64,000 nucleotides of DNA from Meloidogyne chitwoodi (lineage: Eukaryota > Nematoda > Chromadorea > Rhabditida > Meloidogynidae), in the NCBI GenBank assembly GCA_015183035.1, contig JACZZP010000014.1, forward strand, positions 1,798,001 to 1,862,000. The letters run 5' to 3'. The notes under the pieces are model-generated. The model was not told the origin of the DNA, did not search any database, and saw only the letters and a program-made list of their open reading frames with translations. Position numbers and translations under genes: made by a program. Every line of letters begins with the position of its first letter. The first letter of the stretch is position 1. This document shows, piece after piece, positions 1 through 64,000 of this stretch.

Positions 1-118
1 TTTCTGTTTTTTGTAAAAGTTTTCTTTCGACTCTTTAACGTGGGTCTATAAAATACGTATTTTAAAATATTTTTAGGACTTAAAAAGTTTAAAAAAATTT
101 TTTAAAAATTATTTTTAG

Positions 119-3100
119 GTAGAAGAATATATGTCTCAATTACCCAATCATATAATTCCAAGATTAAATAGTATTGGAGAAAAAAATCGTGAACGACAAT
201 TAATGATCCAATTACCCCGTCAAGACTTATCTATTGCTTATTCTAAACATTTGAGAACTCAACAAGAACGCCGTCTTTATGAAGAATTTGTTAATGCAAG
301 AAATGAAGTTGCTTTGGATATTGGACATATTAATCCAAATATTTCAAAATCTATGGCAAGTTTTTTTTATTTGATGTCCAGACTCTAATAGAGTGATTTT
401 TATTTATTAATTGAATGTTTTTCTGGTTTTCCGATTATTTTGTCTTGCTTTAATGTTTTTCTATTTTTTTGTATTTCTTGTTTTGTTTTAATGTTTTTAG
501 TTAGATTTTATCTTCTTAATGTTTTTTAGTTTAATTTACTTTTTGTTTGTGGTTGTTGTTTTATATTCTGAATTTGTTTTTCTGGTTTTTAAATGTCTTG
601 TCTTATTTTTATGTTTTTAAATTATATTCCTATGTTTTTCTGATTTTTGTCGGTTTAAAGTTTATTTTTTATTCTTTAATGTTTTAATTTTATTCTGTTT
701 TTTCTTTGTTTTAAATGTTTCTAGTTTTGTTTTGATGTTATTATTAAATATATATATTTTAAAGGAATGTCGAAAATGTAAAGGAATTATTGAACGTAAT
801 GAAATGGCTGTTATAGCACCAAAATTGGGTGAAAATACTGGATGGCATGCTGCTTGTTTTGTTTGTTATACTTGTGAACAGGTTAATTATATTTATTAAA
901 AAAACTTTTAAGATCTTAAAATAAATCTTTTAGAAATACTTTAATTATCCCAATTTTAAAATATTTATTAAAAAAATAAAAATTAATTTTATTATTTTTT
1001 TCTTTATAGTTACTTGTCGATCTTACTTATTGTGTTAGAGACGAAAAAGTTTACTGTGAGCGCCATTTTGCTGAATTACATAAACCTAGATGTGCAGCCT
1101 GTGATGAGGTAAGTAAAATATTTTTTTAATAAAAAAATGTCTGGATTTTTTTAAATAGAAAAATAAATTAGAAAAATAACAACTGTTTAGTTTATTTATT
1201 GACTTTATAAAAGTTGTTTTTCTCAAAAATCAAATTTAAAAAATCAAAACTAATAGGGAGTGATTTGTTTTAGTTATAGTAGGAAGTAGTACTCTTTTAC
1301 TCTATTACATGTTTTTTAAATAAATCTACTCTTTATTGTTCAATTCAGATAAATAATAATTCTGGTTTTTATAAATCAAAATTTGTTTGTTTTTCAAATT
1401 CTATTTTTAATTAATGTTTTTGTTTAATTCTGTTAAATCAGAATTTTAATTTAAAAACATTGTTTTTATAAACCTTCTATTTTCAGACCAGAATTTTGTT
1501 TTGTTTCTCTGTTTTCGATAATGTTTTTTGTTTTTAAACAGAATTTTTCAGAATTTTTTCAAAGGGCAACCAATAATAATAAACTTTGTCTGACGCAATA
1601 ACTTTCTTTTATTTTTTTCTCTCTTCTACATTCTATTCAAAAACTTATGTTTTTAATGTTTTTATCTATACTTCTTCATTGTAATCCTCTTCAAAGAAAT
1701 TTAAAAATAAGATGTTGGGGGGAACAACTGACAATTGAGAGCTTTTCGGAAGGAAATGGCTTATTTTTTTAGTTGTTTAAAATGTTTGTTGGGTTATTTC
1801 GGCGCGTAAACACCAATTTCCCTTAAAATTCTTGTTTTTGGTAAATCTTCGACTTCAAAAAAATTTTTTTCTGTCTTCCAACTAAAAAAAAAAGAGGAAG
1901 AATCAATTCCCAATTGTTTTATGATGCTTTTCCTTTTTATTTTATTTGAGGCAAAATGAAAGAAGAAAAAAAGTTCTCCCTTATGGCCACAATTTTTGAC
2001 TTGAAAATAATTTTTTTTGTGTCTTTAAACAAAACAATATATTCATTTATATTCTTTTTTTGCCAATTTTTCTTCAAAAATTGGGTAGAAATTTTTTTTG
2101 TTAACTTTTGCCCAATTTTCTTTAACAATTTGAGTTTTTGAATGGAACAAAAAAATGAAAGAAAAATTGTTGAGAAGAACGTTTATTTATTTTTTTTTTG
2201 ATTTATTTTTACTTTTTTATTTTTTTTGAAAAATGGGAGAAAATAATAACTCATATTTATTTATTTATTATAATTTTATTTTTAAAATTGTGGGTATATT
2301 TTAGCTATTTTTTAAAGTTTTTATTTTTTTAATTTATTAAAGAGTAAATTTTTTAAAATTTAAAAAATATTTTTTTTATTGTTTTAGTTTATTTAAAAAT
2401 TATTTTTTTTTTAATTTTTATTGAATCAAATTATCAGGAAAAAATGGCCAATTTTTAAAATTCAAAAAAAATTAATTTGCGTCAATAAACTTTTTTTTTA
2501 AAATATTGCCCACCTGGTTCATGAAATAAGAGAGTAAAGATTCAAAAAAAATATATTTTTTATTGAAAAAACTCAATTTTTAGTCAATACACATACACCA
2601 ACATATGTGCTCTTTTCTCTTCTTTTTATCTTTTTTTATTTTTCTTTTTTAAAATTTTTAAAAAAATAATTTTAATTTTCTACCAAATTGACAAATAAAA
2701 ATATCGATTGATTATTTTAAAGAAAAAAATTTTTTTTGGCCCTCTAAAAAAGAAAAAGCTTTTATAAGTGTCTTCTATTATTATTAATTTCTTTAAAGAA
2801 GAGGAGAGGGAAAATGAATGAAGCTTTTCTTCTTTCATTTATTTGATTTTAAATAAAAAAAATTACATCTAAAACATATATAATTGAAATCAGAATTATA
2901 AACATCTTTAAAAACATAAATAATTGAAATCAGAATTATCAACATCTAAAACATAAATAATTGTTTTTAAGTTAAAAATCAGAATTATTTTTAAACATCT
3001 TAAAACATATGTGTTTTATTTTAGAGATGTTTGATGTTTTATAGTGTTTCCATTTCTTTTTATACTAATAAAAACCATTTAAATTTTTAAAAAATTTTAA

Positions 3101-4993
3101 ATTTGATTTTTGATCATTTTAATTTTTTGCTATTAAAAAATAAACGCGTAAGAAGGTTAAAATTTGAGATTGTTTTTATGTGTTTTTAAATTTATTTTTA
3201 TTAATTTTTTATTTCATTTAAAAATTTATTTTTCTATTTAGTTAATATTTTGTGGAGAATATACAAAAGCAATGAACAAAGATTGGCATAGTGATCACTT
3301 TTGTTGTTGGCAGTGTGATGGACAATTGACTGGACAACGTTACATTCTGAGAGATGAACATCCTTATTGTATTAAATGTTATGAAGAAATATTTTCTAAT
3401 GTTTGTGATGAGTGCCAGAAACATATAGGCATTGACTCTAAGGTAATATCTAAATTTTAAAATCAGAATATAATTAAAACAATAAAACAAACATTAAAAC
3501 TTTAAAATCAGAATATAATTAAAACATAAAAACTTTAAAAAATGATGTTTTTAAAAATCAGAAATTTATTCTGTTTTTACAGGATCTTTCGTATAAGGAT
3601 AAGCACTGGCATGAAGAATGTTTTCTTTGTTCTATGTGTAAAATTTCACTTGTGGATAAGCCTTTTGGAAGCAAAAATGACAGAATTTTTTGTTCAAATT
3701 GCTATGACCAAGAATTTGCTACTCGTTGTGATGGTTGTGGAGAAATATTTAAAGCAGGTATATTTGGGTGTTTTTGGGTGAACATTTTATTAATATTTTA
3801 TTTTTTAATTATCAGGTATGAAAAAAATGGAATATAGGGGCAAACAATGGCATGATAAATGTTTTGTTTGTGCTTTATGCAAAGCTCCAATAGGAACGCG
3901 GAGTTTCATTCCAAAGAACGAGGAAGTTTTTTGTGCAGCTTGTTATGAAGAGAAATTTGCTACAAGGTGTTGTAAATGCAAAAAGGTATAAATTATTTGT
4001 TTTTGTGTAAGGAAAAATGTTTTTTATATTTAGGTTATTAGCACGGGTGGTGTTACATACAAAAATGAGCCTTGGCATAGGTACGGAATAAATGATGTTT
4101 TTAAAGAATAAAATTAAATTAAAACATCATACAAACATTATTTAAATTAAAAAAAACATCAGAATAATTAAAAAAACATTTTTATAAATCAGAAAAACAT
4201 CAGAATAATTTTTAAAAAACATTTTTATAAATCAGAAAAACATTTTAAATAATTCTGAATAACATTTTTTAAAATCAGAAAAACATTTTAAAAATTGATA
4301 AAAACATCTCTTATAAGAATTAAATATGTATATTAATTTAAACAGGGAATGTTTTTGCTGCACAAATTGCAATACTTCACTAGCAGGACAACGATTCACC
4401 TCAAAAGATGAAAAGCCTTATTGTGCAGATTGTTATGGAGAATTGTTTGCAAAACGTTGTTCTGCTTGTGTTAAACCAATTACTGGTAAAATTTTAAAAA
4501 ACTTATTCAAAATAATTTTTTATTTTTTTTAGGAATTGGTGGTGCTAAGTTTATTTCGTTTGAAGATAGGCATTGGCATAATGATTGTTTTGTATGTTTT
4601 TTATTTATTAAGAAAAAACAGAATAAAATTAAAACATCAAAACTAGAAACATTAAAACAAGACAAAAAAATAATTAATTAAACCAGAAAAAAATACGGCA
4701 AAATCAGAAAATTAATAAAACATTAAACTAAAACATCAAAACATTTAAAAAACAAAACAAAAATTAATTAAACAACAAAATCAGAAAATTAATTAAACAA
4801 CAAAATCAGAAAATTAATAAAACATCAAAACATTTAGAAAATTAGAAAAACATTTAAAAACATTAAATTATTAATTTTACAGGTATGTAATCAATGTAGC
4901 ACTAGTTTAGTAGGAAAAGGCTTTATTACAGATGGAGCCGATATTTTGTGTGCTGATTGCGCGAAAGCAAGATTAATGGCCTCAAATAGTTAA
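119..4993 (+). CDS. lim-9: PET and six-LIM domain protein, FHL/Limpet family (LIM-9-like), 5' partial
   Basis: Exons 119-355, 765-881, 1010-1108, 3242-3442, 3583-3757, 3816-3985, 4034-4080, 4346-4485, 4533-4591 and 4883-4993 join into one open frame of 451 residues ending in TAA. The first exon opens at an acceptor (117-118) and reads [14 protein letters not shown], the second half of a PET domain, so upstream exons lie outside the window; the ATG at 131 is probably internal. Six LIM domains follow, each with the Cx2C...HxxCxxC...C pattern (for example CRKC, HAACFVC, HSDHFCC, HEECFLC, HDKCFVC, HRECFCC, HNDCFVC). PET plus six LIM is the layout of C. elegans LIM-9 and Drosophila Limpet, FHL-type proteins of muscle attachment structures and sarcomeres (family knowledge). 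LIM domains act in protein binding. The first intron uses a GC donor. The 2.1-kb third intron is by far the longest and could hold a second promoter for a LIM-only isoform (inference). Confidence 0.93.
1109..3241 (+). other. Long third intron of the lim-9-like gene
   Basis: This 2.1-kb intron is far longer than its neighbours, most of which are below 400 nt. It is AT-rich with long T and A runs. I see no convincing exon in it. Near 2880-3010 there are repeats of an ACAT...AATCAGAATTAT type motif shared with other introns of the window. A long intron just after the first LIM domain is a plausible place for an alternative promoter, but nothing in the sequence proves it. Confidence 0.5.
4086..4340. 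repeat. Intronic AACATC/ATCAGAAA motif repeats
   Basis: The lim-9 intron 4081-4345 and the later intron 4592-4882 consist largely of irregular direct repeats built from AAAACATC, AATCAGAA and ATTAAAACAT. The same words fill 6030-6270 in the next gene. Repeat units vary in length, so this looks like a decayed simple repeat rather than a clean satellite. Confidence 0.6.
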
Positions 4994-5697
4994 TATAAAA
5001 ATATTTTATTTAATCATTCCTTTCATTTTTTAAAATATTTTTTTTATTTTATAATATACAGTCAGAAAATTGAATTTTAAATTTTTTTATTGAAAAAAAT
5101 ATTTAAAATTTCAAAAAATTGTTCAAAAAACAATTAAAATTGACTGTATATATTTTTTTTATTTGCTTCTTTGGCCTAACAGTTAAAAAAATCCTTTCCC
5201 TCTCCATTCGAGTTTCTCGCCAATATTTTTTAAATTTTTCATTTTCTAGTAATTTTTTATTTTTTTTAACTCAGAAGATCGACAAATTAAAAAATTTATT
5301 ATTATTAAATTGGACAATTATTTTTTAGGTATTTAATTTCTATTTTTACTATTATTTTTATTTTCCCGTCCAATACACCACACTTTCCCCCTCCTCTTTT
5401 TCTTTTTAATGCATTTAATAAAAAAATAAACTATTTCATAATATCTTTAAAAATTCATTGCTTTGTTTTGGCCCAAAGAATTTTTTTATTGAATAAAATT
5501 CATTCGTTTTTGTGTTAAAATGTTATTTAAATACACGTAAAAAATATTTAAAAAGAATTAAATCGAAAACAATTATTTAGATGAGGCAATAAAAAGGTTT
5601 TAATTGGTGTCATGAATGTGGTGTAGTGGCTAAACCGTTTGACTAGAATCTTTCCAAAAAAAATTGAAAATTTTATCAAAATATAAAAAATTTATTT
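4994..5697. other. Tail-to-tail spacer, no gene seen
   Basis: This spacer lies between the stop of the lim-9-like gene (+) and the stop of the leftward gene at 5698. It is AT-rich. An imperfect inverted pair (ATATACAGTCAGAAAATTG near 5053 and AATTGACTGTATATA near 5138) could form a hairpin near the 3' end of lim-9. Positions 5608-5655 resemble the 5' half of a tRNA (GTGTAGTGGCTAA) without a B box. Confidence 0.5.
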
Positions 5698-6614
5698 TTA
5701 GGCATACATACTCTGAGCTAGGTCAGACATTTTAGGTGAACATAAACAAACAAAATGTTGAAAATAATCAGAAAGTTCATTTAAACCTAAATCCGTCTTT
5801 TCTTCATTGTTTTGTTCATCTATTTGAATATTATCAATGTTTGATATTGTCAATTCTTGATTTTCTTTAAGTGAAGGTTTTCGCCAAATTAAGCTCTTTT
5901 TATTGTGTTGTAACCAACAAGGCATTGCTTTTGTTTTTATAAAAACATTCTTTTGTAAAGATTTTCCATAGAAATTACACCCTTTTAGTTGAATATTAAC
6001 AAGTAAATCTTGACTATAATCACCTTAAAAGAAGAAAATTAATAAAACATCAAGTTAAAACAAAATCAGAAAAAATTAAAACATCAAAACAAAATCAGAA
6101 AAAAATTAAAACATCAAGTTAAAACAAAATCAGAAAAAAATTAAAACATCAACAAAATCAGAAAAGCATTAAAACATCAGAAAAATCATTAAAACATTAA
6201 CAAAATCAGAAAATTAATAAAACATTAACTTATAGAAAATCAGAACATCCAAAAACTATTAAAAAGACATTATTTAAAACCTTGTGTTGATTTTTTAATG
6301 ACAAGAGAACATAAATAATTTTGAAGAGCATCAATATTACTTTTAGGAATTTGATAGGGAGTAAAACGTAACTTGTTATAATTGTAATAATGCCTAAAAT
6401 GGTTATTAAAATTTATAGATATTTAAAAAAATATATTATACATTTCAGTTCGTCTTATTGTTTTACTACAATTTGTCTGTATTTTATAATCTCCTTCAAT
6501 TTTTAATTTTGTAAATTCATCAAGTGCATTTTCCAAACTTTCAAATAAAGAACATGAAGCAGAAAATTGTTGTTGTTTGTCTTGTTTAATAATAATATTA
6601 GTAGTAACTATCAT
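5698..6614 (-). CDS. Unrecognised protein of 203 residues
   Basis: Three exons (6614-6442, 6393-6281, 6023-5698) join in frame from ATG to TAA with GT-AG borders. I do not recognise the family. The first 57 residues are hydrophilic (QDKQQQ) with a short amphipathic stretch (LFESLENALDEFTKL). The middle holds LRFTPYQIPKSNIDALQNYL and GCNFYGKSLQKNVF. The C-terminal third is acidic (EQNNEEKTDLGLNE) and ends with a Cys-containing segment (HFVCLCSPK). No signal peptide or membrane segment is evident. The gene points left and lies tail-to-tail with lim-9. The consistent frame across two introns supports a real gene; function is unknown. Confidence 0.72.
6030..6270. repeat. Intronic AAAACATC/AAAATCAG repeat block
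   Basis: The second intron of the unrecognised gene holds irregular tandem copies of a roughly 25-35 nt unit made of TTAAAACATCA and AAAATCAGAAAA. The block is similar in composition to introns of lim-9 and may be part of the same decayed family. Confidence 0.65.
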
Positions 6615-7660
6615 TAAATAAATTATAATTTTAAAAATAAATCAATCAACTTTAAAAAAAAAAATAATTAAAAATATAATTTTATATAACAAAATAAACA
6701 GAAAAATTTAATCAAAAATGAGTAAACAAACACACAAAGTCCTCGAAAGAAAAAAAACTTCCTTTTCGTTCAACAAAATTGCTGGATTAACATTTACGTA
6801 ATTTAATGATTTTAGAGTTCGTCATAAAAAGAAATAGTGTGAATAAAAAAGAGACAGCAGATTAAAAGAGAAAATATATAAACATTTCGCCAAAATTGGG
6901 GAATTTAAATTAATAATTTCTTACTTTTTTTGTTAAATTTTTTTCAGCACTGATTTCTATTTCTTTATTTATTTTTATTATTTTTTAGTGATTAACTTAA
7001 CCCAATTAAATTAATTTTATTACAACCACAATTTTCTTTTCTCTTTTTTATGATCTTTTTGAATGTTTTTTGTTGTTTTCCTTTATTTTATTTTCCCAAA
7101 AGTTATGACTAATTAAATACAAATCTATCGAAAATTATTTCTTTTTTTTTTCTATTTTTCTTTTTACATTTTTATACATAAGTAATTTAATTGCGCTCTT
7201 TCAATTAATTTTTTTATTTGAAAAGAAAATTTTTGATATAAGTGTAATTGATTTTTTAATATTTTTTTATAAATTAAGCTGTCTTTTAAAATAACCTTTT
7301 TTGACCTATTTTTTGTTTCTTTTTTCGTCTATTTATTCCGCAATATTTTTTAACTTTATATCTAAAATCTTTACTTGTACAACTCAATTTTTGATTTTTG
7401 AATTATTACCTTTTTTTGCGGACAACACTTGCGGACAAATTTATAGAATATTTCGATCACTTTTTTATTCTTGTTTTGTGATTAACTTCTTTTATTATTC
7501 TGAAAAATACTTGCTGATTTCTTTTGTAAAAGTCAGCTAGTATTTTAATTTAAAAAAAAAAGAATATTTGTAGATAAATTTGTCCGCAAAAATAATAAAT
7601 TTATTTTTTAAATTTATTTCAGGAATATATTAACAAAATTTAACAAAAAAATTAATTTAA
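6615..7660. other. Divergent intergenic region upstream of ceramide kinase
   Basis: The region separates two divergently transcribed genes and should hold both promoters. It is very AT-rich. A foldback element sits at 7429-7589. An acceptor-like TTTATTTCAG ends at about 7622, some 38 nt before the kinase start codon; it would suit trans-splicing of a leader or a 5' UTR intron. Open frames here are low-complexity Phe/Ile strings and I do not regard them as genes. Confidence 0.5.
7429..7589. mobile_element. 161-bp foldback (MITE-like) element
   Basis: Perfect 16-bp inverted ends, TTGCGGACAAATTTAT at 7429-7444 and its complement at 7574-7589, enclose about 130 bp. An extra TTGCGGACAA-like copy sits just outside the left end. 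No target duplication is clear. Confidence 0.5.
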
Positions 7661-10543
7661 ATGATACCAATTGATTCAACTCAAGCAACAGAAAATAATG
7701 TAAACGAATCTACTCCTATAACACAAAATAATGCGCAAAATCCGTCAGCTATAATACGTGATTTTGATGGGAAATTGCATAGAATATTTTTGGAATTAAA
7801 TTCACTAACAATACAACTTTTAAAGTAATTTGGTATTTTTTGTTATATTTTTGAGTTATTTTAACAGGAAATTTATTAAATTTTTTGGTAAAAAATTTCT
7901 GATAAAATTATTTTTTTCTAGTCGAAAATCTCAACCAACACGTCACTCTGCAACAATTCCATTAGAATCAGTTCTCTGTATTCGATCAAATCGTGTTCGT
8001 CTTCGTTGTGGAATGCCTAAAAAAGTTCCAGAAATAGGGGCAGATCAACCTGATTTAGTCAGTGGATGTTGGAAGAAAAATTCCTTTCGACATAATGTTT
8101 TGTATATTTATTATGCTCAACGTTGGAATGTTTTTACTTGGAGATTAAGAGAAGCAACACTATTTTTTGAATCTGTAAATGATAAAAAAGAATGGGAAAA
8201 GATGTTAAATGATGCGAGAAAAGGTTTTTTTATTATAATTTTTTTTATATTTTAAATTTTAGCTCTGTATAGACCCAAACATTTGTTGGTTTTTATCAAT
8301 CCATTTGGAGGGAAGGGAAAAGCGAATGGAATATGGACTAATGAGGTTATTATATTTTTAAGTATTTAATCTTTAAAATAATTTTAAAGTTTGAGAGTTA
8401 GTTGGTTTAGTTGGATATTTATGTGTTCGTTCCCAAAAGGATTAGGGTTCGAACTTTTCGGTGGTAGATATTTTTGATTGTTTTTAATGCTTTCCTTTTT
8501 CTAAATTTTGTATAAAAGAATGTTTTTAAATTCTTTTATTAATTTTCTTTATTAAAATTACTAAATTTTAAATAATTTTAAGGTAGAGCCATTCTTCAAA
8601 CTTGCAAATATTACATATGAATTGGTCAAAACTGAAAGGGCAGATCATGCTTTAGAAACTGTTAGAGAACTTGATCCTATTAAATGGGAACTTTTGGACG
8701 GGATAGTTTCTGTTGGCGGTGATGGTCTTTTTAATGAAGTTCTCTCTGCTGCGATTATTCGGTTTGCTATTTTTTGATGATTTAAAAAATTAATGATTTT
8801 TTTCCACGTTTGGTTCTTCTACTTTTATTTTTTAACTCTCCTGGGCACTACTACCAAAAGAATTAATTCAAAATTAATTTTAATTTTGTAGAACACAATT
8901 ACAAGTTGGAAAGAACTATAATAATGAACAGATAGATATGCTCAATACCCCACGTGTACGTTTTGGAATAATTGGTGCTGGGTCTGCAAATTCAATAGTT
9001 TCTTCTGTACACGGAGTTAATGATTGCCCTACAGCTGCAATTCATATAGCTATTGGTTTTTTAATTAATTTTTTTAAACTTATTTTAAATATTTTTTGAA
9101 GGAAGTAAATGCGATATTGATGTTTGTGCTGTTTATGAAGATGGTCATTTGTTACGTTTTTCTGCTGATGCAATCTCTTATGGATGGTATATTTATTTTA
9201 TTTTTTTTACTTTAAGATTTCCTCGATGATAATTTTACCTATTTTTTTTTAATTAGCTTTATTAATATTTTTTTGTCCGAGACTGGGGGGAACTCGAAAA
9301 TAAATTTTGGAGTTTCCAATACATTTCTCTAATTTTTAATTTTTTATATTTAGGTTAGGAGATGTTCTCCACGATTCTGAACGTTATCGTTGTCTTGGAC
9401 CTATTCGTTATCAATATTCTGCTCTTCGAACTTCAATTCGTCACCCAACATATTTTGGGCGTGTTTCTTTCGCTCTAAGTCAAGAAGATCAAATTCCAAG
9501 TGCATTAGATGATGATACAGACTCAGGACCTTCAAATCCTTTAAAAATTCCTGCATGTACAGATCATTGTGATTTGTGTTTAGGAAATTCTCCTTCAGAT
9601 CCTCGATATCCTTTTCATTGGCAATCTGATTTTACTCATGTTATTTGTTGTGTAATTCCTTGTGTTTCGCCTTTTACACCTTATGGCTTAGCGCCTTATA
9701 CTGGATTAAATGATGGAACTATGGATTTGGCACTAAGTTTGTTTAAAAATTTAATTTTATTTTTTGGAATTTTTTTGGTTGTTTTGGCTATTTTTACACA
9801 AGTCCACCGAATTGATCAACTTTATATAGATCAAATTGGTCTAAAGTTTGATCATTTGGGTTGATCCAATTTTTTATAATTTATTGAGAATTTTTAAATT
9901 AATAATTTACTAATTTATTTAATTTAGTTCCAAAAGTATCCCGTTTCAAAAATATGCAAATAATGAGAAAAGTAGCAATGTATGGTGCTCGTTTTATTCG
10001 AAGTGAATATCCTGATGTTAAAGTTTTTCGTGTTTGTCGATGGAAATTTACACCAAAACAGCTCATTTTACTAAATAATTCTTCTTGTAATAATAATATT
10101 GATGGAGAAACTATAATAAGAGGAGAAGATGAATCTGGTGCTTGGAATTTAGATGGAGAAATTCTACCACAACCGCCAAATAAATGTTTAACTTTCAGGT
10201 TTTTTTTTTAATAAAATTAGATTAATTTGGTCTATTTTGGAGTGAACACTCCCCATTTATTCGCAAAAGAAAAATTTAATTTTGTTAATTTTTTGCGATT
10301 AAATGGGAAGTAAAATTTTTTCTTTTGCGATTAAATGGGAAATATTTCTTTTTTGCGATTAAATGGGGTGTTCACCTAAAATAGAAAAATTACAAATTTT
10401 TATTTTTAAATTTAAGACTTCATCCTCGTTTAATAAATTATTTTGGAAGAGATTCAGAAGTTGATTTAAATGATCCAAGTTATAGCCGTTGCTGTCCTTG
10501 TTTTCAATGTGAAAGTAGTAAAGTTTCTCGTTTAATTGGGTAA
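7661..10543 (+). CDS. cerk-1: Ceramide kinase
   Basis: Nine exons (7661-7824, 7922-8223, 8263-8345, 8583-8761, 8892-9055, 9102-9186, 9354-9736, 9928-10198, 10417-10543) give 585 residues, close to the family length. Ceramide kinase phosphorylates ceramide to ceramide-1-phosphate using ATP. The N-terminal part (about 1-155) fits a PH-like domain. The diacylglycerol-kinase catalytic fold follows: FINPFGGKGKA, the nucleotide-binding VSVGGDGLFNEVLSA and GIIGAGSANSIVSS. The ceramide-kinase-specific block EDGHLLRFSADAISYGWLGD and RYQYSALRTSIRHPTYFG is clear and separates it from sphingosine kinase. A Cys cluster near the C terminus (CCPCFQC) matches the conserved CxxxCxxC-type motif of the family. 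Its third intron holds a tRNA-like element and its last intron a foldback element. Confidence 0.95.
8393..8466 (+). repeat. Degenerate tRNA-like (SINE-like) element in ceramide kinase intron
   Basis: An A-box-like TGGTTTAGTTGG at about 8403 is followed 40 nt later by a B-box-like GGGTTCGAAC. The anticodon stem does not pair well, so a working tRNA is unlikely. Confidence 0.55.
10231..10385. mobile_element. 155-bp foldback element in last ceramide kinase intron
   Basis: The left end reads TCTATTTTGGAGTGAACACT... and the right end is its near complement (GGGGTGTTCACCTAAAATAGA), with CCCCATTTA and TAAATGGGG continuing the arms. The right half holds three direct copies of TTTGCGATTAAATGGG. A related fragment (TTGCGATTAGATGGGGTG) occurs in a helq intron near 14148. 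Confidence 0.65.
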
Positions 10544-10633
10544 TTCTTTTTTTTTATTTTTTATTTTTGTCAATTTGTGAGGGTGTGCCTAATATTTTGT
10601 ATAAATACTAGTAGTATTTTTTGGGGTTATTTC

Positions 10634-11388
10634 TAGAGAACGGATTTATATGGATTTCCATATTTTTTTCCTGAACTAGTTGGGTGCTGAAACGCACGAA
10701 AAACGTAGTTTTATCATATGTTGTTAAGATAAAAATCGAGTTATCAATCCATATTTTTTCATATTTTGGCGTTTTGTCCATATTTTCCATATTTTATCCA
10801 TATTTTGGCGTTTTATTCATATTTCAGCCAATAAATATTACTATTTTTCAAGAAATCAATCAATATTTTCCATATTTTGGCGTTCAGTCCATATTTGTCC
10901 ATATTTTGGCTTTTTTCCATATTTCAGCCCATAAATATTACTAATTGCACGCCTTCACAACAAGAGAGACGATAGGTAGAGACTCGTGGACAGAATGCCA
11001 AAAATTTTCATTGAAAAATGGGTCGGTTCAAAACTACCAGAAAATTTAGAAAAATTTCGTACTTCGTCCAAAAATACGAAATAAAATTAGTCTAAAGCAC
11101 GAAATACGAAAGACTAAATACAAAAGTTGCCCATCCCTGGTGTATAGTACAAGGTCAACCAAAAAAAAGTTAGAAATGTACTTAATCAATAATTGTGAAC
11201 AAAATAATGATTTTTAAAGTGTTTTGAATATGAAATAAAAATTTTAAATGTTAAAATTTTGCATTTATATTCCATATTTTGTCCATATTTAGACTTTTAA
11301 TCCATATTTCAGTCCATATTTTACGATTTTTAGACCATATTATATGGCCATATTTTTCAATTGATAGTCCATATAAATCCGTTCTCTA
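10634..11388. mobile_element. Non-autonomous hAT-like transposon, 755 bp, with 8-bp target duplication
   Basis: The ends are perfect 21-bp inverted repeats starting TAGAGAACGGATTTATATGG (10634-10654, complement at 11368-11388). Both sides are flanked by the 8-bp direct repeat GTTATTTC (10626-10633 and 11389-11396). An 8-bp duplication and a terminus of the form TAGAG fit the hAT superfamily (established knowledge). The interior carries many subterminal copies of CCATATTTTGGCGTTTTGT, in direct order on the left and mixed on the right, typical binding-site arrays. There is no transposase frame, so it would need a helper. The intact ends and duplication suggest a fairly recent insertion. Confidence 0.85.
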
Positions 11389-11833
11389 GTTATTTCGTAG
11401 TCAAAAGGGAAAAAAATTTTTTTTAATTTAATTAAATTTTAAAAGGACCGGGTTTTTAAGGGTTTAGAGCGTAGGTGTCGCATAAGGTTTACCTAAAAAA
11501 ATTATTTTAATTATTAAAAAAAAATTTTTTTGGGTGAAGGATGAGCTTTAAAAGTGCAGGGTTACTTCAAGAACAAAAATTTTTTTGAGTATTAGATTTT
11601 GTTTCTGATTTTTTTTGAATAAATTAAGGGATTTGGGGACTCTTTTTAAATTAAAAAATTTTTTTTTAATTTTTTGAGTTAATAAAAGACATTTATCTGA
11701 CCCCAATTGATTACGAAAAGAACCTCTAAATACTACTATTTACTATAAATATATTTTTGGGGGTAAATAAAAAATTGTTGCCTTGGTGTGATTATTTTAT
11801 ATTTTTTAAAATCAAAAAAGCATCGTTTTTAAA

Positions 11834-12094
11834 TAGTGACCGGAACTTTTTTGTCTAACAGTATTATATTTTCTCTTCAGAGCGCCTGTGATAAAGGCCA
11901 CTCTCTCACACGTAAAAAAGAGACGCAGAAAAACTGACCAGTGGATAATTGCGGTCAGAGAAAAATATTGTGACCTGCTCTTTTCCAGAATTGTACATAT
12001 TTTCTGCGTCTTTTTCACACGAGAGAGTAGCCTTTATCACAGGCGCTCTGAAGAGAAAATATAATACTGTTAGACAAAAAAGTTCCGGTCACTA
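11834..12094. mobile_element. 261-bp foldback MITE with about 75-100-bp arms
   Basis: The left arm starts TAGTGACCGGAACTTTTTTG and the right arm ends with its complement; the arms match almost perfectly for about 75 bp and partly to 100 bp (including GAGCGCCTGTGATAAAGGC). The flanks are GTTTTTAAA (11825-11833) and GTTTTTAAT (12095-12103), a probable 8- or 9-bp duplication with one change. The TAGTG terminus also fits hAT. Confidence 0.8.
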
Positions 12095-12757
12095 GTTTTT
12101 AATTGATATTATTATTTATTTTATTTTTTCCAATCTCCCCCACTAATAAAGTGTACCCCTTTTTTATTTTATTTTTTAACGAGAGAAGAGATTGAAAAAA
12201 TTTATTTAATTATTAATTAATTAAGAATATTATTTTTTTTTTAAGAAAAAATAAATTTTAATTTCTCGTTTTAAAAATTTTTTATTTTTTTTTTATTTTA
12301 CATTTTTTCACACTTTGCATTTATTGCTCTGATTTATTTTATTTTTACATTAGTCTTCCTCAAAAAGAATTAAATTTTTTTTTTTGATTTTAGTAAGAGA
12401 AACCCCAAAAATTAATTTTTTGAAATTAATTTTTATTTAAAAAATAAGGGCTGATCTATTTATTTTTTTTTTAATTTTTAAAAATAAAAATTTACAATGT
12501 TTTTTGATCATTTTATCTCTTTCTCTCAGTAAAAAATAATAATAACCTTTTTTCATTCACCTTTTTAGCCTCTATTATTATTATTTTTTTTTTTAATTTT
12601 GAATAAATTTGCGCATATTTAAATTGGTTAATTTTTTTAAATTATTTAATTTTTTAAAAATATTTTTAATTTTTTTTATAAAAGTTGATTAAATTTTAGA
12701 TAATGTTTTTGTATTATTTTTCTTAAAATTAAATAAATTCGTCTTGTGCTTAAACTT

Positions 12758-15700
12758 ATGGATATTTTGAATTTATATAAAGAGGCAAAAGGAACAAATA
12801 ATTCACTTTACGGTTTGTTTAAAATTAATTTTATTTTTTTTAATTTTATAAAGAAAGGGTTTGTGGGTTTATTAGATGGGTTAGTTGACCGAGAAGATTT
12901 TTGGGATATTTATTTTATTTAAAAATTTATTTTAGGTCTTTGGGGAATTTTTAAAGAGATTTTTGATGAATTTTTGGAGGTTTTTCTGGGGGCGATCCTC
13001 TAAACATTTTTTTTAAATTTTTTAAATTAGATTGGCAAAAAGAATTTCTTCTGCAAAATGATCTACTAATTAATAAACGTAAAAACTTTGTTTTATGGCT
13101 ACCTACAGGTTCGGGAAAGACACTTGTGGCAGAATTACTTTTATTGAGGGAAATGCTAATTAGACGAAAAAGTTGTATTTTAATATTGCCATATGTTGCT
13201 ATTGTACAAGAAAAGGTTTATTTTATTTTTTAGAGTGTTTTTTAAGGTTGTAGAATTAATATTTTTATTCCAACTAATTTTATAATTTTTTAAAAAATAG
13301 TTGTCCGCAGAGCGGGTTCGAACCTGTGACCCCCTCTTGGGGGATAATTTTGATTTTTTAATTTTTTCCAGATTGTTTCTCTAACTAGCCTTAGTGAAAA
13401 ATTTGGTTTTATAATTGAGGAATATGCTGGATCTAAAGGAAGATTTCCTCCAATTAAACGCAGAAATGCTTATTCTATTTATGTTTGTACAATTGAGAAG
13501 GCTAAAGGTTTAGTAAATTCACTTATTGAAAAGGGATGGATAAATGAAATTGGAATGGTTGTTGTGGACGAGGTAAAAAATTATTTAATTATTTACCATT
13601 TTGAAATTTTACCATTTTTGACCATTTTTAAATTTGACCATTTTTAAACTTTGACCATTTTGAAATTTTACCATTTTAAGTTTCACATGCTAGGAGAGGG
13701 TGGTGGACGTGGAGCTATTCTGGAACAATGCCTTTGTAAATTAATGTTTAAACACTGTGATAAATACCAACAAAAATTAGAAAAAATACAAATAATTGGG
13801 ATGTCAGCAACTATAGGCAACATAAATGAATTGAGTCAATTTATTTGTGCTGAAAAATTTGTTACAAATTTTCGTCCAATAAAATTGATTGAAAGATTAA
13901 AAATGCAGGACAAATTATATTTAAAAGATGAAAAAGGAAATTGGAACGTGGAAACACATTTACCAAAGAAAAATGTATTTTTTAAATTATTTAAATTTTT
14001 TTTTTTTGGGTTTTTAAGTGAGCGAGAGGGTTTAAAAAGAAGAAAATATTTTTTTTAATATTTTTAGAAAATTGTTTTAGAATTATTTTAAAATTAATTT
14101 TGCAATTTTACACCCAAAAATGACTTGAAAATAAAATTAATTTTCTTGCGATTAGATGGGGTGTATACCAATAGAGTATTTAATTTTTAACAATTTAATT
14201 TCTTATTTATTTTATTTTTTTATGGTTCTCTACGGCGTGATACTGATGGACTTGTTTTTCTTTTGGGAAATCTTGTAAAAGGTCAAGTGTTAATATTTTG
14301 CCCAACAAAGCTGAATTGTGAAAATTTGTGCAAATTGCTTACAAATCTTTGTCCAAAGTATTTTTTTTAATTTTTGACCATTTTTAATTTTGACCATTTT
14401 GAAACTATGTTAATATTTTGTTTAGTTAGCCTTTAAATATATTAAATTTTTATTTTTTTGTATATTTTTAAGTGATTTTCGAGAGCATTGTTCAAAAGAA
14501 AGACTGAACATTTTGTCCCAACTTCGCGACGAACATGAAGGAAGGATTTGTCCAATTTTAGAAGCTGGAATACTCTGTGGTGTTGCATATCATCATTCTG
14601 GACTTACAAATGATGAACGTTTATTAATTGAATCTTCTTACAAGGTTTTTTAAATTTTTTAATTTGAAGTTTCTGTGTTCATCAACTAAAATTTAATAAA
14701 TAAAAAATAGAACGGAATTATTTCAATAATTTGTTCAACTTCTACACTTGCTGCAGGAGTTAATTTACCTGCTAGACGTGTAATAATTCGTAGTCCTCAC
14801 ATTGGTAGACAATTAATAAAAAAATGTCAATATTTACAAATGATTGGACGTGCTGGAAGAGCTGGATTAGATGAAAAAGGTGATTGTATAACAATCCTAA
14901 AAAATGGAACAGAATTTGTTGCTGTTAAGTTTTCTTTTTTAATTTAATTGATTTTTTATATTTTAATTTTTAGTTTAAAAAAATGTTAGAAGATCCTCTT
15001 GAACCTTGTATTAGTGGACTTTATGATGATAAACAAAGAGAAGCATTCTTTTTGGATTTAATTGTTTTAAAGGTTTTTTTTAAATTTTTTTTTAATTATA
15101 AAAGAAGGGGAGAGGTAGTTGGGACGATTCCGTTGCAAAACATTCCGTGCGTTTTGACCTATAACTTTTTTCTTTTTTAAATAAATTAAGTGATTCTTAT
15201 ATCATTGGAAAGCCCTGGATCTGCACTTTCTTTTTCCCAACTAGATCGATTTGATCAGATAATTTTTAAAAATGTTACAGGGCTGGGTGCGAACTGTCCA
15301 GGCACGAATTATTACCTTCCTTATTATGATAATTTTACTTTTTAAATATTTTTATCTAATTTTAGTTGTGTTCTACAATAGATGAAATTTTTGAAGTATT
15401 CAAAAATAGTCTGTTTGGAATACAAAAGAACGATGACACTGAACTTAGAATATTAACAGAAAAAACAGTACAATCTTTACTTGGTAATCAAATGCTTATT
15501 CAACCTGAAGTGGTTTTCTTTTTTAAATTTTAAAAATAAAAAATTTTTTATTTAAAAAAGGACCATTTCTTTTCTACACAAATTGGAATTGCTACATTTA
15601 ATGCAAATTTTAATCCTCAAATGGCATTGGATATAAATAGAGATTTGTCAGAAAATTTAAGTCAAGGAATTGTACTTTCTTCACATTTTCATCTTTTATA

Positions 15701-16879
15701 TAATTGTGTTCAAATGGATGTTGAAGTACAAAATCTTGATTGGAATCTTTTTCATAATGAGGTTTCTTGTTTTTTAATATTTTTTTCTTTCTTGGGTCGG
15801 TGGTTCCCTTTACTTTCTCTCAGCGTTGCCTAACTTACCAGATTGACAATATTTTGTAAGAAAGCAAATTTCTTTTAGTTTTTCTACTTCTCTTCTTTCT
15901 CAAAACGTGTTTAAACCATCACCACTTTATCTTGTTTTTTATTGAGAATTTTATGGATTTTTGTCAATAATAAGGAACAAGATTTTTATTTTATTTTTTA
16001 GTATTTGACCTTAAAAAAAGAAGAACGTGAATTACTTCATTTAATGGGATTTTCTGAAGGAACAATTGTACAATTTATACTTTATTCTTCTAATAAAATG
16101 GTTCTTTTTTATTTTTAAAAATTTAAAACTTTTTTTAAAGAATATTTCTGTCAAAGCACAACGTTTTTATGTAACTTTTATGCTTCGACAAATTTGGGAA
16201 CAACGTCCTCTTTGGGAAGTTGCTCAACATTTTGATGTTCCTAGAGGATGGCTTCAATCTGTTTTACAATCTGCTCTTTCTCAAGCAAGTTCAATAGTTC
16301 GTTTTGCTGAACGAACGCCTTCATTATGGGCTATACGTTCTTTACTTCCTGAAATGGTTAAGGTTTGTTTCTTTTTTTTTAATTTTTTGATTTAATTTTT
16401 TAGCGTCTTTCCGAATGCACACGTCAGGAATTAATTCCTTTACTTTCGATTGATTGTGTAAAAGCAGGAAGAGCAAGACTTCTTTATGAGCATGGCTACA
16501 AAACTGTTGGATCTATTGCTAAGGCTAATGCAAAAAAATTAATTTTGGATTTGGAAGGAAAATTAAATTTGATGCAAGCAAGAAGAATGATTAGTAGTGC
16601 AAAGGTTTTTTTTAATAAAATTTATTTTTATTATATATTTTTAAATGTTTATAGTCAATAATTCGAGACCAAATTGCTGAAAAAGCAGAAGAATTGGAAC
16701 ATTTGGGAGCAAATGATTTTTTTGAATTTTTTAACTCACCAGATGATAGTTTTATTCAAAAATTTAATCAATCAATTGCAAGAAGAATAACAACGTTTAA
16801 ACCTGTATTAAATTCTTTTGGTTTTGAATTGGAAGCAGAAGAAGAAGAAAATGCTTGTTCTAAAAAAAGCCTTAAATAG
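12758..16879 (+). CDS. helq-1: HELQ-type DNA helicase (Hel308 family)
   Basis: Exons 12758-12812, 13031-13215, 13372-13572, 13681-13974, about 14221-14357, 14473-14644, 14711-14923, 14974-15072, 15366-15512, 15561-15761, 16002-16100, 16141-16362, 16404-16604 and 16655-16879 give about 816 residues. HELQ is a 3'-5' superfamily 2 helicase acting at stalled forks, in crosslink repair and recombination (family knowledge). Visible motifs: SLYDWQKEF (Q-like motif), Walker A LPTGSGKT, Walker B region [20 protein letters not shown] (motif III), [15 protein letters not shown] (motif V) and [10 protein letters not shown] (motif VI), then winged-helix and ratchet regions. The protein starts almost directly at the helicase core, so the long N-terminal extension of vertebrate HELQ is missing. 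The intron before 14221 lacks an AG acceptor in the right frame. Introns contain TTTGACCATTTT repeats and a tRNA-like fragment. Confidence 0.93.
13300..13345 (-). repeat. tRNA-like 3'-half fragment in helq intron
   Basis: On the minus strand the sequence contains a B-box-like CAGGTTCGAACCCGC. No A box is found nearby, so it is a fragment at best. Confidence 0.35.
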
Positions 16880-17353
16880 AGTAAAATTTCTAAAATTAAT
16901 TTATAAGATTTTTTTTAAGTATCTCAGTCTGTTTTATTATTATTCCTTATAGTACTTTTCTTATTTTTATTTATTAATTTTGGATCTCAAAATGAGTGTT
17001 AATTACCTTATTATGTGTTTGTTATTTGACTAATTACTAGTGTCAATAATACTTCATTCATTTTATTTAATGATTTACTAATGTTCGGTGTGGTAAGGTG
17101 GTTAAGGCTTTAGATTCGTAATTGAAACTCAACTGGGTTCAAATCTAATTGATAATTTAAGTAAATGATTGTTTGTATTATTTACACTAGTACTTGTTAT
17201 CCTTCCTAAATAATTTATTTGATCCACATTTTTTTTCCCATTTCTTTAATTTATTAAAAAAATTGAAATTTTGTTGATAATATTGTTTTTGACTATTTTA
17301 AATATATTTTTTTTATTTTTTAAATACACATTTTTTAAATAAAATTCAAAAGA
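16880..17353. other. Spacer between helq and asna-1 with a tRNA-like element
   Basis: The spacer is AT-rich. Positions 17085-17152 are tRNA-like (separate entry). No other feature is seen apart from probable 3' UTR of helq and promoter of asna-1. Confidence 0.5.
17085..17152 (+). repeat. tRNA-like (SINE-like) element
   Basis: An A-box-like GGTGGTTAAGGC is followed by a possible anticodon loop TTCGTAA with weak flanking stem and a B-box-like GGGTTCAAATC. Acceptor ends do not pair, so it is probably a tRNA-derived repeat. Confidence 0.5.
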
Positions 17354-19017
17354 ATGAATCCGGAACAAGAAGAACAACTTGAACCAAGTTTGAGAAATGT
17401 TGTTGAACAACGCAGTCTAAAATGGGTTTTTGTTGGAGGAAAAGGAGGAGTTGGGAAAACGACTTGCAGGTTTTTTTTTAAATTTTTTAACAAAAATTGA
17501 ACATTTTTTGTCAGTTGTTCTTTGGCAGTCCAATTGGCGAAAAACAGAAAATCAGTGCTTATAATTTCAACAGATCCTGCGCATAATATTTCTGATGCTT
17601 TTAGTCAAAAATTTTCTAAAGTGCCTTCTAAGGTTGTTGGATTTGATAATTTATATGCAATGGAAGTTGATGGTACAGGTTTGGGTGATGGTGATAATCC
17701 TATGGGACCAGAGGATGGAAAAGGTTTTTTTCTTTTTTTTTTTATATTTTGTAAATGTTATTTAAAAAAAAAAGATTTTTTTTCTGCCGGAAAGAAGCTT
17801 CTTGCAGAGTTTGCCGGTGGTTTGCCAGGAATTGATGAAGCAACAAGTTTTTCTCAAATGATAAAGTTCGTTTAAAATTTTTTAAATTTATTTTGGGTAT
17901 TTTGTTGAAATATAGGTCATTTTTTGTTAATTTTTATTATAAATATTTTTAAACCTTTAAAAATGTGCGGTGGATTTTTTTGTCATTTAACATTTTTATT
18001 TTTTATAGACTTGTTCAATCAATGGATTTTGAAATTGTTTTATTTGATACAGCACCAACTGGACATACTCTACGTCTTCTCCAATTTCCTTCAGTTATTG
18101 AAAAAGGTTTAGGAAAATTTTTGTCATTAAAATCACAATTTCTTCCAATGTTTTCTCAAATAACTCCAATGTTTGGTTTTAATGATGTTTCTATGGAGAC
18201 AACAACAAATAAATTGGAAGAAACTCTTCAAATTGTGCGTCAAATAAATGGAGAATTTAAAGATCCTGTAAAGATTATTTTATTTTAAGCTACCAGTCTC
18301 CGAAAAAAAGAGAAATAAGATTAGTTAATTTCCAACTAAAGATTGTGACTCTGTAGCCTAGTGGATTAGACCGCAGTCTAAAGAACAAGTGACTCAAGGT
18401 TCGAGTAAATTTATTCAGACTAATTTTTCGGAGACTGCGCAGAGCACTTTTGGCATTTTAAATTAATGAAAAAAATTTTTTTAAGAATTTGACAACATTT
18501 GTTTGTGTATGTATTGCAGAGTTTTTGTCAATGTATGAAACTGAACGACTTGTTCAAGAATTAACTAAACAGGTTTTTTTAATTATTATTTTTTATTAAT
18601 TTTTGTAAAAGGACATTGATGTTCACAATATTGTTGTTAATCAATTGTTATTTCCTGAAAAAACTAAAGAAGGAAATATTACTTGTAAAAAATGCCAATC
18701 TCGATATAATATTCAACAAAAATATTTGGAACAGGTTTGGGGAAATTTTTAATTTTTTTACCTACCTTTTTTACGTCCCTTTTCGTCAAATGGAAGAAAA
18801 TCGACATTTTGTCACTAAACAAAAAAAGACATTTTGCCACTAAACAAAAAAGAGACATTTTGCCAAACAAAATTAAAATAATTTATTTACACAGATTTCT
18901 GAGCTTTATGAGGATTTTCATATCACAAAATTGCCGCTATTGGATGATGAAGTTAGAGGACCAAAAATGATAAAAGAATTTAGTGAACGTTTAGTGGTAA
19001 ATTCTTCTCCGGTTTGA
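17354..19017 (+). CDS. asna-1: GET3/TRC40 ATPase (ASNA-1), tail-anchored protein targeting
   Basis: Exons 17354-17469, 17515-17723, 17775-17865, 18009-18267, 18486-18572, 18612-18734 and 18895-19017 give 335 residues, the normal family length. The ATPase binds tail-anchored proteins in the cytosol and delivers them to the ER receptor. The deviant Walker [11 protein letters not shown], switch [13 protein letters not shown], switch [28 protein letters not shown] and the dimer-bridging CxxC (TCKKCQ, the zinc site) are all present. It is followed after 318 bp by the DTW-domain gene on the same strand. An intron (18268-18485) carries a tRNA-like sequence inside an inverted repeat, and the last intron has GACATTTTGCC-type repeats. 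Confidence 0.97.
18295..18436 (+). mobile_element. 142-bp inverted-repeat element enclosing a tRNA-like sequence
   Basis: Perfect 13-bp inverted ends (AGTCTCCGAAAAA at 18295-18307, complement at 18424-18436) enclose a tRNA-like stretch with A-box-like TAGCCTAGTGGATTAG and B-box-like AGGTTCGAGT. It lies in an asna-1 intron on the coding strand. Confidence 0.6.
18791..18872. repeat. GACATTTTGCCACTAAACAAAA tandem repeat, about 3 copies
   Basis: Three imperfect copies of a unit of about 30 nt beginning GACATTTTG and ending in an A run sit in the last asna-1 intron. Related GACATTTcGTC words occur near 23293 and 23899. Confidence 0.5.
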
Positions 19018-19335
19018 AATTTTTTTTTATTTTTATCTGAGAAAATTGGTTTAATTATTATTTGGAAAAAATTTTTTTTGAACATTTTTTAAATTCTACA
19101 TTTTGACATTTTTCAAAAAAGTTGACATTTTGAAAAATTTTTTTTTAATTTCCATCATTTTTGTTTGTTTTCTCAGAATTAAATATTGTGATTTATTTAT
19201 ATGATAAATAAGCAGTTAATTATGTTATTAATAAATTTTTTTATTTATTTTTCTGTTATTATTTAATTGTTATATATTCTTTATTTTATATATTTTTTAT
19301 TTTAAAATTTTTTAAAATAAATAATTTAATTAAAA
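19018..19335. other. Short AT-rich spacer between asna-1 and the DTW-domain gene
   Basis: It contains TTGACATTTT-type repeats and T runs; no gene is seen. The short distance on one strand is compatible with co-transcription. Confidence 0.4.
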
Positions 19336-20665
19336 ATGAATGAAATAACAACAAAACAACATTCTTCTTCTCATCTATTTCAATTAGCTTCGTTTAAATC
19401 AATAAAAAAAATCAAAAACCGTCAAAATTGTAAAATATGTGGAAGAAAACGAATGTATTTTTGTTATGTATTTTTTTAATTTATTTAATCTAAATTTGTT
19501 TTTTTTTTTCAGAATTGTCGTATTTATATTGGAGATGTTGGTGATTATGTACCGAAATTAGAGGTTTATATATTTTTATTTTTGGGGTTTTAACGAAGAA
19601 AAAATTGTTGGGGGTTGATTGAAAGAGTTTTTTGTTTTTTAAAAATTAATTTTACCTCTAATTAATTTTTTTAAGTTGCCATTTAATGTGGATATAATAA
19701 AACATCGCCTAGAAAATGATGGAAAATCAACGGCTATTCATGCGATTTTATTAGCACCTAAGCAGACTAGAATTTTTGATAATTTTATTGATGTACCGGA
19801 ATACAGGTTTTGGCGTTAAATATATTTTTTTATTTGTGTAATTAAAAAAGAATTTTTATTTGATTAGGGGAACGTTTTCGAATCTTTTTTAAATTTTTAA
19901 CTGTTTTTTGAGGGGTGATTTAAATAAAATTTATATTTATTCAAAATAGTTAATTGATTCTAGATAAAGTTTAAAAAAAAATTTTCTCTTTCTTTAATTA
20001 CACAAAAATATTTTTTTTTTAATTTTTTTAAATTAAAATTTATTAATTTTTTCAAGTCAAGAAGGGACTGTCATTTTATGTCCTTCACAAACTTCAATTT
20101 CTTTAAATCAATATTTGTCAACTTTTGGACAAATTAAAAGATTAATAGTTTTGGATTCTACTTGGAATACTATTGGTACTTTAAAAAATCTAGTTCAACT
20201 AAAAAGGTTACCTTGGGTACATCTTTGTAATTATTCTACTGATTATTGGAGACCTCAAAAAGGATTTAGTTCAGGTTTTTTTTAATTTTAATTTTTTTTA
20301 ATTTAAAAAAATCGATAAAAGAAAAAAAGAAAATATATTAGAGACCAATTTTTCAGTATTTCCCTTTTTTTAATTTTTTAAAATTTTTTTGAGTGAATGT
20401 AAACACTGAATTTTGTGTGTTTTTTAACTCTAAAAATCTGTTTTTTGTTAAATTATTTTTTTAATTTTTTTCAGAATATTTAGCAACAATAGAAGCAATA
20501 TATTTTGCATGTAAAGAATATAATAATATTGAAATATTAAAAAAAGAAGAGGAAGGAGAAGAAAAAGGATCAATTGAAGAACAACAAAATTGTTGTTTTG
20601 ATGATTTACTTTTTTGGTTTTATTTTTTTAAAGAAGAGAAATTGATGAAATTAAATAATAATTAA
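19336..20665 (+). CDS. DTW-domain protein, DTWD1-like tRNA-uridine aminocarboxypropyltransferase
   Basis: Exons 19336-19467, 19513-19563, 19676-19806, 20057-20274 and 20475-20665 give 240 residues. DTWD1 transfers the aminocarboxypropyl group of S-adenosylmethionine to a uridine of some tRNAs (acp3U; family knowledge). The N-terminal Cys cluster (CKICGRKRMYFCYNC) is the probable zinc site. Then come HAILLAPKQTRIFD, ILCPSQTSISLNQY, the name-giving VLDSTWNT (DTW variant is DSTW, as in DTWD1) and WRPQKGFSSEYLATIEAIYFAC. The C terminus is acidic and low in complexity. Its stop is only 147 bp from the next start codon. I am sure of the domain, less of the exact tRNA target. Confidence 0.88.
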
Positions 20666-20811
20666 TTAAATTTGTTTTATTTATATTTTTAAGAGAAGAA
20701 AAAAATTTTTTTTTTAATTTTTTTAAAATAAAAAATGGATTATTAATTTCCATTTTTAAATATTTTTTATTAATTTAATTTATTTTTTATATTTTTTTAG
20801 ATTTAGAAAAA

Positions 20812-21554
20812 ATGTTAAAATTAAATAAAACAAATATTTCAACAATATTTGATTGTTTTCAAACAAAAAGGATGTTAATGCCTAAGAAGATGATGTCTTC
20901 TACTGCTTTTGGTTGTGGTAATAGAGGAGGAAATAATTTAAATTTTAATAATTCTCTTGCTGATAACAAGGTTTTTTGTTTAAACAACAACAAGAATATT
21001 ATTTTTCAACAAAAAAGAGGGGTTATACATGTAAGTTTATTTTTTAAATAGATTTTAATTTTTTTGTTCCTTTACACCTTTGAGTAAAGGAAAGAAATAT
21101 TTTTTAAATAAAAAAAAATTTTTTTAAAGGATCACTTAACCAAAAGGACTATTGAAGATCGTATAATGCTTGTTTTAAATCTTTTTGATAAAATTGACAA
21201 TGATCAATTAACTTTGGATTCTGATTTTTTCAAAGATCTTGGACTTGATTCGCTTGATTTTGTTGAAGTATTTTTTTATTTAAATTTTTTTAGAGAAATA
21301 GGGGATTATATTATTTTTGTTGAGAGGAGAGTTAAGTTGTTTTAGGTATCTTTTAAAAATTAGTGGATTATTTATTTTTATAATTTTGGGGTTTTTTACT
21401 GCGTTTCTTCTATATAAATTTGTTTTTTATTTTTTAGGTAATTCTTGCACTTGAGGATGAATTTAAGTTTGAAATTCCAGACGGGGATTCAGATAGAATG
21501 AAAACTCCAAGAGATATTTTTCAATATATTTGTGACAGAAATGATGTTCATTAG
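20812..21554 (+). CDS. Mitochondrial acyl carrier protein (NDUFAB1 type)
   Basis: Exons 20812-21030, 21130-21267 and 21438-21554 give 157 residues. The first 70 residues are basic, Asn-rich and poor in acidic residues, as a mitochondrial presequence should be. The mature part has the carrier fold RIMLVLNLFDKIDND, the phosphopantetheine site DLGLDSLDFVEV with its Ser, and ALEDEFKFEIPD. It carries acyl chains for mitochondrial fatty acid and lipoate synthesis, is a complex I subunit and binds LYR proteins (family knowledge). An acceptor-like TTTTTTTAG ends at 20800, 11 bp before the start codon, consistent with trans-splicing in a short-spaced gene pair with the upstream DTW gene. Confidence 0.94.
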
Positions 21555-22007
21555 GGGGAAAATAATTATTTTTTAGTGAAAAATAGAATAATTGATTTTT
21601 TGTTTGATAAAATAAAAATTTGAGGCAATAAATAAACACATTGTGGTCAAAACAAATTTTGGAAGTAAAAAAATAAATTTTTTAACGGAAGAATCCGGCG
21701 GTTTGGTGTACGTTGTTTTGCTACAAATGTTTTAAATTTGTTACTTTATTTATTTGGCGTTATGTTTTTTGTATGTCGTCTGTTCTCCATACTCTCTATC
21801 TCTTAATATATTATAAAAGCAGTTATATTCACAGTAGTTATTTCACTTGTTTAAATTTTTTGTTTCATTTTTTGCGAACAAATTTAATTCATTTTTATTT
21901 TTCTTTTATTGCGTATTTCAATTTTATTTTCCGTTACTTTTAATTCTTTTTAATTTCCAGATTGTGCTATTTTTCTGTTTTTTCAATTTATTCATTTTTG
22001 CTTAAAA
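21555..22007. other. Spacer between acyl carrier protein and HORMA genes
   Basis: It is AT-rich. The open frame 21713-21943 is Phe/Tyr-rich without conserved features and I regard it as chance. A TTTTAATTTCCAG acceptor-like site near 21950-21960 lies about 48 nt before the HORMA start codon. Confidence 0.4.
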
Positions 22008-23172
22008 ATGGTGCGTAAAACTCGAAGCAAAGATTCTTGGGAGTCGGCTTTTCCAGCATCACAGGATATTGAATCTGATCGTCTCCGTTTTATGGCTCGT
22101 ATGGGTTACATTGCTATTGCTCATTACCTTCTTTATCGAAAACTTATTCCTCTCGGTGTTTACAAACGTCGTCGTATTACAGGTTTATTTTTTAATGATT
22201 TTTCTCTTTTTAATATTAAAAAGTTTTAGATACAGTCATTTACTGCTTTGATACAAGCAAGCGTTGGGGCGAGAAACTTTCTCAAATGATGCATGGTTTG
22301 AAGGAGGCTATCGAAAATAAATATGTTAGTTTTTGATTCTTTATCTTGTATTATTAATTTGATTATTTGTAGCTTGAGAGTGCTTTGGTTGTCATTAATG
22401 GAGAAGGAGGAGTTGCTTCTGAGGTGTTTATTGTACGCTTTTGCTATGAGAGGGGTCACGCAATTAATATCGTCGAGTATTTTTATTTATTTTTTTTTTG
22501 AATTAAAAAACAAATTTAAGTGAGGGAGGTAATCAACTCGTTTATTTTGAATACAAAGATGAGGAAACATTTCGTAAGCAAACCAAACACATTATCAAAA
22601 AAATCAATGCCGTCACCAAAAAACTGCAACCTTTGAAGGATGGAATTTTGCCTGAGTTGAAACTTACTTACATGCCTGGTATTTTTCAAATTAATATTTA
22701 TAAAGTTTCATATTCAGGTGTTCCTGATGAGTATGAGCCGCCTTTTTTTACTCGTGGAGAGGGTACTTACATATTTGCCAAAAAACCAATTTTATACAAT
22801 TATGGATCAATCACTTCCAATTCTACTGCTATTGCGTTTCATCTTAAGAGCATTTATTTAAACAACAACATTATTAATGAATTGGAGGATGCGCTTTACG
22901 ACGAAGTTGGTCTCGTGGATAAACAATTTGTGGATCCGAAGGATGTTAGTGGTGAATTTTTTACTGATGAGGAGGAAAGTCCACTTCATGTTCCACAAAG
23001 TCCAGCTCAAGTTGAAGTTCCGCGTTCTGAGGAGGTTTTTGTTCATCACAGCATTCTGGATTCCAAATCGTCGTTATCTATTCGCAACATCATGGTATTT
23101 TTATTATCTTTGAATTTAAGCTTTTTATTTTTTCAGAAGAGCCCGGAGGATCAGTTATCCTATGAGGGATGA
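22008..23172 (+). CDS. HORMA-domain meiotic chromosome axis protein (HIM-3/HTP family)
   Basis: Exons 22008-22182, 22230-22324, 22373-22476, 22521-22678, 22718-23094 and 23137-23172 give 314 residues. The HORMA domain (about residues 22-225) shows the family course: RFMARMGYIAIAHYLLYRKL, ENKYLESALVVING, then KKLQPLKDGILPELKLTYMP and VPDEYEPPFF. Such proteins build the meiotic axis in C. elegans (HIM-3, HTP-1/2/3), where HORMA domains grip closure-motif peptides of partners (family knowledge). The C-terminal 90 residues are acidic and Ser/Pro-rich and end with a short separate exon encoding KSPEDQLSYEG; this tail could hold a closure motif (inference). One intron is only 39 nt (22679-22717). 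I cannot choose between HIM-3 and an HTP by eye. Confidence 0.88.
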
Positions 23173-23988
23173 GGATTTGAAGTGATGAGGTTATTTTAGT
23201 TTTTTTGTTTTCATTTAAAAAAATTTTTTTGGCTTTTGTTCAGTTTATGAGTCCAATCGAATTTTTAAGTCCATTCAAAATAGCGTGTCCAGACATTTCG
23301 TCGACAGAAATTGCACGACATTTCGTCCCAACAGCAAAAAATCGTGGGCTCGGGTAAACGAAAGTTTTTTTTTGCAGTAGAGGCGAAATGTTCAATTTTG
23401 TTCGACGAAATGTACAAGTCCCAAATTTAGAGCCAAATTTTTCTGCCATTTAATTTTCCATTTGGTACTTATTAATTATTTTGGAGGCATAAAATCAACA
23501 ATCTTTGCTAAAATATCATCAAATGCATGCATCAGCTTTTCTTCTTTTCACATCTTCCCTTATTTGAAATTCGCAAGCGATTGTCTATTAAAAATACGCT
23601 TCTATATTATATTAAAAGAATAATCTTTTTAAGAAAAAAATATTATTACTTGCGGAAAAATCTTTCGGACATTTGCGCGAATAATTAATAAGTACCTTTA
23701 ATTTTCTTGTTATTTGTTTAAATATTATAATTGGCATATTATTAAATATATAAATTTTAATTATTTAATTTTTGTTACATGTTTTTGTGGTAGATTGCCA
23801 TAGATTTACCTTTTTATTATTTAAAAAAATTTTCATTTATTTAAAATGATTCTTTTTCTGAATTATTCAGTCAGGACAACATTTCAGTATTGACATTTTT
23901 GTCTCATGACGTTTTGTCAATTTTTATTGAATCTTTTGAAGACTTTAAATATTAGTTTTCAACAAATTAAAACTTTATATTTTTTCAG
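23173..23988. other. Spacer with two foldback structures
   Basis: No gene is seen. It holds an inverted pair ACATTTCGTCGA (23293-23304) / TCGACGAAATGT (23402-23413) and the element 23464-23696. Stretches around 23280-23420 are richer in GC than their surroundings, as in the transposon fragments elsewhere. Confidence 0.5.
23464..23696. mobile_element. 233-bp element with 17-bp inverted ends
   Basis: GGTACTTATTAATTATT (23464-23480) is matched perfectly by its complement at 23680-23696. No coding capacity and no clear target duplication. Confidence 0.5.
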
Positions 23989-26900
23989 ATGAGAGTTAAT
24001 TTATTTTTTATTTTATTTTCTACTTGTTTTCAATCTACTTTATGTTCTTCAATTAATGACGATAAACAAATTGATCCAAAACTTTTACTTGTAACAATTG
24101 CTACAGAAGAAACAGATGGTTTAAAACGATTACAAAAATCAGCAGAATACTTTGGACATAACCTTAAAGTTTTTGGTTTGGGAAAAGAATGGAAAGGAGG
24201 AAATATGAATTTTAAGGTTTCTTAAAAATAATTTTTAAAGGGAATATTTGTTAAATTATGTAACTTTTGATATTTGGTTTATGTTAGTCTGGACGGGAAA
24301 AAGTTCCATATCTTTAAAATTAAATTTTAGGGTGGTGCACAAAAAATACGTTTACTAAGAGAAAATCTTTTGCCTTATAAAGATGAGAATTTGTCTGTTC
24401 TTTTTACTGATGCGTTAGTTTTTTAAACTATTTTATTTTTTTTAATGATGATATTTTTTTAGTTATGACGTTTTAATAAATGCAAATGCTCAACTTATTC
24501 TTCGAACATTTTTTGCATTTTTCCCAGACTTCAAAATTTTGTTTGGAGCAGAATCGTTTTGTTGGCCTGATGAATCTTTGGCAGCAAAATATCCGCCTAT
24601 TGTTTTTGGTGAAAGGTAAAAAGTATAATATGTTTATTTTTTAACGTTTTAATATGTTGTTTGTTGGTTCAGTGGTTAAGATCTCGGATTTATTTTAATA
24701 TTGATGCAGGTTCGAATCCTTTTATTATCCCTAAGTTATCTTTGTATATAAGGAACTCAAGAAGATTTGTTTGGCCAATTTTTTAAATTTTATTTTTTTA
24801 CTATTTTTATTAAAATTTTCTTTTAAAGATATTTAAATTCTGGAATGTTTATTGGACATATTAATGAAATTTTAAAAATGTTAAAATTTGCAGAAGAACA
24901 AAATTTGGCTGACAATGATGATGATCAACTTTTTTATACAAATCTTTTTTTGAATGAAAATATTCGGGTTCTTTTTAAAAATTAAATTTTTGAATTTTTT
25001 ATTTTTAAATAGAATGAGTTAAAAATTGGATTGGATTCTCTCGCCGTTATTTTTCAAAATTTAAATGGAGCTCAAGAATTTGTTTCTATTCGACAGGAGA
25101 AGAGTGAACCGACAATGGTTTTTTTATTCTAATAATTTTGGATTTTTAAAATTTTTATTAAAACAATTAGGCGCCTTTTAAATTTATTTATTTATTTTTA
25201 ATTTTATTTATAGATTTACAACTCACTTTATAACACTTATCCATTAATACTTCATGGGAATGGTCCTTCAAAAATTATTCTTAATCAAATTGAAAATTAT
25301 TTGATGGAGAATTATTCTCAAAAAGAAGAAAAGGTTTTTTATTATTTTATTCTTTAAGAATTTTTTTCTTCAATTTTAGCTAAAAAATGATCAAAATAGC
25401 AAAGAAGAACACCTATTTCCATTAATTTGTATTTCTGTATTTATTCAAAGACCTATCCCCTATGTTGAAGAATTTTTAATTAAAATATCTCAATTGGATT
25501 ATCCAAAAAGTCAAATTCATTTTTATATAGCTAATAATCAAAAATATAATTTTGAAATGGTTGAAGAATTTGGACGTCAATGGGAAGATTTTTATGCTTC
25601 TTTTACTTCAATTAATTCAGCTGATTTGAAAGAATATATTGCTAGGGCTAATTCTTTGTATTTCTTTTAATTTATTTTATTTATTTTTAATATTTTTTTT
25701 AGTGTTTTGGCACAAAAAAAGAAAACACAATTTTTGTTTATGGTCGATGCTGATTCTCATCTTAATCCTTTAGCTTTGAAAAATTTGGTTTTTAAGGCTA
25801 TGAATGATAATAATTACAGGTTTTTTTTTGAATAATTTTAATAAGTCAGAATTCTGATTTTTTTTAATTTAAATTTTATTCTGATTTTTCTACTAAAAAT
25901 TCTGATTTATTAAAATTAAATTAGATATAATTCTTCTTTTTTTTCAGAGCAATTTTAGCTCCATTACTTATTCGTCCAAATACTCTTTTCAGCAATTTTT
26001 GGGGTGCAATATCTTCAAATGGTTATTATTCTCGTTCTTCTGATTATATTGATATTATTCAAAATAAACGTAAAGGAATTTGGAATGTTCCTTTTATCAG
26101 CTCTTCAATTTTAATTTCTTCAAAAAAATTTGATTTATTGGAAAATTCTTTTACTTGGAATTTGGCGTTAGATTTGGATATTGCTTTTTGTCAATTTTGC
26201 AGACAGAATGTTTGTTTATTTTTTTTAATTTGGGAATTTTTGAGGAAATTTATTTTATTTTTAATTTGGGAAAATCCTCACTGACTTAATTTTTAAGGGC
26301 CATTTTCTTTACATTGACGCTTCCGAAGAGCCTTATTTTTATGGATCTTTAATTAACACAGATGAATTTTCTCAACTTTCTAATTTGGCAAAAATTAATT
26401 TGGAATTATATGATTTTCCAAATAATCGTCAATTATGGGAACAACGTTATATTCATCCAAATTATTTTGATAAAGTTAAGGCTAATGGAACAATTATACA
26501 ACAAGCATGCACAGATGTTTATGATTTTCCTTTTTTATCAGAACGTTTTTGTGAAGAATTAATTCAAATAATGGAAAATTTTGGTCAATGGTCAGATGGG
26601 ACTAATAAGGTTTTTTTAAGTTTTTGTTTAAATTATTTTGAATTTTCTTTATAAAAATTTTTTTTTTAAATTTATAATGTTAATAAATGTTATAAAATAT
26701 TTTTTTGAGTTTATTTAAAGTTTTAAAAATTAATGTCCATCAAAAGGGTTCGAACCCACACCCCCTAAAATTTTTTTTAATTAATTTTTTTTTAATATTT
26801 TTAGGATGCCCGTTTACAAGGAGGTTATGAAAATGTTCCAACTCGTGATATTCACATGAATCAAGTTGGATTAGAGAAGCAATGGCTTAAAATATTAGAT

Positions 26901-27420
26901 GAATATATTGCTCCTATTCAAGAAAAAGTTTTTATTGGATTCTATCAAAGGGTTTATTTTTAAATTAATTTTTTTTTAATAATTTATTTTTTAAAGCCTA
27001 TTCAAGCCAATATGATGTTTGTTGTTAGATTTAATCCAGCTGAGCAGGTTTTTCTTTTTAAAATTATTTAAATTAATTTTTTTTAATTTAAAAGCCTTTT
27101 CTTCGTCCACATCATGATGCTAGTACTTATAGCATTGATATGGCTCTTAATAAACATGGAATTGATTATGAAGGTGGTGGTGTTCGTTTTATTCGTTATA
27201 ATTGTACAGTTGATGCTGATAAAATTGGTTAATTTTTTTAACATTTTTTTAGAATTTTTTTCAAGCCCTGGGTCCTATAAAACAAATTTAACGTAGACTT
27301 TTATTTTAAACTTGTAAAGGTTGGACAATGCTTTTTCCTGGACGTTTAACTCATTTACATGAAGGTTTGCCAACTACTAAAGGAACACGTTATATTCTAG
27401 TCTCATTTATTAATCCTTAA
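23989..27420 (+). CDS. let-268: Procollagen-lysine 2-oxoglutarate 5-dioxygenase (lysyl hydroxylase)
   Basis: Exons 23989-24216, 24331-24413, 24463-24615, 24829-24967, 25013-25117, 25214-25333, 25380-25657, 25703-25819, 25948-26209, 26298-26609, 26805-26951, 26997-27047, 27095-27227 and 27320-27420 give 742 residues, the usual length. It hydroxylates and glycosylates lysines of collagen (type IV in nematodes) in the ER. A signal peptide ([20 protein letters not shown]) starts it. The N-terminal glycosyltransferase part has [26 protein letters not shown] and [11 protein letters not shown]; the middle has [13 protein letters not shown]. The C-terminal Fe(II)/2-oxoglutarate domain has [32 protein letters not shown], with the metal-binding H, D, H and the Arg for 2-oxoglutarate. 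The start codon directly follows TTTTTCAG, an acceptor-like site fitting a trans-spliced leader. Confidence 0.97.
24658..24725 (+). repeat. tRNA-like element in lysyl hydroxylase intron
   Basis: A-box-like TTGGTTCAGTGGTTAAG and B-box-like AGGTTCGAATCCT are spaced as in a tRNA. The anticodon arm is degenerate. Confidence 0.55.
26738..26772 (-). repeat. tRNA-like B-box fragment in lysyl hydroxylase intron
   Basis: The minus strand reads GGTGTGGGTTCGAACCCTTT, a T-arm-like sequence. No A box is found, so it is a fragment. Confidence 0.35.
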
Positions 27421-27702
27421 ATTTTTTAAAATGTTTTTTATTCTTTAAATTATTGCCATAATATTCTCTCATTTTCATTTTTGCCCAGCTTTAAATAATA
27501 TTTTTTAATTTCTCATGTGCAATCCCAAATATTTTTTTTTATATTTGCCATTTATATAATATTCTTTGTGCCTTAATTTTTTTATTTTTTAATAAAGCTT
27601 TTGTTTTTAATTAATTTATTTAAAATTAAAAAACATGTTTTTGTCAAATTATTATCTTTTTTATTTTTTAAATCTTTTTTAGATTTTTATTAAAAAAAGT
27701 GA

Positions 27703-30483
27703 ATGTTTGTAAATACAAGAATATCAACTTTAAATTTTTTATTGTCTAAAAGACGTCACCAATTTATTTTTTTAAATTTTTGTGTTGATGCAAGGAAACA
27801 ATCTTCATTTGAATATGATGTTATTATTGTTGGAGGTTTGTATAAATTTATCTATTTTATTTTTTTAAAGTTTTTATTATGAAGGGATGTTCGTGTTAGA
27901 CTGACAAGAATTAAAAAAATATTCTTTTAAATTAATATTTTAGGTGGCCATGCAGGCTGTGAAGCAGCAGCTGCAGTTTCTCGCAAAGGTTTAAAATCTG
28001 CGTTGGTAACACAATTAAAATCAACTGTTGGAGAAATGTCTTGCAATCCAAGCTTTGGAGGAATTGGGAAAGGTTTAATTATTTTTTTAATATTTTAATT
28101 CTCATAAACTTTAAAAAGGACATTTAATAAGAGAAATTGATGCAATGGACGGAATTTGTGGTCGAATTTGTGATGAAACAGGCATCCATTTTCATGTTCT
28201 AAATCGAAGTCATGGACCAGCAGTTATTGGATTACGTGCACTTATTGACAGAAAACTTTATAAAAAAGCTATGCAAAAGGTTTTTTTATTTTAAATATCG
28301 AAGAAATTGTGTTTTAAGGAAATGTTTGAAAATACACCAAATTTGGATGTAATAGAATCAACAGTTCAAGATTTAATAATTGAAGAAGCTACATGTTCTA
28401 ATACTTCAACAACACATAGAATTGTTGGTTGTATTATTGGAAATGGAATTGTATTATTTTTTATTAAAAAAAGAATAAATTAATTTAATTTAAGCGTATT
28501 TATTCACCATCAATAGTTATTACAACAGGAACTTTTCTTAAAGGAGAACTTAATTGGGGTGGTCAATCAGTTCCTGGTGGACGAATGGGGGAAGGACCGA
28601 GTACTGGACTTGCAGAGTTTGTGATTATTATTTTTTGAAATTTTTTGGAATTTTCGAATTTATTTGTTCAGAACTTTTGTCCGTCTTGGACTAAAAACTG
28701 GAAGACTTAGCACTGGAACACCTCCTCGTCTTTTATCCAAAACAATTAATTATAATAAATTTACTAAACAACCATCCGATGAAGAGCCAATTCCTTTTTC
28801 TTTTTTAAATAATTCTGTTGGAATACCAAAAGAAAAACAAGTAGCTTCTTATGTCGGTTATACAAATGATAATTTAGTTAAAATTGTTAGAGAAAATATT
28901 GATGAAAATCATTCATTAGTGAGCGCTTTGAATGAAGGAATTAAAGGTTTTTTTAATTTTTTATTATTTATTAAATTATATTTTAGGACCGAGGTATTGT
29001 CCTTCATTGGAGGCCAAATGTTTACGATTTCCTGAATTGAAGCATAGGGTGAGAGGTTTTTTAATTATTTTAATATAAAAAACTACTTAAAAAAGAAAAA
29101 GAGTTTTTTCGATAGTGGTGTTGATGGTTAAGTGGATTACATCCCTGTTTGGAAGAGCTCTCGGGATCAATGCCTACCTATCTTCTGCTAAATTTATTTT
29201 TTGATAATTTTTGTAAATATTTTTAAAGATATTTCTTGAACCAGAAGGTTTGGACAGTGATTTGGTTTATCCTCAAGGATGTGCTCTTGGATTTACTTTG
29301 GATGTTCAAGTTAAGATTATGAGAGCAGTGGAGGGATTGGAGAATGTAGAACTAACACAACCAGGTTAAACTTTTAAATAAATTTATTTTTAAATTAAAA
29401 AATTAATCTAAAGGATATTCTGTACGTTACAATTTTGTTCATCCTCAACAGCTTTTTCCAACATTTGAAACAAAAAAAGTCTGTGGTCTCTTTTTGGCAG
29501 GACAAATAAATGGAACAACAGGTTATGAAGAAGCAGCAGCTCAAGGTTTAATTGCTGGGGCAAATGCAGCAGAAAGATCAATGGCCAGTAAAAAAGGAGA
29601 GAATTACAAGCCTTTAATTATTTCAAGAACAAAAGCATATATTGGTGTTTTAATTGATGATTTGACTAATTTTGGTGTTACTGAAGCTTATAGAATATTT
29701 ACTTCTCGGTCTGAAAATCGTTTGGAATTGAGGTTTTTTTATTAATTTTTTTTAGATTTTTTTTTTAATTTTCCTAAGGCCAGATAATGCTGATTTACGT
29801 TTAACCGAAAAAGCTTACGAAGCTGGTTTGGTTTCAGAACATCGTTGGTCTAATTTTAAAAAAATATGTTCTCGTCTAGAATTGCTTGATGAAAGACTTG
29901 AGTCTCTGCGTTTTTCTTCTGATGGGTGGAATTCTAAAATTGAAGGTTTAAAAACTCCAGGAAAGAGTGGAGCAGGTTTATTTTTAATTTAAATTAAAAA
30001 AAAAATATTTTTAAAGTTTATTCAACAACGAAATTACTTATAAAACATCCCGAATTAACTTTAAAAAAACTTTCTTCTGTTTGGCCTTCTCTTTTTAATG
30101 AATTTGTTGGAGAACGTTTTTTATTAGAAAGAATAATAAATAAAAAACGTTATCAACATTTACATAAAGAATTGCAAGAAAGAATAGAAAAATTAGAAAA
30201 AGAAATGAATATAGAATTGCCTGAAAATTTTAATTATTTAGAGGAAAGAGAATTTAAGGCAGAAGTTAGAGAAAGATTAAATGAAGTTAAGCCTCGAACT
30301 TTGGCAGCTGCAGCAAGGTTTTTTTATTTTTTAATTCTGAGAGGTTTTATTTTTACAAATCCTGGTCTCTTTTAATATTTTTCTGTTTTTTTAATAATAA
30401 TTATGATTTTTAGGATACCAGGTGTTACCGATACTGTTCTTTTTACTTTATTACGTTATGCAAGAAATAACAATATTGGCTAG
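27703..30483 (+). CDS. mtcu-2: Mitochondrial tRNA modification enzyme MTO1 (MnmG/GidA family)
   Basis: Exons 27703-27835, 27944-28072, 28119-28279, 28319-28450, 28495-28616, 28672-28946, 28987-29048, 29229-29364, 29414-29732, 29779-29975, 30017-30317 and 30414-30483 give 678 residues. With a GTPase partner it installs the C5 methyl-type group on the wobble uridine of mitochondrial tRNAs (family knowledge). The N terminus ([20 protein letters not shown]) is a plausible mitochondrial presequence. The FAD site [53 protein letters not shown] and the C-terminal [16 protein letters not shown] and [17 protein letters not shown] are strong MnmG signatures. It starts 283 bp after let-268 on the same strand. 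One intron holds a tRNA-like element. Confidence 0.97.
29111..29190 (+). repeat. tRNA-like element in MTO1 intron
   Basis: GTTGATGGTTAAGTGG resembles an A box, and the ends (GATAGTGG and CTACCTATC) can partly pair. The B-box region (GGGATCAATGCC) departs from the consensus. Confidence 0.4.
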
Positions 30484-31109
30484 AAAAAAAGATTTTTTGA
30501 ATTTTTATTTTTAAAATTTAATAGAAATTTAAAATATAATTTGTTCTAAGCTTTTTTAGCAAATTTTTGGTCATATATAATTGATCTTTAGCTTTTTTTA
30601 TTTTGAAAGGTTTATTTATAATCTTTGCTTTTTTTGAATTAATCAGCCTAAATAATATATTTTAATAGAGTCAATCTATTTGTGTGTGTCATTGGGGAAA
30701 GAAATATATATATTTAAAAAGGACAAAAAAATCTTTTTAAAATTTAATATTTTTAATTTATTGCTAGTTTTAGATGTTCTGACAGAATCAGTGTTTTTAG
30801 ATATTCTGAACATTTTAATTTTAGATGTTTCGAAAAATAATATTTTTAGATGTTATGAAAAATTGATATTTTGAATTTTTTCGCATCTCTAATTTATTTG
30901 TTTTTCTCTTTTGGTGGTCAAATTTTGTTTATTAAAACAAAATTACTCTTTGATCCTTTAATTTTTTTATCATATATTTGAGTTAAGTTGTTCTCTTTTA
31001 TTATATTTTTATTAATCTTTATTTTGTTCTTCTCCTTTTATTTTAAATTTTTTAATTGGTCAACTGATTCTTTTTCTTTAAATTTTATGTTTAATAGTTC
31101 CATAAATAA
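30484..31109. other. Spacer between MTO1 and the TauE/SafE gene
   Basis: It is AT-rich with irregular repeats of TTTTTAGATGTTCTGA near 30766-30870. No gene seen. Confidence 0.45.
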
Positions 31110-33752
31110 ATGGAAAGATTAACAATTAATAAAGAATTAATACCTCCTATTTATTTAAATTCTTCTAAATTAACTAATAAAGAAGATGAAAATGTATCCT
31201 TTTTTTTTTAATTCAATTTGTTTTGTTAAATTAAGCAAACTAAATTAACAACTTTTGGAAGAGCAAGGAATTTCTTTTGTAAATATTTTTTACAAGGTTT
31301 ATCTCCAAAAATATTAAAAATTATTTATTTTAATTTTAAGGTCAATTATACAATAATGAATTATGCTCTGATGAAGACGAAGAAGCTGAAGGATTCTTTC
31401 AAGATGTTTTGACTTGTTACAGAAAATATATTGGATTTCTAATTCCTTGTCTTTTTATGCAGGTTTTTCTTTTTTTTAATTTAAAGATGTGCGACTGGAT
31501 CGCGCATGCCGACTCATTTTTCCATTTTTTCTAGACAATTTGGTGGACATTAGCCTTTCGCTACAATTTTTTTCGTTTATTCCCCACTCATTACGAACTT
31601 CCATTAACTATGGTTGTTGGTGCTACAGTTGCTGGAATGACTTCAGAAGGTGGTGGTGCTGTTGCTTTTCCTGTTATGACACTTTTGTTACATATTGAGA
31701 CTGAAATTGCTAGAGATTTTTCTTTAATGGTGCAGTCTTGTGGTTACTTTTCTTTTTTTAATTTAAATTATTAAATCTAGGAATGACTTCTGCTGCCTTT
31801 ACTATACTTTGGATGAAAATAAAAGTGGAATGGTTTGTTGGTTTTTACAAAATATTTTTCTTTTAAAAGGGCTGTCTTTCTAATATTATTTCTAAAAGAG
31901 TGCCTTTTTTAATCACAATAATTTCTTTTAAATTTTAAATAAATTCTTTAGGCATGCAATAATTATTTGTACAATTGGTTCAACTGCTGGTATAATTTTT
32001 GGCTTAGAATGGGTAGATTATTTATTGTCTGGATCTGAAAAGAAAATGTATTTTTTATTTAAACTAAATTTTAAAACTTATTTTTATTTAAAAAAGGTTA
32101 TTTGTCAGTATATGGTTTTCTTTTGCAATTTCATTATATGTTTTGAACAGTCAAAAAAAGAGAATAACACATTCTAGCATTGTACAATTTAATTGGTGGA
32201 AGGCTCTAATTCTTTTTATTGCTGGGTTTTTTGGAGGTTTCTTACAGTATATATATTTTAATAAATAATATAAGAATGGGAGGGAAGAATTTTTGAATAA
32301 AAACGGTTAAGTGCTGTTAAAATTAGTGAAAGAACCGCGCTGTGTGGAATTTTAATGTTAAATTATTAAGATGTATAGAAAAGAAAAACATTACATTAGT
32401 ATCTCACCGGTGGCTCAGTGGTAGAGTGTCTGATTTCGATATAATAGTTGTAAGTTCGAATCTGCTTGGTGGCTAAACTTTTATTTCTTACTTTTGTGTC
32501 TTTTTATTTTAAAACTGAATTTATTTTTTAATTTACAACAACTAAATTTATATTTTTAAAATTAAGTTCAAATGTTTTATTTTTTAGGACTGTGTAGTGC
32601 TTTTGCAGGCTCTGGTGTTGACATTTGTGCATTTTCTGTTCTAACTCTTCTGTTCAGGCTGAGCGAAAAAGTTGCTACTCCAACATCAGTATATTTTTTA
32701 TCATTTTTATTTTATTTTTTTTTATATTTTTTAAAGGTTGTTTTAATGGCTGTGAGTATATTTTTTGCTTCTTTGAAACTTTTTTAAAATTTGTTCCCAG
32801 GCAAATACTTGTGTTGGATTTTTCTGGCGCCATTTAATTATGTCTGAAGTTTCAATTCTTGCATGGTTTTATTTTTTTTTAAATTTTAATTTTTTATAAT
32901 TTAGGAATTATTTTACTTGCTCAGGTTTTCTTTATTATTTTTTTTAAATTAATTTTTTTCTTTAAAGTTCCAGTCGTCGTATTATTTGCTCCTCTCGGTT
33001 CTCTACTTGCTTCTCACTTTCATCGTTTAGTTTTGGCCACATTTGTTTATGTATTAGAAGCACTTGCATTAATTGGATTTTTAGTAACTGGTCCAGAGAT
33101 TAAATTAATTGTTATTGGTGCTTTGACTATTTTTTTCAGGTTTTTTTTAATTATTAAATGTTTTGATGTGGGGGTCCTTTAGAACTTTACAGATTTTTTT
33201 CTTGAAAAACTTCGATTAATTAATCATTATTTTTTGAGTTTCTTCTTCTTCCTTGCCGTAAGTAATATTGGCTTTTGGTTGGACGAAAACTTGCGAAGAA
33301 GGGCAAAAATAAAGGAGAAAAAAGGTAAGCAAATTTTATCAAAAGAGATAAAAATGATTAGATTTAAATTACCTGACAAATAGAGGTTTTTATTTTTTAA
33401 AGATTTTTTTTTAATTTTGTTGCCATAAATTTATCCCAATTTTTATAAGTAAATTTCAGTCAAGCTTAGGCCAAATTTTAAAAATTGAAAAAGAAATTAT
33501 TCATTATTTTTGAAAGGTCAAACTTGACTGAACTTTTTTTTTTAATTTTATTTATTTTTATATATATTTTTAACAGAAACCTTTTGTCCTTTTTTATCTA
33601 AATGCTTTAAAAAAATATTAAAAATATTTTTTTTATTTAGCATTTTTAGTAAAAGACGAGAAAAGGTGTTTTTAGTGTATTTGCGGAATAAATTTTATTC
33701 GACGACGTTAAATCAAAAATATGATTTAACTTTTTTTTTATTTTTTGTATGA
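31110..33752 (+). CDS. TauE/SafE-family multi-pass membrane protein (putative anion exporter)
   Basis: Exons 31110-31193, 31236-31296, 31341-31462, 31535-31742, 31781-31832, 31952-32047, 32097-32236, 32588-32688, 32737-32751, 32801-32865, 32905-32924, 32968-33139, 33239-33324 and 33577-33752 give 465 residues. The family moves sulfite or sulfur-containing organic anions in bacteria; the animal function is not established. The diagnostic block LPLTMVVGATVAGMTSEGGG (with FPVMTLLLHIE after it) and the second repeat FFGGLCSAFAGSGVDI, then EKVATPTSVVLMAANTCVGF, are clear. About eight to ten hydrophobic segments are seen; the N-terminal 70 residues are hydrophilic and acidic (SDEDEEAEG). The C-terminal tail after the last segment is basic. 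Two exons are microexons of 15 and 20 nt. The 351-nt intron after 32236 carries a tRNA-like element. Confidence 0.9.
32404..32476 (+). repeat. tRNA-Arg-like pseudogene or SINE in TauE/SafE intron
   Basis: The best tRNA-like sequence of the window: D-arm GGCTCAGTGGTAGAGTG, anticodon loop region CTGATTTCGAT (would read UCG), T-arm region AAGTTCGAATC and acceptor ends CACC/GGTG that pair with two further G-T pairs. The 3' side of the anticodon stem is mutated and the T stem is weak, so it is probably a pseudogene. Confidence 0.55.
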
Positions 33753-34019
33753 ATATATTGGGCCAAATAATATTTTTTGCTTATTTTACCAATCGGTAGC
33801 ATTTAAAAAATTTATTGCTCTCAATTTTCTTATTTTTTTGGCCTTTTTTACCCTTAAAATAATTCTTTTTTATTTTAAATATTTAAAAAAATTAATTTAA
33901 AAAAGTCATTGTTGGGCAAGTCATAACCGAAGATTGATTTTATATAATTAAAAACATTTTTGTTGCATCCTCGGTTTGTCTTGGTCAGCAAAGTCTAATT
34001 GAACTTCTTTTTAATTTAT

Positions 34020-34430
34020 TTTCAAACGATTAGACATTTTGTGAAAATTTGAACGACTGACCATTTTGAGAAAAATAGGACTGCTGACCATTTTAAGAAA
34101 AATTGAATGACTGACCATTTTGAGAAAAATCGGACTACTGACCATTGTTTAGAAAATTAAAGAAATAGCTTTGGCAGAGATAAAAAAGAAATTATTTTTT
34201 GAAGCGATTGTTTTTACCTGTTGTACATAGAAAAATTGAGAAATAGTGTTAGCAGAGATAAAAAGAAAAAGATGTGAGAAAATAACTATGTTAGAGAACA
34301 ATTGATTTTTCCTGTAAGGTGAGTCCACACAATTAGAGAAAGAAAAAATAGAGACGCATAAAATCCAACATAAATTATACACAAGAAAATTGAGAAATAG
34401 CGTTGTCAGAGATAAAAATATACTCTAATT
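34020..34430. repeat. Two nested direct-repeat families
   Basis: From 34020 to 34145 a unit of about 28-31 nt, GACTGACCATTTTGAGAAAA plus a variable end, is repeated about five times. From 34150 to 34430 a block with AAATAG(C/T)(G/T)TT...CAGAGATAAAAA is seen three times, spaced by about 80 and 155 nt. Confidence 0.6.
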
Positions 34431-34449
34431 TTATAAAAATAATTTGAGT

Positions 34450-34820
34450 CTGAAAAATCAATATATCGATTTTATTGATTTGAAAAAAAAGTAAATTTTA
34501 GAAAATCGATATATTGATTTTATCGATTGGTCTCGAATGCTCTCGAATAGAATATTTTTCGAAAAAGTTAGAAATTTTAAAAAATCGATATATCGATTGG
34601 TCTTGAATGATCTCGAGTTAGAATATTTTTTGGAAAAGTTAAAAATAAAAAAATCAATATATCGATTTTATTGATCTTCTGGACTTCAATAAATTTTGGA
34701 AAAGTAAGAAATTTAATAAAATCGATATATTGATTTTTCAAAATTTCTAACTTTTCAAATAATTTTCTAATTTGATATCTTTCGAGAAAATCAATATATC
34801 GATTGTATTGATTTTCTAAA
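34450..34820. repeat. Array of AATCGATATATCGATT palindromes with an internal flip
   Basis: About six copies of ATCRATATATYGAT with a TTTTATTGATT tail occur about 60-75 nt apart. Between them lie GAAAAGTTAGAAATTTT-type spacers on the left and the complementary TTTCTAACTTTTC near 34742, so the array turns direction and could fold back. Confidence 0.6.
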
Positions 34821-35036
34821 AATAAATTAATCCAAATAAATATATTTATATAATCTTCAATTCACATTAAAATTTACAAAATAAAAAGGCTTAAAATAAT
34901 ATGCAGAAATTTTTGCAGGAGCAAATATTAATAAGGGGAGTATTTTAAAATTATCATTAAGTAGAATTTAAAAAAATATTTTAAATGACCGGCATTTCGT
35001 CTTTCTTTAAAAAGGCACTCTAAAAATTAATAAATT

Positions 35037-38000
35037 TTATTTAATCTTTTCTTCTCCATTTTCTTCTTCTTCATAAGCCAATCTTTTAGAAAATGCGTTT
35101 ACAGCTTTGTTCACATTAAATAATAATTGACTTTTTTCCTTTAAAAAATAAATTAATTAATTAAATATTTAAATAAAAATAATTACCTCAGAATCAATTG
35201 TTGAGTCATAATTTATCTGAAAGAAAAAGAATAATTTTTAAAAATTAATTAGAATAAAATACAAAAATTCAGAATTTCTAAAAACACAAACAAATTCAGA
35301 ATTTCTAAAAACACAAACAAATTCAGAATTTCTAAAAACACAAACAAATTCAGAATTTCTAAAAACACAAACAAATTCAGAATTTCTAAAAACACAAACA
35401 AATTCAGAATTTCTAAAAACACAAACAAGTTCAGAAGATAAAAAATTATCAGAATGTTTAGAATAAAATATAACAATTAATTAATTATTTTTACCAATTG
35501 ACGTGTTCCAAGAAGTTTATCGCTCGCCTGCTGCATTTCTCTTATACATTCTTGAGCATGTAATGCCATACCTTTAAATTTTATTAAAAATAATAAAAAA
35601 TATCCTTTAAATTTATTTAAAAATTTTTGTAATTAATAAAAATTATTTTTTTGATAACGGACGTTTCAGTGCCATCACTTTTTATCACTTAACTTTTTAT
35701 TAAATAATCATATTGGAAAACTTCTTTTGGAAAAAATAATTCTCACATTCAGAGCTATCGGTCAGTAAAAAATTAAAAAAAAAAAAAGTTGTAGAGAAAA
35801 AAGTTAAGGTACCAAAACGACCACCCTCTCCCTCAAGTAATTTTTCTTTTTTAAAAAAAAATATTTTTTAAATTTACGTTTTGATCCTGTAGAAATAAAA
35901 TGAATTGAATTAAGATTATTAGATGCTTGATTAAGTTCTGAATTAATTATAGACGTTTCTTTTTTATTATTATTATTAAAAGTTGCTGAAGACAAATCAC
36001 CAAAAGTTATACCAGAAACACCTCTTAAAGAAGAAAATTTTCTTTTTAATTAATTAAACAATTATTAATTTATAAAATAAAAATCAATTTTTTAATCAAA
36101 ATTAAATTTTAAAAAGCGAAAAATGCAAATGTACGCAAAAAGGACGTTTCGGTGCGAGCTTATAAAATTGAGAATAATCAAGTTAGAGCTACAAAATTTG
36201 GTAAATATATTTTCCAAAGTGTTATCCATCTCTACTAAAAATTTTAGAATTTTTGATTAATTATTCAACAAGTTATGAACAAAAAACTAACAAAAAAGGT
36301 CATTTTTAGCCAAAATTCTGACATTTTTTGACCAGAATTTCTGAAAAATTTTACCAAAAATTCTCAAATTTTTACAAAAGATAAATAACACTATTTTATT
36401 CCTTTATTTTCAAAATTTTATTATTTTAGCTACTTTATTTTTCATTTTATAAGCAATCAAGTAACGCTAAGTCAACAAAATACCTCACCTGCAAGCAAGT
36501 TTTTGTGCCAAATAATTACTTCTTGGTGAATGAGCAGAAGAAGAAATATTATTATTATTATTTTTTGTAGTTATTGGAGTGAGAGATGTAGCACTTCTTT
36601 AAATTTAAAAAAAATCAAAAAAAAATTTTTTAAGCGGACGTTTCAGTGCCATGTTATAAAATTCAAAAATTAAACTTTAAAAAATAAAAACCTTATTCCT
36701 GTTGTTATTTTATTATTAAAAGAAGAAGAAAAAGAAGAAGATTCATCAATTGGATTATTACTATTAAAGTGTTGATATGTACGAGCATTTATTATTGGGG
36801 GAACAGGAGAAGAAGATATTTGTTGTTGCCATTGTTTATCCAACTTTTTTAAAAAAATAAATTAAATATATTTAAATTAATTTTTTGAATTATAACAAAT
36901 AATTTTTAAAAAGTAAAAAAAAAATTTTTTTTTTTACTTTTTTTTGAACTCCACGTCTAAGACCACCACAACCACCTCCACCTCCTCTAAATGTATTAGG
37001 AGTTTCAGATAAATTATCATTATTTTCTTCTTCTTTTTTAGGAATTAAAATCATTGGTTGAATATCTGGTTCACTTTAAAAAAAATAAAAATTAAATTTA
37101 TTAAAATTTTGGACGTTTTGGTGCCATGGACGTTTTGGTGCCAACCCAATAAAAATTTCAAAAAACCTTATTCTTCTAATATCTTTAATTGATTGTGCTA
37201 ATCGTTGACGTGATTCTGTTAATTTTCCTAATTTTAATCTTCTATTATTTTCTTCTTCTTTATTTTTAAAATAATTATTATTTCCTTGTTGTTCACCCAA
37301 TAAATTAGTTACTGATTTTGCTATTTCTCTGTGATTTTTATTATTATTATTATTTTGTTGTTGTTTTTGTGTTCTATAAAATTAAAATAAATTTTTTTAT
37401 AATTTAAATGTGTAAAAACATAAAAATTCAAAAACGGACGTTTTGGTGCGAGCTTAATAAATTTAAAAAAATAAGCAAATAAAATAATAAAAATTACTAA
37501 AATTATCTTAAATAAGGTTATTTTAATTCTTTAAATTTAAAAAAAAAAATTATTTGAATATTAAAAAATTTATTGGCAAAAAATCAGAATTATTTTTTAA
37601 AAAAAATTCAACATAAATTTGAATTAATTTGCTCCATATTAATTTGCAAAATAAAAAATCCTAAAATTTCTAGAAAAATAAGTTAAAATACCATAAAAGA
37701 ATATTTTGGGCAAAATTTCAAAATTTAAAAAAAAAATTTTTTAGTTCGCACCAAAACGTCCATTTAAAGATTAACGTGCTTTTCCCATAACTTTTTCCCA
37801 TTATTATTTTTTAAATTAAATTAAATAAAAACCTATCATCATTAGAATTAATAGAAGTTCGTCTTCTTGCTGTTGTTGTCATCCATAAATTTCCAATAGA
37901 TCTAGACCTTGATAAAGGTTCTTCTTCTTCTTCTTCTCCTTCTCTTTTTATTAAATTAATTCCTCCTTCTATTTTTAATCCAAACAAATTTTCTTGTGAT

Positions 38001-41000
38001 TTTTTAAGTCTTTGTCTAGCTTGTCTTAATTTTGAAGAAGAATTAATTGAATTTTTTAATTGATAACGTGATGAAGTTGTTGAAGGCGAAGAACCCGAAA
38101 GTACCTAAAATTTATAAAATAATATTTTTTTAAATTTTTAAATTTAAAAAATTCAAACCGAACGAACAGATGGCGATTGAGGCCTTATATTATTTTGTGC
38201 AGCAGCAGCTTCAGAAGCAAGCAAAGCCATTGCTAATTGAGAAGGAGATTGAGAACGAGAACGAGGTAAATGAACTTGTGTTGTTGGTGTTTGGCGACCT
38301 AAATAAAATATAATTTAAATTCTGATAAAGTTTTAAAGAAAATACTACTGCGAAAATATAAATTCTGATTGAAAATACAAAACTTTAAAAATAGATACAA
38401 AAATAATTAAAGATAATACAAAATAAAAAAATATTACTTTCCGGAAAAATACATTTTTCAGAATATTTATATAAACTTTCCGGAAAAATACATTTTAGAA
38501 TATTTATATAAACTTTCCGGAAAAAAATTTTTCAGAATATTTATATAAACTTTACGGAAAAATACATTTTTCAGAATATTTATATAAACTTTCCGGAAAA
38601 ATACATTTTTCAGAATATTTATATAAACTTTCCGGAAAAATACATTTTTCAGAATATTTATATACTTTCCGGAAAAATACATTTCAGAATTTATAATTAA
38701 ATTATTTGTATTTATTTATCGTTCCGGAAAGTATTTAGAAATTAATCCGGAAAATTAAAAAAACCTAATGATGATGGTGGTAATTGATCAAAATTATTAT
38801 TATTAGCTGCTACAGCTGCAGCCATTCTTCGTTGTTTAATTTTATTAAGTGCTAGTCTAAAATAATTTTTTTTACTTTTTAAATTTTATTTTTGCTTCAA
38901 ATTCAATTGTTATTAAATTTTTCAATAATTTTAATTTAAATAAATTTACCTAGCCCCACCACTACCACCACCACCTCCACCAAATTTTTGATCAAAATTT
39001 TGAATATTATTATTATTAATTAATCCATCAGGGGAATGACGATAATCATTATTATTATTATTAGTAATACCACTTGGAGTACTTGCTTGACTACTACTAC
39101 AAGGACTGCTACTTGCTATTAATGAAGTTGTTGTTTGAGGAACTAAAAAAAATTTAAAAATAAATAAAATTCTCTTTTAATTTAATTAATTTACCTATAA
39201 AAGAATTGTTATTATTATTTTTTGCTTCATAATTTTGTTGCTCTTCTTCTTTATTTCCTGAAGTATTAAAAAGATTAGAGGAACGTCTCTTTTTAATAAG
39301 CATTGTATTCTTTAAATTATTATTATTAGGTTTCCAAACACAATAATTATTTTCTTCTCTTTTATCATTTTCAAAATTAATATTATTTGTTTGAAGAAAA
39401 TGTTTAGATAAAGAATCTCGATTATCATATTCTTGTGGTATTTTCTTTAAAATTAAAATTAATAAAATTAAAAAATAAAAGAGATTTTAATAAAAAAAAT
39501 AAAAAAAAACCTTTTCAATAATTTCAGATCGAATAGTATTAAGTGAAACAGAATTGCCTATACCACCAAAATATTGTTGTTGTTGATTATTACCATTAGA
39601 AATTAAAAAATTTGAATTTAAAATATCTTTTGTTGTTAAAGATTGTTGGATAGGTCTAACAGAAAGAAAAGAAGTTGGAGAAGGATGAGAAGGTGAAGAT
39701 GCAACTTTAAAAAAATTAAATAAAAATTAATAATTAATTTTTATTTAAAAAAACCTCTTCCATTATTATTTTGTAAAAACATTTGTTGAGTTTTTTGTTG
39801 TGAATTATTTGCTCCAATATTCCATTTACGCCTTTCTTTAATTTGTTGTTGTTGTCCTATAATAATATTTGTTGTTGAATTTAAATTAGACATTGAACGA
39901 CTATTTTTATTAGTTTGTTGTTGTTGTTGAAGTGTTTGATGAACATTTAATAAATGTTTTTGTTGTTGAGTTGGGTGAGTATATAACAAAGGAAGATGAG
40001 AAAATTGTTGTTGTTGTTGTAATGGTGGAGTATTCTGAAAAATAAACTTAATACTATTTTATTTGTATTTTCCGGAAAAAATCAGAACTATTTATTAAAT
40101 GTATTTTCCGGGCAACAACAATATCGAAATTAAATAAATGTATTTTAGTTAATATTTCAGAATTTTTTTTTAATAAATGTATTTTTCCGGAAAATATTTC
40201 AGAATATTTTTAAGCAATGTATTTTCAAGGAAAAATCAAATTAGATGAATTTATTAAAATATTTTCCGGAAAATATTTCAGAATTAAGTTATTAAAATTT
40301 TTCATTTTTAACCTGTATTGGCCTATTTTGTTGAAAAAAGTGTTGTTGTTTATTATTTTGTGAAGGAGAAGAGACATTATTATTATTATTATGCGGATTA
40401 GAAGGGTTTGGACGTTGAGGGCGAGTCATCGGAGATGAAGAAAGCATTGAATTGATAACTAAAAAATTATTATTTTTTAATTTTAATTTAAAAAATAATT
40501 TATTAAAAATAATACCTTCTTCCCCTTCAATCAAACTCTGCTCACCACTCTCTTGTTGTTTAGAAAACAAACAGGAAGCGTCCAAAGGATTCACCCGTTT
40601 AATTTCGAAACTAAAAAAGAAAAGTAAAATATTAGTAAAAAATACAAAAATGCGATAAAAATAAAGAAAAACACATCCGGAAAAAAAGTTATAAAAATAA
40701 ATATTCTGAAAAATACAATCAAAAATACACATTTAAAATAAATTCTGAAATTCCGGAAAAAAACACAAAATTAAATATTGTATTTTCTGCAATATATTTT
40801 CCGGAAATATTCTGATTTTAGATTGTTTCAGCGAAAAAAATGTATTTTGCATTTTAAATAATCAAAGAGGAAAATAAGGAAGCGTAAAAATGATGGTAGT
40901 GACAGGCGAAATAAATAAAAAATAAATTTTTTTTTTCAATTTTTTGTGGTTTCGGTGGTATAAAAATAATACTACCAGTCATTTTAACCCAACATATCTC

Positions 41001-44000
41001 TTTTCATCGATGTTCATTTTTAAGCGTTATATAAATAATATATATATATGTGATGGAAAAATCGATTGGCCAGCCGAAAGGAGATATACATTAAATTAAA
41101 TAGAAAGAAATTGGGGGGTAAATAAAAAATAATAGAGGTGATCTTTATTTATTTTTTTAATAAAAATATTAAAATTATTTTTAAAAACCAAAAAATTCGA
41201 TAATTTTGAAAGAATAATACTTTTCCGGATAAAAATAAATGATCAACAATGAATCAGAGACAAAAAAATACAAAAATAATTCTTTATTTTTCCCACTTTG
41301 CTATGCATCAATGACCTTTTTTACTCCCTTTTATTTTTACACATCACCTCAAATAATATATACATATAAGGAAGTGCGCCATAATTTTTTAAAAAACGTA
41401 AAAAATAGAGAAGAAAAATAATTCTGAAATTGCGGAGGAAAATACAATATTCTGAAATTTTTCAGAAAATACAACTTTAAAATAAATTTGAAAAGGTTTA
41501 AGAAAATACAAAAATTCTGAAAGTTTCAGGAAAATACAAGTTGAAAAATAAAAAAATTCTGAAATGTTTCTGAAAAATACATTTTTATAAATATTCTGAA
41601 AGTTTCCGAAAAATACAAGCTGCAAAATAAAATAAATTCTGAAAATGTTTTAAAAAATACAATTTAACAAAATTCCGGAAATGTTGTATTTTTTCCGTTT
41701 TTTTTATAAAAACATTTTTTCCCCACCTTTGTTGCAGTTTTTTCTCTGTTGATGCAGCATTAATATTACTACTACCTTCTCCCCCACCAATTCCACTATC
41801 CAATTCGTCATCAGCCTCTTGTAAAGTTGAAGGTCTTTTGGCAACAATAATATTTGTTGAATTTAAAGAAGAAAAAATTGTAGAAATTTGAGGATGTTCA
41901 ATAAAATTGGTATTAGCTAATTTTGAAGAAAAAAATTTTTGTTCAGAGGAGAAAATATTATTTTTTTCGTCTTCTGGTGTTGTTGTTATAATTGAATTAT
42001 CAGGACTTCTAAAAAAATAAAAATAAATTTTTTTTTAATTTTTTAAATATAGATTAATTTAATTTAATTAATTATTTAATTAAATGATCAGCAAAATGAT
42101 CTTATTTTGATTTAAAAAATAAAAGAAAAAAAATATAATTATTTAAAAGGATATATAAATAATAATATTGTTTAAAAAGAAAAGAATTTTTGTATATCAA
42201 AAAATAAATAAAATCTTTGGAATGTTTGCAGCTGGAATCGTTGCCCTTTTTACTACAACAAACAACATAAAAAGCGATTTAGGGCAACGATCCCCTCCTT
42301 ACACTCTTCTCTCAATTTTCTCTTCTTTTCTTTTCTTTTTTTTTACCCACACCACCCAAAACGTTTATAATATTATAAAATATGTGTGTATATAATTTTC
42401 ATTTTTATAATTTATTTATTTCAAGAAATGATCAAAAAGATAAGCATAAAAATTAAAAAAGAAAATATATATTTTTAAATTTTAATAAATGACCGAAAAA
42501 ATCTCCAATTAATTTTTAATTATTTTATTAAAATATTTAGTTATAAAAAAAGTCGAAAAAATAATTAAAAATTTTCTTAAATAAATAATAAAATTTATAC
42601 GCTTTTTGAAGAGATATTTTGGGAAGAATTCGCTTTTGAATAGTTGTAGATAAACGCCAAACTGCAATACAGCCACTATAAAAAGTTAATTAAAATTAAA
42701 AAAAATAATTAAAAAAAAACTAACGAATATGTAACGAGCAAAAGGCGGCTAAAAATGAATAAAATGTTAAAATATAAATTTATATATAAAAATGTTTGTA
42801 TGTACACCTGCAGTCAGGCAAAAAGGCAAGTCCGGTGACACAGTCAGATGGAAGGCCAATCACTGTAAAAATAAATAATAAAATGACCACACAAAACACA
42901 AATATTATACAAAATACACATTTGTTTAAACATATGCTTTTAGTAATGTTTGCAAAACAAAATGTTTTGCAAACATTGAGTTTTGTAAAACATTAAATGT
43001 TTTGTATTCTTTATAAAATTATATGTTTGTGTGTTTTTGTTTAATATTTTAAAAATATAAAAACACTGTTTTTGTATTTTAAAATGTTTTAATTTATGTG
43101 TTTTATTTTTTCTAAAAACACATATAAACAAAAAAACATGTTTTTACTTAGTTTGTATTTTCTCATGTTCTCCAAAACATATTTTTGATTTAAAATACAA
43201 AACATTTGTTACTTTATAAACAAAACACATTTACAAAAAAATACCGTCACAATTGTTGCTAATAATTTCTGCACACTTTTCTTCTTTTAAGTCTAACAGG
43301 TGGATACTCTTATTAGAACAAAGAATTGCTATATAAAAAATACTAAAAACTTTTTCAAAACAATAAAATAAAAGCTGGTTCAAATAAAATGTTTATAAAA
43401 TAACATTTTTTAATAATTTAATTAAATTCAAATAAAATATTATTTTTGACGGCTGCTATTTATTTAAAAACAAGTGATTTTTAAAAATTGGCGAAATGTT
43501 TTTATTTCCTAACCTATAGAGAAAAGGAAAAAAAGATAACATTTATTAAGAGAAAAGAAAAAAAGTAACTTAAGTTTATTTTTTAATGTATTCCTTTCAA
43601 CTTTTGTTTCAAGTTTAATTTTGTTTTAAGTTTAAATTGTAAAGTTTTATTTAAAGTTTATTTTGTGCTTCAAATTTGATCTTCAAGTTTCAATAGAGGA
43701 TATTTTGCTTAAGGTTTGCTTATAAATTTTAAAATTAAAAATTTTGAGTTTGGTCTGTTTAAAAAAAAAACTGTCTGTTTTTTTAATAAAGTATTCTTCG
43801 AAGAATATTTATGTAAAAAAATATCAAAGAAATAAACATATTTCGATAAAAATGAACATGTAAACATTTTTAGGACAACAACAAATGAAAGACCAAGCTT
43901 TTTATAAAAAAATTGGGAAAATAAGTGGAAAAAGCCGGAAGAACAAAAAACCCAATCGTCAACAACAAACAGCAGAAGCAAGACAAAATGCATTAACCGC

Positions 44001-47000
44001 CAGAAGGAACAAGAAACAACAACAGATAGAAATTCCTGGAAATTCTGATCAAGAGGTTTATTTCAATTTAAAAAATATTTATAATAAGTATTGTTATGTT
44101 TAATTTAAAAATATATTTGGTCTATTATTAAAACCTTTAAGGCATTTTAATACTTGACTATTTAAGGGAACACTCTTAGCTTCAATAGAAAATATAAAAG
44201 AAAATAAAATGAACAAGAAACAACAAAATTCTTCTCAAATAACTCCGCCTGAAGACAATTTAGGCCGATGTTCAAATAATTTATTTGTAGCACTTTATGA
44301 TTTTTATGGAGCTGGAGAAGAAAAATTATCTTTAAAAAAAGGAGATCAGGTTTTTTTAGTTTAATAAAAAATGTGTAGAATTATGAAAATAAAATTCAAA
44401 AAATAAAATTTTAAAGCAATAGAATAAGTAACAAATATTTTTAAGATTGAAGTACTCAGTTATAATAAAACAAAAGAATGGTGTGAAGTTAAGTTAATTA
44501 ATAGACAATGTGCATCTACAAATTCTGAATGTAATGGACGAATTGGTTTGGTACCTAGCCATTATATTGCACCTACTAATTCTATGGATAAACAAAGGTT
44601 TTTTATTTATTCACTTTGAGTTTTTTAATTATATTGAGTGTGATTTATAAGTTTCCCTAATTTCAACTTATTTTCTTTTACATTACAGCCTTACACAAAT
44701 TGCTGAATCTTCAACATTAATTAATCAAAATGCCTCGACTTCTCAACAACAATCAACAATTGAAGAAGATTATGAGAATGAGAACAACGATAAAGATGAA
44801 AGTGATGATTCTGAAGATGATCCAATTAAACTAATTAATTGTCCGTACTGTGGTTTGGGGTTGCGTAAATTGCGTAAAAGACATTATACAAGTCCTGTTT
44901 GTGGCCGAAATTCGTTTTACACTGACAACGGCATTAGTATTATCTACAATAATGTGTTAAATGGAAATTTTGTAGACACAACAAACTTTATCAATCTTTT
45001 AAAAAAACAAAACAAAGGAGAAACAGTATATATTTTCTAGGGCTTTTCTGTATAAAAAAATAATTTTAAAAATATTCTTAAGGTATACATAATAAGAAAA
45101 GGAAAAGAATTAGTGTACGTTGGCCATACAAAAACAACAACCCAACTTCGTTTTTCCTGTCATAAAATAAGAAAAATTGCAAAGAAAGAAAAATTAGAAT
45201 ATGCCATATTAATGTCAAACTTAACGACTGATTCGGCGTGTTTCCTAGAGTCTTTAATTTTATTGGGTTTTGTCATTCCTTCAGAAAGAACTTTAAATGA
45301 AACATATGAACATCGCAATTTATCAAATTTTTTATTAGATGAAATGAACTACAACTACATTCCGAAAGTATTTAATCCTTATTATAAATAATACTTTTAT
45401 TTTTAGATAAGATTGTATCACCATGAGGTCTTTTCCTTCATTTATAAAAGAAATTTAAAATGGAGATTCGTTCACAAAGATTTAAATTTTTGAATAATTT
45501 TTTATTAAATATTGTTTTAAGTTGTTGGGTATACCCCACACTTATGTATTATTATTTATTTTATTTGAATTTAATTATTAAAAAATATTATTTTTTAAAT
45601 TAAACATTTTAATTTAATTTACCTGCAAAGGTTCCAGAAGGGTCTACGCATATCTAAAAAATTAATAAAAAAATCAAAAATTTTAAAATTAAAAAAAACC
45701 TTTGTAATTCGAATTCCACCTCCTTGTTCTTCTTCTTCTTCAAATTTAGATCCAAAAATTAAATTATTTTCATTTAAAGTACGAAGTAATTGACCATTTA
45801 TTGGATCAATTTCATAAAGTAAACAATTACATCCAATTAAAATTGTTTTATTTTCAATAAAAGATAAACAATTTGGAATTTTTTCAATTGGCCATTTATC
45901 AATTTTTAATAATATTTTTGTTGAAATAAAATTATTATTATTTGTTGTTTTATAATCAATTATAATTTCTCTACTAATTAATACTTGATCTACACTAAAA
46001 CTAATTAGTAAAAGAGGAGAATCCTTTTTTAAAAAAAATAAAATTTAATTAAAAAAAATAAAAAAAATTAATAATTAAATTATTTAAAAAATTAAAAAAA
46101 AAATTTTTTTTAATTTAAAAAGTAGACGTTTGGGCGCGTAGTGTTTAGAGGCTCTCGCTTAAATACAAATGTGAACCCAATATTTTTTTTTTTAAATTTT
46201 GCACAAACATTTCTAAAAGACTTAGCTACCTCTAAGAAAAAATTGAGAATTTTTAGTCAAGTAATTATTAAAATATTAAAAAAAAATACATTTTCGCGAC
46301 AAAACGTCTTGTTAAAAAATCAAATATTTTTTTAATTTTTCAATAATATTAATAATATTATTTTTTATTTAAAAAAATATAAATAAACAAAAAAAACCTG
46401 AGTAGATTTAATGAATTTTAGTGTAGTAATAGGCCCTTTGTGTTCATCCAAAGTTAGCAAATGTAAATAATTTTGTTTGACATCAAATAAATGAATTAAT
46501 CTATCTCTACTAGAAGAAGCAAATATTAAATTATTAGAATTATTGTTGCTATAATCTAAACAAAGAATTTCATCTTCATGAGCTTCAAATTCAACAAGTA
46601 AAGGCCAATTTATTTGTTTTAAATCAAATATACTTTTTTAAAAAATAAAATAAAATATTAATTTAAAAAATTAAAACCAAATATTCCCGTTTTTACGACC
46701 ACAAGCCAAATGTTCTCCACCCGGACTAAGCCTTTAAAAAAAAATAATTAAAAAAAAATAAATTAAAAATAATAACCTTAAACAACGCACACCAGTAGTT
46801 GATTCTAAAGAATCCGAAAGAAGACCACCAAAATTTTCTTAAATTAAAAAAATAATTAAATTAATTTTAATTTAATTATTTTTAAATTTTTTTCCTTATT
46901 TTTTAATATTTTCAATTTCTTACTGTCAAGTTGTTCAGTTAATAATCCACTTTCTGTACTTAAAAATAACACTTTTTTCAATTCTGGAGATATTGATAAA

Positions 47001-49289
47001 TTTAAATTATTATTATTATTTATTTGTTGTTTTTGTGAAGAAGATAATAATGACCAAAAACGAACAGTTTCATCAGCCCCCGCTGTCAGAAAAAAATCAT
47101 TTGCTCCGTCAAATAAAACATTATTAAAAGTTTCCACATCGAAAATTGGGCCAACATGAAAATGTTGAGAACTATTAAAAGATAAAAGAAAATACAAATT
47201 GTAAAAACAAAGAAATAAAAAATTAAAAGAAAATACAAATTGTAAATAAAAAGTTGGTAAAGTTGTAAAAAATACATTTTTTCAAAACAATGTATTTTCC
47301 GGAAAAATAAATATATTTTCAGGAAAGAGTAATATTCTGATTTTTTATTATTATAAAATAATCAGAAAATATTTTCAGAATAAAATTCTGATTTTTTATA
47401 ATTAAACAAGTTTTTGTATTTTCCGGAAACTAATTTTCACAAAAATAAAATACAAATAAATAAAAACCTTAGTTTGAGTGTATTTTGAGTTGTTGACAAT
47501 TGTCCCTCTATTTCATTGGGTATATTTAGTTGCCAATGGTAAAGAGAGCGGTCGCTACAATAAAATAAAAATATTTAATCCATAATTTAGCTAATTGAAA
47601 TGTATTTTATTTTAAATAATATTAATTTTTAAATTAATATTATTTAAATTTTATAAAAGAAAACCTGTATAAAGCACTTAAAACATTTGAAGTAGCATGG
47701 AATACAATAGAATGGACATCTGGAAATCTAAAAATTAAAAATAAAATTTCTAATTTTTTTTAAATTAAAAAAATACTTTAGTTCTTCTTCAACACATGTA
47801 TCAGTTGTTATTCTCTCACAATCTTCTTTTGAATATTTTTGTAAAGGCAAAGGCTTGGGTAATTCCATTAAAAGTTGCATATTTGTTGTATCAATTATTC
47901 TAATTGTTCCATTCCAAAATCCAATAAAAATTAAATTTAAAGATGAAGATAATGCCAAAGGTACTTCATCTCCCATTTGATATAAATTAACAAGTTTTTT
48001 ATCGATAAATTCAATTAAAAGTTTTGTTAATGTCAAAACAAATGTTTTGTTGGAAGGTAAACAACAACAAGCAATGAAACTGAAAAAACAAATAAAATTT
48101 TAATTTAAAATTTAAATTAATTTTTTTTAATTTAAAATAAATAAAATTAATTTACTCAAAAATAATTAATTTTAAATAAAATAAACTTAAAAATATAAAA
48201 TATCAATTTATTTAAATTTATTAAAAAAATAAATTAAAAATTAAGGTTAAAAAAAACTAACGTATTGTTCCTCTGTTCGGAGAGAATAGCTGACCTACCC
48301 TAAAAATAAAATATTTAATTAAAAAAAAATTAAATTAAATATTTAAAATATAAATTTAAACTAAATTAAAAAAAAACCTGAAGAAGTAAAGAATTATTAT
48401 CTTCACCATTACGTTCAATATACCAAAATTTTACATGTCTAACTCCAACCTAAAAATGAAAAAAAAATTAAAATATTTAAAAAAATTAAAATATTAAAAA
48501 ATAAATAAACTAACAGTAACAAACATTCTCCCATTAACAGATTGAGCCATAGCATTTACTTGACAGGTTAATCTACTTTCTGCCAATTTTCTTTTTGTTT
48601 TCCATTCCCAAACAATTATTTGTTTGTCATGCTATTATAAAATATATTTTTAAATTAAAAAAAAAATTAAAAAAAATTAATTTTTTTAATTTTACATTAT
48701 TTCCAACAGATATTAACAAATCAGAATCAGCCGAAAATCCCTAAAAAAGTAAAAAAAATTTAATTTAAAATTAATAAAACTAACCACACAGCTTATACCA
48801 AGTTTATGCCAACCCAATTCACACTAAAAAAATAAAATTTAATTTAAATAATTTTACAATATTTTTTTAAATTTAATTAAAGTGTTGAACTGACCTCTGG
48901 TTCTGTTTTGCAGTTTTTAGGTGTCCAAATTCGAACTTTTGGATCTGTTCCAAACTAAAAAAATAAATTTTTAAATTTATACAAATTATAAAAGATTAAT
49001 AAAACAAAAAAACTACCTCTCCAGTGGCAATGAACTGACCACAAGGAGACCTTTAAAATTAAATTAAAATTAAAATATTTTCAAAAATATTAAATTAATT
49101 TTACCAAGCAACACAAGTCAAATGACATTTTCCTGGCGATATAAGATTAATTCTGGATTGACTGAATGGATTAACCAAAACAATTGCTGAACCAGCAGGA
49201 TAACAAATCAATCCAGAATTTTGGTTTAATGCAAGCGAACGGGAACAGGCAGTGCATCCTATAATATTTTCTAGTTTTGTGGGAGACAT
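35037..49289 (-). CDS. WDR62/MAPKBP1 homologue, WD-repeat scaffold with long Asn/Ser-rich tail
   Basis: Thirty-nine exons keep one frame of 1711 residues: 49289-49105, 49050-49017, 48954-48895, 48823-48785, 48740-48696, 48631-48515, 48449-48378, 48299-48262, 48079-47777, 47727-47665, 47554-47468, 47171-46924, 46837-46777, 46731-46678, 46632-46398, 46023-45700, 45653-45623, 43328-43245, 42862-42808, 42748-42725, 42675-42601, 42008-41727, 40610-40516, 40458-40313, 40034-39755, 39704-39511, 39444-39195, 39142-38950, 38856-38765, 38298-38159, 38104-37833, 37373-37167, 37073-36938, 36843-36692, 36596-36489, 36023-35878, 35571-35495, 35216-35187, 35138-35037. Residues 1-740 are WD repeats with family signatures: LENIIGCTACSRSL, LICYPAGSAIVLVNP, VGVRHVKFWYIE, GRSAILSEQRN, SSSRDRLIHLFDV, CVDPSGTF, SGCIAVWRLS. 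The rest is disordered, with poly-Asn, poly-Gln and Ser runs, RPSTLQEADDELDSGIGG, SRSRSIGNLWM and a helical C terminus (QECIREMQQASDKLLGTRQL). Vertebrate members scaffold JNK signalling and act at spindle poles; C-terminal helices dimerise. Confidence 0.9.
35266..35440. repeat. 27-nt minisatellite in WDR62 intron
   Basis: About six near-identical tandem copies of AAATTCAGAATTTCTAAAAA plus CACAAAC. It lies in the intron before the 30-nt exon; the open frame over it is a repeat artefact. Confidence 0.9.
35659..35822. mobile_element. Probable foldback element, GGACGTTT family
   Basis: GGACGTTTCAGTGCC at the left and GGTACCAAAACGACC at the right are imperfect inverted ends (about 11 of 15 positions match). 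Related ends occur at 36143, 36633, 37114, 37436 and 37761. Confidence 0.4.
36143..36470. repeat. Foldback repeat starting GGACGTTTCGGTGCGAG
   Basis: The left arm contains AAAATTTTAGAATTTTTGATT (36236-36256) and the right arm the complementary AAAAATTCTCAAATTTTTAC near 36357, with AGTGTTATC and ATAACACT also paired. The same internal sequence recurs at 59655-59915. Confidence 0.55.
37436..37761. mobile_element. 326-bp element with 16-bp perfect inverted ends
   Basis: GGACGTTTTGGTGCGA (37436-37451) is matched exactly by its complement (37746-37761). It lies in a WDR62 intron. Two lone copies of GGACGTTTTGGTGCCA lie at 37112-37141. Confidence 0.7.
38435..38695. repeat. 39-nt minisatellite with TTTCCGGAAAA core in WDR62 intron
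   Basis: About seven tandem copies of a 39-nt unit holding CTTTCCGGAAAAATACATTT and TTCAGAATATTTATAT. The unit length is a multiple of three, so an artefactual open frame runs through it. Confidence 0.9.
40040..41690. repeat. Dispersed TTTTCCGGAAAA / ATACAA motifs in WDR62 introns
   Basis: Introns 40035-40312... and 40611-41726 contain many irregular copies of TATTTTCCGGAAAATA and ATTCTGAAA. The 1.1-kb intron 40611-41726 is made largely of these words. No exon is seen in it. Confidence 0.6.
42945..42977. repeat. Perfect hairpin, 15-bp arms, 3-nt loop
   Basis: AATGTTTGCAAAACA, AAA, then the exact complement. It lies in a WDR62 intron (42863-43244) that has further AAAACAT/ATGTTTT inverted words. 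Confidence 0.8.
43885..45391 (+). CDS. Nested chimeric gene: ABL-type SH3 + zinc-finger-like motif + GIY-YIG nuclease-like domain
   Basis: Five exons (43885-44055, 44167-44349, 44446-44597, 44689-45025, 45083-45391) give 383 residues, ATG to TAA, all GT-AG. It lies inside one intron (43329-45622) of the leftward WDR62 gene, on the opposite strand. Residues 1-57 are basic (KSRKNKKPNRQQQ, a possible nuclear signal). Residues 95-164 are an SH3 domain with ABL-specific wording: NLFVALYDFYGAGEEKLSLK, SYNKTKEWCEVKL, then VPSHYIAPTNSMDK; similarity stops where ABL would enter SH2. The conserved Trp of GWVPS is Leu here. An acidic linker (DKDESDDSEDD) follows, then C-x2-C-x10-H-x5-C (C220, C223, H234, C240). 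Residues 282-383 resemble GIY-YIG nucleases: VYII, YVGHT, R304 (LRFSCHK) and E337 (FLESLILLG). Exon 1 could belong to a separate transcript. Function unknown; SH3-guided or DNA-directed nuclease is inference. Confidence 0.82.
46125..46308. mobile_element. 184-bp MITE, copy 1, in WDR62 intron
   Basis: Inverted ends GACGTTTGGGCGCG (46125-46138) and CGCGACAAAACGTC (46295-46308), two mismatches. A second copy of identical length in reverse orientation lies at 62682-62865; the interiors align (for example GACTTAGCTA / GGTCTTAGCTA and GAATTTTTAGT). Confidence 0.75.
47290..47460. repeat. TTTTCCGGAAA and AATCAGAAT motif block in WDR62 intron
   Basis: Three copies of TATTTTC(C/A)GGAAA and several ATTCTGATTTTT words lie between exons of the WD-repeat part. 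Confidence 0.5.
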
Positions 49290-51865
49290 TTATGTTGTTC
49301 TGAAAAAATAAAAAAGTTTTAAAAGAAATTGTAAAAACAAAGTTTAAAGAAAGAATTGTAAAAACAAGTTGGAAAACAAAGTTGTAGAAATAGAATTGTA
49401 AAAACAAAGTTTTAATTTGTAAAAAGTTGTAAGAAAAAAATTGTAAAAACAAAGTTTAAAGAAAATTGTAAAAACAAAATTGTAATTTTAAGAAACAAAG
49501 TTTTCTTCATTAAATCAGAAGAAAAACGAATAATTTTAAAGACTAAAAAGTAAAGGTAAAGTAAAAAAGAATAAAATAAGAATTTATTTTTATGGGCCCG
49601 GCTATTAATTGCATTATTTTTGTGGGAGTAAGTATTTTCGACGGGGCGTTCTACAAAATCCTCCAAGGTCGTTTATTTTGATAGACTTTGGAAGATATTT
49701 CTTGGAATGGAATAATTTATATATAATTTATTTAATGGCAATAATGACCTTAAATTCTGGTATTTTTGTTAAAAAAGAGATGAGCAGCATCTTTGACTTT
49801 TTCGGGGAAATTTTCTTAAAGTTTATGGATTTAAATTATTATAAAAAATCAGAAATAATTCTGAAATTTTTTTCAATCTTAAAAAATATTTAAAATAAAA
49901 AATATTTTATATTACAAAAGAATTAATTTTATAATTTTTTTAATGTTGTTTTAGTTGGCCAAAACATATTTTTTTAATAGTTGTTATTATTGTATATATA
50001 TTTGAATAAAAAAAATATTAAAAAAAATCCTCTCTTCACTTTTACTAATTCAAAAAGAGTAGTAGTCATTTATAGTCATCACTTAACAAGAAAAAAAATA
50101 AAAGAAGAGAACGAGGGCAAGCAACACACAAATATATGACTTTACCCCTTTTCTACTCTCCTAATCGGCGCAAATCAGAAAAGGAAAAAAAATAAAAGAA
50201 TTAAAAGTTAAGGGAACAGAATGTTGTATATTTTGTCTTTTTTTGTATAATTGATTTTCATATTGGCGGAAAAAAGAAGAAGAAAAAAAGAAAGAGCCAA
50301 AAAAGATTATCCGGTTTTTAAACCAAACACGCACAAACACTCAACGGATGTTTTTTTAATATTATTGAAACAAAAAAATATATAAATTGTTTTACAAAGA
50401 TTGATTTGTGTAATTTTAAATGATATTACAATTAGTCAACACTAAAAATTAAATACAAATGAAGAAAAAATAGTAGTGTAATATTCTGGTAATATTTTAT
50501 AAAAATCAGAAATATACTAATAATAATGATATTCTGATAATATTCTGAAAATAAAAGTAATTCTGAAATATTAATTTTGATTATTGAAATATTAATTAAT
50601 AAAAATTCTGATTATTCTGATAAATTAATTCTGAAAATAATTTAAAAGATAATTCTGAAATAATAAGAAAAATTCTGAAATTTTTTTATAAAAATCAGAA
50701 ATATTATGAAAATAATTCTGATTATTCTAAAACTTATTTATTATAAAAATCAGAATTATCCTGAAAAAGACTTGGAATAAATTCTCTTAAAAAATAACGA
50801 TCATATTACTTAAAGAAAAAACAAAGAAAATGAGGGAAAATAAAAGTAAAATAATAAAAGACGTTTTTATTAAAAATAAAAAGTACACAATTTTCCGTTG
50901 TTATTTTCAACATATTTATTTATTTTTTATTTTTTCTCGTATTTTTGCGCATAGGGGAAAAATCAAAAAGAAAAGTATGTATTTGCTTGAATTTATTGAT
51001 TTTTAAAGAAAAAATATAAAAATATATTAATAAAAAAAGAGAAAGTAAAAATAACGGGATGCGCCGGATCACTTTTTTTTATTTTACTTTTAAAAAATTG
51101 AAAAAAGAGAGAAGAAAATAAAATAAAAATATTAAAAATAAATAAAAATAAATAAAAGCTTGTGTTTTCTCTCTTCTCATTCTTCCACATTTTTTTCTCT
51201 TTTTTTTTAATTCTTTTAGATTTTAGAAAGTTAATAAATAATTTTATTTATTTTTTTAACCAGTTGTTTATTAAAAAATTTTTTTTTTGTCAAATTAATT
51301 TATCAAGCTTTTTAAAAAAAAGAGAAGAGAGATATGGCCAAAAATTCAATAAAAAAATTATTGAAGAGAAAAATTAAAAAAATTAAATATTAATTAAAAT
51401 AACAATAAATAAAACAAAATAAATAAATAAACACAACAATTCTTTCTTTTACGCTAATTTTAAGAGGAAAAAAGAGGGGAAGAGAAGAGGTGTGTTTATG
51501 CTTTAAAAATAAAAAAATAATAAGGGGACCACCTATAAAATATTTAAAAATAAATATATTGATTATGTCCCAAAATGCTGGTTTTATTAAAAAAAATGAA
51601 AAGGTATATTTATAAAAGGGGCCATAAAATATAATAATTATTATGATGACCAGGTGGGCAATTTGAAGTAGTTTAGTAATGAAAAAAGAGAAAAATAAAG
51701 GCAGGATTTAAATAATAATTATTTTAAAATAATAAATAAAAATAAGGTCAAGTCCTAAAAAGATAAACATTTTCATTACAATAATATTTAAATTAAATTT
51801 TTTTAATTTAAAAAGATAATTTTATAGCTCAAAAAGTGATTTAGAACAATTAGCAATTATAAGGG

Positions 51866-51940
51866 AATCAAAAGGACTCGAACCTTTATCCAAAATAACC
51901 AAGTCTAAACCACTACCGACTGAACCAACACAAACTTGAT
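51866..51940 (-). repeat. tRNA-like element
   Basis: On the minus strand, A-box-like TTGGTTCAGTCGGTAGTGG and B-box-like AGGTTCGAGTCCTTTT are spaced as in a tRNA. The anticodon arm is degenerate. Confidence 0.5.
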
Positions 51941-52180
51941 TTTACTTCAGTATTTTTTGACTAAATTTAAATTAAAAATATACCAACCATCACAACGTAG
52001 ACGAACAAACAGCCTAACAACTAATACAAAATTAAATAAAAATTTTAAATTAAAAAAAATACCAAAAGGAATACAAATCACAAAGTGCATTTTCCAAGCA
52101 AAATATAAGAATTAATTATAAATAACCAAAGGTCTCTCCACATTCCCAGAGTCATCAAAGAAAAAATCCTTCAAATCCTT
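51913..52180 (-). other. Orphan exon-like chain downstream of mcm-6
   Basis: Three segments with good acceptors and donors and compatible phase (52180-52127, 52020-51988, 51960-51913) can read KDLKDFFFDDSGNVERPL, then LLGCLFVYVVM, then a short tail to a stop. Alternatively the first segment alone runs to a stop at 52112. No start codon or upstream exon is found between it and the mcm-6 stop, so it could be an alternative 3' end, a gene remnant or chance. Confidence 0.25.
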
Positions 52181-52356
52181 CTGTTTAAAAAAAAATAGAT
52201 CAGTTATTCATAATAATAAAAAATATTTTTAAAAATTTAATAAATTTCTTTTTTTTAATAATATTTTTTTAATATTTAATCAATATATTACACAAAAATA
52301 AATAAAAAATAAATAAAAAAATTGAAAAAATAATTCAAAAAAATAATTCTCTTTAT

Positions 52357-56986
<4,630 letters not shown>

Positions 56987-57441
56987 TTTGAAGGAAATCA
57001 ATAAATTCCTTATTTAATTTATTAACTAAAAAAATATCCTCATGTAAGAAAAGAAACTCAAAAATAGCAAGTGAGTTTAAAAAATAATTTAACCGCTTAA
57101 ATAGTGACGAATACATTAACCGTTCTACCAAATAAAAAATTTAATACTATTGGACATTTTAAAATTAGATATTTTAAAATTACATCTTAACTTTCTCTGA
57201 AAAAGACTACAGAAAAGAGAGATTGCAGACAGTTAGCCGTCTCTTTTTAAATAAAGCAGTTTGAGTGCAATAGACACTCAACATAAAGTGGATTGTGCTG
57301 GGTGATTTGAGTGTCGAGTTTGAGAGGAAACACAAGTTTAAGCTTTAAAAGGTTATAAAAGCCAATAAATTAAGTTTATTTAAAAAAACTCTCTTCATAT
57401 CAGTTGTCAACTCAATTCTTCTTGTTTTTGTGTTTACTACA
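56987..57441. other. Divergent promoter region of mcm-6 and the Cys-rich membrane protein gene
   Basis: The 455-bp region separates two start codons pointing apart. A run with better base balance (57180-57330) includes CTCTTTTTAAATAAAGCAG and GAGTGTCGAGTTTGAG. A TATA-like box faces right (separate entry). No clear E2F-type site faces mcm-6. Confidence 0.45.
57354..57361 (+). promoter_or_regulatory. TATA-like box of the Cys-rich membrane protein gene
   Basis: TATAAAAG lies 81 nt upstream of the start codon, followed by a pyrimidine-rich stretch CTCTCTTCATATCAGTTG where transcription could start. In this AT-rich genome TATA-like words are common, so confidence is limited. Confidence 0.4.
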
Positions 57442-57991
57442 ATGAAGTCAATTATTCTCAACAACAACAATTATTGGAAGAAGACAAAGTTTATCTTGGC
57501 TATCTCCATTGTTGTTCTGTTGCTGTTAATTGAACAAGTCAAAACTGAGGGAATAAATATCAAAGTTGATATGGAAGATGATAATGAAAAGGTAAGGAAA
57601 GGAAGGAAATTTTAAAATTTATTTTTAATTTAAGAATGTTTTGTCGTCGACTTCTGTCTCTTCTATGGATAAAACAATCGAGACTACTACAATCACCGAA
57701 ACTAAAAATAATGAAACACAAAAGGCTGAAATGGTAAGAAAATAAATTTTAAGTAAAATTTACTTATTTTTTTAGCTGATGGACAATAATGCCGAGCAGA
57801 AGGCAGAAGATTTGACACTTATCGAATTCAGAAAATACAATGAAAAAGAAGACTTGAGTTCTGATGGGAATTTTTATATGATATTCTATGGAACTGTCCT
57901 TGCTATTGGTCCCTTTTGTTGTTACTGTATCTGTTGGTGTATTTTATGCTGTTGCCCATGCCCAGGATATTGTTACTACTACAAAAAATAA
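57442..57991 (+). CDS. Small membrane protein with signal peptide and Cys-rich C terminus, unknown function
   Basis: Exons 57442-57591, 57635-57733 and 57776-57991 give 154 residues, all in frame with GT-AG borders. The N terminus (KFILAISIVVLLLLIEQVKT) is a clear signal peptide or anchor. The middle, about residues 40-105, is polar and rich in Thr, Glu, Asn and Lys. A second hydrophobic segment (FYMIFYGTVLAIGPF) runs into ten Cys among about 20 residues (CCYCICWCILCCCPCPGYC) and ends YYYKK. Such juxtamembrane Cys clusters are often lipid-modified (inference). I do not recognise the family. A TATA-like box precedes it, which suits a tissue-specific gene. Downstream lies a TTTCCGGAAA repeat block. 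Confidence 0.82.
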
Positions 57992-58337
57992 AATACAAAA
58001 CCAGAATTAATTTTAGAAAACCAAAATACAAAGCTTTCCGGAAAAGTCAGAATTTTACAAATATAAAACTTTCCGGAAAAACCAGATTACTAAAGAAACT
58101 AAAATACAAAACCAGAATTAATTTCAGTAAAACCAAAAATACAAAACTTTCCGGAAAGGTCAGAATTAGAAAAATACAATTATTAATGTTCACTTTTCCT
58201 TCTATAATGTATGTATTTTCCGTATTTTCTTTTAAATAAAAAATAAAACAATTGTACAAAAATACATATATGGCAGTTTAAATAGAATTAATGTATTTTT
58301 AAGGAATCCTAACAATAATAAAAAAGAAACACTTTAT
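57992..58337. repeat. Tail-to-tail spacer with TTTCCGGAAA and ACCAGAATTAATTT repeats
   Basis: From 57998 to 58170 the words AAAACCAGAATTAATTT, AAAATACAAA and CTTTCCGGAAA alternate about three times, a decayed tandem repeat in the 3' region of the Cys-rich gene. The rest is AT-rich spacer to the stop of the BRICHOS gene. Confidence 0.6.
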
Positions 58338-61300
58338 TTAGCTCCACCAGAATTGTCGAGCAGCAAAACTTTGCTAAAAATAGTAAACCCAAAAATAAAT
58401 TTGAAAAAAAATATAATTTAAATTAAATAACCTGTCCATTTTGTATTTCACTCATTTTTTTATTTTTGTTTTCAACAGAAGGAAATGATAAAAATTGTTT
58501 TTCGTCCTCATAGCCGCCAACATTCTTTGACATCCAATTATTAATTCCAAAACTCTTTAAAAAAATTAAAAAAAAATTAAATTAATTTATTTAAATTTAA
58601 AAAACAAACCTGTTGTCCTATAATTGGAGATTTTATTTTTATTTGTTCTTGATTACTAGGGAATTGAAGAGAAAAAGAAGAAGAAGGTGCAAAAGCAACA
58701 TTTGAAAATGAAGGTAATAAACGATTTTGGTCAATAAAGGCACCATCAGTATTTTCTAAAATTTTAAAATAGGACATTTTGTCTCATTTTTAAATATTTT
58801 TAATTTTTCAACAAACCTCTCCCTTCTATGCGTGGTGTTTTAAGCGAAATCCACTTCGTTTCGCTCGGCCCAATATTTTGTAGTAAATTTAAATTATTAG
58901 TATCAGGTAAAACAATATTATTTTTATTTTGTTGTTCTTGTCCGTTATATAAATCTATTATTTGGCCTTTTTGTTGACCCCCAAGAGGTGCTTGAGCGAA
59001 AGGACGCCATTCGGGAACAAACAAAGAAAAGCAGATTTGACGAAGAATATTTAGATAATTCTCGTCACGGACAACTAAAAGAATGTAAAAAAGAGGTTAT
59101 AATTGGGTCAATACTCAAATTGGTCAAAAAATGTAAAAATTAGGATATTTATTTGGCTGGAAAACTCTTTATCCACGTTAGAAAAAATATTTTTTAGGGT
59201 AAAAAATTCCCAAAATGTTCAAAAAAAACTAGAAAAATTAAATAAATCAACTAACCGTCTTTTTGTATTCCCCAATCAGGCAAACAAAAATCAAAACATT
59301 CACTGCATTTTTGAATTTTTTGGTCATCTCCATTATTATTTGTTTTGCTTAAATGTACCCAACGAGCACCTCTACATTCAGCAATCTTTAAAATAATAAA
59401 AAATAAATTTTATTTTTTTTTTTAATTACTTCAGGTTGAAATAGTGGAGGTTGATTAAGAGGAATAACAGTCCATTGCCAATTATTTTCCCAACCATGAA
59501 GTTGATTTAATTTCTTAAAATTAAAAAAATTAATTTAGGTCCTCTATATTCTTAAAAAATAAAAATCAGAATATTTTTGCAATTTCAGAATTTCTGAAAA
59601 AAATCAGAACAACACGTCCCCTACGCAGGTCAATTTACTGCGTGGCTCATAAAATAATCAAATGACCTCCTAAAATCGTCAAAATTTGCAAATATATTAT
59701 TGATAGTGTTATCTAACATTGTTAAAAATTTGAGAATTTTTGATTCAGTATTAACAAAATTATGGCCAAAAAATGTCAGAATTTTTGGAAAATTTCACTT
59801 TTTTGGCCATAAGTTGGAAAATAATGAATCAAAAATTCTCAAATTTTTATCAATTTTAGTTAACACTACCAAGAATATATATATACAAAATTTCATAGCT
59901 TTAGGTTCAAATTAAATATTTAAAAAAATTTAAAAAAACCTTAGCTCCTGCTTTTGCTGCTTTCAGCAATTCATCTAAATCAGCAATATTTTGCCTATCC
60001 AAATCAATAACAAAACAAACAAGCATATATCTATTTTGTTGATTATTTTGATGATCAACTCCTACACGAAGTGACATATCCATCACAGCTATTTTATTCT
60101 AAAAAATTAAATTTAATTTAAAAAAATTAAATTTATTTTTTGTATTTATAAAAAAAAAAACAAAAAAACCGTTTGAAAGTCAAGAATGGAAACAAAATTT
60201 GAACGAAATGGAGGTGTTCCTGTCAGCTCTAATCTCGCCTGCTTTCCTATTTGGCCAACATCTAAGCGTCCATGGATTGGAGTAATCACCTTTTCTGTCC
60301 CAAAACGTAACTGTTCTGGTGCTATCCAAACAAATTCAATATGCTTAAAAATAATGTAATTTAAAAAAATAGAAATTATTACATTGGGAAGGTTAAAGTG
60401 ACTACTTATAACACCTAAGAAAGAAAAAAGAATTTAATTAAAATATATTAATTTCTAAAAAATATACCAATAACAATTAAAGCAATTATTATCAGTAATA
60501 AAATTGCCATGCAAAAAATCCTACATGAAGATTTATTGTTAAAAACATCACGTAATTCCTTTAAATTTAAAAATTAGTCGAACTGCCTTTCTATTTAGAA
60601 TAAAAATAATTAAACCTGCATTCGATTCCTTTTTATTTTTAAATTTCCACTGGATTGTCTAATTGTAAGAGATGCTAAACGTCCAACACTACTGTGAATA
60701 GAACTATGCCCTGATGTTGGTGTTGCAGGCTGCGCCGAAAGAGGAAAAGGCGCAGGCCCAGAAAAATAAATTAATTGATGAGTGTTCTTAAAAGAAAAGA
60801 TTAAAAGAAATATTTATAAAACTTTTCCGGAAAAAAATTAATTAAAGTTTTCCGGAAAATACATTTTTAGAGAAAATACATTAATTCTTCCAGCATAGCT
60901 ATAAATATCATTTCTTCTTTCCTCTTTTGTATAATTCTGATTTTTTAAATAATTATTGTATTCTTGATTTTGTATTTTTTCTTCATATGGTGGAGGTGGA
61001 AATATTTCATTATTGTTAATATTTGAAGAAGTTGGTTTAATATTTTTCCATGGTGTTTTTATCCAGTTTATGGCTAGAATATACAAAATAGAGACATTTT
61101 CAGAAATAAAACTTGAAAAACAAATTTCAGAAATAAAACTTGAAAAAACACATTTTCAGAAATAAAACTTGAAACAAAAAAACAACTTTCAGAATTTATT
61201 AAAAAATAAAATACTTATATTCTAAAAAATACCTTTCCGGTATGAAAATTCTGATTTTATGTTATTGTTGTGTTTATTGTCATTTTTGTATTTTTCTTTT

Positions 61301-61545
61301 GTATTTTCACCAATATCAGTTAATATATTTGCCCAAGAATTTCTATATATCGAAGAATGTTGCAATGTATTTTGTTTTGCATAAACAGAAGGAGAAAATG
61401 TTGAATACAATTGCCAATTATTTTTATTATTATTTGTTTTTATAGGTAAGTGTGTAGTAGTAGTTGAATTAAGTGAAAAAAAGGTTGAAGGGCAGGAAGA
61501 TGAAGAAATTGAAGAAATTATTGAATTTTGAGATTTTGCACTCAT
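58338..61545 (-). CDS. Type II membrane protein with BRICHOS-like domain
   Basis: Thirteen exons (61545-61233, 61073-60880, 60786-60616, 60558-60468, 60414-60383, 60343-60170, 60098-59940, 59513-59430, 59385-59256, 59074-58817, 58755-58610, 58554-58432, 58373-58338) give 636 residues. Residues 1-226 are Ser/Asn-rich, with a PPPPY motif near 135. One membrane segment (IFCMAILLLIIIALIVIG, 240-257) follows, without signal peptide, so type II topology is likely. The lumenal part (about 300-450) has the BRICHOS course: FVSILDFQTNKIAVMDM with Asp 322, then LVCFVIDLDRQNIADLDELL with Cys 353, and later Cys 410, 433, 436 and 440, one of which should pair with Cys 353. BRICHOS domains chaperone aggregation-prone segments during secretion (family knowledge). 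The C-terminal 180 residues are low in complexity. Domain call by eye; the family is very divergent. Confidence 0.8.
59655..59915. repeat. Foldback repeat of about 260 bp in BRICHOS gene intron
   Basis: The left arm holds AAAATTTGAGAATTTTTGATT and TTATGGCCAAAAAA; the right arm holds TTTTTTGGCCATAA and AATCAAAAATTCTCAAATTTT, their complements. The arms are about 100 bp. The internal sequence matches the repeat at 36190-36300. Confidence 0.65.
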
Positions 61546-62499
61546 TTTTTAGGAAAGAGGGAGGGAAAAAGAGGAGAATTTTTACAAAATTAAATTTTTA
61601 AAAAATTAATTTTTTTAAATAAAAATTTAAATTTTTTAAAATAAAAAAATTTAATTTTTTAAATAAAAATTAAATTTTTTAAAAGTTCACAGAATATTAG
61701 ATCGATTAGAAGAAAAAAATAAAAAATAAAATAATTTTTGGATAGGGGAGAGATGCGCAAGCGATAATAAAAAATGGCATGAACGCGAACAGAGTAAAAA
61801 AGAGAGAGAAGATATATTGAGGAAAAATAAAAAAATAAATAAAATTAATTCTAATCGACCCTCAAGCCGTGCAACATTTTTATTCAAACATTTTTATTTT
61901 TTAACTTTAAATAAAAAAAAATAAAAATGGGTCAGTGGAAAGAAAAAATTTAAAAAAAAATATTTTTAAATTTTTGGAGGGTCTAAAAAATTAATTTAAA
62001 ATTAAATTTAAAAAAAAAAATTATTTTAAAAATATTAAAAGTTAAAAAAGAAAATACTATTTGTGGTGTGGACTCTGTGATTTCAACGGAGAGGGTCAAA
62101 CACAAAAACAACGAAGACAGAATTATGTGACCACATTTTATTTATTTATAAAAATAAAATGGCCACAAACAAAACGGGAAAAACAAACAAATATTTTTAT
62201 TTTTAATTTAGATTATTTATTTGCTTTTATTTAAATAAAAAAATCGAAAAGGGGGGATTACCTAGACACAAAAATAAAAATTAAATTAAAAATAAATATT
62301 TTTAATAATTTAAAAAAAATAAAAAAATAATTTAATAAATTTAAAACACCCGAAAAAATAAATAAAATTAAAAAAAAAATAAAATTAAATTAAAAAAATT
62401 AAATTTAAAAAAAAAATATTAAAAATAGAGAAAGACATATATTAATTCAAAAAATAAATTTAAAAAATTACAATTAAAAAAACCTTTTTTTAAAAATAA
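61546..62499. other. Spacer between sld-5 stop and BRICHOS gene start
   Basis: It is AT-rich with long A runs and no visible gene. It should hold the BRICHOS gene promoter. The open frame at 61687-61887 (minus) is low-complexity. Confidence 0.45.
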
Positions 62500-63834
62500 T
62501 TAAAGTAAACAAACATCTGAATTTTCCAATAAATGTTGTATACAATTGAAGGGTAAAAAATGTCGAGTTCCCTTTTCTAGCTTCAAAAGAATTTCAGAAT
62601 TTGGATCTGCCATGTTTGTTATTGGAATATCTTCTAACTAAATATTTTTAAAATTAAAATAAAATTGTTTTTAAATTTAAAGACGTTTTGTCGCTAAAAT
62701 ATCTATTTTTTAAATATTTCACCAAATACTGAACTAAAAATTCTGATTTTTTTCTTGAAAATAGCTAAGACCTTTAGGAATGTCTGTACAAAATTTCAAA
62801 ATTTTAGGTTTTCATTTTTTATATTTTTCATAAACGAAAGTCTTAACAATATGCGCCCAAACGTCTCCTTTAAAATACATACAATTATAATGTTTTTCAG
62901 AATTTTTAAAAATAAAATTCTGATATTTTTCAGAATTTACAAAAATAAATTCTGATATTTTTCAGAATTACAAAAATAAATTCTGATATTTTTCAGAATT
63001 TTCAATTAAATAAATTCTGATATTTTTCAGAATTTTCAATTAAATGTATTTTTCTGACTGAAAAATCAGAATTTACAAAAATGTATTTTCCTGAAAAATA
63101 CATTTCAGAATATACAATAAAATAAAATTTAAAAAAATACCCCATCCTTCAGTACTTCAATAAAAACTCTAACTGTTAAATCATTTTCATCACAACTTTC
63201 AGTAATAGGCAACCATTTGATACTTGCAGGTATTTTTAAAAGAAAACTTTCATCAAAAAGTGTTTGATTTATTTTTAATAATTTTTTTGTAAATTCTAAT
63301 TCTCTAAAATCTAATAATTCTGAAGAATTTATATTACTCTTTCCTTCTTTTAATTTTTCCAAAATATTCTTTAAACGATCAGAGTGTTCTTGTAATATTT
63401 GGGCTGGATTTTGTTCTATTTTTAAAAGACGTAATCTAAAAAATTAATTTTAAAAATTAAAAACTTTTTTTTTAAATTTTTTAAAGAATTTAAAAAATAA
63501 TTTATAATTTTTTGAATTTTTTTCGATTCACAAAAATTTTAAAAAATCGAAAATAAAATATTTGAATAAAAAAATATATTTTTTATTAAAATTAAATTAA
63601 TTAAAAAATAAATATTTAAAAAAACCTTAGATATGAATTAATTAAATATTCAATTCTGCAAAGCTCCATTTTATGTATTGAACAAACCAAACTTTTTTTA
63701 TTTGGATTTCTTTCCATTATTCTTTCAATTAAATTTTTTTGTGAAATCATTTTGTCAACCAAATCCAATTTTTCTGGCAAAAGTTTGGGTGAAACAGATT
63801 CATTTAGAAATGTTTGGGTTAATTCTTTTAATAC
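62500..63834 (-). CDS. sld-5: GINS complex subunit SLD5 (GINS4), 5' partial
   Basis: Exons 63834-63626, 63435-63141 and 62637-62500 give 213 residues to the TAA; the start and first residues lie to the right, outside or at the window edge. SLD5 is one of four GINS subunits that, with CDC45, activate the MCM2-7 helicase. Visible family signatures: VLKELTQTFLNESVSPKLLP, NLIERIMERNP, the helix SIHKMELCRIEYLINSYLRL, FLLKIPASIKWLP and the C-terminal beta domain VLEDIPITNMADPNSEILLK, ending HLLENSDVCLL. The intron 62638-63140 holds a MITE copy and TTCTGATATTTTTCAGAATT repeats. Confidence 0.92.
62682..62865. mobile_element. 184-bp MITE, copy 2 (reverse orientation), in sld-5 intron
   Basis: Inverted ends GACGTTTTGTCGC (62682-62694) and GCGCCCAAACGTC (62853-62865). 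It has the same length as the copy at 46125-46308 and aligns with it after reverse complementing. Confidence 0.75.
62885..63110. repeat. TTCTGATATTTTTCAGAATT tandem-like repeat
   Basis: About five copies of AAATTCTGATATTTTTCAGA with variable spacers sit in the sld-5 intron. Each unit is itself a short inverted repeat (TTCTGA...TCAGAA). Confidence 0.75.
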
Positions 63835-64000
63835 CTAAAAATTAAAAAAATAAAAGAAATAAAAAATGAAGGTAAAAAGAGTTTCATAAAATTAAAAAGT
63901 CATTCTTTTTAAAAGTAAAAGTACTCAAAAAGAAAATTTTCAACAAATAAACAAAACCCTTTGGTAGTAATCACCAAAAGGCTTTTTATGAATCTCAATC

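Follow-up and report, generated by a model that had tools for sequence, protein, structure and literature searches.

A predicted mosaic ABL-type SH3 and GIY-YIG-like gene in an introner-like, apparently mobile intron family of Meloidogyne chitwoodi

In the root-knot-type nematode Meloidogyne chitwoodi, a predicted gene joining an ABL-type SH3 domain to a GIY-YIG-like domain occupies a repeat unit that coincides with an intron of another gene. The best explanation, to which we give a probability of roughly 0.7 on sequence grounds, is that the gene is a mosaic carried as cargo by an introner-like mobile intron. One gene of a zinc-knuckle/GIY-YIG family in Meloidogyne would have captured the SH3 exons of the worm's own abl-1, introns included, at the DNA level, a step proposed on the basis of homology and shared introns. 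The mosaic gene would have entered a repeat unit of about 2.3 kb with inverted-repeat ends, coinciding with spliceosomal host introns. Such a unit would insert into exons and be removed from the host transcript by splicing, and could thereby spread without killing genes. The gene probably encodes a GIY-YIG protein that nicks DNA where its N-terminal domain positions it; the SH3 of the ABL-type version would bind proline-rich partners, and the purpose of the varied host-type N-termini on the module is one that we infer. The window analysed is a stretch of 64,000 nucleotides (assembly GCA_015183035.1, contig JACZZP010000014.1, positions 1,798,001 to 1,862,000).

A sequence-only reading had proposed a single spliced frame running from an SH3 domain through an acidic linker and a CxxC..H..C motif into residues in GIY-YIG order; it suggested that the protein might be a new targeted nuclease or might compete with ABL for proline-rich partners. 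Comparison across the whole genome added what that reading could not see, namely the intron setting, the second copy and the other fusions of the module. The proposed frame was recovered: five GT-AG exons with borders picked by hand encode 383 amino acids at window positions 43885-45391 on the plus strand (Table 1), with an ABL-type SH3 that an acidic linker and then a CxxC..H..C knuckle separate from the GIY-YIG-like domain. The SH3 begins at N95, the knuckle comprises CPYC 220-223, H234 and C240, and the GIY-YIG-like part contains Y283, Y293, G295, R304, H308, E337 and N353. By eye, the exon 1 product resembles the N-terminus of the M. enterolobii GIY-YIG protein P0005. Pfam lists neither SH2 nor kinase downstream of the SH3, and no further protein with SH3 and GIY-YIG is among the matches listed (3, 1 and 4 matches).

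Table 1. Features of the fusion gene, its host intron and the surrounding element, in window positions.
Feature	Position	Strand	Description
Exon 1	43885..44055	+	Basic N-terminus, residues 1-57; GT donor, frame
Exon 2	44167..44349	+	SH3 first part, SH3 start 44278; counterpart is an abl-1 exon on C8
Exon 3	44446..44597	+	SH3 second part; end ..NSMDKQ like abl-1 exon
Exon 4	44689..45025	+	Acidic linker and CxxC..H..C zinc knuckle (44840-44902)
Exon 5	45083..45391	+	GIY-YIG-like domain and stop codon
Host intron, WDR62/MAPKBP1-like gene	43329..45622	-	In-frame join DPSGTFA/AILCSNKS
Host exon upstream of intron	45623..45653	-	31 nt, ..CVDPSGTFA
Host exon downstream of intron	43245..43328	-	AILCSNKSIHLLDLKEEKC..; far border by eye
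Left inverted-repeat arm	43379..43445	+	79% over 66 bp vs right arm
Right inverted-repeat arm	45548..45624	-	Outer end CAG/GTAAATT..
Segment recurring in other introns of the genome	43553..43885	+	TTTTTAG acceptor end, just 5' of start codon

The fusion SH3 matches Pfam SH3_1 above the cut-off (E 1.2e-10), and its best solved relatives are ABL SH3 structures (2abl, E 2.8e-12). A full-length abl-1 is present in the same genome on contig C8, where SH2 and kinase exons follow the SH3 (by eye). The fusion SH3 exons share both intron positions with this gene and have near-identical splice-site wording; exon 3 matches the abl-1 exon at 90% DNA identity over 97 bp, donor site included. SH3 dS is 0.17 between fusion and abl-1 and 0.09 between the two fusion copies. 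The matches bear out the earlier proposals that the SH3 is of ABL type and that abl-1 exons were copied. Like ABL1/abl-1, the domain has ALYDF, EWCE, VPS.YI and an N-S-DK linker, and its intron positions are those of abl-1 in this genome; unlike them, it is not followed by SH2 and kinase, and it has Leu for the Trp of GWVPSNY (GLVPSHY). Among the residues of the ABL SH3 binding face, the window copy retains ALYDF, the EWCE Trp and, in VPSHY, both Pro and Tyr, but departs at the Trp of GWVPSNY; the SH3 of the second copy is also without the Pro of VPSHY.

The nuclease gene proposed as fusion partner held up in part: motif and family identify it as GIY-YIG-like, whereas its fold is unconfirmed, the AlphaFold models being of poor quality (pLDDT 46.6 and 43.3), with a strand-strand-helix-strand-helix order in the first of these poor models only. 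The fusion protein reaches 15.5 bits and exon 5 alone 17.1 bits against a Pfam GIY-YIG cut-off of 22.6, which the M. floridensis relative P0004 exceeds with 25.9 bits; the knuckle and GIY-YIG module is homologous to a Meloidogyne family that includes P0004 (hhalign 98.8%, E 4.6e-17). A whole-genome search with Pfam PF01541 gave no matches. UvrC GIY-YIG domains account for five of the six PDB matches of the module profile (E 0.03-0.3). All residues of the GIY-YIG set (Tyr/Tyr-x-Gly/Arg/His/Glu/Asn) are present and in order in the fusion protein; all 9 of the aligned modules share Tyr, Tyr, Gly, Arg and His, and Glu and Asn are absent from truncated or degenerate rows. The likeness to UvrC GIY-YIG nucleases lies in a weak profile match and in the order Tyr, Tyr, Arg, His, Glu, Asn, as in UvrC and I-TevI; by sequence, the module matches UvrC no better than E 0.03. 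The GIY-YIG block is shared with P0004, P0005 and P0007 (M. incognita), and the basic N-terminus and CxxC..H..C knuckle with P0005 as well; unlike the fusion protein, none of them has an SH3 in Pfam.

Judged by this homology, the knuckle and GIY-YIG module is a Meloidogyne family. In the same genome, the module also occurs joined to a nuclear-receptor DNA-binding domain (zf-C4, 2e-15) and a BED finger (zf-BED, 1.3e-5), both above the Pfam cut-off, and to GLI-like fingers (2gli, E 1.7e-18). Pfam GIY-YIG is under the cut-off in the nuclear-receptor fusion; in the GLI-like fusion it is not listed, and the finger families are under the cut-off. The module gene on contig C2 sits between exons of an Fn3/Ig muscle-type gene (named by eye), on the opposite strand. 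The module genes on C1 and C10 are 95% alike across about 4.9 kb; by eye, their ends show no inverted repeat, and their N-termini match UBM under the cut-off. The predicted proteins show that the module repeatedly acquired different host-type N-termini, namely ABL SH3, receptor DNA-binding domain, GLI-like fingers and BED finger.

A predicted intron of 2,294 bp, in a WDR62/MAPKBP1-like WD40 gene, encloses the fusion gene entirely, with the two genes on opposite strands, and the outer end of the right inverted-repeat arm supplies the host splice donor. The host matches WD40_MABP1-WDR62_2nd at 5.5e-28, under that model's cut-off, and WD40 at 2e-9, above it; both best stretches fall in a neighbouring exon, not across the intron join. 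A heat-shock element read in the recurring segment was withdrawn, its spacing not being canonical; it is no more than a palindrome.

An element search gave 63 matches; the 13 rows of at least 100 bits, two of them abl-1, were used, and those below were mostly left out. From a search that allowed mismatches, six matches with 0-1 mismatch were kept, and 3-mismatch matches were dropped because a reversed control gave 6 matches against 18. Four candidates (L044, L045, L057, L060) were rejected as AT-rich chance or unrelated matches. Within host introns, the family examined comprises two copies that bear the gene and 11 relatives of lesser length. At 13 of 14 examined copies the element or its parts coincide with one host intron, giving similar introns in unrelated genes whose similarity stops at the splice sites; the exception, a good copy at C9:1678972, lies after a stop codon, outside introns (by eye). 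Element matches start no more than 6 bp from where the host intron starts at 12 of 12 loci and end within 8 bp of the intron end at 9 of 12 (13-21 bp at the other three); at 8 of 13 intron loci, the end of the element itself forms the donor GTAAATT... Exons join in frame at 11 loci and two more, as read from DNA, with host splice sites picked by hand for frame joining; four of the host genes (C27, L026, L039 and L068) carry no gene assignment. Pfam matches span the join in the Smg8_Smg9, Arrestin_N, Troponin and PKA RIIa hosts, and the PKA-R match across the join also appears in PDB. Intron absence was compared for the exchanger, receptor and innexin hosts, where absence in paralogues could be loss: an exchanger paralogue (71% identity) reads through the insertion site, 9 of 30 nuclear-receptor matches span theirs (8 of the 9 stop-free), and absence in an innexin paralogue is seen weakly. 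Target-site duplication is not constant across the 11 sites: direct repeats measure 11 bp at the exchanger intron and 0-4 bp at the other 10. Taken together, the intron family appears introner-like and apparently mobile.

The second copy of the fusion unit, on contig C9, fills an intron of a nuclear-receptor gene. Across exons 2-5, with the C9 exon 2 acceptor picked by hand, 325 aligned codons carry 66 substitutions and no stop, dN/dS is 0.48 (bootstrap 0.32-0.83), and exon lengths differ by 6, 9, 0 and 0 nt. In neutral simulation, stop-free runs arose in 1.3% at 66 changes and 12% at 33. By these measures, the fusion gene is more than a chance arrangement. In the C9 copy, exons 1 and 2 do not share a frame, so this copy may be decaying. 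Conceivably, though on the unlikely side, abl-1 and GIY-YIG pieces were caught by a non-autonomous element of Pack type, and their function was lost. The lost frame fits such a passenger, as do the truncated piece L026 and an inter-copy divergence that is alike in exons (3.9-9.4%) and introns (2.2-8.3%), not lower in the former. Against it stand the dN/dS value, the exon lengths and the stop-free alignment (P 0.013, or 0.12 if only 33 changes count).

Cargo need not be the gene's role: the GIY-YIG protein could be the mobility enzyme of a nematode homing or transposing intron, with the short copies as internal-deletion passengers. It is the sole gene recognised in the long copies and retains catalytic-type residues, the C27 copy consists of both element ends joined, and the C2 module gene too lies antisense between host exons. 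We nevertheless consider this unlikely. The gene occurs in two element copies only, other module genes have no demonstrated place in this element, a transposase would not be expected to contain a captured host domain, and GIY-YIG enzymes are not known to move inverted-repeat elements. Quite improbable, in turn, is an ordinary nested gene, that is, a duplicated chimera in a pre-existing intron with repeats that are common transposon pieces in existing introns. Introns make up a large share of noncoding space in compact genomes, target-site duplication is not constant and one copy lies outside introns; yet the coincidence of element and intron, the donor at the element end and the exchanger and receptor paralogues reading through the sites all count against it. 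That the exon model wrongly joins two adjacent genes is very improbable: the exon 3/exon 4 junction rests on splice signals only, but the abl-1-type donor is retained in phase and the junction is also open in the C9 copy. A simple chimera without mobility was rejected on two grounds: the unit recurs as a whole, and splice sites fall at its ends.

The proposed mosaic cargo gene in an introner-like intron has partial counterparts. Introners are families of similar introns across unrelated genes. Some of them have inverted repeats, and they are reported to derive from non-autonomous elements; a survey covering 3,325 genomes describes them in two groups only among animals and land plants, and the searched text of that article does not contain 'nematod' (Gozashti et al. 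2022, PMC9860276). The present introns resemble them in forming a family across unrelated genes, here with repeat arms that match at 79% over 66 bp, whereas two copies here bear a multi-exon protein gene. Mirusvirus shintrons are spliceosomal introns carrying GIY-YIG genes, which favours a mobility enzyme; they likewise pair a spliceosomal intron with an endonuclease-type gene, here by sequence and with a limited GIY-YIG assignment, but are viral and target-gene specific, whereas an animal genome, an antisense gene and many host genes are involved here (PMC12768974). It is distinctly doubtful, if conceivable, that animal elements encode their own GIY-YIG nuclease and swap its host-derived N-terminal domain (SH3, receptor DNA-binding domain, GLI fingers, BED), with natural proteins akin to finger nucleases aiding the spread of spliceosomal introns as a first cellular shintron counterpart.

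The origin of new introns is an old question, and a small, datable family in the compact genome of a nematode, its long form bearing a gene, offers a way to ask what moves such introns. By fusing repeatedly with host domains, the module exemplifies exon shuffling in nature. Engineered finger nucleases would have natural analogues in its fusions of a GIY-YIG block with fingers of nuclear-receptor or GLI-like type.

The ~2.3-kb repeat with inverted-repeat ends that contains the fusion gene, termed here the unit, corresponds in the window, which spans C6:1798001-1862000, to a single GT-AG intron of a WDR62/MAPKBP1-like gene, whose Pfam WDR62 and WD40 matches stem mainly from a neighbouring exon. 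Joining the flanks gives CVDPSGTFA followed by AILCSNKSIHLLDL. A second copy on contig C9 takes up an intron in a nuclear-receptor gene (join VCNDAAT to GIHYGTPSCNG). Searching the genome (47,477,280 bases, 30 contigs) yielded 14 loci convincingly similar to the unit, 11 at at least 100 bits (full-length abl-1 on C8 excluded) and 3 from two further searches. At 13 of these, with splice sites picked by hand, the unit coincides with an intron whose flanks are in frame: the two gene-bearing copies, NF-YB, arrestin, SMG8-like, innexin (57 bp, end repeats only), Na/H exchanger, troponin, PKA-R, and loci on C27 and C29 (truncated), L039 and L068. As a test independent of the splice-site choice, the limits of the BLAST match to the element were compared with the intron borders at the 12 loci besides the window. 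The offset at the intron start is 1-6 bp at all 12; at the intron end it is 0-8 bp at nine and 13-21 bp at the exchanger, PKA-R and L068. Six hosts are named by Pfam (WD40, Smg8_Smg9, NF-Y, Arrestin_N, Troponin, RIIa), four of them with a match that crosses the exon join; the receptor, innexin and exchanger were named by eye, with paralogue matches alongside, and the remaining four are C27, C29, L039 and L068. The unit is antisense, or present as end repeats only, at nine loci and in host sense at four, and eight loci take their splice donor, GTAAATT, from the end of the element.

Intron gain was assessed with paralogues of three hosts within this genome. An exchanger paralogue on C12 (71% identity) reads through the intron site, and a second match on C1 (54%) covers it, containing a single stop somewhere along its length (six matches including self). 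Nine of 30 nuclear-receptor matches span their site, eight of them stop-free, as do, without stop, two weak non-self matches among 11 for innexin. An intron missing from paralogues could also reflect loss, instead of gain in the hosts. The exchanger intron is bounded by an 11-bp direct repeat; repeats at the other 10 sites checked measure 0-4 bp.

The unit most likely spreads as an intron-making element, for which introners offer a precedent (PMC9860276), as do nematode intron gains for which no source is known (PMC9169325). The mosaic gene would most likely be a rider within the unit, and its product is probably a DNA-nicking protein whose N-terminal part would set its destination. Mirusvirus spliceosomal introns with GIY-YIG genes (PMC12768974) and a GIY-YIG survey (PMC1564403) provide further precedents. 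That the product itself moves the element appears unlikely. Among the papers listed by a literature search mostly outside subscription papers there was no account of the fusion gene, of nematode introners, or of GIY-YIG together with a nuclear receptor DNA-binding domain.

The fusion gene comprises five GT-AG exons encoding 383 amino acids. Pfam places SH3_1 over cut-off (1.2e-10), and ABL heads the PDB relatives. The sequence-only reading had proposed a C-terminal GIY-YIG domain: the R304 and E337 it named are correct, and Y283, Y293, H308 and N353 are also present, but the Pfam profile score is sub-threshold (15.5 bits; cut-off 22.6). For the module of zinc knuckle and GIY-YIG block, a profile comparison of four genomic copies with four database relatives gave 98.8%, the M. 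floridensis protein P0004 exceeds the Pfam GIY-YIG cut-off, and UvrC appears in five of six PDB matches (E 0.03-0.3). Because AlphaFold with two and five sequences gave pLDDT of 46.6 and 43.3, the fold assignment rests on sequence.

The same reading had derived the SH3 exons from an abl-1 gene, which the C8 abl-1 bears out. There, SH3 exons precede SH2- and kinase-coding exons (by eye), and abl-1 and the fusion gene agree in both intron positions and in how their splice sites read. Their DNA identity is 70% across an alignment of 359 columns, of which 20% are gaps, and 90% in a 97-bp stretch. SH3 dS to abl-1 is 0.17 (C6 copy, in the window) and 0.16 (C9 copy), against 0.09 between the copies. 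Capture was thus at the DNA level, introns taken along, and probably took place before the two copies split. Exons 2-5 are open in both. Over 325 codons, dN is 0.059 and dS 0.122 (ratio 0.48, bootstrap 0.32-0.83), and of the neutral simulation runs 1.3% stayed stop-free when 66 changes were introduced and 12% when 33 were. Against a signal of selection, exon and intron divergence are about equal, and exon 1 joins exon 2 out of frame in the C9 copy.

Coordinates of the unit, its relatives and module-bearing genes (C, contigs; L, extracted loci)
Feature	Location	Strand	Remark
Fusion gene	window 43885-45391	plus	
Host intron (WDR62/MAPKBP1-like)	window 43329-45622	minus	splice sites hand-picked
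Second copy of unit	C9:1913233-1915473		89% match
Fourteenth locus	C9:1678972		past a stop codon, not in intron (by eye)
Exchanger intron	L035 (C29:610000-614000) 1906-2129		element piece including a bit of captured abl-1 coding sequence
ABL-like tyrosine kinase gene	L043 (C12:2372000-2377000) 4533-3313	minus	PK_Tyr_Ser-Thr 2.8e-70 (Pfam); ABL likeness by eye
GLI-like fingers + knuckle/GIY-YIG-like module	L042 (C8:911000-916000) 3266-1600	minus	
BED finger + knuckle + GIY-YIG gene	L031 (C2:773000-780000) 3719-3034	minus	

The module is repeated in the genome, with further copies on C12, C8, C2, C1, C10 and C3. Its named relatives are from Meloidogyne, and three Meloidogyne proteins carry the GIY-YIG block without SH3. 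Relatives on C28 and C29 are degenerate; those on C28 (L027-L029) contain stops and are probably dead copies. On C12, the last part of a nuclear-receptor zf-C4 domain (2e-15) and the knuckle occupy one uninterrupted exon, followed by the GIY-YIG exon (17.7 bits, below the Pfam cut-off). The ABL-like kinase gene lies directly upstream of this fusion on the same strand. On C2, a single exon encodes both the BED finger (1.3e-5, over the Pfam cut-off) and the knuckle. This module gene is flanked by exons of a muscle-type Fn3/Ig, twitchin/titin-like gene (by eye), to which it is antisense, and has an early stop in its GIY-YIG exon. The C8 fusion carries three GLI-like C2H2 fingers (2gli, 1.7e-18; Pfam finger families below cut-off), the last sharing an exon with the knuckle. 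GIY-YIG is absent from its Pfam results, so this block is assigned by module alignment. Fingers and module together would represent a natural finger-nuclease-like layout.
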